DNA from: Burkholderiales bacterium
GTDB taxonomy: Bacteria; Pseudomonadota; Gammaproteobacteria; Burkholderiales; JAEUOS01
Length of the DNA: 45,137 bases
Assembly (NCBI GenBank): GCA_947473125.1
Contig: CANJDH010000031.1
Coordinates: 1 to 45,137 of the forward strand
Direction: 5' to 3'
Shown here: one piece after another, positions 1 to 45,137 of the stretch
Position numbering within the stretch: the stretch's first letter is position 1
Layout of the letters: every line of letters begins with the position of its first letter
Program-made: the position numbers and the translations under genes
The notes under the pieces: model-generated
Database searches by the model: none
What the model was told of the DNA's origin: nothing
The model's input: only the letters and a program-made list of their open reading frames with translations

Positions 1-359
1 GATGCAGCGTGCAGGTAGGCTTTTTCGGCGCCGAGCGTGCGCTCTCTGGCCTGAGTCGCTTTGCCGCGGCGCTCCTCGCGCTTGGCGCGGGCCCGCGCCA
101 GCAGATCGGCACCCGAGACATCACGCGCCGGCGGACCAGCAGATTCACGCGGGCCCTTGTCCGAGGCTGCTTCGCACCAGAGCACGCCGGTCATGCCCAG
201 GCCCCGGATCAGGTGGATTTGCTCTTCGCTCTCAAGGGTAAATTCGTTGAGCAAAAACGGGTGGTCCCACCAGCGTTCGGCCAGCGATACGTGCATGCCC
301 GGCTGCAACTGTTCGACCGGTATGCGCGTGAATTCCTTCTTCTTGCCCCAGAGCCCCAT
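1..359 (-). CDS. DUF3391 / HD-GYP family protein, N-terminal part (cut by window edge)
   Basis: The minus strand is open from an ATG at 359 down to base 1. The 119 visible residues begin MGLWGKKKEF and contain the segment PVEQLQPGMHVSLAERWWDH. This lines up along its first 70 residues or so with the neighbouring gene at 510-1784, so the two are tandem paralogues. In that family the N-terminal DUF3391 region precedes an HD-GYP cyclic-di-GMP phosphodiesterase domain. Here only the DUF3391 part and the start of a charged, helical linker lie inside the window, so the HD-GYP domain is inferred from the paralogue. The ATG is chosen because it matches the start of the paralogue exactly. The paralogue lies 150 bp upstream on the same strand, so the two could be co-transcribed. 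Confidence 0.85.
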   Translation of the reverse strand, partial: MGLWGKKKEFTRIPVEQLQPGMHVSLAERWWDHPFLLNEFTLESEEQIHLIRGLGMTGVLWCEAASDKGPRESAGPPARDVSGADLLARARAKREERRGKATQARERTLGAEKAYLHAA

Positions 360-509
360 GCCTGCACCCCACAGGTGTGACGCCCCTGAATCAGGGGCGA
401 TGCGAGCGAATCAGCTTAGCGGGAACACTTTCCGGGAAAGCACGGAGTACCGGGCGGTTTGTACGCTAATTGGTGACATGGCGGGCGGCTCGGGGGGCGG
501 CGCGTAGCG

Positions 510-1784
510 TCAATCCGGGTCTACCCGCGCATAGAAATAGGCGGTGCGCGAGCGCGGGCTCAGGTAGTGGGCGACTTCGGGTTGCAGGTCGCTTTCGCGC
601 AAGGCGCGTGTGATCGACAGTTCGGGCTCGATCGTCAGGTCGATCGTCTGCGCGTCTTCCGGGCGGGTGCCGTCCTGCCAGACGGTCACCAGCGGCCGCA
701 CGCTGTGATCGCGGTTGACGCCGGTGACCAGACCGATGGCGCCGTTCGAGAGTTCCACCAGGGTGCCCGGAGGGTAGATGCCCAGGGCCTTGATGAATCG
801 CGTCAGCAACTCCGGGTCAAAGTGGGGATGTTCGATCTTGTACATCCGCGATAGCGCCTCGGACGGCGAAATCGCCCCTGAGATGCCCTGCGGATGGCAC
901 AGCTCATCGTAGCGGTTTGCCAATGCGGCGTGACGCGCGGCGGCGGGAATTTTTTCGCCAGCGAGGCCGAACGGGTAGCCGCTGCCGTCCCAGCACTCGT
1001 GATGCATCGCGACGATCGCCTGCGCGGCGCGCGCGAACCCCGCCACGTCGAGCATCATTTTGGCACCCAGACCGGTGTGGTCTTGTACGTATGCGCGTTC
1101 GGACCGGGTCCATTCCGATTCGGGTTTCATGCGCACGGCGTCCGGGATGCGCAGCATGCCGACGTCGTGAAACAGCGCGCCGAGGCCCAGTTCGGCCAGC
1201 GCTGCCTCGTCCCATCGGGCAAAACGGCCGCTCATGAGCGAGAGCAGCATGACGTTGATTGCATGGGTGTGCAGGCGCATGCCCGACACGCGATCAGAGA
1301 GCAGCACGATGCTCACGCCGCCTTCGGAGGCGAATGCCGCTGCCGCCTCCGTGACGACCGCGAGTGATTTTTGCACTGCCGCTGCAGGGGTGAACTTGGC
1401 AAGCGAAAACGCCTCGCGCAGCGCAGACGAGGCATGCATGTGGTCGCGCTCGGCCCTGCGCAGCAGGTCATTCGCGCGGCTGCCTTCGGCGCGGCGCAGC
1501 TTGCGTTGCGCCAGACCGGCAGACAGCACTTCGGGTGCGACCGGCGTGACCGGCGCGGCCTGGGCCGCCTCGCGCGGGCCGCAGCGCGAGGCATCCGGGC
1601 TCCAGAGCACCTGCTCCATGCCAAGCCCGGTGATCACCGCAATTTGCGATTCTTTCTCGAGCGTGAACTCGCCGAGGAGAAACGGATGGTCCCACCACCG
1701 TTCCGCCATCGAAATGTGCATCCCCGGCTGCAGTTGCGCCACCGGAATGTGCGTGAAGTCTTTTTTCCTGCCGAGCAATCCCAT
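510..1784 (-). CDS. DUF3391 / HD-GYP domain protein (probable c-di-GMP phosphodiesterase)
   Basis: A 424-residue cytoplasmic protein without signal peptide or membrane segments. Residues 1 to about 135 form the DUF3391 region. An HD-GYP domain follows, with His172, the HD pair at 206-207, the HHE motif at 261-263 and the GYP signature at 269-271 (context WDGSGYPFGL). HD-GYP proteins hydrolyse cyclic di-GMP and so influence motility and biofilm formation. One deviation is visible: the usual HDIGK metal-site motif reads HDVGM here, so the conserved Lys is Met. The enzyme may still be active, but this should be tested. A short C-terminal extension of about 80 residues follows the HD-GYP core. 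The gene has a truncated paralogue directly downstream (1-359). Confidence 0.9.
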   Translation of the reverse strand: MGLLGRKKDFTHIPVAQLQPGMHISMAERWWDHPFLLGEFTLEKESQIAVITGLGMEQVLWSPDASRCGPREAAQAAPVTPVAPEVLSAGLAQRKLRRAEGSRANDLLRRAERDHMHASSALREAFSLAKFTPAAAVQKSLAVVTEAAAAFASEGGVSIVLLSDRVSGMRLHTHAINVMLLSLMSGRFARWDEAALAELGLGALFHDVGMLRIPDAVRMKPESEWTRSERAYVQDHTGLGAKMMLDVAGFARAAQAIVAMHHECWDGSGYPFGLAGEKIPAAARHAALANRYDELCHPQGISGAISPSEALSRMYKIEHPHFDPELLTRFIKALGIYPPGTLVELSNGAIGLVTGVNRDHSVRPLVTVWQDGTRPEDAQTIDLTIEPELSITRALRESDLQPEVAHYLSPRSRTAYFYARVDPD

Positions 1785-1844
1785 GGTGATGGTCGCGATG
1801 GTTCCCTCCGCACCGGAGATTCAGTGCGATTCAGACACCTGAGC

Positions 1845-2198
1845 TTACCGGCATTGCCGTTTCGCGATGCGCCAAACTGAGAGGGGATCTCGTGCCAATT
1901 CAAGCCCGGCACACGAGGTGCTGCGGATCATCCTAATGTGTTCGGTGCCGCTTTCCGGCAGCCACACCACGCCGAGCACGTTGCCCGCGGTCGTGCTGTT
2001 GCTGGCCTGGCGGATTTCCTCGGCGAGCTTTTTCTCGGCGGCCGAGAAATTGCGGTACTCCTTGACGATCTCGTCGCAGCCCGCCGCTTCCATCAGTTTC
2101 TGGTCTTCGTAAGTGACCATGGACAGGCAGGCGCCGCTATACAAGCCCAGACTCACCGCGACGGCCAGGCTGGCAATCGGTTTCGGGGCATTGCGCAT
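1845..2198 (-). CDS. small secreted protein of unknown function
   Basis: A 117-residue protein with an N-terminal hydrophobic stretch (about residues 8-26) after two Lys/Arg residues, consistent with a Sec signal peptide. A Cys follows in the context SGACLS, but the -3 position is not the usual Leu/Val/Ile, so lipoprotein status is uncertain. The mature part has a short charged helix (about residues 45-65) and further Cys residues that could form a disulfide. The start has an AAAGG-like ribosome site about 8 bp upstream. I do not recognise the family. It lies just upstream of the HD-GYP gene on the same strand, with a 60 bp gap, and diverges from the Bug gene at 2327. Confidence 0.65.
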   Translation of the reverse strand: MRNAPKPIASLAVAVSLGLYSGACLSMVTYEDQKLMEAAGCDEIVKEYRNFSAAEKKLAEEIRQASNSTTAGNVLGVVWLPESGTEHIRMIRSTSCAGLELARDPLSVWRIAKRQCR

Positions 2199-2326
2199 GA
2201 CAGCCTTTCTGAAAATCGTTGCAAGGGTTGGGTGTCAAGTATCCCTGTGGCGCGTTCCGGAGTCAAACAGCGCGCAGTGTGGCAACGCTGCTAGACTGGC
2301 CCGACCGTCCCCCATGGATTGCCGCC

Positions 2327-3286
2327 ATGCCCAAACTGCTGTGTGCCCTGTTGCTGTCCTTGGCGGCGTCGATTGCCGCGGCGGACTACCCGGAGCAGCC
2401 GATCCGCATCGTGGTGCCGTTCGCTGCCGGAGGCGGCACCGACGTGATGGCGCGCATGTTTGCGCAGCACCTTGCCGAGTCCCTCAAGGTGCCGGTGGTG
2501 GTCGACAACCGGCCCGGCGCCGGCGGCACGCTCGGATCCACGGCGGTGGCGCGCGCGCCGGCTGACGGCTACACCATCTTGCTCGGCAGCATCAGCACCC
2601 ACGCGATATCCCCCAACCTGTATGCCAGGATGGCGTACGACGCGGTGAAGGATTTCGAGCCCCTGGCGCGCGCCGGCACCACGCCGTTCGTGATGACGGT
2701 ACACCCCGGCGTTGCCGCCAATACGGTAGGCGAATTGATCGGCAACGCGCGCGCCAATCCGAAAAAATACGACTACGCGTCGTCGGGCAACGGCACCACC
2801 AGCCACTTGTGCGGCGCGCTCTTCACGCAATTGGCCGGGGTCGAGATCACGCACATTCCCTACAAGTCCAACGTGCCGGGCCTCACCGACCTGCTGGCCG
2901 GGCGCGTCGCCTTCATGTTCGACAACATCATCGCGATGCAGCCGCACATCAAGGCCGGCACGCTGCGCGCACTCGCGGTGACCGGCACCGCGCGCGTCGC
3001 CAGCCTGCCGAACGTGCCGACCATGATCGAAGCCGGCCTGCCGGCCTACGATGTGACCGGCTGGTTCGGCTTCTGGGCGCCGGCCGGCACGCCGCAACAG
3101 GTCATCATCCGGCTCAATGCAGAGTTGAACCGCATCATGCGCGAGCCCGATGTCAGGGCGCGCGCCGAAGAGCAGGGCGTGGACTTGCGCAAAACCCAGG
3201 CCCCCGACGAATTTGGCCGCTACGTGCAGGCTGAACTGGCGAAGTGGCGCCAGATCGTCAGGGATGCCGGCGCGAAGATGGACTGA
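2327..3286 (+). CDS. Bug-family tripartite tricarboxylate transporter substrate-binding protein
   Basis: A 319-residue periplasmic binding protein of the Bug/TctC family. The ATG at 2327 is preferred because it directly precedes a short signal peptide (MPKLLCALLLSLAASIAAA). The mature protein then begins DYPEQPIRIVVPFAAGGGTD, the family hallmark. Further family marks are VVVDNRPGAGGTLG near residue 65 and the YASSGNGTTSH segment in mid-protein. Bug proteins bind carboxylates or other small organic anions and deliver them to TctAB-type membrane proteins. None of those membrane genes lies nearby, so this is an orphan receptor, as is common in Burkholderiales. The ligand cannot be predicted. No operon partner is evident. 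Confidence 0.92.
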   Translation: MPKLLCALLLSLAASIAAADYPEQPIRIVVPFAAGGGTDVMARMFAQHLAESLKVPVVVDNRPGAGGTLGSTAVARAPADGYTILLGSISTHAISPNLYARMAYDAVKDFEPLARAGTTPFVMTVHPGVAANTVGELIGNARANPKKYDYASSGNGTTSHLCGALFTQLAGVEITHIPYKSNVPGLTDLLAGRVAFMFDNIIAMQPHIKAGTLRALAVTGTARVASLPNVPTMIEAGLPAYDVTGWFGFWAPAGTPQQVIIRLNAELNRIMREPDVRARAEEQGVDLRKTQAPDEFGRYVQAELAKWRQIVRDAGAKMD

Positions 3287-3626
3287 GGTGAACTGACCCG
3301 CATCGACCAGTACCTTGGGGCGCGTGGCAAGACCGCGGCGGCGGCGCCATTGCCGCCGGCAGCAGCGCCGCCAGACAAGGCATAATGCGGCGGCCGTGAA
3401 AAGTGTGTGCCGCGTCCCTGCCGGACCCGGCGAGAGTGTCTGAACCATTGGCGCAAGCGGTTCCCACGGCAGTACCGGGGTGTTTGGGCGCGTGCCGGCC
3501 GGCAACGTTTGAATTTTTCCGGGCTGCACATATTTCACGGTCCATCCTGTTCCTGCAAGGCGCGTACGGTGCCCGGACCGCCTGCCGCATTTTCTGTTTG
3601 ACCATTTCAACGCAAATGAGTATCCG
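3287..3626. other. 340 bp intergenic region ahead of the ABC operon
   Basis: No convincing gene. The first part is very GC-rich and contains imperfect GCC/GGC inverted repeats around 3330-3372. The second part is more AT-rich near 3508-3540 and is the likely place for the promoter of the following operon. No -35/-10 pair good enough to assign was found. The string ACCATTGGCGCAAGCGGTT near 3443 resembles the tail of the dispersed REP-like element described elsewhere, but the match is weak. Confidence 0.4.
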
Positions 3627-4568
3627 ATGATCCAGATCGAACACCTCACCAAATCATTCGGCCAGCGCCGTGTGGTCGATGACCTCAGTTTCAGCGTCGA
3701 GCGCGGCGAAGTGCTCGGATTCCTCGGTCCCAACGGCGCGGGCAAGTCCACCGCCATGCGCATGATTACCGGCTTTTTGCCGGCTAGCGCCGGGCGCATC
3801 CGCATCGGCGGGCATGACATCGCCGACGCGCCGCTGGCGGCCAAGCGCCTGATGGGTTACCTGCCCGAGAGCGCCGCCTCGTACCCGGACATGACGGTCA
3901 ACGGCTTTCTGTTGTTCATCGCTGAATTGCGCGGCCTGGCCGGCGATGCGAAGAAACGCGCGGTGCACCGGGTGGTGGAGCGCTGCTTCCTCGATAGTGT
4001 GCTGTATCAGTCGATCGAAACGCTGTCGAAGGGTTACCGCCATCGCACCTGCTTGGCGCAGTCTCTGATCCATGATCCGGAAGTGCTGATCATGGACGAG
4101 CCGACCGATGGACTCGACCCGAACCAGAAGCACGAAGTGCGCAACCTGATCCGCGAAATGGGCAAGACCAAGGCGGTGATATTTTCCACCCACATCCTTG
4201 AAGAAGTCGATGCCGCCTGCACCCGCGCCATGATCATCGATCGCGGGCGCATGGTCGCCAACGGTACGCCGGCATCGCTCAAAGCCATGTCGCAGTCGGC
4301 TGGCCGGGTCACGCTGCAGGTGACCGGGCCAGAAGTCACGGCCGTGCAAGCCGCCTGCGCCACGTTGGCGGAGGCCTCCGCGGTCGAGGCCGTGGGCGGC
4401 AAAGTCCGCGTGTCGCCCAAAGACAAAACGGCCGGTGCGGCGCTGGCGCGCGCGCTGATGGAGCTGGCCGCGCGCGAGCACTGGCAGGTGGCCGAGCTGC
4501 ACGCCGAAGAAGGCCATCTCGACGAAGTATTCCGCAAGCTTACGGTTTCCGACACGGTGCGCGCATGA
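3627..4568 (+). CDS. ABC transporter ATP-binding protein (GldA/NatA type)
   Basis: A 313-residue ATPase with Walker A GPNGAGKS at residues 34-41, Walker B VLIMDEP and D-loop DGLDP. The signature motif is LSKGYRHR rather than LSGGQ, as is typical of the NatA/GldA branch. The C-terminal 80 or so residues form the small domain common in ABC-2 exporters. It is the first gene of four that overlap one another by 4 bp (ATGA junctions): ATPase, ABC-2 permease, GldG-like protein and DUF4340 protein. In Bacteroidetes GldA-GldF-GldG is linked to gliding. In Proteobacteria the same arrangement occurs in non-gliding cells and its cargo is unknown, so a gliding role should not be inferred. Energises transport at the inner membrane. 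Confidence 0.93.
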   Translation: MIQIEHLTKSFGQRRVVDDLSFSVERGEVLGFLGPNGAGKSTAMRMITGFLPASAGRIRIGGHDIADAPLAAKRLMGYLPESAASYPDMTVNGFLLFIAELRGLAGDAKKRAVHRVVERCFLDSVLYQSIETLSKGYRHRTCLAQSLIHDPEVLIMDEPTDGLDPNQKHEVRNLIREMGKTKAVIFSTHILEEVDAACTRAMIIDRGRMVANGTPASLKAMSQSAGRVTLQVTGPEVTAVQAACATLAEASAVEAVGGKVRVSPKDKTAGAALARALMELAAREHWQVAELHAEEGHLDEVFRKLTVSDTVRA

Positions 4569-5314
4569 ACACGACTGCTTTTCATCACATCCGCGCGATT
4601 GCCAAGCGCGAGCTCGGCTCTTTCTTCGGCTCACCGGTGGCCTATGTGTTCCTGGTGATCTTTCTGCTGCTGACCGGCTTTTTTACCTTTACCGTCGGCG
4701 CATTTTTCGAGCGCGGTGAGGCCGGCCTCGCATCGTTCTTCACCTGGCACCCGTGGCTCTACCTGGTGCTGGTGCCGGCGGTGGGCATGCGCCTGTGGGC
4801 CGAGGAGCGCCGTGCCGGGACGCTCGAATTGCTGCTCACGATGCCGATCAACCCGTGGGAAGCGATCGTCGCCAAGTTTCTCGCTTCGTGGATTTTTCTC
4901 GGCATCGCGCTGCTGCTGACTTTCCCGGTGGTGCTCACGGTCAATTGGTTGGGTTCGCCCGACAACGGGCAAATATTTGCCGGCTACCTGGGCAGCTTCT
5001 TCCTCGCCGGTGCTTACCTGGCGATTACCTCGATGACCTCGGCCCTCACGCGCAACCAGGTGGTGGCCTTCATCGTCTCGGTGGTGCTGTGTTTGTTTTT
5101 GATTCTCGCGGGGTTCAGCCCGGTGACCGACATGCTCACGCGCTGGGCCAGCCCGGCGCTGATCGACACCGTGGCGGCGTTTTCGGTGATGACCCATTTC
5201 GAGGGGTTCCAGCGCGGCGTGGTCGATTCGCGTGACCTGCTGTTTTTTGTCTCGATCATCGCCTTTGCGCTGTTCGCCACCGCCACCATCTTGCGCAACC
5301 GGAGGGCCGGATGA
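4565..5314 (+). CDS. ABC-2 type permease (GldF/NosY-like)
   Basis: A 249-residue integral membrane protein with about six hydrophobic segments, starting around residues 23-45 (FLVIFLLLTGFFTFTVGAFF). The conserved soluble stretch MRLWAEERRAGTLELLLTMP near residues 75-95 is the coupling region of ABC-2 permeases. The start codon overlaps the stop of the ATPase gene and the stop overlaps the start of the GldG-like gene, so all are translationally coupled. Together with the ATPase it should form the membrane channel of the complex. Assignment to the ABC-2/GldF class is secure, but the substrate is not visible. Confidence 0.92.
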   Translation: MNTTAFHHIRAIAKRELGSFFGSPVAYVFLVIFLLLTGFFTFTVGAFFERGEAGLASFFTWHPWLYLVLVPAVGMRLWAEERRAGTLELLLTMPINPWEAIVAKFLASWIFLGIALLLTFPVVLTVNWLGSPDNGQIFAGYLGSFFLAGAYLAITSMTSALTRNQVVAFIVSVVLCLFLILAGFSPVTDMLTRWASPALIDTVAAFSVMTHFEGFQRGVVDSRDLLFFVSIIAFALFATATILRNRRAG

Positions 5315-7356
5315 GCACCGAGAATCAGCCGGAAACCACGCCTGTGACGGCACCCGCACTCACACCGGCACCCGCACCTGCGCCCAAGGCGAAACCGAAC
5401 GTTCCGATGCAAGCCATCACGCATGCCATGAAAAAACACGAAGCCCTGATCTACTCCGCGGCCGGCCTCGCAGCGCTGGCGGTGCTGCTGGTCGCGTTCA
5501 ATTTCCTGGCCGGCCGCACCGCCGTGCGCGCCGACTTCACCCAGGGCAAGCTCTATACGCTCTCCGAGGGCACGCGCAAGGCGCTCGCCCGGCTCGACGC
5601 ACCGGTCAAGGTGCGGCTCTATATCTCGCAGGGTGACGCCGCCATGCCGGTGCAGCTCAAGACTTTCGCCAAAAATGTCGAAGACCTGCTGCGCGAATTC
5701 AAGGCGGTGGCCGGCAGCAATCTGGTGATTGAAAAATTCAACCCGAAGCCCGACTCGGACGAAGAAGACGCCGCGCAACTCGATGGCGTCGAGCCGCAGA
5801 CGCTGACCACCGGCGTGCAGTTCTACCTTGGCCTGTCGATCTCCAAACTCGATCGCAAACAGGCGATTTCCGCCCTGAGTGCACAGCGTGAACGCCTGCT
5901 CGAATATGACTTGATCCGCGCCATCATGCGGGTGGCGGTAGTTGAGAAGCCGGTGCTCGGCGTGATGAGCGCGCTGCCGGTGATGGGCGCGCCGTTCAAC
6001 CCGATGGCCCGGCAAAATGTCCAACCCACCGAGGCGTGGGCATTGGCATCCGAACTCAAACGTGACTTCGATGTGAAGACGCTCGGCCTCGATGTCGCGA
6101 GCATCGATCCTGCGATCAAGACCGTTTTGCTGATCCAGCCGCGTGACATTTCCGAGCGCGCCGAATATGCGCTCGACCAGTTCGTGCTGCGTGGCGGCAA
6201 GTTGATCGCATTCGTTGACCCGCACATGTACTTCGACCAGCAGCCCAACCCGATGATGCCGATGGCGAGCGGGCAGGCCGGGCAATCAAGCCTGCCGCGC
6301 CTGTTCAAGGCCTGGGGGGTCGGCATGGAGCCGGGCAAGGTGCTGGCTGACATCAACTACGCCTCGGGCAGCGGCCAGCGCACCACGCCCACGGTGCTTA
6401 CCCTGAACCGCAAGGCCTTCAATCGTGACGACGTGGCGCTCGGCCAGATCGATACGCTGCTGCTCGCCTTCGCCGGCGTATTTGACATCAAGCCGGCCGA
6501 AGGATTGAAAGTCAGTGACCTGATCCGCTCATCGAGCAACACCATGATGATCGACGGCATCGTCGCTTCCCTTTCGGGCGATACCGCGATGAAAGGCTTT
6601 GTGCCGCTCAACCAGAGCCTGCCGCTGGCGGTACGCCTGACGGGCAAGTTCAAGACCGCGTTTGCCGAAGGTCAACCGGCGGATCCGGCTGCCGGCGGCA
6701 CGGCCAAACCCGCGGCCGCAGCAGATGTGAAACCAGTAGCGGCTGCGCAGCTGAAGGAATCGGCCGCTGAAAATAGTGTGGTCCTGGTGGCCGACGCCGA
6801 CATGCTTGCCGACGGCGCCGCCGTCGAAGTGCAGAATGTTTTTGGCCAGCGCGTGGTGGTTCCGTCCAATGGCAACCTGGCGTTTGCACAAGGCCTGGTC
6901 GAGCAGGCGGCAGCCGGCGACGACCTCTCTTCGCTGCGCACGCGCCAGTCGATCTTCCGTCCGCTGACGGTGGTGCGTGAAATGGAAGCCGATGCGCAGA
7001 AGCAATACTTCAGCAAGATCAAGTCGCTCGAGGACGACCTGGTCGCCACCCAGGAAAAAATGCAGGCCCTGCAGAAGCAGTCCGGCGCGCAGAAATCGGC
7101 GCAGATTCTCACCCCTGCGCAACAGGCGGAGGTGGAGCGCTTCAAGAAGCGCACGCTCGACACGCGGCGCGAGCTGAAGGAACTGCGCAAGAATTTGCGC
7201 CAGGACGCCGAGGCCCTGCAGTTCTGGACCAAGGTTGCCAACATCGCCGTGGTGCCGCTGCTGGTGGCGCTATTCGGCATCGGCGTCGCGCTGCTGCGCC
7301 AGCGCCGCGCCGGCGCCACACGGCTGCAGGGTGCGGGTGCGCGGGGTCAGCCATGA
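5311..7356 (+). CDS. GldG-family ABC auxiliary protein
   Basis: A 681-residue protein with one N-terminal membrane span (about residues 48-70, after an Ala/Pro-rich cytoplasmic tail) and one C-terminal span (about 642-665). The large region between them should face the periplasm. It matches the GldG/ABC_transp_aux layout: RADFTQGKLYTLSEGTRKAL just after the first span, and a long charged, probably coiled-coil segment at about 555-625 before the second span. GldG proteins pair with GldA/GldF ABC exporters and lack ATPase motifs themselves. An Ala-rich low-complexity stretch near residues 450-470 is probably a linker. The gene overlaps its neighbours by 4 bp on both sides. Confidence 0.88.
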   Translation: MSTENQPETTPVTAPALTPAPAPAPKAKPNVPMQAITHAMKKHEALIYSAAGLAALAVLLVAFNFLAGRTAVRADFTQGKLYTLSEGTRKALARLDAPVKVRLYISQGDAAMPVQLKTFAKNVEDLLREFKAVAGSNLVIEKFNPKPDSDEEDAAQLDGVEPQTLTTGVQFYLGLSISKLDRKQAISALSAQRERLLEYDLIRAIMRVAVVEKPVLGVMSALPVMGAPFNPMARQNVQPTEAWALASELKRDFDVKTLGLDVASIDPAIKTVLLIQPRDISERAEYALDQFVLRGGKLIAFVDPHMYFDQQPNPMMPMASGQAGQSSLPRLFKAWGVGMEPGKVLADINYASGSGQRTTPTVLTLNRKAFNRDDVALGQIDTLLLAFAGVFDIKPAEGLKVSDLIRSSSNTMMIDGIVASLSGDTAMKGFVPLNQSLPLAVRLTGKFKTAFAEGQPADPAAGGTAKPAAAADVKPVAAAQLKESAAENSVVLVADADMLADGAAVEVQNVFGQRVVVPSNGNLAFAQGLVEQAAAGDDLSSLRTRQSIFRPLTVVREMEADAQKQYFSKIKSLEDDLVATQEKMQALQKQSGAQKSAQILTPAQQAEVERFKKRTLDTRRELKELRKNLRQDAEALQFWTKVANIAVVPLLVALFGIGVALLRQRRAGATRLQGAGARGQP

Positions 7357-8570
7357 ACAAGGGCGTCGTCATCATTTTCGGTTTTCTCGCGCTCGTGATG
7401 GGCGCCGGTGCGATTGTCGCGTTGCGTGACCAGGGCGCCTCCACCCTCGTCGCAGGCGACACCAAACTCGGCCAGCCGCTGCTGCCGCAACTGAAGGCGG
7501 CCGATGTCGCGCGCATCACGATTCGCGAACCCGAAGCCAGCATCACGCTGGAGAAAAAGAACCAGCGCTGGGTGATCAACGAGCGCGCCGGCTTTCCCGC
7601 CGACCTCGACAAGGTGACCGAACTGGTGGTCAAGGCGATTGAACTGAAGATCGGGCAAGCCGAGGGCATCGGCGACAAGGACCGGGCGCGCATGCAACTG
7701 GGCGCCCCCGGTGCTGCCGAAGGTGCCGCGACCGCCGTACAGTTTGCCGCTGCTGACGGCAAGATGCTTGCCGAACTCTGGATTGGCAAGAAGTACTTCA
7801 AGAGCGCGCCCGAGGGCGACGCCGCCAAGGCCCAGGGCGATGGCCGTTTTGTGATGCTGCCGTCCGACACTGGGCGCGTGGTGACGGTGGCCGATCCGCT
7901 CAAACAGGCCACCAGCAGCGCCACCGACTGGATCGCGCGTGAAGGCGTGGTGGTCGAGAACATCCAGTCGATCGAGGTCAAGTCAGCCGAGGGCGGCTAT
8001 CGCATCGCACGCGCGCTACTCGACACGCCGTGGGAACTTGACGGCGCCGATGTCAAATCGGCCAAATCGGCCAAATCGGCCAAATCAGCCAAGCCGGCCG
8101 TCGCCGGCAAGGCGGGCGCTGCGGCTGGCGCCGGTGCGACGGCACTGGATCAATCGCGTGCCAGCAGCACCACGTATGCGCTGGCCAAGCTCGATCTCGA
8201 CAATGTCGCTGCGCCCGGCACCGACGCCGGGTTCGAGGCGGGCAGCGAAATCATCGCCAGCACCTTCGATGGCCTCGAGTACCGGATCAAGGTAGGCCGA
8301 CTCGTCAGCGAGCGCTATTACGTGCAAGTGGCGCTGCAAGGTGAACCGCGCCGCAGCGCGCCCTCCGCGCCGGCGAATGAAAAGCCGGAAGACAAGGAAA
8401 AACGCGAGAAGGCGTTTGCCGAAGACACCATGCGCTTCAACCAGCGCATCGGACGCGAAAAGGCATTGGCGCCTTTCACCCTGCTGGTGGCCAAGGCAAA
8501 ATTTGCCGACGTGCTAAAAAAGCGCGATGCGTTACTCGCGGACGCAAAGAAAGACGCGGCCAAGAAATAG
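7353..8570 (+). CDS. DUF4340 domain protein of the Gld-type ABC operon
   Basis: A 405-residue protein with a single N-terminal membrane anchor (about residues 5-27) and a long soluble part containing KNQRWVINERAGFPADLDKV, typical of DUF4340 proteins. These are regularly encoded behind GldG-like genes, and the 4 bp overlap with the gene upstream supports a shared complex. A Lys-Ser-Ala repeat near residues 235-247 is encoded by tandem 9 bp DNA units at 8055-8099 and is followed by an Ala/Gly-rich linker. The function of DUF4340 is unknown. A structural role in the periplasmic part of the ABC complex is inference. The operon ends here. Confidence 0.85.
   Translation: MNKGVVIIFGFLALVMGAGAIVALRDQGASTLVAGDTKLGQPLLPQLKAADVARITIREPEASITLEKKNQRWVINERAGFPADLDKVTELVVKAIELKIGQAEGIGDKDRARMQLGAPGAAEGAATAVQFAAADGKMLAELWIGKKYFKSAPEGDAAKAQGDGRFVMLPSDTGRVVTVADPLKQATSSATDWIAREGVVVENIQSIEVKSAEGGYRIARALLDTPWELDGADVKSAKSAKSAKSAKPAVAGKAGAAAGAGATALDQSRASSTTYALAKLDLDNVAAPGTDAGFEAGSEIIASTFDGLEYRIKVGRLVSERYYVQVALQGEPRRSAPSAPANEKPEDKEKREKAFAEDTMRFNQRIGREKALAPFTLLVAKAKFADVLKKRDALLADAKKDAAKK
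8055..8099 (+). repeat. 9 bp in-frame tandem repeat (AAATCGGCC) inside the DUF4340 gene
   Basis: Five consecutive 9 bp units: three identical AAATCGGCC, then AAATCAGCC and AAGCCGGCC. They encode repeated Lys-Ser-Ala. Units in multiples of three bases can expand or contract without breaking the frame. Confidence 0.9.
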
Positions 8571-8629
8571 TGCGAGGGCAGTAGTGCGAGCGTCGATTCG
8601 GTGAAAAGTTTACCGGGATATGGCTGGAG

Positions 8630-8695
8630 AACCGCTGCAGGAGCTGATCTACAAGGCGAAGCGTCCAAAACTGTTGGTGCGAGCGACGCTCCGGC
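8630..8695. repeat. REP-like dispersed repeat, copy A
   Basis: An intergenic segment running from CCGCTGCAGGAGC through AAAACTGTTGGTGCGAGCG to CTCCGG. It shares the order and spacing of GCTCCAGGAGC, then TTGGTGxGAGCG, then a short inverted tail with the other copies. It lies between the ABC operon and the convergent molybdoenzyme gene. Confidence 0.5.
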
Positions 8696-8734
8696 CTGTT
8701 GGTCCGAAAAACAGATGTATCGATGTGCCGGCCG

Positions 8735-10825
8735 TCAGGCGGCGCGGCGCACCCAAACTGCGGTGTCGTGAAACACCGCACCACCATTGGGCCAGCCCGG
8801 TTCAGCACTGGTGAGGGCGTTGATGCCGATGCCGTTTTCAAAGTGCTTGTTCGGCCAGATGCCTTCGACCACCACCACGCCGCGCTGCTGGCCTTCTTTG
8901 GGATGTACGTGCACCACCACTTCGCCGCGGCCGTTGCCGATGCGCACCCTGTCGTCTTCGGTTACGCCCAGTGCGGCGCAGTCATCCGGATGCAGGAGTG
9001 CGGTAGGCCGTCGCTCGCGCTTCAACGAACCCGGTGTTTCGGTAAAACTTGAGTTGAGAAAGGTGCGTGCCGGCGCGGCGACCAGGCGAAACGGTTTTTC
9101 CGGGGTCGATTCGTCGGTGACCGCGAGGTGGTCCGGCAGCGTCGGCATTTCCTGCCAGCGGCCACCGAAACGCTGCCAGTCGCCGTGAAAGTGGAACTTG
9201 CGGTCGGCGGTGTCGAAGCCGTCGAGAAAATGCATTTTCTCGAACGGATAGGCCATGTCCTGTCCGCCGTGGTCGACGTTGGTCTGCGCATCCCACATGC
9301 CGGAGCGCTTGAGGGTTTCATCCATGATGTCCCAGGCGCTCATCTCGAATCCCGGATGCTGCGCACCGAGGCGTTTGGCCAGTTCGCTGATGACGAAGTG
9401 GTTTGCGCGGGTTTCGCCCGGGCCGTCGATCAGTTTTTTCGCCACCTGGAATACGGTGTGGCCCGCGGCGGTGTAGAAGTCATCGTGTTCCAGAAAACAG
9501 GTGGCCGGCAGCACGATGTCGGCAAACGCCGCGGTCTCGGTCATGAACTGTTCGTGCACGCACAGGAACAGATCCTCGCGAGCCAGCCCGGCATGCACCT
9601 TGTGCAATTCCGGGCAGACCATCGCCGGGTTGGTGTTCTGTACCAGCATCGCCGTGACCGGCGGCCCGCCCTTGAGGGCTGCGGCATCGCCGGTGAGAAT
9701 CGGCCCGAGGCGCGACTGATCGAGGTCGCGCACCGACAGGTCGACCAGATCGAGGCCTTCGATCAGGGTCTTGTCGATCGGGTAGATGCTGGCATGCCCG
9801 TACAGGGCGCCGCCACCGCGATGCTGCCAGGCGCCGGTGACGGCCGGCAGGCTCACCACCGCATGCATGTTGGCCGCGCCGTTGCGCGAGCGCGAAAAGC
9901 CATGGTGGGCACGGATGAAAGCACTCTTGCTGCGGCCATACAGGCGCGCAAAGTCGACAATCGCTTCGGCGCCAATGCCGGTGATCTGCGCCGCCCATTG
10001 CGGGGTGCGCGTCGCCACGTGCGCCGCCAGCGCGTCGGGCGCATCGGTGTATTTGCCCAGGTAGTCCCAGTCGGCAAAGCCTTCGGCAAACAGCACGTGC
10101 ATCATCGCGCAGGCGAGCGCACCGTCGGTGCCGGGGCGCGGCGCGAGGTGCAGGTCGGCCTTTTCCGCGGTGCCGGTGCGATACGGGTCGATCACCACCA
10201 GCGTGGCGCCGCGTTTCTTGGCGGCCATCGCGTGGGTCATCACGTTGATCTGGGTGTTGACCGGGTTGCCGCCCCAGATCACGATCAGGTCGGCGTGTTC
10301 CGACGCCTCAAGCATCGACACGCCGCGTTTGCTGCCGACACCAGCCACCCAGCCGGTGTCCGACAGCGCGTTGCAGATGGTCGAGTACCAGCGCGAATAC
10401 TTCATCGCGTGGCGCAGCCGGTTGATGCCGTCGCGTTGCACCAGGCCCATGGTGCCGGCGTAGAAATAGGGCCACACGGTTTCGTTGCCGTGGCGCGCCG
10501 CCTTCTCGACAAAGTTGTCGGCGACGCGGTCCAGCGCTTCGTTCCAGGAGATCGTCTTCCATTGCTTTGAACCTTTGGGGCCATTGCGCAGCAGCGGCTG
10601 CGTCAGGCGGTCCGGGTGGTGCACACGCTCGGCGTAGCGCGCCACTTTTTCGCAAATCACCCCGGCGGTATAGGGATTGCGCTCCGAGCCGCGCACCCGG
10701 CCGATGGTGCGGCTGTCGAGCACCTCGACTTCGAGCGCGCAGACGCTGGTGCAGTCATGCGGGCATACCGAGGGCTGGAGACCGGGCCGTGCGGCCGGGG
10801 AAACGCGAGTCGCGGTTTTCATCAT
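8735..10825 (-). CDS. molybdopterin-dependent oxidoreductase (DMSO reductase family)
   Basis: A 696-residue protein of the molybdopterin oxidoreductase superfamily. The N-terminal iron-sulfur motif is Cys21-x3-Cys25-x3-Cys29-x28-Cys58, so a [4Fe-4S] cluster is expected. The WGGNPVNT segment and a C-terminal molybdopterin-dinucleotide-binding domain (about residues 570-690, with RLVAAPARTFLNSSF) support binding of the bis-MGD cofactor. No twin-arginine signal is visible, so it is probably cytoplasmic. No electron-transfer or membrane subunit is encoded beside it. The residue that ligates molybdenum could not be assigned with confidence, so the substrate is open. The 39 bp gap to the upstream SulP gene on the same strand allows co-transcription. 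The start is the first of two adjacent Met codons, with no clear ribosome site. Confidence 0.88.
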   Translation of the reverse strand: MMKTATRVSPAARPGLQPSVCPHDCTSVCALEVEVLDSRTIGRVRGSERNPYTAGVICEKVARYAERVHHPDRLTQPLLRNGPKGSKQWKTISWNEALDRVADNFVEKAARHGNETVWPYFYAGTMGLVQRDGINRLRHAMKYSRWYSTICNALSDTGWVAGVGSKRGVSMLEASEHADLIVIWGGNPVNTQINVMTHAMAAKKRGATLVVIDPYRTGTAEKADLHLAPRPGTDGALACAMMHVLFAEGFADWDYLGKYTDAPDALAAHVATRTPQWAAQITGIGAEAIVDFARLYGRSKSAFIRAHHGFSRSRNGAANMHAVVSLPAVTGAWQHRGGGALYGHASIYPIDKTLIEGLDLVDLSVRDLDQSRLGPILTGDAAALKGGPPVTAMLVQNTNPAMVCPELHKVHAGLAREDLFLCVHEQFMTETAAFADIVLPATCFLEHDDFYTAAGHTVFQVAKKLIDGPGETRANHFVISELAKRLGAQHPGFEMSAWDIMDETLKRSGMWDAQTNVDHGGQDMAYPFEKMHFLDGFDTADRKFHFHGDWQRFGGRWQEMPTLPDHLAVTDESTPEKPFRLVAAPARTFLNSSFTETPGSLKRERRPTALLHPDDCAALGVTEDDRVRIGNGRGEVVVHVHPKEGQQRGVVVVEGIWPNKHFENGIGINALTSAEPGWPNGGAVFHDTAVWVRRAA

Positions 10826-10864
10826 CGGGCAAGTGTATGCTGAGTCGATATCGGTGGCACCGTA

Positions 10865-12625
10865 TCACACCTCGTCCCAGTCTTTCCATGCAACCCGGTA
10901 GGTCTGGCGATACTGGTTTACGGCGCGCCCCACCGTCGGGGCGAATATGTCGTTGCCGACCACCTGCAGCGTGCCGTAATGGTGCAGCCGGTCCCGGACC
11001 GGCCCCTTGAGCCCGGCGAACCATAGTTCGATGCCGCGTTGCGCCAGATCCTGATGCAACCGGGTCAGGACCTCCGCCGCGGTGATGTCCACATCGGTGA
11101 TGGCATCAGCGGCCACCACCACCCGTTGCACCGGAGTTGGCGCTACGGCGATGGCGCGCAGCACTTCCTCGCGAAAGATCTCGGCATTGGCGAAGAACAG
11201 CTGGGCGTCCCAGCGGAACAGCACCAGCCCCGGGATGCGCCGGCCTTCCGGGTGGCGCGCCACGTCGTGGTAGCCCTTGGCGCCGTCAACCCGTGCCAGC
11301 ACGGCGAAGTGCGGGTGCCAGGCATTCCAGATCAGCACCAGCAGGGCCAGGGCGATGGTGATGAAAATGCCTTCGATCACGCCGACAAATGCCACCCCGA
11401 GGAAGCTGATCACGGACAGTGCAAACTCCGTGCGGCGCAAGCGCAGCAGCGCCCACATGCCCGCTACGTCGGTAAACGACAGGCAGGCGGCGATCACCAC
11501 GGCGGCGAGTACCGCGCCCGGCAGGTTTTGCAGCAGATTGGGGGCGAACAGCAACAGCAGGGCGATCGCCGCAGCGCCGACAAGGCCGGTCAGCTGCGTT
11601 TTGGCGCCGGCCGATTCGGCCACCGGCGTGCGCGATGCGCTGCTGCTGATGGAAAACCCCTGAAACAGCCCGGAGGCGAGGTTGGCTACGCCGAGGGCAA
11701 TCATTTCCTGGTCCTGGCTGACCCGATTGCCGCCGCGCTGCGTCAGCGAGCGCGACAACACGCTGGTATCGGCAAACGACAGCATCGAAATGATGATCGC
11801 GCCCGGCAGCAGGTGCCAGATGTCCTGCAACGCGACGCGGGGAAAGTGAAAGCCGGGCAGGCCCTGCGGCAAGCTGCCCACGACCGACACGCCTGCTGTG
11901 TGTGCCAACCCCCACCAGGCCGACAGCGCCGTCGCCAGCACCACGGCAAGCAGAATCCCCGGCCATTGCGGTCGATGGCGTCTGAGCAACAGGATCAGCC
12001 CCAGGCTGGCGCAGCTGATCGCGAGGGCTGCCGGATTGGAATGCCCGCTGGCGATGCCCTGTGCCAGCGCCGCTACCCTGCCGGGCAGGTCGGCAGCGTC
12101 CGCGGCAAAGCCGAACGCCTTTGGCAACTGCCCCACAATCACCGTCAGGGCAATCGCGTTCATGAAGCCGATGCGAATCGGTTTGGAGAGCAAATCGGCG
12201 ACCAGGCCCAGGCGCGCGAAGCCGATCACCAGCGAACAGGCGCCCGACAACAGCGCGAGCATGCCCGCCAGGGCGACGGCACGCTCGATGCTGCCTGCGG
12301 CAAGCGGCAGGATCAGCGCTGCAATCACCGCTGCCAGGGTCGAATCGGGTCCCAGCACCATGATGCGGCTCGGCCCGAATACGGCGTACGCAAGCAGGGG
12401 AATCATGGTGGCGTACAAGCCATGGATCGCCGGCAACCCGGCCGCCTGCGCATAGCCCATGCCGACCGGTACCAGGATTGCCGTCAGCACCAGGCCGGCG
12501 CTGATGTCGCGGCCCAGCCAGTCGCGCTGGTAGCCGAGCAGCGTGGCAAGCCCGGGAGCCCAGCGCTGCAAACGGCTCCATCCGCCAGGATGCGCGGCAT
12601 GCAAGGGGCCGGGAGTGGTACTCAT
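10865..12625 (-). CDS. SulP family inorganic anion transporter with STAS domain
   Basis: A 586-residue membrane protein. After a short cytoplasmic N-terminus come 10 or more hydrophobic segments spanning about residues 40-430. The SulP signature GLPAIHGLYAT lies at residues 63-73. The C-terminal STAS domain (about 450-560) contains VVVAADAITDVDITAAEVL. SulP proteins carry sulfate, bicarbonate, chloride or C4-dicarboxylates, and the sequence alone does not choose between these. Upstream lies a methyltransferase gene on the same strand (49 bp gap), downstream the molybdoenzyme. Sulfate is a reasonable first guess given the sulfur-related genes 10 kb away, but that is inference. Confidence 0.92.
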   Translation of the reverse strand: MSTTPGPLHAAHPGGWSRLQRWAPGLATLLGYQRDWLGRDISAGLVLTAILVPVGMGYAQAAGLPAIHGLYATMIPLLAYAVFGPSRIMVLGPDSTLAAVIAALILPLAAGSIERAVALAGMLALLSGACSLVIGFARLGLVADLLSKPIRIGFMNAIALTVIVGQLPKAFGFAADAADLPGRVAALAQGIASGHSNPAALAISCASLGLILLLRRHRPQWPGILLAVVLATALSAWWGLAHTAGVSVVGSLPQGLPGFHFPRVALQDIWHLLPGAIIISMLSFADTSVLSRSLTQRGGNRVSQDQEMIALGVANLASGLFQGFSISSSASRTPVAESAGAKTQLTGLVGAAAIALLLLFAPNLLQNLPGAVLAAVVIAACLSFTDVAGMWALLRLRRTEFALSVISFLGVAFVGVIEGIFITIALALLVLIWNAWHPHFAVLARVDGAKGYHDVARHPEGRRIPGLVLFRWDAQLFFANAEIFREEVLRAIAVAPTPVQRVVVAADAITDVDITAAEVLTRLHQDLAQRGIELWFAGLKGPVRDRLHHYGTLQVVGNDIFAPTVGRAVNQYRQTYRVAWKDWDEV

Positions 12626-12674
12626 GCGAATCGGGGAAAGATGGCGGGCCGTTGCCGGAAGAGGTGCGGTGATT

Positions 12675-13436
12675 CTAGGTGGCTGCAGATCCCACCGTTT
12701 TGCGTTGGCTCAATGCGGCTGCACAATTGCGCCCCCCCGAGTCGCGGCGGTAGACCAGCAGCCGGCCGGCATAGCGCGGTGTCGTGCCAGAGGGCGGCTG
12801 GTCGAGCCGCTCCTCGTGCATCGCAAAGCCGGCGGCGGCCATCTGCCGGTTGAACGCCGGGCGGTTGCCGCGGTCCGGGTCGACGATCCAGACTTCCGCA
12901 CCCGGCGCGCTGTGGCGCCCGATGAATCCTGCCAGCGCGCCGTCGGCATCGCGCTGGTACAGCAGGTCGCTGCCGATCACGAGGTCGAACCGCCCGCTGA
13001 CCATGGGGAGCGCCGCGGCGCCGGCACGCCGCACGGGCAAAGGCGCATCGCTCCAGCGCCCATTGCCGTACTTCATCGGCAACAGGTGGTTGAGCAGCAG
13101 GTTCGCCGCGAGAAAGGGCTCGGCCAGCGGATGCCAATCACTCGCCGTGACATCGGCGCCGCGTCGGTGCGCCACCAGGCTGGCGAGCGCCAGGCCGCAG
13201 CCGATCTCGAGCACCCTTTCACCGGGCCGCACCGCGCGCGCGCCCATGCGCGCTGCGAGCTGCGCGCCGGAGGGCCACAAATGCCCGAACATTGGCCACG
13301 CCGCCGACGAAATACCCATGTCATGTGCTGTACCGTCGGGGTCGTGGAACTGTTGCAGGTCCAGAAGCGAGCGAATCAACAGATCATCCACCCCGGCCAC
13401 GGCGATGCGCTCTTGCTTGGTCAGGTAGCCGGGCAT
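12675..13436 (-). CDS. class I SAM-dependent methyltransferase (METTL16-like / protein lysine type)
   Basis: A 253-residue protein with the SAM-binding motif VLEIGCGLALASLVAHRRGA followed by the acidic residue in SDWHP. The post-I motif region FDLVIGSDLLYQRD matches the methyltransferase-16 group that modifies proteins. An upstream in-frame extension exists, but the ATG at 13436 (MPGYLTKQERIAV) is preferred, because the residues before it are low-complexity and Arg-rich and run into the AT-rich regulatory region of the divergent TRAP operon. The target is unknown. Confidence 0.8.
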   Translation of the reverse strand: MPGYLTKQERIAVAGVDDLLIRSLLDLQQFHDPDGTAHDMGISSAAWPMFGHLWPSGAQLAARMGARAVRPGERVLEIGCGLALASLVAHRRGADVTASDWHPLAEPFLAANLLLNHLLPMKYGNGRWSDAPLPVRRAGAAALPMVSGRFDLVIGSDLLYQRDADGALAGFIGRHSAPGAEVWIVDPDRGNRPAFNRQMAAAGFAMHEERLDQPPSGTTPRYAGRLLVYRRDSGGRNCAAALSQRKTVGSAAT

Positions 13437-13541
13437 CGATCGAGTACGCCGCCGGCGAGGGTCAGCGTACTGTGGGTGGCAGGTGCCGCAGTATGCGCGT
13501 TGGGTCTCCTTTTGGCACGGAGAATTGCGGCGAAACTGAAA

Positions 13542-13553
13542 ATTATCGATAAT
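13542..13553. promoter_or_regulatory. palindromic operator copy 1 (ATTATCGATAAT)
   Basis: A perfect 12 bp palindrome in the 239 bp region between the methyltransferase gene and the TRAP operon. The same motif with one central change recurs at 13639-13650. It is a probable binding site for the GntR/FCD regulator encoded at the end of the operon. The partial likeness to GATAAT units of a Fur box is noted as an alternative. Confidence 0.6.
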
Positions 13554-13636
13554 AATGCCGACCTGAAAGGCGGCTGCAGCAGGTTTTCTGTAGATTTCTC
13601 TCATCCATGGCGCCGTACGGCGCAATGGATTTTCTT

Positions 13637-13652
13637 ATATTATTGATAATAT
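13637..13652. promoter_or_regulatory. palindromic operator copy 2 (core ATTATTGATAAT)
   Basis: ATATTAT and ATAATAT arms of 7 bp with a TG centre, 97 bp downstream of the first copy and ending 11 bp before the ribosome site of the TRAP binding-protein gene. Its position over the probable transcription start fits a repressor site. The centre-to-centre distance of 97 bp would allow DNA looping between two dimers, which is inference. Confidence 0.65.
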
Positions 13653-13675
13653 TCAACAACAATGAGGGGATGATG

Positions 13676-14722
13676 ATGTCCGTGATAACAAGCATTTCGC
13701 ATTTGACGGCGGCATTCCGCGGCCGCCGTACCACGCTCAAATCTGTGGTTGGTGCATTGGGCCTGGTGGGGCTCGGCGCGATGTCGGTTGCCCAGGCGCA
13801 AACCCGCGCGTTCTCGTTCGCCTATGACCAGCCGCGCACCAGTGCCTATGCCTTCGGTGCCGACGTGTTCGCCAAGCGGCTCGCCGAACTGAGCAAGGGC
13901 ACCATGTCGATCAACCAGTATGCCGGCGCGCAGTTGGGCTCCGAAGCACAGACCCTGCAAAAAGTGCAGACCGGCGACATTGACTTCGTGCTCGTCTCCA
14001 CCGCCAACTCCTCGACGATCCAGCCCGAGTCCGGCGTGTTCTCGCTGCACTTCATCTTTCGCAGCGACGCCCACGCCGTCAAGGTACTGACCAACCCGGC
14101 CGTGATTGCCGCGATGAAGGACATGTATGCAAGCAAGGTCAAGGGCGCGCACATGCTGACCCTCGGCAGCCAGGGCCTGCGCAACCTCTACGGCAAGAAA
14201 GAAATCAAGAAGCTCGCCGATCTGAAAAACCTCAAAGTTCGGGTACAGGCCACCGTGACCGAAGACACGCTGTTCCCCGCCTACGGGGCGCAAATCGTGC
14301 ACATGCCGTTCGGCGAGGTCTACACCTCCCTGCAGACCGGCGTGGTCGATTTTGCCGAAAACGGCTACACCGTGTACTTCATCAACAAGCATTACGAAGT
14401 CGCGCCGGTGATGTCGGTGACCGAGCACGAGGCCAACAATTCAGTGCTGTTCGTCAGCGACAAGCTGTGGAGCAGCCTCAACGCCGAGCAGAAGAAGTGG
14501 GTGCAGACGGCGGCCGACGACCTCAACAAGGTGCAGCCGGCCAAGGCCTTCGAGATGGAGCGCGAGTCGCGCGCCAAACTCGAAAAACTCGGTGTCAAGG
14601 TGGTCACGGGCGTCGATAAATCCGGGTTCGAAGCCGTCAGCAAGCCGATCCAGGACAAGCTCGCCAAGGACCTCGGGCCGCATGCCGTCAAAATCCTTGA
14701 TCTGGTGCGCAACGTGAAATAA
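13676..14722 (+). CDS. dctP: TRAP transporter solute-binding protein (DctP family)
   Basis: A 348-residue periplasmic protein. Three consecutive in-frame ATG codons occur at 13670, 13673 and 13676. The third is chosen because it is best spaced from the GAGGGG ribosome site (13664-13669). A signal peptide of about 41 residues ends at AQA|QT. The mature protein has the DctP features: FAKRLAELSKGTMSINQYAGAQ early, the RNLYGKKEIKKLADLKNLKV stretch, and FGEVYTSLQTGVVDFAENG with the region that reads the carboxylate. TRAP receptors bind organic acids for sodium-driven uptake with DctQ and DctM, which follow. The ligand is not identifiable. Expression is probably controlled by the GntR-type regulator at the end of the operon through the palindromes upstream. 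Confidence 0.93.
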   Translation: MSVITSISHLTAAFRGRRTTLKSVVGALGLVGLGAMSVAQAQTRAFSFAYDQPRTSAYAFGADVFAKRLAELSKGTMSINQYAGAQLGSEAQTLQKVQTGDIDFVLVSTANSSTIQPESGVFSLHFIFRSDAHAVKVLTNPAVIAAMKDMYASKVKGAHMLTLGSQGLRNLYGKKEIKKLADLKNLKVRVQATVTEDTLFPAYGAQIVHMPFGEVYTSLQTGVVDFAENGYTVYFINKHYEVAPVMSVTEHEANNSVLFVSDKLWSSLNAEQKKWVQTAADDLNKVQPAKAFEMERESRAKLEKLGVKVVTGVDKSGFEAVSKPIQDKLAKDLGPHAVKILDLVRNVK

Positions 14723-14787
14723 CGCTGCCGGGCTGGTCGCGTTAGGCCCAAATGAGGCTAACGCGCCGGCCTCGACGCTTCTCTCCC

Positions 14788-15354
14788 ATGAGTCAATCGC
14801 TTTCCCTGGTGCTGCAGACGCAGCGCCATCTCAAGTGGCGCGCGTTCGACGGCATCGAGCGCGTGCTGATGGTCCTGTGCGGCATCGCGATCACCGGCTT
14901 CACGCTCACGGTGATCTGCGATGTCGTCACCCGCACCATCGGCAAACCCTGGCTGTGGCTGCAGGAGGTCACCATGACCTTCTTCATCTACGGCGTGTTC
15001 ATCGGCACCGCTGCGGCGGTGCGCCGCAACGACCACCTGTATCTGGCGGTGCTGGCCGAGTCGTTTTCGGGCAACAAGAGACTCTTCTTCGAAACCTTCA
15101 ACCGCGTCGTGGTGCTGGTGGTTGCGCTGTGCCTGGTGTATTTCGGTTATCTCAATTTCCTTGACGGCTTTCGCAGCCTGCGCATGCCGTCGATGACGCC
15201 GCTCGCCAGCCTGTATGCGGCGATCCCGCTGTGCGGCGTGCTGGTCGCGCTGTTCACCATCGAGCAACTGGTCAACGGCTGGAAAAACGGCTTTGCCGAA
15301 CCCGCCGGCGATCCGGCCGCTGCGCATGGCAGCCCCGGGAGTGTTCCGCCATGA
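14788..15354 (+). CDS. dctQ: TRAP transporter small permease (DctQ family)
   Basis: A 188-residue membrane protein with four hydrophobic segments, the usual DctQ topology. The region around residues 45-65 (VVTRTIGKPWLWLQEVTMTF) contains the family's conserved Arg and Trp-Leu-Gln-Glu segment. The start at 14788 (MSQSLSLVLQ) gives a standard N-terminus. An in-frame ATG at 14752 would add 12 Arg-rich residues and is less likely. The stop overlaps the dctM start by 4 bp. It helps couple the binding protein to the large permease. Confidence 0.9.
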   Translation: MSQSLSLVLQTQRHLKWRAFDGIERVLMVLCGIAITGFTLTVICDVVTRTIGKPWLWLQEVTMTFFIYGVFIGTAAAVRRNDHLYLAVLAESFSGNKRLFFETFNRVVVLVVALCLVYFGYLNFLDGFRSLRMPSMTPLASLYAAIPLCGVLVALFTIEQLVNGWKNGFAEPAGDPAAAHGSPGSVPP

Positions 15355-16694
15355 CGACCAACGGCATCCTCATCTTCGTGATGGCCTTCCTGTTCCTGTT
15401 CTTGGGTTACATGGGCGTGCCGGTGGCGTTTGCGATCATTGCCGGTGTGCTCGTCGTCACCGCCTTCACGCCGGTCAGCCTGCCGTCGATCATGACGCAA
15501 CTGTTCAACGGCATCGACGTCGAGGCCCTGCTGGCGGTGCCGTTCTTTCTGCTGGTAGGCGAGCTGATGACGGCCGCCAATGTCACCGCGCGCATGATCA
15601 CGCTCTCCCAGGCCCTGATCGGCCACGTGCGCGGCGGCCTGGCCCAGGTGGTTACGGTGTTCAGCATGTTCTTTGCAGGCATTTCGGGTTCGTCCGCGGC
15701 CGATGTGGCGGTGCTGTCGCGCACCCTTGGCCCCGACATGAAGCGCGAGGGCTACGAGCCGGCCTTCATCGCCGCGCTGATCGCCTCGGCCTCGACCATG
15801 GCCAACCTGATTCCCCCGAGCATCATGGCGATCGTCTATGGCGCCTCCGGCAATGTGTCGATCGGCGGCCTGTTCCTCGGCGGTGTAGTGCCGGGCCTGA
15901 TGGTCGGTGGCGGGCTGATGATCTACAGCCATTTTTTCGGCCCGATCGGACAGATGCGCAAGCGCTCCTCGTTTGGCGAAGTGTCGGACGCCGCCAAACA
16001 GGCCGCCTTGCCGCTGGTGATTCCGGTGATCATCATGGGCGGCATCCTGACCGGCTTCTTCACGCCGACTGAGGCGGGTGTGGTCGCGGTCGCCTACATC
16101 CTGCTGGTGGTGATCCCGATGATCAATCGCGGGTACTTCCGTCAACTGCCGCACGACATGGCGATGACCGGCCTGCTCTATTCGATTCCGCTGATCACCA
16201 TCGCGGCGGCTTCGGCATTCGGCTGGATGTTGGCCTACCTGCGCGGTCCGGCGGTGGTGTCGGGCTGGATCGCCGGCGCGGCCGGCAACGACCCCTTCAT
16301 GATCATGCTGCTGCTGGTGCTGCTGTTCATCATCGTCGGCGACTTCATCGATGCGATCCCGGCGATCATCATCTTCATGCCGATCATCACCGACCTCACG
16401 CAAAACGCCGACATCAAGCCGGTGCACATGGGCGTGGTAATCATCGTCACGCTGGCGTTCGGCCTGATCACCCCCCCCTACGGCCTGGCCCTGCTGATGT
16501 CGTCCAAGTTCATCGGCGTCAAGTTCTCCAAGGCGATGTGGGCGTCGTTCCCGATCTACATCATCTTTTTGGCGACTATCGTGTTCTGCATCTTCTTTCC
16601 CGAAGTCGTGCTGTGGTTGCCGAAAAAGCTGCTGCCCGAGTCGGTCGGTTGTTTCAAGGCTCCGGACGGCACCGGCTACATTTGCCCGCCATGA
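15351..16694 (+). CDS. dctM: TRAP transporter large permease (DctM family)
   Basis: A 447-residue integral membrane protein with about 12 hydrophobic segments. Family marks include GYMGVPVAFAIIAGV near the N-terminus, SGSSAADVAVLSRTLGPDM and ANLIPPSIMAIVYGASGNVS in the first half, and FGLITPPYGLALLMSSKFIG near the end. DctM forms the sodium-coupled translocation path. The start overlaps the end of dctQ and the stop overlaps the GntR gene, both by ATGA junctions. The C-terminal tail of about 25 residues, including a Cys pair (VGCFKAPDGTGYICPP), is longer than typical. Confidence 0.94.
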   Translation: MTTNGILIFVMAFLFLFLGYMGVPVAFAIIAGVLVVTAFTPVSLPSIMTQLFNGIDVEALLAVPFFLLVGELMTAANVTARMITLSQALIGHVRGGLAQVVTVFSMFFAGISGSSAADVAVLSRTLGPDMKREGYEPAFIAALIASASTMANLIPPSIMAIVYGASGNVSIGGLFLGGVVPGLMVGGGLMIYSHFFGPIGQMRKRSSFGEVSDAAKQAALPLVIPVIIMGGILTGFFTPTEAGVVAVAYILLVVIPMINRGYFRQLPHDMAMTGLLYSIPLITIAAASAFGWMLAYLRGPAVVSGWIAGAAGNDPFMIMLLLVLLFIIVGDFIDAIPAIIIFMPIITDLTQNADIKPVHMGVVIIVTLAFGLITPPYGLALLMSSKFIGVKFSKAMWASFPIYIIFLATIVFCIFFPEVVLWLPKKLLPESVGCFKAPDGTGYICPP

Positions 16695-17437
16695 AGACGG
16701 TTCGCCGCGCCGGCAGCGCGGCGCGTCCGTCATTGGCCGGCCACGCGGCCAGTGGTACGCGCGCAAAGCCGGTACGGCCGCGCCGCCAGGCTGTTGCCCT
16801 CAATGATGCGGAGGACCTGGCCCGCGTGCTTGGTGATGACATCCTGTTCGGCCGGCTGGCCCCCGGCACGCGCCTGATCGAAGATCATCTGATTGCACGA
16901 TTTGGCGTCACCCGGCATCTGGTGCGCCAGGCATTTGTCGAGCTTGAGCGCACCGGTATCGTGGTGCGTGAAAAAAACAAGGGCGTATCGGTGCGTTCAA
17001 TGAGCGCCAGTGCGGTGCGGCAGATTTATGAAGTGCGTGAACTCCTGCAGCGTCAGGCGGCGCTGCGCATCGCCCTGCCGGCCCCGCCAGAGGTGATCAC
17101 CCGGCTCGAGCAGCTGCATGCCGAGTACGCAAGCCAGCTGCGGGCGCGCAACTTTCGCGCAGTGCACGAAGCCAACGATGCGTTCCACCTCGCCATGTTC
17201 GGCGCATGCGGCAACGACTATCTGGTGGAATCGATCAAGTACTACATGTGGCTGAGCCTGCCGGTGCGATCCAAGAAAACCGCCGACTACGATCACGCAC
17301 TCGCCTCGGAACGCGACCACCAGCGCATCATCGGGCTCATGCAGGGCACCGATAGCTGGGCACTCGCACAGGTGTGCGTCGATCACCTGCAAGGCGCAAA
17401 AACGGCGTATCTCGACCAGGTCGGCAGCGCGCCATAG
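16691..17437 (+). CDS. GntR family transcriptional regulator (FCD/FadR subfamily)
   Basis: A 248-residue DNA-binding protein. A basic, Arg-rich N-terminal tail of about 35 residues precedes the winged helix-turn-helix (LIEDHLIARFGVTRHLVRQA, about residues 60-80). An all-helical FCD effector domain follows, containing EVRELLQRQAALRIA and the metal/ligand-site histidines in NDAFHLAMFGACGND. The ATG at 16691 overlaps the dctM stop, making it the fourth gene of the TRAP operon. FCD regulators usually repress the transport or catabolic genes beside them and release DNA when the organic-acid ligand binds. Autoregulation through the two ATTATYGATAAT palindromes is the simplest model. Confidence 0.9.
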   Translation: MKTVRRAGSAARPSLAGHAASGTRAKPVRPRRQAVALNDAEDLARVLGDDILFGRLAPGTRLIEDHLIARFGVTRHLVRQAFVELERTGIVVREKNKGVSVRSMSASAVRQIYEVRELLQRQAALRIALPAPPEVITRLEQLHAEYASQLRARNFRAVHEANDAFHLAMFGACGNDYLVESIKYYMWLSLPVRSKKTADYDHALASERDHQRIIGLMQGTDSWALAQVCVDHLQGAKTAYLDQVGSAP

Positions 17438-17555
17438 ACGCCGGCGTGGCGGCGCCCATCGCCGGAACAACAACACCTTCCCCTGTCTGTTTCCCGGCGA
17501 ATTAATGCACTGATTTCGTACGATGGAGGCATCTGCAACAAGATGAGTGGATGCC

Positions 17556-18428
17556 ATGCTCCGTCTATTGATTCATCGTCCGGCACTGCGCCGGGCCTGG
17601 GCGATCCTCGCCGGCATTGCGGCCGGACTGGGAGCGCCCCTGTCGTCGGCACAGGACGTCACGTACCGCTTTTCACCGGTCAACCAGTACGACATCAACC
17701 TCACCGCCGCCTACTGGAACCCGATCATCAGCTACGTATCGGAGAAGAGCGGCGTCAAGCTCGCCCTGAAGATCGGCCGTACCTCGGCTGACACCACCAG
17801 CTACGTACTGGCACAAGAGGTCGAATTTGTATTTTCCAACCATCTGTTCAGCCCGGAGCGCGAGAAGCTCGGCTGGAAGGTATTCGGGCGCCGCCAGATG
17901 CCGCCGGTGCACGGCCAGCTTGTGGTGCCGGCCGATTCGCCCATCACCGAACTGGAGCATTTGCGCGGCGAGGAGGTGGCGTTCCCGGGGCCCGAGGCCC
18001 TGATCGGCTACAAGCTGCCCTACGCCCACCTGCTCGCCAGGGGCCTCCAGGTGAAGGTGGTCTTCGGCGGCAACCAGAATGCGGCCCTGGCGCAGTTGTT
18101 TGCCAGCAAAGTCAAGGCGGTCGGCGGCAATTCGCAACTGATCCAGGGCTATTCCGAACGCGAGAAAAAGAAATTCCGCGTCCTCTGGTCGTCCGAGCCG
18201 GTGTACGACCTGGCGCTGATGGTATCGGGCAAGGTGCCGGAAAAGGATGTCAAGGCGGTCGCCGGCGCTTTTTTCAACATGCACAAAGATCCGGCGGGCA
18301 AGGACATCCTGCATCAGGCGGCCGCCAAGGTCGGCCTCGCCACCGATGCGGTATTCATTGCCTCCGACGGCAGCGAGTACGGCAGCTACCGGCGCTTCTA
18401 CCAGACCGCGCCGGCCTCGTTGCGTTGA
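17556..18428 (+). CDS. PhnD-like periplasmic substrate-binding protein paired with a sensor kinase
   Basis: A 290-residue protein of the phosphate/phosphite/phosphonate-binding (PhnD) superfamily. A signal peptide of about 33 residues ends at SSA|QD. The body has [20 protein letters not shown], the alternation FSNHLF and the C-terminal segment [17 protein letters not shown]. No permease or ATPase gene follows. Instead, the hybrid histidine kinase gene starts 10 bp downstream. This arrangement suggests that the protein acts as a periplasmic ligand receptor for the kinase, not as part of an importer. The start is ATG 17556 (MLRLLIHRP), with GTG 17547 in frame just upstream as an alternative. 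It is only distantly like the PhnD at 25077. Confidence 0.85.
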
Positions 18429-18438
18429 AAGCGGCCGC

Positions 18439-20892
<2,454 letters not shown>

Positions 20893-20960
20893 GACTGGCT
20901 GCCTGAAGTGCCCGGTCTGAACCGCGCGCCTGCTTGGCAACTGGCACGCTGCGGTAGTGC

Positions 20961-22157
20961 CTACTCGTCCTGAAACTGCGACTTGATCTCCAGCGCATCG
21001 TCGAGGCGCGCCAGAAACGCGTCGACGCATGCCGGGTCGAAATGGCTGCCGCTGTTCTCGCGCAGGAATTCGACGGCGTGCGATACCTCCCACGCCGTTT
21101 TGTAGGGGCGCGTCGAGGTCAGGGCATCGAACACGTCGGCGACCGCCACGATGCGGCCCGACAGCGGGATCGCGTCGCCGGCCAGGCCGCCCGGGTAGCC
21201 CGAGCCGTCGAACTTCTCGTGGTGCGCCCGGGCAATCTCGGCAGCGAGTCGCAGGGTCGGCGACGCGCCGTCCTTGAGGATGACCCAGCCGATTTCGGCG
21301 TGCTGCTTCATGATGACGAATTCTTCGGGGGTCAGCTTGCCCGGTTTGAGCAGGATGTGGTCGGGCGTACCGAGCTTGCCGACATCGTGCATCGGCGCGG
21401 CTTCGAGCATCGCATCGGCAAACGGCTGGTCGTGCGTGATGTGGTCAGCGATCAGCCATGAGTAGCGCGCCATGCGCTGGATGTGCGCGCCGGTTTCGGG
21501 GTCGCGAAACTCCGCCGCCCGCGACAGGCGCATCACCGTGTCTTTTTCACGCTCCAGGATCGCTTCGGTGGCGCGGCGCACTTCGACCGAAAGGATCGCC
21601 GCGCGATTGGCCACCTCGACATGGCTCTTGTGCAGCGCCAGCATGTTGCGCACTCGCGCGCGGAATTCGACCGTGTCGATCGGCTTGGTGAGAAAGTCGG
21701 TGGCGCCGGCCTTCAGGGCGCGATGGCGCACCTCGCGCTCGCTGGTGGCCGTCACCATCAGCATCGGCACCAGGGAAAATTGCGGATTCGCGCGCAGTTG
21801 CGCGATCAGGTCGATGCCGTCCATCTCCGGCATCATGTAATCGACGATCAGCAGGTCAAAGTCGTTCACGCAGCACCATTCGAACGCTTCCACAGGGTCG
21901 GTGAAGCTGGTGGCCTTGCAGCCGCCCATGCGGCCCAGCAGCGCTTCGGCCAGCTGGATGTTGGTGCGGTGGTCGTCGACGATGACCACGCGCATCGGCG
22001 CGGCATCGCTGCCGGCGCCAACGCGGTCGGCCGTCACCGCAGCGGGCAGCGCCGGCGCGGGCCCTTCCTCGGGCCCTTGCGGATAGCGCGCCAGAACAGC
22101 GGGTGGAAGAAGAAAGGGTTGCCCGGTCTGCGAGCCTGGTGTCAGATGCGGATTCAT
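20961..22157 (-). CDS. response regulator with HD-GYP output domain (RpfG type)
   Basis: A 398-residue protein. After a Pro/Ala-rich N-terminal tail of about 50 residues comes a receiver domain (VVIVDDHRTNIQLAEALLG, phospho-acceptor Asp in LLIVDYMMPEMDG, Lys in TKPID). An HD-GYP domain with complete motifs follows: HDVGKLG, HHEKFDGSGYPGGL and DVFDALTSTRPYK. It should degrade c-di-GMP on phosphorylation. The start at 22157 is chosen for its GAGGAA ribosome site 7 bp upstream. The kinase gene on the opposite strand ends 68 bp away, and the two may form one signalling pathway, since the kinase ends in an HPt domain. No terminator hairpin was found in the convergent gap. Confidence 0.93.
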   Translation of the reverse strand: MNPHLTPGSQTGQPFLLPPAVLARYPQGPEEGPAPALPAAVTADRVGAGSDAAPMRVVIVDDHRTNIQLAEALLGRMGGCKATSFTDPVEAFEWCCVNDFDLLIVDYMMPEMDGIDLIAQLRANPQFSLVPMLMVTATSEREVRHRALKAGATDFLTKPIDTVEFRARVRNMLALHKSHVEVANRAAILSVEVRRATEAILEREKDTVMRLSRAAEFRDPETGAHIQRMARYSWLIADHITHDQPFADAMLEAAPMHDVGKLGTPDHILLKPGKLTPEEFVIMKQHAEIGWVILKDGASPTLRLAAEIARAHHEKFDGSGYPGGLAGDAIPLSGRIVAVADVFDALTSTRPYKTAWEVSHAVEFLRENSGSHFDPACVDAFLARLDDALEIKSQFQDE

Positions 22158-22308
22158 GCTGCGTTCCTCGAGGACGGCCACAGACCCCTGCCTACGGCGA
22201 TGCGCATACTGTAGCGGTGCCCGATTCGGGTTAAGGCTCGAACTGCACCCGGTTCGCGCTGCAATTCATCGTTATGGCGAGCCCCCTTTGGGCATGGCCT
22301 GAAGGTCC

Positions 22309-22364
22309 GCACCTGGAGCGGGTTTTGAAGGTATCGGCCCTGCAGCCGTTGGTGGAGGCGCGTG
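22309..22364. repeat. REP-like dispersed repeat, copy B
   Basis: Contains TTGAAGGTATCGGCCCTGCA and GTTGGTGGAGGCGC, close to the copies at 41.2 and 43.2 kb. It lies in the 313 bp region between the divergent response regulator and oxidoreductase genes. The rest of that region holds the leader of the downstream gene with its AAAGGG ribosome site at 22458-22463. Confidence 0.55.
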
Positions 22365-22470
22365 ACAGACCGGTGGCCGGACGAATGTCGCGGCAGGACG
22401 CTGCTAAGATGCTGCGTAGCTTTTCGCAGGTTTCCGAAATTTTCCGCAGTTTCCATCAAAGGGTGTGAAC

Positions 22471-23385
22471 ATGGCGCACAGCGTCGCAGTGGTGGGTGTC
22501 GTAGGGCTGGGCATCATGGGTGGCGCGATGGCGGGCAACCTGATCAAGGCCGGCTTTAGCGTGGTCGGCTATGACGTCGCCAAAGAGGCGAACGAGCGCC
22601 TGGTCGCGGCCGGCGGCCGTACGGCCGCGTCGGTGGCCGAGGTGGTGCGCGAAGCGCCCGTTACCATCGTGTCGATTGCGACCGTCAAGGCGCTCCTGGC
22701 GGTGTACGCCGAAATCGCCCAGAGCGTCCGGGGCAGCGCGCCCGGCCGCATCGTGATCGACACCTGCACCATGCCGCTGGAAGTGAAGCAGCAGGCCTCT
22801 GACGGGCTCGCCGGCAGCGGCTGCGTCATGCTCGACTGCCCGGTGAGTGGCACCGGCGCCCAGGCGGCGAACAAGGACCTGGTGGTGCTCGGCAGCGGCG
22901 ACGCCGCCGCGTTCGAAACGGCGCGGCCGGTTCTCGAAGGCATCTCGCGCAAGCAGTTTTATCTCGGTGCCTTCGGCAAGGGCAGCACCATGAAATTCAT
23001 CGCCAACCATCTCGTCAATATCCACAACGTGGCTGCTGCCGAGGCGCTCACGCTGGCGGCCAAGGCCGGCCTCGACCCCAGTGTGGTGTATGAAACTCTG
23101 CAGGACAGCGCGGCGACCTCGCGCATGTTTCAAATGCGCGGTCCGCTGATGGTCGCCGGAAAGTTCCAGCCGCCCACTGCGCGCATCGACCTGCACTTGA
23201 AAGACCTCGACATCATTTCCGGCTTTGCGGAGCAGTTGCGCTGCCCGGTGCCGCTGTTCGCGCAGGCGACGCAGCTGTATCACGCGGCCAAGAGCCAGGG
23301 GTATGGGAATGAAGACACCGCAGCAGTATGCAAGGTGCTCGAGCTGCTTGCCGGTGTGACCCATCCCACACATTCCCCAGGCTGA
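22471..23385 (+). CDS. NAD(P)-dependent oxidoreductase, 3-hydroxyisobutyrate dehydrogenase family
   Basis: A 304-residue protein with the N-terminal Rossmann motif GLGIMGGAMAGNLIKAG. The substrate-binding segment is DCPVSGTGAQAANKDLVVLG and the catalytic lysine lies in KGSTMKFIANHLVNIHN. The family (beta-hydroxyacid dehydrogenases: 3-hydroxyisobutyrate, tartronate semialdehyde, GLYR1-like) oxidises or reduces beta-hydroxy acids. The exact substrate cannot be told. The ATG at 22471 has an AAAGGG ribosome site 7 bp upstream and is preferred over the GTG two codons earlier. It stands alone, 137 bp ahead of the DsrE-like gene. Confidence 0.9.
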   Translation: MAHSVAVVGVVGLGIMGGAMAGNLIKAGFSVVGYDVAKEANERLVAAGGRTAASVAEVVREAPVTIVSIATVKALLAVYAEIAQSVRGSAPGRIVIDTCTMPLEVKQQASDGLAGSGCVMLDCPVSGTGAQAANKDLVVLGSGDAAAFETARPVLEGISRKQFYLGAFGKGSTMKFIANHLVNIHNVAAAEALTLAAKAGLDPSVVYETLQDSAATSRMFQMRGPLMVAGKFQPPTARIDLHLKDLDIISGFAEQLRCPVPLFAQATQLYHAAKSQGYGNEDTAAVCKVLELLAGVTHPTHSPG

Positions 23386-23522
23386 ACCAGAGGCGTACTG
23401 ATTCTCCAAGGCATAATCCCGGCCTGATCTGGCAGCCTGTTATGTTTCAACCCTATCGATCCAATGGCTGGCCTGGATGAACCCCCTGACTTTTCTTGCA
23501 AGACCCCGCCTTTCTCGAACTG

Positions 23523-23900
23523 ATGCCTGATTCCTCCGCCGCCGGCACAAGCGCGCCGCGCCTGGTCATCCTGCTCAACAACGTATCGACTGACGCCCCG
23601 GATGCGCTGTCGATTCCGCTACGCTACGCCGCCACGGCTGCCGCAATGGATGTTGCGGTCGAAATGCACGCCGTGAGCCGCTCGGTTGCGCTGTTGCGTC
23701 GTGATGCGGTGAGCCCGGCGTTGCTCGCCCAACTACAGCAAGCGGTTGAACTTGGCGTGCAGATATTCGCCTGCCCGGTGGCACTGGCCGAGCAGGGCAT
23801 GCGCGCCGAAGACCTGAGCGATGCTGTGGCGGGCGTGCGCGGTGCGGCGTCGCTGCTGGTGTCCGGCCTCGGACCGGACGCCCGGTTCATGGTGTTTTGA
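23523..23900 (+). CDS. DsrE-like sulfur-relay family protein
   Basis: A 125-residue soluble protein with the DsrE/DsrF-like fold pattern: an initial strand LVILLNN, a middle segment VAVEMHAVSRSV and a candidate sulfur-accepting Cys84 in QIFACPVALAE, where the DsrE family has its reactive cysteine. DsrE-type proteins take persulfide sulfur from TusA-type carriers. The ATG at 23523 is chosen because an upstream TTG would add nine residues that are not family-like. It is the first of the sulfur-carrier group and is separated by 519 bp from the TusA-like gene, so it may have its own promoter. Assignment is by fold pattern, so moderate confidence. Confidence 0.75.
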   Translation: MPDSSAAGTSAPRLVILLNNVSTDAPDALSIPLRYAATAAAMDVAVEMHAVSRSVALLRRDAVSPALLAQLQQAVELGVQIFACPVALAEQGMRAEDLSDAVAGVRGAASLLVSGLGPDARFMVF

Positions 23901-24419
23901 CCCTTCTGCCAGGTCAGGTAAGGAAGCGCCCAGGGTCCGCACGCCGGTCACTGCGCAATTGCATCCATTTTGCGGTTTGCCGCGTAATGCTGTTGTACAA
24001 CGCGGAAATCTCCCGTAGACTCGATTGATCAGTTGTCCCAACCTGCTTGCGTGCGCCTCGAACCATTTTCGCGCAGCACAAGCCCACCGCCTTCTTCAAG
24101 CGTACCAGCCAATGCATATCGTGTTACTTCCGCCGGTCAAGGTATTTGACCGCCTCAAGCTGTTCTATACGTCGGTGGCGATGTGGGGTGCAGGTTCGCA
24201 GTGCTTTTTTCGCATTTCCGCTTCGTCTTCCCCGCACTTCCCCTCCCCGCAGTCTCCCCTCCCGCACACGCTCTTTCTGCGACTCTCCTCGCCGAAGACC
24301 GCCGCTCGCGCCCGGGGCAATCCGTGCAGCACATCCTTCGAGTTTCAACCGGCCGCCTTATGCAGCCCCGTAGGCAGCCGCGTCGCTGTTTTCGCTTCGG
24401 CCCGGGAGGCGGCCTGCCA
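23901..24419 (+). other. 519 bp non-coding leader ahead of the TusA-DsrE-ABC operon
   Basis: No gene was recognised. It holds a perfect palindrome GTTGTACAAC (23992-24001), of the kind bound by GntR-type regulators. A 7 bp stem CGGTCAA/TTGACCG with a 5 nt loop follows at 24134-24152, then a strongly pyrimidine-rich stretch at about 24230-24290 (CTTCCCCTCCCCGCAG-like). The length and structure suggest a long 5' leader. I checked for SAH, SAM and cobalamin riboswitch cores and did not recognise any. Confidence 0.4.
23992..24001. promoter_or_regulatory. palindrome GTTGTACAAC, candidate operator of the sulfur locus
   Basis: A perfect 10 bp palindrome in the leader of the TusA-like gene, resembling TTGTACAA-type GntR operators. 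No regulator gene lies within the locus, so a trans-acting factor would be needed. Confidence 0.35.
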
Positions 24420-24641
24420 ATGAACCACGATGTCGAATGGAATGCCGGCGAGCTCGGCTGCGGCGACCTGGTGCTCGAACTGCGCCAGCGCGTGCGCGCG
24501 GCGCCCGGCAAGGTGTTCAAGGTGATCGCACTTGATGCTGGCGCCCCGGCCGACATCCCCGCCTGGTGCGGCATGACCGGCCACACCTTGCTGGCCCAGG
24601 ATGCGGCCGCCAAAACCTACTGGATTCGCGCCAAGGAATGA
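24420..24641 (+). CDS. TusA-like sulfur carrier protein
   Basis: A 73-residue protein beginning MNHDVEWNAGELGCGDLVLE. It matches TusA across its length. The active cysteine Cys14 stands in GCGDL, where classical TusA has CPxP, so the Cys is kept but the prolines are not. The C-terminal half has DIPAWCGMTGHTLL, equivalent to the DIPGFCTFMEHEL region of E. coli TusA, with a second cysteine at 50. TusA proteins carry persulfide sulfur between desulfurases and acceptors such as DsrE. A GGGAGG ribosome site supports the ATG. The protein closely resembles the N-terminal domain of the fusion at 27662, and a DsrE-like gene follows 59 bp downstream. Confidence 0.82.
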   Translation: MNHDVEWNAGELGCGDLVLELRQRVRAAPGKVFKVIALDAGAPADIPAWCGMTGHTLLAQDAAAKTYWIRAKE

Positions 24642-24700
24642 TTTTTTCGGCGGGGGCTTGAGCCGCCCGCTTTTTTCCCACCCTGTCACAGGAGAACAGC

Positions 24701-25063
24701 ATGCCCGGCAAATTTGTCATCAGCCTGACCCACGGCCTCAACGACACCGACAAGGCCACCGTCGCATTCGTGGTCGCCAATGCGGCGGTCGCGTCCGATA
24801 AGGACACCGTCGTGTTCCTTTCGATCGAAGGCACGCGCCTGTCGCAAAAAGGCGTCGCCGATGCCGTGCATGAAGAAGGCTTCGCACCCCTCAAGGAATT
24901 GATGGACAACTTCGCCAAAGCCGGCGGAAAAATGTATGTCTGCTCGCCCTGCTTCAAAAAGCGCAAGCTCGACGAAAACAACCTGGTGCCCGGCGCAGCC
25001 GTGGTCGGCGGTGCCAAGCTGGTTGAATTCATGAGCGACGGCGCACCCAGCATCAGTTACTAA
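24701..25063 (+). CDS. DsrE family protein with CxxC motif
   Basis: A 120-residue soluble protein: FVISLTHGLNDTDKATVAF at the N-terminus, a DTVVFLSIEG strand and Cys81-Ser-Pro-Cys84 in KMYVCSPCFKKRKL, the position of the family's sulfur-accepting cysteine. It ends VVGGAKLVEFMSDGAPSISY, typical of DsrE-family proteins annotated as peroxiredoxin-like. A ribosome site AGGAGA lies 8 bp upstream of the ATG. It sits between the TusA-like carrier and the periplasmic binding protein gene (13 bp gap), which argues for a co-transcribed unit. A role in passing sulfur to or from the TusA-like carriers is inferred from family knowledge. Confidence 0.87.
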   Translation: MPGKFVISLTHGLNDTDKATVAFVVANAAVASDKDTVVFLSIEGTRLSQKGVADAVHEEGFAPLKELMDNFAKAGGKMYVCSPCFKKRKLDENNLVPGAAVVGGAKLVEFMSDGAPSISY

Positions 25064-25076
25064 AAGAGGAATCAGC

Positions 25077-25964
25077 ATGAAATCGACACGCAGACACATC
25101 CTCGCCGCCGGCGGCGCCGCTGCCGGTGCACTGGCACTCGCCGGCGTCACGCCGGTACTGGGCCAGGCCAAACGCAAGTTGCGCTTCGGCGTCGGGCCTT
25201 TGTTGCCCAACCCCGAAGACACCAAGAAGGCCTACACGCCGCTGTTCGCGCACCTGGCCAAAGAGCTCAATGCCGACTTCGACCTCGTCGCCACAACCGA
25301 CTGGGCCGGCATGGCCGTGGCCATGGGCTCGGGCCAGCTCGATCTGGCCTGGATGGGGCCGTGGGGTTACATCATTGCCAACAGCAGTACCGGCTGCACC
25401 GCAGTGGCCACCGTCAAATACGACGACAAGCCGGTTTACTACGCGATCATCATCGGCAAACCCGACCTGAAGGTAACGAAGTTTCCGGACGATACGAAAG
25501 GCATGTCGATATCGTTTGCCGACGTCGGCTCCACCTCAGGCTGGCTGATTCCAAGCTGGTACGCCAAGGAAGTCTGGAAAATCGACCCCAAGACCTTCTG
25601 GAAATACACCGAGGGTGCAACGCATGCAGCCAACGAGATGGCCGTGCAGGGCGGGCAGGCCGACATGGCGACCGACTTTGACCGCAACCGCAACGCGATG
25701 ATTTCGTCCGGTCGCGTCAAGGCCGACAGCAACAAGATCCTCTGGACCTCGGCGCCGCTACCGAATGACGCCATCGCCATTCCGAAGGATGCGCCGCAGG
25801 GGTTTGGCGCCCAGGTGCAGAAGATCCTGACTGCCATCACCGTGGAGCAGGCCAAAACCTTGCTGCCACCACGCTACACCGGGTTTGTGCCGGCGACACA
25901 TGCTTCGTATGATTCGATCGAAAAGGCGGGCATTGCGTTAGGCAAGATCAAGCCCAAGACCTGA
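25077..25964 (+). CDS. phnD: phosphonate-type ABC transporter substrate-binding protein (PhnD family)
   Basis: A 295-residue periplasmic protein. The N-terminus TRRHILAAGGAAAGALALAG is twin-arginine-like (RRxIL) and is followed by a signal cleavage near GQA. Family marks are LRFGVGPLLPNPEDTKKAY, the tandem TTDWAGMAVAMGSGQLDLAW and GYIIAN. The permease gene starts 3 bp after its stop. PhnD proteins bind phosphonate, phosphite or related oxyanions, but many uncharacterised members bind other small ligands. In this locus, among sulfur-carrier genes, an organosulfur or seleno-compound is equally plausible. The gene symbol is a family label only. Confidence 0.9.
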   Translation: MKSTRRHILAAGGAAAGALALAGVTPVLGQAKRKLRFGVGPLLPNPEDTKKAYTPLFAHLAKELNADFDLVATTDWAGMAVAMGSGQLDLAWMGPWGYIIANSSTGCTAVATVKYDDKPVYYAIIIGKPDLKVTKFPDDTKGMSISFADVGSTSGWLIPSWYAKEVWKIDPKTFWKYTEGATHAANEMAVQGGQADMATDFDRNRNAMISSGRVKADSNKILWTSAPLPNDAIAIPKDAPQGFGAQVQKILTAITVEQAKTLLPPRYTGFVPATHASYDSIEKAGIALGKIKPKT

Positions 25965-25967
25965 AGC

Positions 25968-26786
25968 GTGGCCACCACTGGCGCCCAACAGGCGCAAGTG
26001 CTGCAGGAAGCGCAGCGCAAGGGCAACATTCGCGGCCGGCTCAAGCTGGCCGCGATCCTTGTGGCCGTGCTGGTCTTCTATGTGGTGTCGTGGCGCCTGG
26101 CACAGATCGACCCGGCCAAACTGGTTAACGGCCTGCCAAAGCTCGGCTATTGGCTCTCGCAAGCCTGGCCGCCCAAGCTCGATGAATTGCCGCTGTTTGC
26201 CGAGCGTATCGCCGAGACCATGGCGATGGCGGCGATCGGCACCACCATTGCCACTCTGCTCGCCTTGCCGATGGCGGTGCTGGCGAGCCGCAACATCACG
26301 CCGTTTCCGCGGCTCTACTATCCGGCGCGCTGGTTCCTGAACGCGCTGCGCGGCATTGATTCATTCGTGTTCGCGCTGTTGTTCGTGGCCGCCGTGGGCC
26401 TGGGCCCGTTTGCCGGCGTGCTCGGCATTGCCCTGCACACCTGGGGCAGTGCTGCCAAATTCTTCGCCGATCACATCGAGAATGCGCAGCTCGGTCCGCT
26501 CGAAGCGGTTCGTACCACGGGCGCCGGGCGCAACACGGCGATCGTGTTTGCCTTGCTGCCCGACATCCTGCCGGTGCTGCTCTCGACTACGTTGTTCTGG
26601 TGGGAGTTCAATGTACGTGCCTCCACCGTGCTCGGCGTAGTCGGTGCCGGCGGCATCGGCATGGAACTCAAGAACAGCATGGACCTGCTCGATTTTTCGC
26701 GGCTGTTCACCATCATCGCGCTGATCCTGGTCGTGGTGACGGTGCTCGATCAATTGAGCGGCTGGCTGCGCAGGCGCCTGGTATGA
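25968..26786 (+). CDS. phnE: phosphonate-type ABC transporter permease (PhnE family)
   Basis: A 272-residue membrane protein starting at GTG 25968, with about six hydrophobic segments. The EAA coupling loop is visible as EAVRTTGAGRNTAIVFALLP near residues 180-199. The segment GLGPFAGVLGIALHTWGSAAK is typical of PhnE permeases. The stop overlaps the ATPase start by an ATGA junction. It forms the membrane channel for the ligand of the PhnD protein just upstream. No second permease is present, so a homodimeric channel is expected. Confidence 0.92.
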   Translation: MATTGAQQAQVLQEAQRKGNIRGRLKLAAILVAVLVFYVVSWRLAQIDPAKLVNGLPKLGYWLSQAWPPKLDELPLFAERIAETMAMAAIGTTIATLLALPMAVLASRNITPFPRLYYPARWFLNALRGIDSFVFALLFVAAVGLGPFAGVLGIALHTWGSAAKFFADHIENAQLGPLEAVRTTGAGRNTAIVFALLPDILPVLLSTTLFWWEFNVRASTVLGVVGAGGIGMELKNSMDLLDFSRLFTIIALILVVVTVLDQLSGWLRRRLV

Positions 26787-27592
26787 GCGATACCAATTTA
26801 TTGTTTGAAGTGCGCGGTGCGAGCAAGTCCTTTGACGGGCGCGCCGCCATCGTCGATGTGAGCTTCAGCGCGCATCGCGGCGAGTTTGTTGCGGTGCTCG
26901 GCTCCAGCGGGGCCGGCAAGACCACACTGTTTCGCTGTCTTGCGGGCTTGCTGCCGATGGATGCCGGCTCCGCACACCTCAACGGGCGCGATGTGGCGGC
27001 GTTTACGGGGCGCGAGCGGCGCCACATCGCCGTGGTGTTTCAGCAGTTCAACCTGGTGAGCCGCCTTTCTGCACTGCAAAACGTGCTGGCCGGCCGGCTC
27101 GGCTACGTGCCGGCGTGGCGCGGCTGGCTGCGTCGCTTCACGCGCGCCGACGAGCTGTTTGCACTGGAGTGCCTGGAGCGGGTCGGCCTGCTGGCACAGG
27201 CGATGCAGCGCGCAGATACCCTGTCGGGTGGGCAGCAGCAGCGTGTCGCCATCGCCCGTGCGCTCGCGCAGCGGCCCGACGTGATCATCGCCGACGAACC
27301 GGTAGCAAGCCTGGATCCGCGCATCGGTGCCGGCATTCTCGAATTGCTGCGCTCGATTTGCCATGCCGAGGCCGATGGCGTTGCCGTGATCTGCAGCCTG
27401 CACCAACCGCATTTCGCGCGCCAGTATGCCGACCGCGTGGTCGGCATGACCGGTGGCCGGATCGTTGTCGACATGCCGGCCGCCGCATTTGACGACAATG
27501 CCCTGCGGCAGGTGTATGGTCACGATACGGACAGCAGTGATCCATCCCAATCACCGTTGCAGTTATCGACGCAGGAAGCGGCGCTTGCGTAG
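26783..27592 (+). CDS. phnC: phosphonate-type ABC transporter ATP-binding protein (PhnC family)
   Basis: A 269-residue ATPase with Walker A GSSGAGKTT, the Q-loop VFQQFNLV, signature LSGGQQQRVAIARAL, Walker B VIIADEP with D-loop ASLDP, and the H-loop in CSLHQPHFA, a PhnC hallmark (SLHQ). All catalytic motifs are intact. It overlaps the permease gene by 4 bp and is followed after 69 bp by the TusA-MetE fusion, whose ribosome site is strong. The order binding protein, permease, ATPase matches phosphonate-class importers. Confidence 0.94.
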   Translation: MSDTNLLFEVRGASKSFDGRAAIVDVSFSAHRGEFVAVLGSSGAGKTTLFRCLAGLLPMDAGSAHLNGRDVAAFTGRERRHIAVVFQQFNLVSRLSALQNVLAGRLGYVPAWRGWLRRFTRADELFALECLERVGLLAQAMQRADTLSGGQQQRVAIARALAQRPDVIIADEPVASLDPRIGAGILELLRSICHAEADGVAVICSLHQPHFARQYADRVVGMTGGRIVVDMPAAAFDDNALRQVYGHDTDSSDPSQSPLQLSTQEAALA

Positions 27593-27661
27593 GCCTGCTC
27601 ACCCAGTCACTTTCACGTTTTTCCCGTCAACACGCAACGCCACCCATTCGAGGAGCACCCC

Positions 27662-29200
27662 ATGACCCAAACCGCACCCGCCGCACAGCACCCGCATCAG
27701 GCCGATGTCAGTTTTGACGGCGGTGATCTCGATTGCGGCAATGGTTTGCTGTTGCTGATTCGCAAGCATATCGACCCGCTCGACCGCGGCGGCCTGCTTG
27801 AGATTCGCTCCACCGAAATCTCGGTCGATGAAGACCTGCCCGCCTGGTGCCGCATGACCGGCAACGAGCTGATCTCGTTCATCAAACAGGACAAGCAGCG
27901 TAGCTTCCTGGTAGCCAAGGGCAAGTTTGCCGAACGCCGCGCCGGCGCTATGCCCGTGCGCGAGGCGGTCTCGGGTGTCGCGCTGATCGAGGTCAAACCG
28001 ATGCTCAACTTTCCGGCACCGGCGCCGGCACCGGCGATCAGACCGCTTTCAGTGATGGGCATCGGCAGCTGGCCGCGCCCGCGCTGGATGCTGCAGGCGG
28101 TGCATGAACACATGGAAGGGCGGCTCGACGAAGCCTCATTCCAGGCTACCGCCGACGACGCTGTGCGTTTGTCGGTGGGGGCGCAGATTCGCGCCGGCGC
28201 CGACGTCGTGACCGACGGCGAACAGCGCCGCGACAGCTATTCGAGCTTCGTCGCTTCCCGGCTCGACAATTGCCAGCTGATTCCGCTCACCGATTTGCTG
28301 CCGCTGGTCGATGACCCGGAGGAGTTTGAACGCGAACTGCGTGCCCTGGATGTGCCCGCCGGCGACGTGCGCCACCCCGCCGTGTTTGGACCGCTCGGCC
28401 GCAGTCGCGGCATCGCCGTGCACGAGGTGGAATTCGCACGCACGCTCACCGACCTGCCGATCAAGATTGCGCTGCCCGGCCCCTACCTGCTGACCCGCAC
28501 CATGTGGATGGAATGCATTTCCGACCGCGCCTATGCGAATCGCGAAGACCTCGCCAAAGACATCGTGCGTGTGCTGCGCGAAGAGATCGCCTGTCTGCTC
28601 GCTGCGGGCACCGCGCTGGTACAGCTCGACGAGCCGGTGCTCTCCGAAGTGGTGTTCAGCGGCCCGGCCAACCAGCGCAGCTTCATGTGCGGCGCCCTGT
28701 CGGCAAAGGCGGACAGCCCGATCGAGCTGGCGTTTGCGCGCGATCTGGTCAATGCCGTCACTGCCGGGTTCCCGCGCGAGCGCATCGCCCTGCACATGTG
28801 CCGTGGCAACTGGACCGCCGACGAGACCAAGGCGCTGTCGGGCGATTACCAGCCGCTGGTCGATACGCTCGGGCAAATGCAGGTCGGCACGCTGCTGCTT
28901 GAGCTGTGCACGCCGCGTTCCGGCGAAATGGAAATCCTCACTTCGTTGCCCGGCGACATGCGCATCGGCATTGGCGCGTGCAACCAGAAACATGCGCATG
29001 TCGAGTCGGTCGAGTCGATCGTCAAGCATGTCGAGCACGCCATCAACCTGTTCGGCGCCGAGCGCGTGCTGCTCACGCCCGACTGCGGCTTCGCAACCTT
29101 CGCCGACAATCCGCTTAATTCTGATGCCACCGCAGAAGCCAAGCTGGCAGCGCTTGCACAGGCGACGCGCATTTTGCGCGAGCGGCATCACATTGCCTGA
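27662..29200 (+). CDS. TusA-like sulfur carrier domain fused to a MetE-type zinc methyltransferase domain
   Basis: A 512-residue fusion protein. Residues about 14-95 resemble TusA: DLDCGNGLLLLIRKHIDP with Cys25 at the carrier position and DLPAWCRMTGNELI with Cys63. A Pro/Ala linker at 118-126 follows. Residues 128-510 form a MetE C-terminal (cobalamin-independent methionine synthase) barrel. Zinc ligands His378 and Cys380 (LHMC), Glu414 (LLLELC) and Cys475 (TPDCG) are all present. So are the homocysteine-site residues Ser136 (GIGSWP) and Glu187 (DGEQRR), and Asp323-Glu324 (QLDEP). The N-terminal half of full-length MetE is missing, and the Trp that packs the folate in MetE appears to be replaced near 277-280. 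The methyl donor and acceptor may therefore differ from those of MetE, and the TusA domain could present the thiol. The ribosome site is GAGGAG. Confidence 0.88.
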   Translation: MTQTAPAAQHPHQADVSFDGGDLDCGNGLLLLIRKHIDPLDRGGLLEIRSTEISVDEDLPAWCRMTGNELISFIKQDKQRSFLVAKGKFAERRAGAMPVREAVSGVALIEVKPMLNFPAPAPAPAIRPLSVMGIGSWPRPRWMLQAVHEHMEGRLDEASFQATADDAVRLSVGAQIRAGADVVTDGEQRRDSYSSFVASRLDNCQLIPLTDLLPLVDDPEEFERELRALDVPAGDVRHPAVFGPLGRSRGIAVHEVEFARTLTDLPIKIALPGPYLLTRTMWMECISDRAYANREDLAKDIVRVLREEIACLLAAGTALVQLDEPVLSEVVFSGPANQRSFMCGALSAKADSPIELAFARDLVNAVTAGFPRERIALHMCRGNWTADETKALSGDYQPLVDTLGQMQVGTLLLELCTPRSGEMEILTSLPGDMRIGIGACNQKHAHVESVESIVKHVEHAINLFGAERVLLTPDCGFATFADNPLNSDATAEAKLAALAQATRILRERHHIA

Positions 29201-29234
29201 CGACTGCGCCAGGCGGCGCGGCGAGCAGTAGTAA

Positions 29235-29299
29235 GCGACAAGTGGGCGACAAGTGGGCGACAAGTGGGCGACAAGCGGGCGACAAGTGTGAGACAAGCG
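29235..29299. repeat. 11 bp tandem repeat (GCGACAAGTGG)
   Basis: About 5.5 to 6 head-to-tail units with period 11. The first three are identical, the fourth has C for T, and the last two are degraded. It begins 35 bp after the stop of the TusA-MetE gene and separates it from the EamA gene. There are no spacers, so it is not CRISPR. Confidence 0.92.
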
Positions 29300-29348
29300 C
29301 GGTCCACCGCGTCAGTCGCAACATATTTTCGCCAGTGACGGCCTGAAG

Positions 29349-29415
29349 AGTGGCCGCCAGAGCCATTCTTGAAGGCATTGCCGCCGAAAACCTTGGTGTG
29401 AGCGGCCGCCGGGAG
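29349..29415. repeat. REP-like dispersed repeat, copy C
   Basis: Segment with CCAGAGCCATTCTTGAAGGC, then CCGAAAACCTTGGTGTGAGCG and GCCGCCGGGAGCG. It keeps the core GAGCCATTCTTG and the TTGGTGxGAGCG tail of the other copies. Lies upstream of the EamA gene. Confidence 0.6.
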
Positions 29416-29443
29416 CGATGCATCCCGTGTTAGTCTGCGCGCC

Positions 29444-30406
29444 ATGTTCGACCCTCCCTCGCACGCGCCGGTGCGCGCACCGCGCGCCATGGCGTTCATG
29501 CTGCTGGCGCTCGCCAACCTGTTCTGGGCCGGCAACTGGGTGATCGGCCGCGCACTGCGCGACGACATTGATCCGGTCACCCTCAATTTCTGGCGCTGGC
29601 TGCTCGCGGCACTGGTGCTGGCACCGTTCGCGCTGCCCGGCATCGTGGCGCAACGCGCGTTGATCCGGCGCAGCGCGGCCCTGATCGCGCAGCTCGCATT
29701 GACCGGCGTGGTGCTGTTCCAGTTGCTGGTCTATATGGGGCTGCACACCACGACGGCGGTCAACGGCGTGTTGCTCAACTCATCCGCGCCGCTGTTCTTC
29801 ATGCTCTGTTCGTGGGTGATGGAGCGCGAACGCGCCACGCGCGGCCAGGTCAGCGGCATGCTGGTGTCGTTTGCCGGCATCCTGATCATCCTGGCACGCG
29901 GCGATGCGGCGCACTTGCGGGAAGTGGAGTTTCACGCCGGTGATGGCTGGGTGCTGCTGGCGATGGCGATCTGGGGTGTCTACTCGGTGCTGCTCAAACG
30001 GCGCGAGCCTGCCTTGGGCGGAGTGCGGTTGCTGTTTCTTACGGCCGCCACCGGCGTGGTGTTGATGCTGCCGCTCTGGCTGTGGGGCGCGTTGCACCCG
30101 CCGGCCCCCGCGGCTGTCGCGGGATGGTCAGGACTGCGCGTGCCGGTTGGCCAGGAAATTGCCGCCGTGCTCTACATTGCGCTGGGTGCGTCGGTGGCCG
30201 CCTTCATGTGCTGGAACCGCGGCGTCGCCGTGCTCGGCGCCAACGCGGCAGGCGTGTCTCTGCATCTGCTGCCGGCGTTCGGCACCATCCTCGCGATCAT
30301 TGTTCTCGGCGAGCGCTTTGAAGGATTCCACGCTGCCGGCATCGCCACCATCCTGGTCGGGGTGGTGCTGGCGTCGCGGGCTGCGCCGCAGCGCGCTGCA
30401 ACCTAG
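29444..30406 (+). CDS. EamA/DMT family transporter
   Basis: A 320-residue membrane protein with ten hydrophobic segments in two EamA halves. The first is marked by LANLFWAGNWVIGRAL and the second begins near residue 155 (WVLLAMAIWGVYSVLLKRRE). EamA proteins export amino acids or metabolites or act as drug/metabolite exchangers, and the substrate is not predictable. It stands alone, 243 bp after the TusA-MetE gene, from which it is separated by tandem and REP-like repeats, so it is probably not part of that operon. A second EamA gene occurs at 36466. Confidence 0.9.
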   Translation: MFDPPSHAPVRAPRAMAFMLLALANLFWAGNWVIGRALRDDIDPVTLNFWRWLLAALVLAPFALPGIVAQRALIRRSAALIAQLALTGVVLFQLLVYMGLHTTTAVNGVLLNSSAPLFFMLCSWVMERERATRGQVSGMLVSFAGILIILARGDAAHLREVEFHAGDGWVLLAMAIWGVYSVLLKRREPALGGVRLLFLTAATGVVLMLPLWLWGALHPPAPAAVAGWSGLRVPVGQEIAAVLYIALGASVAAFMCWNRGVAVLGANAAGVSLHLLPAFGTILAIIVLGERFEGFHAAGIATILVGVVLASRAAPQRAAT

Positions 30407-30542
30407 GGAATCCCGGATCAAGTCCGGAACTACCAAAGTGGCCTTTGCAAGCTGTTGATTCCGTGTGTCGCTTCGTTGGCAAGTCCGAGGGCCAGGGACA
30501 CTTGATCAGCAGAGCCAGAACCCTGGGCGCGCCTGGCCCTGT

Positions 30543-30815
30543 TTACGCCAGGCCTTTCTCCAGCAAGTGTGCCACCAGTGCATTGACGCCGCCTTCATGG
30601 GCCGCCGCGCGTTCATTGAGGCGCTTGAGAAGGTCGGACGGCAGCTTGCACGCAAACGGCACCAGGCCGGCTGCGGCATCGAGGCTGCGGCGCTCGCGTT
30701 TGCTCAGCATCGCGTTGGAACCCTGGGCAAAGCGCTCGGGCACTGCAGCGGCCTTCATTGCGCCGGCGATCTTCAAGCCCTTGTTTTTGTCGAGGTCGGA
30801 CTTTTTCATGCTCAT
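30543..30815 (-). CDS. small conserved protein of unknown function
   Basis: A 90-residue basic protein beginning MSMKKSDLDKNKGLKIAGAM and ending HEGGVNALVAHLLEKGLA. The pattern of a basic, flexible N-terminus and a C-terminal helix-turn-helix-like ending (PSDLLKRLNERAAAHEGGVNALV) resembles short proteins found in many Burkholderiales. I have no function for it. A DNA-binding ribbon-helix-helix fold is possible from PFACKLPSDLLKRLNERAA. Two nearby Met codons (30815 and 30809) compete as starts, with no clear ribosome site. Confidence 0.6.
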   Translation of the reverse strand: MSMKKSDLDKNKGLKIAGAMKAAAVPERFAQGSNAMLSKRERRSLDAAAGLVPFACKLPSDLLKRLNERAAAHEGGVNALVAHLLEKGLA

Positions 30816-30903
30816 GGCGGGGCTCACTGGTGGCGAAGTGCCGTATTGTCACAGAAGCGGCGCCCCACGCCGCGTGTCGCGCTGTCGCCGCCGGGGCATG
30901 GCG

Positions 30904-30932
30904 TTGACTTGCCACCGTAAGCGGTGTCAAAT
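30904..30932 (+). promoter_or_regulatory. candidate sigma-70 promoter for the cupin-Bug genes
   Basis: TTGACT at 30904-30909, a 17 bp spacer and TCAAAT at 30927-30932 (4 of 6 matches), 116 bp upstream of the cupin-like gene. TTGAC and GTCAA also form an inverted repeat, so this could be an operator instead. Confidence 0.35.
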
Positions 30933-31047
30933 GGCTTTGCGGGTCTTCGTCCCGTTCCGCCCGCTCCACCATTTGCCCCACCGCCTCCGGGGCGGCACGG
31001 TTGTGCGCATCCGGCGCAAGCCACCACATGAGGAAGGGATTCACGCA

Positions 31048-31779
31048 ATGATCGTCCTTGGCACCCAGGCGCACGGCGCGACCAAGCGCCGCCCCATCAC
31101 GGTGATGGAGGCGACTTTCTACAAGGGCGAATGGATGGAGAGCGGTGACGATCCGACATTGTCTCCCACGGCATTCCTGATCGAACAGCCGCCCAACTAT
31201 ACGCTGCTGCCGCACTTTCACCGGCAGAACCAGTTTCAATTGTTTGTCGAGGGTTCCGGCAGCATCGGGCGCGCTGCACTGGGCGCCGTGACGGTCCACT
31301 ATGCCGGCGCCTACACCGGTTACGGGCCGCTGCTCTCGGGCGCAGACGGCATCAAGTATTTCACGATTCGCGCGGTGCTCGAAAGCGGCTTTACGGCGGT
31401 GGCCGAGGCCAAAGAAAAAATGGTGCGCGGCCCCAAGCGCCATGCCAACTCGGTGCCGGTGCCGCCCCTGTCCGGCCCCGCGCTGGCCGCGCTGACGCGC
31501 ATTGAGGCATTGACCCTGATCGAACCTGAGGACGGCATGGGCGCGCAGCTCACGCGCCTGCCGCCCGGTGCGCCGCTGCATCCCGAGGCGCTCAGGGGCA
31601 GCGAAGGCCAGTTCCTGTTCGTCACCGCCGGCACGCTGCAGCATGGCGGCGTCACCCTGGGACGCTGGGAGAACCTGTTCCTGTCCGCCGGCGATGCGGC
31701 GCTGCCGCTGCGGGCCGGGCCCGGCGGCGCCGAAGTGGTAGCCATGCATATCCCGTTCAAGGATGCGGCCTACGCCTGA
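31048..31779 (+). CDS. bicupin-like protein of unknown function
   Basis: A 243-residue soluble protein. The first half has a cupin-type motif, LPHFHRQNQFQLFVEGSG, near residues 51-70, with two histidines and a glutamate spaced as in metal-binding cupins. A second, weaker cupin-like repeat follows in the C-terminal half (LPPGAPLHPEALRGSEGQFL and HGGVTLGRWENLFL). The ATG at 31048 follows an AGGAAGGGA ribosome site. A longer in-frame extension upstream is non-coding in character. The Bug gene begins 13 bp after its stop, with its own AAGGAG site, so the two are probably co-transcribed and the cupin may act on the imported compound or its product. The enzyme activity is unknown. Confidence 0.75.
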   Translation: MIVLGTQAHGATKRRPITVMEATFYKGEWMESGDDPTLSPTAFLIEQPPNYTLLPHFHRQNQFQLFVEGSGSIGRAALGAVTVHYAGAYTGYGPLLSGADGIKYFTIRAVLESGFTAVAEAKEKMVRGPKRHANSVPVPPLSGPALAALTRIEALTLIEPEDGMGAQLTRLPPGAPLHPEALRGSEGQFLFVTAGTLQHGGVTLGRWENLFLSAGDAALPLRAGPGGAEVVAMHIPFKDAAYA

Positions 31780-31792
31780 AGGAGCACGACAC

Positions 31793-32788
31793 ATGATCGC
31801 CATCCCGAAACGCGCTGCGGCGCGGCTGCGCCGTGCCCTGTTCAGGGCGGTACTCGGCGCCGCAGTCACGCTGCCGGCCGCCGCGCAGGATTATCCGGCC
31901 CGGCCGATTCGCTTCATCGTGTCGACTGCGCCGGGCACCACCGTCGACGCCGCAGCCCGTTATCTGGGCGCCAAACTCGGTGAAGAGTGGGGCGGTGCCG
32001 CGGTGATTGTCGAAAACCGCATCGGCGCCAACGGCGCCATCGCCAGCGACTTTGTGGCCAAATCCCCGGCCGACGGCTACACCCTGCTGTTCACCGCCGG
32101 CTCGCACTACGCAACGCGCTGGATGGTGGCGAAACTGCCCTACGACCCGGTCGAGGATTTCAGGCCGGTGGCGCGCGTCGGCGTAGCCTATCTGGTGCTG
32201 GTGGTGCCGAGTGCGTCGAAGGCAAATTCAATGGCGGACCTGATCGCGGAGATGAAGGCGCGTCCCGGCGACCTGGTCTACTCGTCTGCCGGGAACGGCA
32301 GCGCCACCCACCTCTCGTCGGTGCTGCTCACCTCGATGGCCGGCGTCAGCGCGCGCCATGTGCCCTACAAGGGCGCGGCCCAGGCGCTCACCGACACCAT
32401 CGGCGGCCAGGTGCAGTTCACGGTGGCCGGCATCGCCACGGCGGCGGGCCATATCCGCGCCGGGCGCCTCAAGGCGCTCGGGGTGACCGGACCGAAACGC
32501 TCGCAAAGCCTGCCCGACGTGCAGGCGATTGCCGAGGGCGGGCTGCCTGGGTATGAATTGACCACCATGGTCGGCATGCTCGCCCCCAGGGCCACCCCGC
32601 CGGCGATCGTGCGCAAACTCTCGAACGCACTCATCAAGCTGTCCTCGACGCCGGAGTACAAGGCCTTTGCAGCGGCCCAGGGCATGGAGCCCGACTTCGC
32701 CGACACCGACAAGTTCAGCGCCGAAGCCGTGCCCGACCTGGAGCACTGGCGCAAGGTGATTGCCCTGAGCGGCGCAAAGGCGGACTGA
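31793..32788 (+). CDS. Bug-family tripartite tricarboxylate transporter substrate-binding protein
   Basis: A 331-residue periplasmic binding protein. A signal peptide of about 31 residues (LPAAAQ) precedes DYPARPIRFIVSTAPGTTVD. Family motifs VIVENRIGANGAIASD, KSPADGYTLLFT and VYSSAGNGSATHLSSVL are intact. The ribosome site GAAGGAG lies 8 bp upstream of the ATG at 31793. It follows the cupin-like gene and precedes the DUF1446 fragment. Like the other Bug genes here it lacks TctAB partners nearby. The ligand is unknown. Confidence 0.93.
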   Translation: MIAIPKRAAARLRRALFRAVLGAAVTLPAAAQDYPARPIRFIVSTAPGTTVDAAARYLGAKLGEEWGGAAVIVENRIGANGAIASDFVAKSPADGYTLLFTAGSHYATRWMVAKLPYDPVEDFRPVARVGVAYLVLVVPSASKANSMADLIAEMKARPGDLVYSSAGNGSATHLSSVLLTSMAGVSARHVPYKGAAQALTDTIGGQVQFTVAGIATAAGHIRAGRLKALGVTGPKRSQSLPDVQAIAEGGLPGYELTTMVGMLAPRATPPAIVRKLSNALIKLSSTPEYKAFAAAQGMEPDFADTDKFSAEAVPDLEHWRKVIALSGAKAD

Positions 32789-32913
32789 ATGTATTGCTGC
32801 GCGGGTGGCCGGGCGCGAGGCAAAGCGTCGGAAACAGTGCGGGACACAACGCGGGGCGGGAAAATGCGCTTCCAGGCACGGCGCAACGCCGCTCACCGAG
32901 TCAGGAGTTGTTG

Positions 32914-33168
32914 ATGTCAGACATATTTCGGGTCGGCAATTGCGCCGGCTTCTCGGGCGACCGGGTCGATGCCGCCGCTCCGGTGGTCGATACGCTGATT
33001 GAACTGGGCGGCCCCTGCGCGCTGTTTTTCGAAACCCTGGGGGAGCGCACCGTCGCGCTGGCGCAACTCGAGAAGCGCCGCGACCCGGAGCGCGGCCACG
33101 AGCCGATGCTCGAGCGCCTGCTCGAACCGATCCTGCTGCGCGTTGCTCGACTTGGGGAGCAAACATGA
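32914..33168 (+). pseudogene. N-terminal fragment of a DUF1446 / acyclic terpene utilisation (AtuA) family protein
   Basis: An 84-residue ORF beginning MSDIFRVGNCAGFSGDRVDA and continuing VVDTLIELGGPCALFFETLG. This matches the start of AtuA/DUF1446 proteins (RIGNxAGFxGDR motif), which are normally about 450 residues long and act in acyclic terpene or isovalerate catabolism. Here the match ends at about residue 75, a TGA follows, and the stop overlaps the ATG of the Bug gene at 33165. The remaining 370 or so residues of the family are absent from the window. A good ribosome site (CAGGAG) is kept. The simplest reading is a deletion remnant, although a small, still-translated leader ORF coupled to the Bug gene cannot be excluded. 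Confidence 0.7.
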
Positions 33169-34142
33169 ATCATCGCCGCAAGTGGCTGCTGGCCTCACTG
33201 GGTGCGGGCACCCTCGCGATGCCGCTCGCATCCTTGGCGCAACATCCGGGTGCATACCCGGCCAAGCCGGTGCGCATCGTCGTCGCCTCGACCGCCGGCG
33301 GCGGTGACGACATCGTTGCGCGTCTGCTCGCATCGAAACTGGGCGACCTGCTCGGCCAGCAATTCATCGTCGAAAACCGGCCCGGTGCCGGCGGCAACAT
33401 CGGGCAGACGTCTGTCGCCAAGTCGCCGCCCGATGGCTACACGCTCCTGCTCGCCGGGATTTCCATGGCCGGGGCGCGCTTTGTCAACGCCAACCTCGGC
33501 TATGAGCTGTTTCGCGACTTCACGCCGGTATCGTGGGTCGAAATGTCGCCGTTTGTCCTCGTCGCCAGTCCCGCCTTGCCGGCGCGCGACGTGAAACAGC
33601 TGATTGCGCTGGCTCGTTCACGGCCTGGCAAGACGACGTTCGCCACCATCGGCGCCGGGCAGATCCCGTATTGGGGCGTGATGTTGTTCAACAGCATGGC
33701 CGGCATCGAGGCGCTTGAGGTGCCGTACAAGGGCCCCTCCGAAGCCATCGTCGATGTGATCGCCGGCCGCATCGACTACACGGTCACGCCGATCCCGGTG
33801 GCCCTCGCCAACAAGGACAAGCTGCGCGTGCTCGCCGTCACCAGCACGGTGCGCTCGGAGGCGCTGCCCGATACGCCGACCATGGCCGAGGCCGCGCTGC
33901 CCGGATACGACATGGCGGCGGCGCGCGGCATCATGGGGCCGGCGGGGATGCCGCGCGAGATTGTGGGCGTCCTGAATCGTGCGATGGTGCAAATCCTGGC
34001 ATCGGCCGAGATGCGCGAACGCCTCGCCAAAGCCGGCTCGATTGCGATCTCAAGCACCCCCGAGGAGATGATGATGCGCTATGAAGAACGACTGGCCGTG
34101 TTCGGCAAGATCGCCAAAGAGGCCGGCCTCAAACCGCAATAG
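33165..34142 (+). CDS. Bug-family tripartite tricarboxylate transporter substrate-binding protein
   Basis: A 325-residue periplasmic protein. The signal sequence begins MNHRRKWLLASLGAGTLAMP and cleavage is near LAQ. The mature protein starts HPGAYPAKPVRIVVASTAGG and carries FIVENRPGAGGNIGQ and KSPPDGYTLLLAG. The start codon overlaps the stop of the DUF1446 fragment. The three complete Bug genes in the window are clearly separate family members and not recent duplicates, since long stretches differ. Ligand unknown. Confidence 0.92.
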   Translation: MNHRRKWLLASLGAGTLAMPLASLAQHPGAYPAKPVRIVVASTAGGGDDIVARLLASKLGDLLGQQFIVENRPGAGGNIGQTSVAKSPPDGYTLLLAGISMAGARFVNANLGYELFRDFTPVSWVEMSPFVLVASPALPARDVKQLIALARSRPGKTTFATIGAGQIPYWGVMLFNSMAGIEALEVPYKGPSEAIVDVIAGRIDYTVTPIPVALANKDKLRVLAVTSTVRSEALPDTPTMAEAALPGYDMAAARGIMGPAGMPREIVGVLNRAMVQILASAEMRERLAKAGSIAISSTPEEMMMRYEERLAVFGKIAKEAGLKPQ

Positions 34143-34153
34143 ACAACGTCTCG

Positions 34154-34207
34154 TCAATTCGCCTTGATGCCCGCTTGCTTGACGATACTGATCCAGCGCG
34201 CTTCGCT
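34154..34207 (-). pseudogene. remnant of a Bug-protein C-terminus directly behind yghU
   Basis: On the minus strand, in the same frame and immediately after the yghU stop (34208-34210), lie 17 codons reading SEARWISIVKQAGIKAN followed by a stop. This is the usual ending of Bug proteins (W-x-x-(I/V)-(I/V)-K-x-A-G-I-K). It appears to be the 3' end of a former Bug gene whose 5' part is gone. Confidence 0.6.
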
Positions 34208-35095
34208 TCAATCCTTCGGCGCGATCTTGTCCTGCGTCATGGTGTCGAAATCGCCGGCTTCATGGCGTTCGTGCAACTGGTTGGCCGGGTTGCCCTGTAC
34301 GCGGTTGACCATGCGGCCGCGCTTGACTGCCGGGCGTTGCGCAATCTGGTTGGTCCAGCGCTGCACGTGGGCGTATTCCTGTACCTGCAAAAACTCGCCG
34401 CCGCCGTAGAGCAAGCCCTTGGCCAGGGCACCGTACCAGGGCCACACCGCGATGTCGGCGATGCTGTACTCATTCCCCGCGAGGTAGGTGCTCTGGGCCA
34501 GGCGCCGGTCGAGCACGTCGAGCTGGCGCTTGGCCTCCATCGCAAAGCGGTCGATCGCGTATTCGATCTTGAAGGGCGCATAGGCGTAGAAGTGGCCGAA
34601 GCCGCCGCCCAGATACGGGGCGCTGCCCATCTGCCAGAACAACCACGACAGGCACTCGGTGCGCGCCACGTGTTCGGTGGGCAAAAAGGCGCCGAACTTT
34701 TCGGCCAGATACAGGAGGATCGCGCCCGACTCGAACACGCGCACCGGCGCAGTTCCGTTTTTGGCGCCGCTGTGGTCCATCAGCGCCGGGATTTTCGAAT
34801 TCGGGTTGACCTCGACGAAGCCGCTGCCGAACTGGTCGCCCGAGTGGATCCGGATCAGCCAGGCGTCGTACTCGGCGCCGGCATGGCCCAGGGCCAGCAA
34901 CTCCTCGAGCATTACCGTGACCTTGACGCCGTTCGGCGTGGCCTGCGAGTAGAGCTGCAGCGGGTGCCGGCCCACCGGCAATGCCTTCTCGTGCGTCGCC
35001 CCTGAAATGGGGCGGTTGATGCTGGCGAACTTGCCGCCGTTTTCCTTGTTCCAGGTCCAGACCTTGGGCGGGGTGTAGGCGCTTGAATCAGTCAT
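34208..35095 (-). CDS. yghU: YghU-type glutathione S-transferase / disulfide-bond oxidoreductase (paralogue 1)
   Basis: A 295-residue cytoplasmic protein very like E. coli YghU. Marks are YTPPKVWTWNKENGGKFASI, SINRPISGATHEKALPVGRH, the glutathione-binding region NPNSKIPALMDHSG, VFESGAILLYLAEKFG and the C-terminal PAVKRGRMVNR and HERHEAGDFDT. Such proteins bind glutathione and show disulfide reductase activity. The ATG at 35095 follows a GGAG ribosome site. The gene differs at about 46 of 295 positions, counted by hand, from the paralogue at 37390, 2.3 kb away. Its 3' end is followed directly by a Bug-protein remnant, indicating a rearrangement. Confidence 0.94.
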   Translation of the reverse strand: MTDSSAYTPPKVWTWNKENGGKFASINRPISGATHEKALPVGRHPLQLYSQATPNGVKVTVMLEELLALGHAGAEYDAWLIRIHSGDQFGSGFVEVNPNSKIPALMDHSGAKNGTAPVRVFESGAILLYLAEKFGAFLPTEHVARTECLSWLFWQMGSAPYLGGGFGHFYAYAPFKIEYAIDRFAMEAKRQLDVLDRRLAQSTYLAGNEYSIADIAVWPWYGALAKGLLYGGGEFLQVQEYAHVQRWTNQIAQRPAVKRGRMVNRVQGNPANQLHERHEAGDFDTMTQDKIAPKD

Positions 35096-35329
35096 GCGGT
35101 GGTCTCCGGGCGTTGGGGCGGGGGCGCGCAGCAAGCCGCGATGAGGACGAGTGTACGAGACAAGCGCGCCGCGCCGATGCGTGACAAAAGTCACGAACAC
35201 CGTCAAACAGGTTCAATCCAGCAACAGTTTGCAACGCAATCGGTGGCAAACGGCCTTTGCAGGCAAGCCCACAACCCCTACAGTGGCGCCTCGTCTGCCG
35301 CTTCAACAACAAACCTTCAGGGAGTCGTC

Positions 35330-35779
35330 ATGCATCCATCCTTGCCTTTCCTCATCAGCGCGGCAGTACTCGCGTCTAGCGCCACTGTCGCGTCTGCAAA
35401 CCAGCCCGAACCCGGCCTGTGGGAGATCACGGCCGACATGTCGGTGCCGTCCGCCCCGGGTTTCAAACAAGCCCCGGTTGCCATCCAGCAGTGCTTCAGC
35501 GCGGCCGATGCGCGCGACCCGAGCCGCATCCTGATGGGCGTGAGCAACCCCGGCGCCGGCAACTGCCGCTTTTCCGACAAGCGCGAAAGCGCCGGCCACA
35601 CCGACTTCGCGGTGTTTTGCGAGGGCGCGTTTGCCATCGCCGGCCGCGGCTCGGTGGACTTCACCCCGAACAGCTTGCGCGGCGACCTCAACATGAATTT
35701 TGTCAGCGGTACCTCGGGCGACACGCAGCGCGTCAGTGCCGTGAGCCGCATCACCGGCAAGCGCATCGGCAGTTGCTAG
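35330..35779 (+). CDS. DUF3617 domain secreted protein
   Basis: A 149-residue protein with a signal peptide (about 23 residues, ending ASA|NQ) followed by PEPGLWEITADMSVPSAPG, the hallmark of DUF3617. Cys residues lie near positions 66, 90, 106 and 149 in the mature part, likely disulfides of a periplasmic beta-rich protein. Family members have no established function. The stop is 77 bp ahead of the next secreted protein gene, and the two may be co-transcribed. Confidence 0.88.
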   Translation: MHPSLPFLISAAVLASSATVASANQPEPGLWEITADMSVPSAPGFKQAPVAIQQCFSAADARDPSRILMGVSNPGAGNCRFSDKRESAGHTDFAVFCEGAFAIAGRGSVDFTPNSLRGDLNMNFVSGTSGDTQRVSAVSRITGKRIGSC

Positions 35780-35856
35780 GCGCTGCACCGCTTCTCTTTA
35801 AATCAATTTTTTTAACTGCTTCCCGTACGGAAGCCCAACCCAACCAGGGAGTGAAT

Positions 35857-36297
35857 ATGCGTTTGCAAAACATGTGTCTGGCATTGATTCTGAGCGGCGT
35901 CGCCATTACCGTCAGTGCGCAAGGAAGCTCGTCGCAATCCGGCGCTGGCCAGGAGCGCCCGGGTGGCGGCGGCCAGAGCAGCCAGCAGGGCGGCTCCCAA
36001 GTTGGCAGCCAGCAGGGCGGCGCGCAAGGGGGAGGCCAGCAAGGCGGCCAGCGCCCGCCGCGCCCACCGCGCGAGGCGGTAGACGCTTGCCAAGGCAAGG
36101 CCAGCGGCGCTGCGTGCTCGTTTGTCGGCCGCGAAAATCAGTCCCTTGCCGGCACCTGCTTTGCGCCGCCGGCCAAAGGCGATCGCGACAAGGGCCCGCC
36201 GCCACTCGCCTGCCGTCCGGCCAACCACGGCCAGGGCGGAGGGCAGGGCGGTCCCGGTGGTCAGGGCGGCGCCGGCAAAGGCGCGTCCGCGAAGTAA
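35857..36297 (+). CDS. Gly/Gln-rich secreted protein with a Cys core
   Basis: A 146-residue protein. A signal peptide of about 21 residues (ending SAQ) is followed by a low-complexity region of about 45 residues dominated by Gly, Gln and Ser. A Pro/Arg segment (QRPPRPPREAVDACQGKAS) comes next. The compact core has four cysteines: DACQGK, AACSF, GTCFAPP and LACRP. A Gly-rich tail ends it. The core alone occurs in small hypothetical proteins of Burkholderiales; the Gly/Gln extensions look like disordered or wall-associated linkers. Function unknown. It follows the DUF3617 gene and may share its transcript. Confidence 0.75.
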   Translation: MRLQNMCLALILSGVAITVSAQGSSSQSGAGQERPGGGGQSSQQGGSQVGSQQGGAQGGGQQGGQRPPRPPREAVDACQGKASGAACSFVGRENQSLAGTCFAPPAKGDRDKGPPPLACRPANHGQGGGQGGPGGQGGAGKGASAK

Positions 36298-36333
36298 CCG
36301 TGGGATAGTACTTTCGCATCAACCCTGCCTCAA

Positions 36334-36402
36334 GCGCCGCGCCAGGAGCCACTCCTGGCGGCGCCACGTTGAAAACCTTTGGTGCAAGCGCCTCTCGGCG
36401 CA
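36334..36402. repeat. REP-like dispersed repeat, copy D
   Basis: CGCCGCGCCAGGAGCCACTC and TGGCGGCGCC form a palindromic first half. AAAACCTTTGGTGCAAGCGCC and the short inverted CTCTCGGCGC form the tail. Same module order as copies A and C. Lies between the Gly/Gln-rich protein gene and the EamA gene. Confidence 0.6.
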
Positions 36403-36465
36403 TCATTGGATAGGGGTTCAACGGGCCGCCCTGTATAGTCCGGGTTCGCCTCACCGCCCTGCCCG

Positions 36466-37386
36466 ATGAACCAGCAACTCTCCCGTCGCAGCGCCCTCGC
36501 GCTTTTCGCCACCGTCATCTTCGCGTGGGGCTTCAACTGGACGGCGGCCAAGCTCACGCTTCAATCCATGACGCCCCTGTGGATGACTGCCATCCGCGCC
36601 GGCCTCGCGGCCCTGGTGCTGTTGTTGGTGATGCTTGCCACACGCAGCCTGCGCATCCCGAAACGCGGCGACGTGCCCGTGGTGTGCAGCATTGCGCTCT
36701 TGCACATGACGGCGTTCGCCGCCCTGATGGCGCTTGGCCTGCAGTTCGTACCGGCTGGGCGTTCCATCGTGCTGGGCTACACCACGCCGCTGTGGGTCAC
36801 CCCGGCGGCGGTGCTGCTCCTCGGCGAGCGCCTCACCCCGGCGCGCACTGTCGGCGTGGCGCTCGGCCTCGCCGGCCTGGCGGTGATGTTCAATCCCCTG
36901 ACTTTCGACTGGGCTGACCGGCGCGCCCTCATCGGCAACGGCCTGCTGCTGCTGTCGGCACTGTGTTGGGCGATCAGCATCCTCCACACCCGTGCCCACC
37001 AGTGGGTGTCAACGCCGTTCCAGCTGGTGTTCTGGGAAGTGCTGCTCGCCACCGTCGTGCTGACGCTGCTGGCCATCGTCTTTGAAGGCTGGCCGCAGAT
37101 CGCGTGGAGCCTCAAGCTGCTGCTGCTGCTCGCCTACGGCAGCGTGTTCGGCGTCGCGCTCGCCTACTGGGCCATGGCCATGGTGAACCGCAGCCTGCCT
37201 GCGGTAACCACCTCGCTCGGCGTGCTCGCCACGCCGGTGGTGGGGGTGGTGAGTTCGATGGTGGTGCTCGGCGAGCCCTTCAGCCCGCCGCTGCTGGCGG
37301 CGTTGGCCATGATCATCGGCGGCATCATGCTCGGCACCGTGGGTGGAAACAAACGGTCTGCCGCGCAAGCCACGCAGCGGGCCTGA
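36466..37386 (+). CDS. EamA/DMT family transporter
   Basis: A 306-residue membrane protein with ten hydrophobic segments in two EamA repeats, beginning LALFATVIFAWGFNWTAAKL. The conserved PLWVTPAAVLLLGERLTPAR closes the first half and PVVGVVSSMVVLGEPFSPPL the second. Substrate unknown. Only 3 bp separate its stop from the convergent yghU stop at 37390. It is not closely similar to the EamA protein at 29444. Confidence 0.9.
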   Translation: MNQQLSRRSALALFATVIFAWGFNWTAAKLTLQSMTPLWMTAIRAGLAALVLLLVMLATRSLRIPKRGDVPVVCSIALLHMTAFAALMALGLQFVPAGRSIVLGYTTPLWVTPAAVLLLGERLTPARTVGVALGLAGLAVMFNPLTFDWADRRALIGNGLLLLSALCWAISILHTRAHQWVSTPFQLVFWEVLLATVVLTLLAIVFEGWPQIAWSLKLLLLLAYGSVFGVALAYWAMAMVNRSLPAVTTSLGVLATPVVGVVSSMVVLGEPFSPPLLAALAMIIGGIMLGTVGGNKRSAAQATQRA

Positions 37387-37389
37387 CCG

Positions 37390-38286
37390 CTACTTCGCCG
37401 CCTCGATCTTGTCCTGCGTCTTGGTATCAAAATCGCTCGCTTCGTGCCGCTCGCGCAACTGGCCAGTCGGATCACCCATCATGCGGTTGACCATGCGGCC
37501 GCGCTTCACCGCCGGGCGCGCGGCAATCTGGTCTGTCCAGCGCTGCACATTCTTGTATTCCTGCACCTGCAAAAACTCGCCGCCCCCATAAATGCCGCCC
37601 TGGGCTAGCAAGCCATACCAGGGCCACACCGCGATGTCAGCGATGGTGTATTCGTCGCCCGTCAGATAAGCATTCTCGGCAAGGCGCCGATCCAGCACGT
37701 CGAGCTGGCGCTTGGTTTCCATGGCGAAGCGGTCGATCGCATATTCGATCCTGGTCGGCGCGTAGGCGTAAAAGTGCCCGAAGCCGCCGCCCAGATACGG
37801 CGCGCTGCCCATCTGCCAGAACAGCCACGACAGGCACTCGGTGCGCGCAACGTGGTCTTTCGGCAAAAACGCCCCGAACTTCTCGGCCAGATACAACAGG
37901 ATCGCGCCGGACTCGAACACGCGCACCGGCGCAGTTCCCGCAGTTCCATTGGCGGCGCCGCTGCGGTCCATCAGCGCCGGAATTTTCGAATTCGGATTCA
38001 CCGCCACAAAGCCGCTGCCGAACTGGTCGCCATCGCCAATCTTGATCAGCCACGCGTCGTATTCCGCCCCGGTGTGGCCGGCCGCCAGCAACTCTTCGAG
38101 CATCACCGTGACCTTCACGCCGTTGGGCGTGGCCAGCGAATAGAGCTGGAGCGGATGGCGCCCTATCGGCAACTCCTTCTCATGCGTAGCCCCGGCGATG
38201 GGCCGGTTGATGCTGGCGAACTTGCCGCCGTTTTCCTTGTTCCAGGTCCAGACTTTGGGTGGGGTGTAGGAAGTCGAATCGCTCAT
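37390..38286 (-). CDS. yghU: YghU-type glutathione S-transferase / disulfide-bond oxidoreductase (paralogue 2)
   Basis: A 298-residue protein with the same domain order and motifs as the paralogue at 34208: YTPPKVWTWNKENGG, NPNSKIPALMDRSG, VFESGAILLYLAEKFG, PAVKRGRMVNRMMG. It carries a three-residue insertion (near NGTAGTAP). Substitutions are spread over the whole length, so the duplication is not very recent. The ribosome site is GGAG, about 10 bp upstream. The two copies flank the DUF3617, Gly/Gln-rich and EamA genes. Dosage or specialised substrates are possible, but this is inference. Confidence 0.94.
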   Translation of the reverse strand: MSDSTSYTPPKVWTWNKENGGKFASINRPIAGATHEKELPIGRHPLQLYSLATPNGVKVTVMLEELLAAGHTGAEYDAWLIKIGDGDQFGSGFVAVNPNSKIPALMDRSGAANGTAGTAPVRVFESGAILLYLAEKFGAFLPKDHVARTECLSWLFWQMGSAPYLGGGFGHFYAYAPTRIEYAIDRFAMETKRQLDVLDRRLAENAYLTGDEYTIADIAVWPWYGLLAQGGIYGGGEFLQVQEYKNVQRWTDQIAARPAVKRGRMVNRMMGDPTGQLRERHEASDFDTKTQDKIEAAK

Positions 38287-38361
38287 GTGTTGGTGCTCCA
38301 GGTGTGAGATTGGTCGTGCAGGGTTGATTGGTTTCGCTGTAGCACGTGGACAGCGGCGTGA

Positions 38362-39144
38362 TCAACGCCCCGTCCACACCGGCGGTTTGCGCCCGATGAA
38401 GGCCTTCACGCCGTTGCGGAAATCCTCGCTGCCAAAGCACATGCGCACCAGGTCGTGGTCTTCCACATGTGAGAGCATGCCTTCGCGCAGGCGGCGCAGT
38501 TGTTCCTTGGTGGCGGCGAGCGTCAGCGGCGCCAGGCCGGCAACGGATTGGGCGAGTGCGTCAATGCGCGTGGTGAGCGCGGCGCCATCGTCAACCACCT
38601 CGTGCAGAAACCCGATGGCGGCGCCCTCTTCGGCGCTGACGAGGCGTGCGGTGAACATGAGTTCGGTGACGCGTGATTGGCCGATCAGGGCCGACATGCG
38701 CGCCAGGTTCTTGACCGAGAGGCAGTTGCCGAGCGTACGCGCGACGGGAAAACCGATTTTCGATGCACGGGTGGCGACGCGCAGATCGCACACCGAGGCG
38801 ATGGCCGCGCCGCCGCCGGTGCAGGCGCCGTCGATGGCAGCGATCACCGGTTTGGGGCAGCGCTCAAGTGTTTCGAGGTGCGCACCCAGCCGCTCTTCGT
38901 AGTGAATGCCGTCTTCGCCGCTGGTGAATTCGAGAAACTGCGAGATGTCGGTGCCGGCGGCAAAGGCCTTGTCGCCCGCACCGCGAATCACCAGCACCTT
39001 GATGGCCTCATCCTTGGCGATTTGCTGCGAATAGGCAGCGAGCCCCTCGTACATGGCGTAGGTGAGAGCGTTGCGCGCCTGCGGGCGGTTGAGGGTGACG
39101 TGCGCAATGCCGTCGCGGGTATCGAAGAGGAGTTCGTCGCTCAA
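38362..39144 (-). CDS. enoyl-CoA hydratase/isomerase (crotonase) family protein
   Basis: A 260-residue protein of the crotonase fold. Oxyanion-hole segments are visible: DKAFAAGTDISQF and DGACTGGGAAIASVCDLRVA. Of the two catalytic glutamates of true hydratases, the first (in the KIGFPVARTLGNCLS region) appears to be replaced by a non-acidic residue. The second (near VTELMFTARLVSAEEGAAI) is present. The reaction is therefore uncertain, and a thioesterase, isomerase or lyase activity is possible. The start codon is TTG at 39144, giving the typical MSDELLFDTRDG N-terminus; no in-frame ATG lies upstream before a stop. The gene starts 81 bp from the GST gene's promoter side. Confidence 0.88.
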   Translation of the reverse strand: MSDELLFDTRDGIAHVTLNRPQARNALTYAMYEGLAAYSQQIAKDEAIKVLVIRGAGDKAFAAGTDISQFLEFTSGEDGIHYEERLGAHLETLERCPKPVIAAIDGACTGGGAAIASVCDLRVATRASKIGFPVARTLGNCLSVKNLARMSALIGQSRVTELMFTARLVSAEEGAAIGFLHEVVDDGAALTTRIDALAQSVAGLAPLTLAATKEQLRRLREGMLSHVEDHDLVRMCFGSEDFRNGVKAFIGRKPPVWTGR

Positions 39145-39288
39145 GATGAGGCTTTCGAGGTTGGGGTGCAGCTATATCGGTGCCGAGGTGTCGTTGAAGT
39201 TTACGCGATGCCCACGCGCTTTCGCAGCTAGTCGAACGAGTTGATGCGTGGTGGTGGAGAAAATTGCTTGCGGCAGCAGCTTTGCCTT

Positions 39289-39323
39289 ATACGGCTCAGA
39301 ATACTGACGGTTTTGAGCCGTAT
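39289..39323. promoter_or_regulatory. inverted repeat ATACGGCTCA/TGAGCCGTAT with a third half-site
   Basis: Perfect 10 bp arms (39289-39298 and 39314-39323) separated by 15 bp. A third half-site CGGCTCA follows at 39336-39342. There is no T-run, so it is not a terminator. It lies between the crotonase gene and the MazE-like tail gene and looks like a dimer operator. Confidence 0.5.
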
Positions 39324-39368
39324 TGGGGGAATTTGCGGCTCATAAACTCTGAAATCCCCAGCTCGCGA

Positions 39369-39572
39369 CTACAGAGCCTCGTTGCCGACGGGCCTGCCGA
39401 AACTCACCTCGTGGTGGATGTTCTGTTGCGTGATGCCAGCCACCAGGTCTTCAAGTTTCAAATCCGGTTCGTCGACCTGATCAATGAGAATGCGCCCTTT
39501 GGATGCATTAATTGCCAGGCGTTTGTGGGACCGGGTCAACGGAGTTTTCCGATCGCCTTTTTTCGTGTTCAT
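39369..39572 (-). CDS. short MazE-type antitoxin tail protein, coupled to the XRE gene
   Basis: A 67-residue protein. The C-terminal two thirds (KLEDLVAGITQQNIHHEVSF followed by GRPVGNEAL) match the toxin-neutralising tail of MazE/PemI antitoxins (family pattern L-x-x-L-x-x-x-I-T-x-x-N-x-H then GPPVGxE). The N-terminal AbrB/SpoVT DNA-binding half of MazE is missing and replaced by a basic stretch (GDRKTPLTRSHKRLAIN). Its ATG overlaps the stop of the XRE gene by 4 bp, so it is translationally coupled. No MazF-like toxin is encoded in the window. Either the pair is a decayed TA module, or the XRE protein now supplies the DNA-binding function to the MazE tail. Confidence 0.6.
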   Translation of the reverse strand: MNTKKGDRKTPLTRSHKRLAINASKGRILIDQVDEPDLKLEDLVAGITQQNIHHEVSFGRPVGNEAL

Positions 39573-39970
39573 GGTTTGGCCTTTCTGCTCTTTCTTGCTT
39601 TGTCAGGCGTGGATTTTGGTTTGGCTTCCAACGTGGTCACACGCGGTGTGTACTCGGTCATCGGTTTGAACTCGTACGAAATCTCAATCTGAAAGCCCAG
39701 TTTGTTGACAATGCCCATCATGCGGTCAAGCGTGAAGCGCTTCAGATCGGCACTACGGATGCGCGAGAAATCAGCGGCGGCAATGCCGGTGCGCTCCTGT
39801 GCCTGCCGTACGGTAAGTCCCTCGCTATCCAGCGTCTTTAGAATCTTGCTGGCCAGCGACGCTTTGAACTGCAGCGCATCGGCGTTCTCGTAGCCGAAGT
39901 CCCGGAATACATTGCCGCTGCCGTGGATGACTTCAAGCGGTTCAGGTTCGCGTTTGGATTTGGTTGGCAT
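39569..39970 (-). CDS. XRE-type helix-turn-helix protein (HTH_37 / HigA-like)
   Basis: A 133-residue protein. A conserved IHGSGNVFRDFGYENAD segment precedes the helix-turn-helix (LTVRQAQERTGIAAADFSRI). This is the HTH_37 type found in HigA-like antitoxins and small regulators. A basic tail of about 25 residues (KPKSTPDKARKSRKAKP) follows. The start at 39970 (MPTKSKREPEP) fits the family better than upstream Met codons. A GTCATATTTGAC palindrome lies at its 5' end (39991-40002) and is a possible autoregulatory site. It is coupled to the MazE-like tail gene. No RelE/HigB toxin is adjacent. Confidence 0.78.
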   Translation of the reverse strand: MPTKSKREPEPLEVIHGSGNVFRDFGYENADALQFKASLASKILKTLDSEGLTVRQAQERTGIAAADFSRIRSADLKRFTLDRMMGIVNKLGFQIEISYEFKPMTEYTPRVTTLEAKPKSTPDKARKSRKAKP

Positions 39971-39990
39971 TGCGCGCTCATCAAATGTAG

Positions 39991-40002
39991 TCATATTTGA
40001 CA
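39991..40002. promoter_or_regulatory. inverted repeat GTCATATTTGAC at the XRE start, candidate autoregulatory operator
   Basis: GTCA and TGAC arms of 4 bp around a TATT core, just upstream of the XRE gene's start codon. A short site, so low confidence, but the position fits autoregulation by the encoded HTH protein. Confidence 0.3.
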
Positions 40003-40082
40003 ACATTCAATTGACGATTGCAAGTCTGGGCCGAGTCGTGACGATTTGTCACCCCCCCTTCGGGTTCATCTGAAGCAAGAAA

Positions 40083-40111
40083 TTGACATGAGTGCGCCAT
40101 TCCGCTACCTT
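40083..40111 (+). promoter_or_regulatory. candidate sigma-70 promoter for the 40138-40680 pair
   Basis: A consensus -35 TTGACA (40083-40088), a 17 bp spacer and TACCTT (40106-40111, 3 of 6 matches). The first gene starts 27 bp after it. Confidence 0.4.
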
Positions 40112-40137
40112 TTGAATCTCGTTGTAGGGAATCAATC

Positions 40138-40341
40138 ATGACCACTGATTCGACTTTCAGGCTTGGCAATGCCAGCGCAGCACTCGTCGGCGACGCCGCG
40201 GAAATCGACGCGCTGAAATCGCATGTTGTATCGCTGGCCCAGTCAGGCGAGCTCGCGCGCCGCGCGAGCGAAGCGGTAAAGGCCAACGCAGCAAAGCCGA
40301 CATCAGCGCGCGGGACTCGGAAAGCGCGCAGAACAACTTGA
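40138..40341 (+). CDS. small protein upstream of XRE, function unknown
   Basis: A 67-residue protein, MTTDSTFRLGNASAALVGDA to ARGTRKARRTT, with an Ala-rich helical middle and a strongly basic, Arg/Lys-rich tail. A ribosome-site-like GTAGGGAA and the promoter candidate precede it, and the XRE gene starts 9 bp after its stop, so a two-gene unit is likely. I recognise no domain. It could be a toxin, an antitoxin partner or a fragment. Confidence 0.45.
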   Translation: MTTDSTFRLGNASAALVGDAAEIDALKSHVVSLAQSGELARRASEAVKANAAKPTSARGTRKARRTT

Positions 40342-40350
40342 GTCCGACTG

Positions 40351-40680
40351 ATGAACCCAAATACGGAAATCACAATCGAAAAAGGCAGCACCAACGTCTA
40401 TGCCGATCTGGGCTACGCTGATGCGGCCGGGATGCAGCGAAAATCGCAACTCGCCGGCGAGATTGGCCGCGCGATCAAGGCGCGTCGCCTCACACAAGAG
40501 GGCGCCGCTGCACTGCTTGGCATCGATCAATCAAAGATCTCACGCATTACCCGTGGGCAATTTCGCGGCATCAGCGAAGCCAAGCTGATGGAACTGGTCA
40601 CCAAGCTGGGCCGCGATGTGAAAATCGTGGTCGGCCCGGTGCGCCGGCGCGCTGGAAAGATTGAACTTCAGTTTGCCTGA
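40351..40680 (+). CDS. XRE-type helix-turn-helix protein, paralogue of 41680
   Basis: A 109-residue protein of the HTH_37 group: GSTNVYADLGYADAAGMQRK precedes the helix-turn-helix (LTQEGAAALLGIDQSKISRI) and RGQFRGISEAKLMELVTKLG. From residue 6 to 101 it differs at only about 8 positions from the protein at 41680, so the two arose by duplication. Only the C-terminal tails diverge. Such proteins usually act as antitoxin and autorepressor next to a RelE/HigB-type toxin, but no toxin gene is visible here. The unknown 67-residue gene precedes it. Confidence 0.85.
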   Translation: MNPNTEITIEKGSTNVYADLGYADAAGMQRKSQLAGEIGRAIKARRLTQEGAAALLGIDQSKISRITRGQFRGISEAKLMELVTKLGRDVKIVVGPVRRRAGKIELQFA

Positions 40681-40689
40681 TTGAACTTC

Positions 40690-40938
40690 TTAAGCCACCG
40701 TCAACGCCCGGCAAGTTTCATGCAGCCGCGCCGGCGAAAGTTCCAATCCATTGGGCCAGCTCAATGCGCCGGCATCAATGAAAACGCGCTTGAAGAAGGT
40801 CTCATCCCGCAGCGGCTCAAGCAAGGGGCCGCTGCGTTTCAGGAGTTCGCGGCCGTCAAAAATACCTTCCTTGCCGTCGGAAAAACGCAACGCCACCTGG
40901 AACTCGCCTTGATATCGGGCTTCGGTCAATTTAAGCAT
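40690..40938 (-). CDS. DUF2442 domain protein
   Basis: An 82-residue protein starting MLKLTEARYQGEFQVALRFS, with DGREGIFDG-like (DGKEGIFDGRELL) and ALSWPNGLELSPARLHE, the DUF2442 signature. DUF2442 genes are usually paired with DUF4160 genes upstream, and a DUF4160 tail remnant is present just upstream here. The pair is often classed as a putative toxin-antitoxin or accessory module, without a proven mechanism. The start at 40938 is chosen because residues in the longer ORF belong to other fragments. Confidence 0.85.
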   Translation of the reverse strand: MLKLTEARYQGEFQVALRFSDGKEGIFDGRELLKRSGPLLEPLRDETFFKRVFIDAGALSWPNGLELSPARLHETCRALTVA

Positions 40939-41072
40939 CCTGGTCTGCTCCCGGAATACGTTCCATCGCCTCGAACGTTCGGCGTGTTGCCTATGGCAAG
41001 CAATTGGGCCTGATGCCGCAGGCACCACTCCTTCACTATAGCCGCTGCCTTCTTCGGCAATTTTCCTTCCAT
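40926..41072 (-). pseudogene. DUF4160 C-terminal remnant
   Basis: The minus-strand frame reads IMEGKLPKKAAAIVKEWCLR followed by HQAQLLAIGN, which matches the C-terminal end of DUF4160 proteins. The N-terminal half with the family's PPHFH/VEY region is absent. At about 41073 the homology stops and the opposite strand turns into a hicB 3' end. The fragment is fused to unrelated sequence and is a pseudogene. Confidence 0.6.
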
Positions 41073-41073
41073 T

Positions 41074-41144
41074 ATGCGGCGCGCAGGGAAACGCGTTCTG
41101 GCTTGCTGGCGCGTGCAGCGTTGCAGACAATGGCGCGGGATTGA
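41074..41144 (+). pseudogene. hicB 3'-end fragment (copy E)
   Basis: Reads YAARRETRSGLLARAALQTM then ARD and a stop, matching the last 23 codons of the intact hicB (44185-44259). No other part of hicB is present. It is followed by REP-like sequence as in the other two hicB copies. Confidence 0.75.
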
Positions 41145-41149
41145 AACGG

Positions 41150-41236
41150 CGCCTACGCCAGGAGGCGCTCCAGGAGCCATTCTTGGAGCCATATCGGCTG
41201 CGGGCGTTGGTGGGAGCGCTTCCCTGGCCGGCGCCC
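41150..41236. repeat. REP-like dispersed repeat, copy E
   Basis: Contains GCGCTCCAGGAGCCATTCTT, then ATATCGGCTGCGGGCGTTGG and TGGGAGCGCTTCCCTGGCCGG. It is the most complete copy together with the one at 43.2 kb, and lies right behind a hicB 3' end. Confidence 0.7.
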
Positions 41237-41271
41237 GGTGATGGATCGCCATTCTTTGAAATATGTATTTA

Positions 41272-41306
41272 TTGACAGTATTTCGGATTTTTGGGAACAT
41301 ATTGTC
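41272..41306 (+). promoter_or_regulatory. promoter/operator element shared with 43323-43357
   Basis: TTGACA (41272-41277) overlaps the left arm of an inverted repeat GACAGTAT (41274-41281), and the right arm is ATATTGTC (41299-41306). The same layout recurs at 43323-43357. The -10 is weak. An ATG at 41308 opens a 10-codon ORF ending TGA, which overlaps the start of the DUF1016 remnant. Confidence 0.5.
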
Positions 41307-41336
41307 GATGAACCATTACGACAAGCTTCCCGCCCC

Positions 41337-41945
41337 ATGACCCGTAGACCGGCGCCCTCCAAAGCGCGGTCCAGCGTGAGCGATTTGCTCGGCCAATTGC
41401 GCGATCTGATCCGGCAGGCGCGCCAGCAGGCGCTTCGCGCGGTGGATCTGGTGCAGGTTCGCACCAGTTGGGAAGCGGGGCGGCATATCGTGGAATTCGA
41501 GCAAGGCGGCCGGACGCGAGCCTCTTACGGCACCGGCTTGCTGGCGCAAATGGACGAAACGCCGCGCGATTTCGTGCGTGATCCCGTCATGCTCGAATTC
41601 CTCGGCATGCCGGACACGGGCCGCCTGCTCGAGTCCAAACTTGAAGACGCGCTGATCGGCAATCTGCAGGAACCGAAAAATGGAAATCGCCATCGAAGAA
41701 GGCAGCACCAATGTCTATGCCGACCTGGGCTACGCCGATGCGGCCGGGATGCAGCGCAAATCACAACTCGCAGGCGAGATTGGCCGCGCGATCAAGGCCC
41801 GCCGCCTCACCCATGCGGAAGCCGCTGCGCTGCTTGGCATCGATCAATCGAAAATCTCACGCATTGCCCGAGGGCAATTTCGCGGCATCAGCGAAGTCAA
41901 GCTGATGGAATTAGTCACCAAACTGGGCCGCGATGTGAAGATTGA
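41337..41945 (+). pseudogene. collapsed DUF1016 (YhcG-type PDDEXK) nuclease gene
   Basis: The frame starts at ATG 41337. Residues about 8-75 match the N-terminal domain of YhcG/DUF1016 proteins (SVSDLLGQLRDLIRQARQQA, SYGTGLLAQM). The next stretch (FVRDPVMLEFLGMPDTGRLL, ESKLEDALIGNLQ) is the start of the C-terminal nuclease domain. The roughly 150 residues normally between them are missing, and so is the catalytic part of the nuclease. After about 41673 the homology ends and the frame overlaps the XRE gene out of phase. An internal deletion and loss of the 3' end explain this. DUF1016 proteins act as nucleases in DNA-processing and defence loci. Confidence 0.7.
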
Positions 41946-42030
41946 GGTCGGCCCGGTGCGCCGGCGCACGGGGAAGCCCGTGCCAGCATTTGTGCTCGCG
42001 GCAAGCATTGAACCAGGAGTAGCTGTGTGA
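41680..42030 (+). CDS. XRE-type helix-turn-helix protein, paralogue of 40351
   Basis: A 116-residue HTH_37 protein starting MEIAIEEGSTNVYADLGYAD, near-identical to the protein at 40351 but with a longer tail (PVPAFVLAASIEPGVAV). Its stop overlaps the GTG start of dinD (GTGA), so the two are translationally coupled. The overlap with the frame of the DUF1016 remnant shows where the rearrangement joined them. Probably a regulator of the dinD unit, inferred from the coupling. Confidence 0.85.
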   Translation: MEIAIEEGSTNVYADLGYADAAGMQRKSQLAGEIGRAIKARRLTHAEAAALLGIDQSKISRIARGQFRGISEVKLMELVTKLGRDVKIEVGPVRRRTGKPVPAFVLAASIEPGVAV

Positions 42031-42881
42031 AAAGGGAACTGATACAAAAGCTGCACCAGAGTTTTGAGGGTTGCGCCCATAACGACAACGGTGTCGAGTA
42101 CTGGCTTGCGCGCGAGTTGCAAACCTTGCTTGGCTACACCGAATGGCGCAACTTTCTGGCGGTGGTCAGCAAGGCCAGGATCGCCTGTGAACAAGCCGGG
42201 CAAGCCGAGACGGATCATTTTGTTGACGTCAACAAAATGATCGGATTGGCGAAGGGTGCGCAGCGGGAAGTAGACGACGTCGCGCTGACCCGATATGCCT
42301 GCTACCTGATTGCGCAAAACGGCGACCCGCGCAAGGATGCGATCGCTTTTGCCATGACCTACTTTGCAGTGCAAACGCGCAAGCAGGAGTTGATCGAAAC
42401 GCGCATCGCCGAATGGGAGCGTCTGCAAGCCCGCGAAAAGCTCACGCTCTCCCAAAAAGAACTCTCAGGGGTGCTATATGAGCGCGGTATCGACAGCCCC
42501 GGGTTCGGCCACATTCTGAGCAAAGGCGACGCAGCGCTGTTCGGCGGCCTGACCACCCAAAACATGAAAGACCGGCTTGAGATTCCCGAAGGTCGGCCGC
42601 TCGCAGATTTCCTGCCCGCCATCACCATCAAGGCCAAGGATTTCGCCAACGAAATCACGAACACGCAAGTCAAACAGCAAGACTTGCAGGGCGAGCCGGG
42701 CATTGCGAACGAGCACGTTAAAAACAACCGCGATGTGCGCAGACTGCTGACCGACCGCAACATTTATCCGGAACGGCTTCCAGCCGCGGAAGATGTGAAA
42801 AAGCTGGAGCGGCGCATCAAGTCGGAGCAGATGAAGCTGCCGCGCGAAGCGCCAAAACTTGGGAAGACGCCACGGCGGTAG
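42027..42881 (+). CDS. dinD: DNA damage-inducible protein D
   Basis: A 284-residue protein with the DinD marks: VEYWLARELQTLLGYTEWRN, ETDHFVDVNKMIGLAKGAQR, DVALTRYACYLIAQNGDPRK and AFAMTYFAVQTRKQELIETR. It carries the BRO-N-like module common to Din and phage anti-repressor families. E. coli DinD is SOS-induced and inhibits RecA-mediated strand exchange. The start is GTG 42027, overlapping the XRE stop. No LexA-box is visible just upstream. The last few codons (KTPRR, stop at 42881) lie within a region homologous to hicB, so the natural C-terminus was probably replaced. Confidence 0.9.
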   Translation: MKRELIQKLHQSFEGCAHNDNGVEYWLARELQTLLGYTEWRNFLAVVSKARIACEQAGQAETDHFVDVNKMIGLAKGAQREVDDVALTRYACYLIAQNGDPRKDAIAFAMTYFAVQTRKQELIETRIAEWERLQAREKLTLSQKELSGVLYERGIDSPGFGHILSKGDAALFGGLTTQNMKDRLEIPEGRPLADFLPAITIKAKDFANEITNTQVKQQDLQGEPGIANEHVKNNRDVRRLLTDRNIYPERLPAAEDVKKLERRIKSEQMKLPREAPKLGKTPRR

Positions 42882-43195
42882 CGCGCGACGCCATCCTCGT
42901 GCGTCTCGAGGGCCTGCAGGGCGAAGGCAAAGCCGCTTTTGGCCAATGCGGGCCGCCCAGCCCGGTTGACATGCACGCGGGCCATTCGTGGCTTGCGGCC
43001 AAAGCGGACTTCAAAGGCTGGATCTGGGCAATCGTCGAAATCGACCCCGAAGACCTCTCGGACGCAGTCGAGCGCGTCAACATCACGGTCCCTAAGCGTG
43101 TGCTGACGGCGGCGGATAGATATGCGGCGGCGCGCGGGGAAACGCGTTCCGGCTTATCTGCGCGCGCGGCGTTGGAGACTATGGCGCGGGATTGA
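42863..43195 (+). pseudogene. hicB fragment, 5'-truncated (copy F)
   Basis: From 42863 (EDATAVARDAILVRLEGLQ) to the stop at 43195 (ALETMARD) this matches intact HicB from about residue 38 to the end. It has an inserted stretch (HSWLAAKA-like) near the middle and small changes elsewhere. The 5' part encoding the first beta strands is missing, and its 5' end overlaps dinD. There is no start codon at a proper place. ARD, AVERVNIT and the RHH region (VPKRVLTAADRYAAARGETRSG) are preserved. Confidence 0.8.
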
Positions 43196-43202
43196 AACGA
43201 TA

Positions 43203-43290
43203 CCTACGCCAGAAGCCGCTCCAGGGGCCATTCTTGAGGCTATATCGGCTGCAGGCATTGGTGGGAGCGCTTCTCTGACCGGCTTCCAGT
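43203..43290. repeat. REP-like dispersed repeat, copy F
   Basis: CCGCTCCAGGGGCCATTCTT, then CTATATCGGCTGCAGGCATT and GGTGGGAGCGCTTCTCTGACC. It aligns almost without gaps with the copy at 41150-41236, and both follow a hicB 3' end. Confidence 0.7.
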
Positions 43291-43322
43291 TAAAAGTTGC
43301 AATTCCCTGATAACTATATTTA

Positions 43323-43357
43323 TTGACAGTATTTAGGATTTTCGGCAACATACTTTC
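43323..43357 (+). promoter_or_regulatory. promoter/operator element, second copy
   Basis: TTGACA at 43323-43328, GACAGTAT at 43325-43332 and ATACTTTC at 43350-43357, one mismatch from a perfect inverted repeat. The first ATG follows directly at 43358. Duplicated together with the REP copy and hicB tail from the 41.3 kb region, or vice versa. Confidence 0.5.
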
Positions 43358-43585
43358 ATGCGCACGAAATCTGAAACCCCGGCCGCACCGCTTGAGCGGC
43401 TGACGCACGATTTGCGGACGGCGTTTCCAAATTCGAGCCGGACTGATCGCCAAATTGGCCGATCAACGGCAATTGAAAATAGTTCGACATGTCGTTATGA
43501 TGCAAGCACTACCTCCCCTGCGGCTTCGTCCGTTGGGCGCGCGGGCCTCTTCGGAGGCCCGAGCTTTTTTGTGGGCGGGCAATGA
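43358..43585 (+). pseudogene. ORF of doubtful coding status behind the operator
   Basis: A 75-codon ORF, MRTKSETPAAPLERLTHDLR onward, opens just behind the operator copy. Its second half (from about SSTCRYDAS) has no protein-like composition, and it runs through the terminator hairpin at 43542, so it is at best a truncated gene start. No homology recognised. Confidence 0.2.
43542..43570 (+). terminator. Rho-independent terminator
   Basis: Perfect 8 bp stem CGGGCCTC/GAGGCCCG (43542-43549, 43554-43561) with a TTCG tetraloop, then AGC and six T residues (43565-43570). It would end transcription from the 43323 promoter, upstream of hicAB. Confidence 0.9.
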
Positions 43586-43650
43586 GGAGCATCGTCCACG
43601 ACGATGGCTTCAATCCGCATTGCAGCGTGCTCGACGCGGCGCCGACCTTA

Positions 43651-43667
43651 GTGTGTACAATACACAC
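43651..43667 (+). promoter_or_regulatory. hicAB operator and -10 element
   Basis: Perfect 7 bp arms GTGTGTA and TACACAC around a CAA centre. TACAAT (43656-43661) inside the palindrome is a likely -10 box. The hicA ATG starts 2 bp after the right arm, so the transcript would have almost no leader. HicB antitoxins autorepress by binding palindromes at this position. The -35 is weak. Confidence 0.75.
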
Positions 43668-43669
43668 TC

Positions 43670-43846
43670 ATGAATAGCCGCGACCTGATGGCCGAGCTGC
43701 AGGCGGCCGGCTGGAAGGTCGCCCGCGTGCGCGGCAGCCACCATCAACTGGTCAAGGATGGCAAAACCGTCACGGTGCCGCACCCCAAGAAAGACTTGGG
43801 GCTGGGCCTGGTCAAGGCGATCCGCAAACAGGCCGGTTTGAAGTAG
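43670..43846 (+). CDS. hicA: HicA-type mRNA interferase toxin
   Basis: A 58-residue protein: MNSRDLMAELQAAGWKVARV, then RGSHHQL and VTVPHPKKDLGLGLVKAIRK. The SHH motif holds the catalytic histidine of the double-stranded RNA-binding-like HicA fold, and the basic C-terminus is typical. HicA cleaves mRNA and is neutralised by HicB, encoded directly downstream. The reading frame is complete. The stop is followed by the HicB ribosome site (TAGGAG) and start 5 bp later. Intact by sequence, so this is the only apparently complete toxin-antitoxin pair in the region. Confidence 0.9.
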   Translation: MNSRDLMAELQAAGWKVARVRGSHHQLVKDGKTVTVPHPKKDLGLGLVKAIRKQAGLK

Positions 43847-43851
43847 GAGCC

Positions 43852-44259
43852 ATGAACATGCGCTACCCGATTGCGATCGAACCCGGCGACGACAAGCACG
43901 CTTTCGGCGTTGTCGTCCCTGATCTGCCCGGCTGCTTCTCGGCGGGAGATTCCCTCGACGACGCCATGGCCCAGGCGCGCGACGCCATCCTCCTGCATCT
44001 CGAAGGCCTGCTCGACGAGGGCAAAGCCCTGCCGCAGCCCAGCCCGGTTGACATGCATGCGGGCAATCCGGACTTCAAAGGCTGGATCTGGGCAATCGTC
44101 GAAATCGACCCCGAAGACCTCTCGGACGCAGTCGAGCGCGTCAACATCACCTTTCCCAAGCGTGTGCTGACGGCGGCGGACAGATATGCGGCGGCGCGCG
44201 GGGAAACGCGTTCCGGTTTTCTGGCGCGCGCGGCGTTGGAGACGATGGCGCGGGATTAA
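43852..44259 (+). CDS. hicB: HicB-type antitoxin with RHH DNA-binding domain
   Basis: A 135-residue protein. The N-terminal HicB domain (MNMRYPIAIEPGDDKHAFGV, VPDLPGCFSAGDSLDDAM, QARDAILLHLEGLL) precedes a linker and a ribbon-helix-helix C-terminal domain (VNITFPKRVLTAADRYAAAR, GETRSGFLARAALETMARD). It neutralises HicA and represses the operon through the palindrome at 43651. Two incomplete copies of the same gene lie at 41074 and 42863, both carrying its 3' end. Confidence 0.92.
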   Translation: MNMRYPIAIEPGDDKHAFGVVVPDLPGCFSAGDSLDDAMAQARDAILLHLEGLLDEGKALPQPSPVDMHAGNPDFKGWIWAIVEIDPEDLSDAVERVNITFPKRVLTAADRYAAARGETRSGFLARAALETMARD

Positions 44260-44264
44260 AACGG

Positions 44265-44330
44265 CACCCGCCCCAACAGCCGCTCCAGGAGTCATTCTTG
44301 GAGGTTTGCTGTCCGCGATCGCTGGCAGAA
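44265..44330. repeat. REP-like dispersed repeat, copy G
   Basis: CAGCCGCTCCAGGAGTCATTC, TTGGAGG and a shorter, more diverged tail (GCGATCGCTGGCAGAAGG). It follows the stop of intact hicB by about 6 bp, as in the two fragment copies. The rest of the 213 bp gap to the nuclease gene is AT-rich and holds nothing recognised. Confidence 0.55.
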
Positions 44331-44472
44331 GGACCTCTCCAGCCATATGGCATTCCGAAAATAAATAAAAATATCGCTCAAAAAGGCTTGCTCCGCCTAA
44401 ATGCAGTCGATTTAATCGCGTGGTTCCAGCCTGAACACAAGCCGATGCCGTACCCAACCAAAGGCAAGCACC

Positions 44473-45137
44473 ATGCACAAGCGTGACGGCGCAATAAGCT
44501 ACTCCGCGTCCGATTTGGTTGGCTTCCTCGAATGCGCCCATCTCACCGCGGTGAACCTCATCGATCTCGACACCCCGCTTGAGCGCGCCAAGCCGGACGA
44601 GCAGGTCGAACTGATCCAGGACAAGGGCTTCGCGCACGAGGCCGATTACCTCGCCACGCTGCGCGCACGTCCTGGCCGCTTGGTGGAGCTATCCAACAAA
44701 GGCAAGTTCGCAGACAACCTCGCCAAGACCCAGGCTGCGATGGTGGAAGGTGCCGACATCATCTTCCAGGCATCACTGGCACAAGGCCCCTTCATGGGCT
44801 ATGCCGACTTCCTGATGCGGGTCGAGACACCTTCCAAGCTCGGTGCGTGGAGCTACGAAGTGGCCGATACCAAGCTGGCCCACCGCGCCAAACCCAAGTT
44901 CATGATCCAGCTTGCGCATTACTCCGAGCTGCTCGCCTTGGCGCAGGGCAAAGCTCCAGAGCATATGCACCTGGTGCTCGGCAATCGCACCGAGCGCGCC
45001 TTTCGCATGGCCGACTACACCCACTATTACCGGCGCCTGCGCCAGCGCTTCGACGCGTTTCTTGCCGAACGCCCTGCAACCACCCCCGAGAAATGCGACC
45101 ACTGCAGCCTGTGCGACTGGCGCGAACGCTGCGCCGC
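44473..45137 (+). CDS. RecB-like (TM0106-type) nuclease, N-terminal part (cut by window edge)
   Basis: 221 codons are visible up to the window end. The protein starts MHKRDGAISYSASDLVGFLE and has a PDDEXK-type core: FMGYADFLMRVE followed by SYEVADTKLAHRAKPKFMIQ, where Asp, the Glu/Asp-x-Lys segment and Gln form the RecB-family active site. A Cys cluster CDHCSLCDWRERC follows; with the early Cys in FLECAH it resembles AddB/TM0106 iron-sulfur clusters. In the TM0106 family this nuclease half is often fused to a C-terminal DNA2/NAM7-type helicase, which would lie outside the window. A role in DNA repair or defence fits the neighbourhood. Confidence 0.85.
   Translation, partial: MHKRDGAISYSASDLVGFLECAHLTAVNLIDLDTPLERAKPDEQVELIQDKGFAHEADYLATLRARPGRLVELSNKGKFADNLAKTQAAMVEGADIIFQASLAQGPFMGYADFLMRVETPSKLGAWSYEVADTKLAHRAKPKFMIQLAHYSELLALAQGKAPEHMHLVLGNRTERAFRMADYTHYYRRLRQRFDAFLAERPATTPEKCDHCSLCDWRERCA

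Follow-up and report, generated by a model that had tools for sequence, protein, structure and literature searches.

The window analysed here, a stretch of 45,137 nucleotides from a Burkholderiales bacterium (contig CANJDH010000031.1), carries a gene in which a TusA-like domain is joined through a linker to a MetE-type catalytic barrel. Genes for a stand-alone TusA-like carrier, two DsrE-like proteins and an ABC transporter lie 5' of it on the same strand (Table 1). On the 3' side, short repeated DNA occupies positions 29200-29420, where minus-strand frames repeat CRPLVAHLSP, and two consecutive open reading frames at 31763-34142 resemble, by eye, tripartite-tricarboxylate-type binding proteins.

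Table 1. Genes and protein parts at the locus (positions within the window)
Feature	Position	Strand	Basis and remarks
Second DsrE-like protein, optional member	23496..23900	+	Pfam DsrE 2.1e-05, over cut-off
Stand-alone TusA-like carrier	24420..24641	+	Pfam TusA 8.3e-08, over cut-off; Cys in CGDL context
DsrE-like protein with CSPC (CxxC) motif	24701..25063	+	Pfam DsrE 1.3e-16
HtxB/PtxB-like periplasmic substrate-binding protein	25077..25964	+	44% identical to HtxB 5me4 over the aligned stretch
PhnE-type permease	25968..26786	+	TIGR01097 over cut-off
PhnC-type ATPase	26783..27592	+	TIGR02315 over cut-off; start chosen by us within ORF 26600-27592
TusA::MetE-like fusion, 512 aa	27662..29200	+	ORF open at exactly these ends
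TusA-like domain, ~aa 12-88 (delimited by us)	27695..27925	+	Pfam TusA match at aa 30-86 (E 2.3e-05); Cys25 and Cys63
Linker, ~aa 89-126	27926..28039	+	Pro/Ala-rich end, consensus PAPAP; pLDDT 65 and 60 in blocks at 91-110
MetE-type catalytic barrel, ~aa 127-512	28040..29197	+	S136, E187, D323, H378, C380, E414, C475; family-specific C285, C343

The fusion protein and its relation to MetE and MesD

According to Pfam, the barrel of the fusion is Meth_synt_2 (E 1.9e-24, above cut-off), and the fused TusA domain stays below its cut-off with 24.6 bits against 28.6 (E 2.3e-05). Meth_synt_1 reaches E 0.041 and 13.8 bits against a cut-off of 27, so that no N-terminal MetE domain is accepted, as the initial annotation had noticed. 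The TusA::MetE fusion that it described is borne out by the single plus-strand frame of 512 residues and by related loci: in the best 80 of 170 relatives the ORF hit begins at query residue 15 or earlier and includes the TusA part, and the fusion is therefore no assembly accident.

Residues S136, E187, D323, H378, C380, E414 and C475 align with S433, E484, D599, H641, C643, E665 and C726 of E. coli MetE, whose zinc and homocysteine roles are given in the accessible passages of PMC7857596. All seven, and also Cys25 of the TusA domain, are invariant in 73/73 aligned homologs, and the retention of the zinc and homocysteine sites, likewise claimed before, is thereby confirmed. The alignment comprises the window and 72 further sequences, selected from 79 full-length hits by removal of near-duplicates; L065, a MAG sequence with a stop inside the frame, was left out. 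The context of Cys25 is CGNG and not CPxP, and Cys63 is conserved in at least 90% of the 73 sequences. Two barrel cysteines, Cys285 and Cys343, are invariant in the 73 homologs, whereas the other proteins in the comparison lack a cysteine at these positions.

An AlphaFold2 model of the fusion based on the 73 sequences has a mean pLDDT of 83.9 and a pTM of 0.82. Its best structural match is MesD (3rpd; VIA-align Z 37.4, rmsd 2.6, 328 aligned), and next among the best matches is T. maritima MetE (1xdj; Z 35.2, rmsd 3.0, 348 aligned); the barrel is structurally closer to MetE than to UROD-type folds. The linker of about 38 residues, which is in part of low confidence in this model, may leave room for Cys25 to reach the zinc. 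The sequence supports a zinc-thiolate methyl (or alkyl) transfer barrel devoid of the folate half, as in the initial annotation; its carrier cysteine is invariant and tethered on a Pro/Ala linker.

Trp-561 (W561) of E. coli MetE, which we take to be the folate-stacking tryptophan, aligns with T280 of the fusion. The reported loss of this residue is thus correct, yet it is not a distinguishing mark: the position lacks Trp in all nine single-barrel proteins compared, namely MesD (3rpd), seven MetE-type proteins of the window's own genome (L081, L082, L083, L084, L085, L086 and L088) and L048, and keeps it in both full MetE proteins (E. coli and L070). In a 22-sequence tree the fusion barrels form their own clade with a support of 100, apart from MetE, from MesD (3rpd together with L083) and from the other paralogs. 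They do not fall, with a conserved folate Trp, into a clade of ordinary methionine synthases. Since the alignment with MetE, MesD and paralogs shows the homocysteine residues retained, the analogy to epoxyalkane:CoM transferase (EaCoMT) suggested earlier appears weak.

Could the fusion be a MesD-like methionine synthase that works without folate, with TusA as a regulatory or redox add-on? In our alignment, MesD is likewise a single MetE-type barrel with the zinc and homocysteine residues and no folate Trp; the retained homocysteine site and the structural match to 3rpd speak for this reading. MesD, however, has no TusA domain and, according to PMC7857596, MesX as its known partner, whereas the fusion has recurrent tusA and dsrE partners and a clade separate from both MesD and MetE; DUF1852 (MesX) is absent from the Pfam hits of nine window genes scanned. 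Moreover, the window's genome has a paralog, L083, that does group with 3rpd, and MetH is present in 40/40 carrier genomes tested. We consider a MesD-kind synthase improbable. We chose these 40 genomes: the window's own (G000) and 39 that belong to loci among the 80, with the genome of L009 not included. Since MetH occurs in all of them, a main role as back-up methionine synthase, which we also considered, is hardly tenable. The N-terminal half of MetE gave a match in 22/40 carrier genomes, three of them weak (~1e-6), and no match in the window's genome. Seven more MetE-type loci lie on contigs C8, C13, C14, C16 and C41 of that genome, one of them grouping with MesD.

A conserved module with an optional transporter

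A scan of genome contigs gave 170 relatives of the fusion, and the best 80 loci, 62-88% identical over the best segment, were kept. By their record titles they come from Beta- and Alphaproteobacteria, Planctomycetota, Binatia, Rokubacteria, Acidobacteria and others. Among these best 80 of 170 relatives, dsrE is found near the fusion in 76/80 loci and a stand-alone tusA in 70/80; a PhnD/E/C-type (HtxB-like) ABC transporter is complete in 24/80 and partial in 2/80, a gene pair termed c6 and c9 occurs in 16/80 and the second DsrE in 13/80, all counts being reduced by contig ends. They are quoted out of 80 since L159 and L160, whose contigs equal those of L044 and L047 in length, are probably duplicate records of these two. 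The genes tusA, dsrE and tusA::metE are kept together across phyla and constitute a conserved module. The fusion is nevertheless rare: it was found in 5/150 genomes of the window's order, where one copy is a contig-end fragment, and in 1/198 genomes of the order sample of Xanthobacter tagetidis, where the sample centre is the only carrier.

The carrier cysteines of the partners are conserved as well. Both cysteines of the stand-alone TusA are present in 68/69 sequences and both CxxC cysteines of DsrE in 77/77, the window included in each case; the stand-alone TusA has its cysteine in CGDL instead of CPxP. A selenocysteine form of DsrE was also looked for, but no in-frame stop was found among the DsrE matches, which cover 82/86 loci.

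The c6 and c9 genes form an alternative insert between dsrE and the fusion (in L034, L055, L004, L096 and others). The c6 protein is small, with hydrophobic stretches and C112 and C115 invariant in 16 sequences. The c9 protein is beta-rich; its model is of modest quality (pLDDT 68.5), and its fold weakly resembles that of an S-layer domain from the archaeon Methanosarcina (3u2g; E 2.1e-06, TM 0.21-0.32). Scanned representatives of c6 and c9 matched no Pfam or NCBIfam family, and c9 occurs in 1/199 genomes of the X. tagetidis order sample, the centre itself.

One relative, L001, lies on a contig titled as a Bordetella parapertussis MAG, and its fusion is 87% identical to that of the window; the fusions of the Bordetella loci L058 and L067 are 67% and 64% identical to it. 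The record title of L001 may be wrong.

In the transporter of the window, the binding protein allows a comparison with HtxB, from which a third oxygen is kept out by W52, N128 and F158 according to the accessible passages of PMC5700983. W52 (W76 here), R178 and D206 are kept, while N128 is replaced by Ser152 and F158 by His183, and the pocket thus departs from the two-oxygen arrangement. These two replacements give an STS-H oxygen site as in PtxB on an HtxB background, and the protein resembles the "hybrid" HtxB/PtxB group of PMC5700983, judged by that group's description in the accessible text. Judged by these residues, the pocket would accommodate an anion with three oxygens, for instance phosphite, sulfite or selenite. 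The model of a putative selenate-binding protein, TIGR04553, scores far below its cut-off in this protein (81.8 vs 250 bits).

Selenium and sulfur genes in carrier genomes

SelA exceeds its cut-off in 38/40 carrier genomes, the two misses (G156 and G187) being MAGs by title, compared to 45/150 genomes of the window's order and 11/198 of the X. tagetidis order. With four other carriers from the sample of the window's order, SelA is found in 39/44 carriers vs 43/145 non-carriers of that order (Fisher p 1.9e-12, ancestry ignored). For the X. tagetidis order no unbiased 2x2 table can be drawn up because the fusion occurs in the sample centre only; SelA is present in 7/8 Hyphomicrobiales-type carriers, assigned by record title, vs 10/197 others of the order (p 5e-08, ancestry ignored). 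SelD occurs in 42/44 carriers and in 112/150 genomes of the window's order, and SelA or SelD in 43/44 carriers vs 109/145 non-carriers (p 4e-04, again ignoring ancestry). The SelA background was taken from two orders, those of the window and of X. tagetidis, and serves as a control for carriers of these orders rather than for those of Planctomycetota or Binatia. Within the sample of the window's order alone, SelA is found in 2/5 carriers (p 0.64), one of the three misses being 78% complete. In the window's genome, itself 97% complete, SelA is present, SelD does not reach its cut-off, and no tRNA-Sec was found in 4.4 kb around selA.

Selenium genes also adjoin the module at some loci. A plasmid of Paracoccus ferrooxidans carries, as annotated, a divergent cysteine desulfurase gene, tusA, dsrE, two hypothetical genes that we identify as c6 and c9, the fusion, selA and trxB, with selB about 11 kb away. 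In P. versutus, selA follows the fusion at the same place, and in P. aminovorans (L073) it begins about 0.7 kb past the fusion. Genome G039 has selD some 2.4 kb away from its fusion. Within the flanks of the best 80 of 170 relatives, where 54 loci extend about 8 kb to either side, selA is near the fusion in this one genus only and selD in this one genome only. On contig L035, titled as deltaproteobacterial, the divergent gene adjoining tusA exceeds the LysR_Sec_metab cut-off (285.4 vs 250 bits), and no other locus has a close copy of it. In a bulk scan of flanking proteins (121 of the 138 first-neighbour proteins under 650 aa), 3/121 match NF040786 at 1e-20, and 0/10 scanned afterwards match at 1e-30. 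The LysR-type genes of L046 and L074 were considered as selenium-type regulators and rejected: with 81.2 and 77.6 bits they lie far below the cut-off, and other LysR models fit them better; L035 alone is therefore used as LysR evidence. No LysR model is over cut-off in the L046 and L074 copies. L033, L046 and L074 share a LysR-type regulator 3' of the fusion, 86-94% identical among the three.

The carriers thus mostly have selenium machinery, and the selenium link of the module itself is circumstantial. It might be indirect: carriers would tend to have a Sec-dependent formate dehydrogenase, and the module would then serve molybdenum cofactor sulfuration or be another co-travelling trait, or the association would reflect shared ancestry. 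The null result within the window's order and the disregard of ancestry in the Fisher tests favour such an indirect link. It accounts poorly, on the other hand, for SelA in the tested Hyphomicrobiales-type, Planctomycetota and Binatia carriers, with one miss, and for the selenium genes that Paracoccus, G039 and L035 carry beside the module, and we regard it as unlikely.

A sulfur version of the module has support in the classical role of TusA and DsrE as sulfur relay proteins. Here the carriers would hold a persulfide, and the barrel would methylate the TusA persulfide, as the initial annotation had imagined, or sulfurate homocysteine or another amino-acid thiol, in sulfur assimilation or in the use of methyl-sulfur. 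At six loci (L063, L064, L066, L071, L076 and L077) genes for a Cys/Met PLP enzyme, an alpha/beta hydrolase and MetW adjoin dsrE and the fusion; we name the first two MetY and MetX, each scanned in one representative. Five of the six are titled Candidatus Binatia and one Desulfurellaceae, and they represent one lineage. These neighbours fit homocysteine as co-substrate as well as the sulfur version. No stand-alone tusA was found at these six loci; they also have a gene that by eye resembles a nucleoside phosphorylase. A cysteine desulfurase lies near tusA in Paracoccus and Amaricoccus, and SoxY, counted in carriers only, is found in 29/44, including all five without SelA. The sulfur version leaves the presence of SelA in the other 39 carriers unexplained, however, and a SoxY match is absent in 15/44 carriers. 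We see it as possible, though on the doubtful side.

Proposed function and closest known systems

We tentatively propose, at somewhat below an even chance, that the module handles a chalcogen on a protein carrier, where a methyl-selenium (or methyl-sulfur) group is demethylated onto homocysteine independently of cobalamin. A transporter or a redox pair would supply a small species of selenium (or sulfur), either an oxyanion or a methylated form, which DsrE and TusA would carry bound to cysteine. The tethered TusA domain would swing the cysteine-bound group into the MetE barrel, where the zinc-activated homocysteine would accept the methyl group and yield methionine, leaving the carrier with a bare selenopersulfide (or persulfide). 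A bare selenopersulfide could then feed selenophosphate synthetase and, through it, selenocysteine and selenouridine.

In its most specific form, which we consider rather unlikely, the proposal is a cobalamin-free reclaiming of selenium: zinc-bound homocysteine would demethylate a methylselenenyl group on the cysteine of the fused TusA, the selenopersulfide would pass to SelD, and the HtxB-like transporter would import selenite or methylseleninate. The selenium reading draws on the invariant zinc, homocysteine and carrier residues, the dsrE and tusA partners, the SelA and SelD counts, selA in Paracoccus, selD in G039, the LysR_Sec_metab match in L035 and the STS-H pocket, and also on two published observations treated below, the tie of YedF to SelD and the transcript response of M. 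maripaludis to selenium depletion. Against it stand the null result in the window's order, the window genome without SelD, the limited proximity of selA and selD, the six MetY/MetX/MetW loci that fit sulfur too, SoxY in all SelA-less carriers and the lack of a Sec form of DsrE. From a chemical point of view, the thiolate might attack selenium instead of carbon, which would count against the demethylation.

Several known systems resemble the module in part. In YedF, a TusA and a DsrE part form one protein, and this protein co-occurs with SelD (accessible passages of PMC5322559, PMC2432076 and PMC9312934). Like the module, it has a TusA-type and a DsrE-type part, a CxxC in the latter and a genomic link to selenium genes (PMC5322559, same scope). 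Unlike YedF, the module encodes TusA and DsrE in individual genes, shows CG in place of CPxP and adds a MetE barrel, and TIGR03527 (YedF) finds no match at E 0.01 in the module proteins. Type I mlp clusters and SdmABC contain methyltransferases of a related barrel superfamily that are proposed to free selenium from methyl-selenides, and 87% of the species with type I mlp clusters make Sec (accessible text of PMC10418091, and PMC11097638 for the former statement). As described there, these methyltransferases, MtaA-like SCMT proteins in the type I mlp clusters, work with corrinoid proteins and in anoxic settings. The module appears to differ from them in its core MetE fold and TusA carrier, and no corrinoid gene was recognised among its recurrent neighbours. 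By analogy, the proposed reaction would be a cobalamin-independent counterpart of their methyl-selenide demethylation.

In M. maripaludis, selenium depletion raises the transcripts of TusA/TusD, of a PhnU-type permease and of an Sdm-type methyl-selenide methyltransferase, as far as the accessible text of PMC11097638 describes it. Its authors attribute the TusA/TusD response to tRNA thiolation and see no clear evidence of selenium transport by their candidates, and both views weigh against the selenium reading. They also state there that, to their knowledge, specific selenium importers have not been identified. This is the reason why the candidate importer of the module matters, if the selenium reading is true.

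A description of the TusA-MetE fusion or of the module was not found in the titles, abstract starts and passages of the open-licence literature searched, and the module is a combination of known parts in a new arrangement. The operon and the association with SelA and SelD alter the likely cargo of the fused carrier, and the module points to a not yet described route for methylated selenium or sulfur. If the selenium reading is true, it provides candidates for a carrier, an importer and a demethylase, and these occur in bacteria that can be cultivated, among them Paracoccus versutus, X. tagetidis and Duganella. Under either reading, selenium or sulfur, a tethered sulfur carrier is coupled to a zinc methyl-transfer site.
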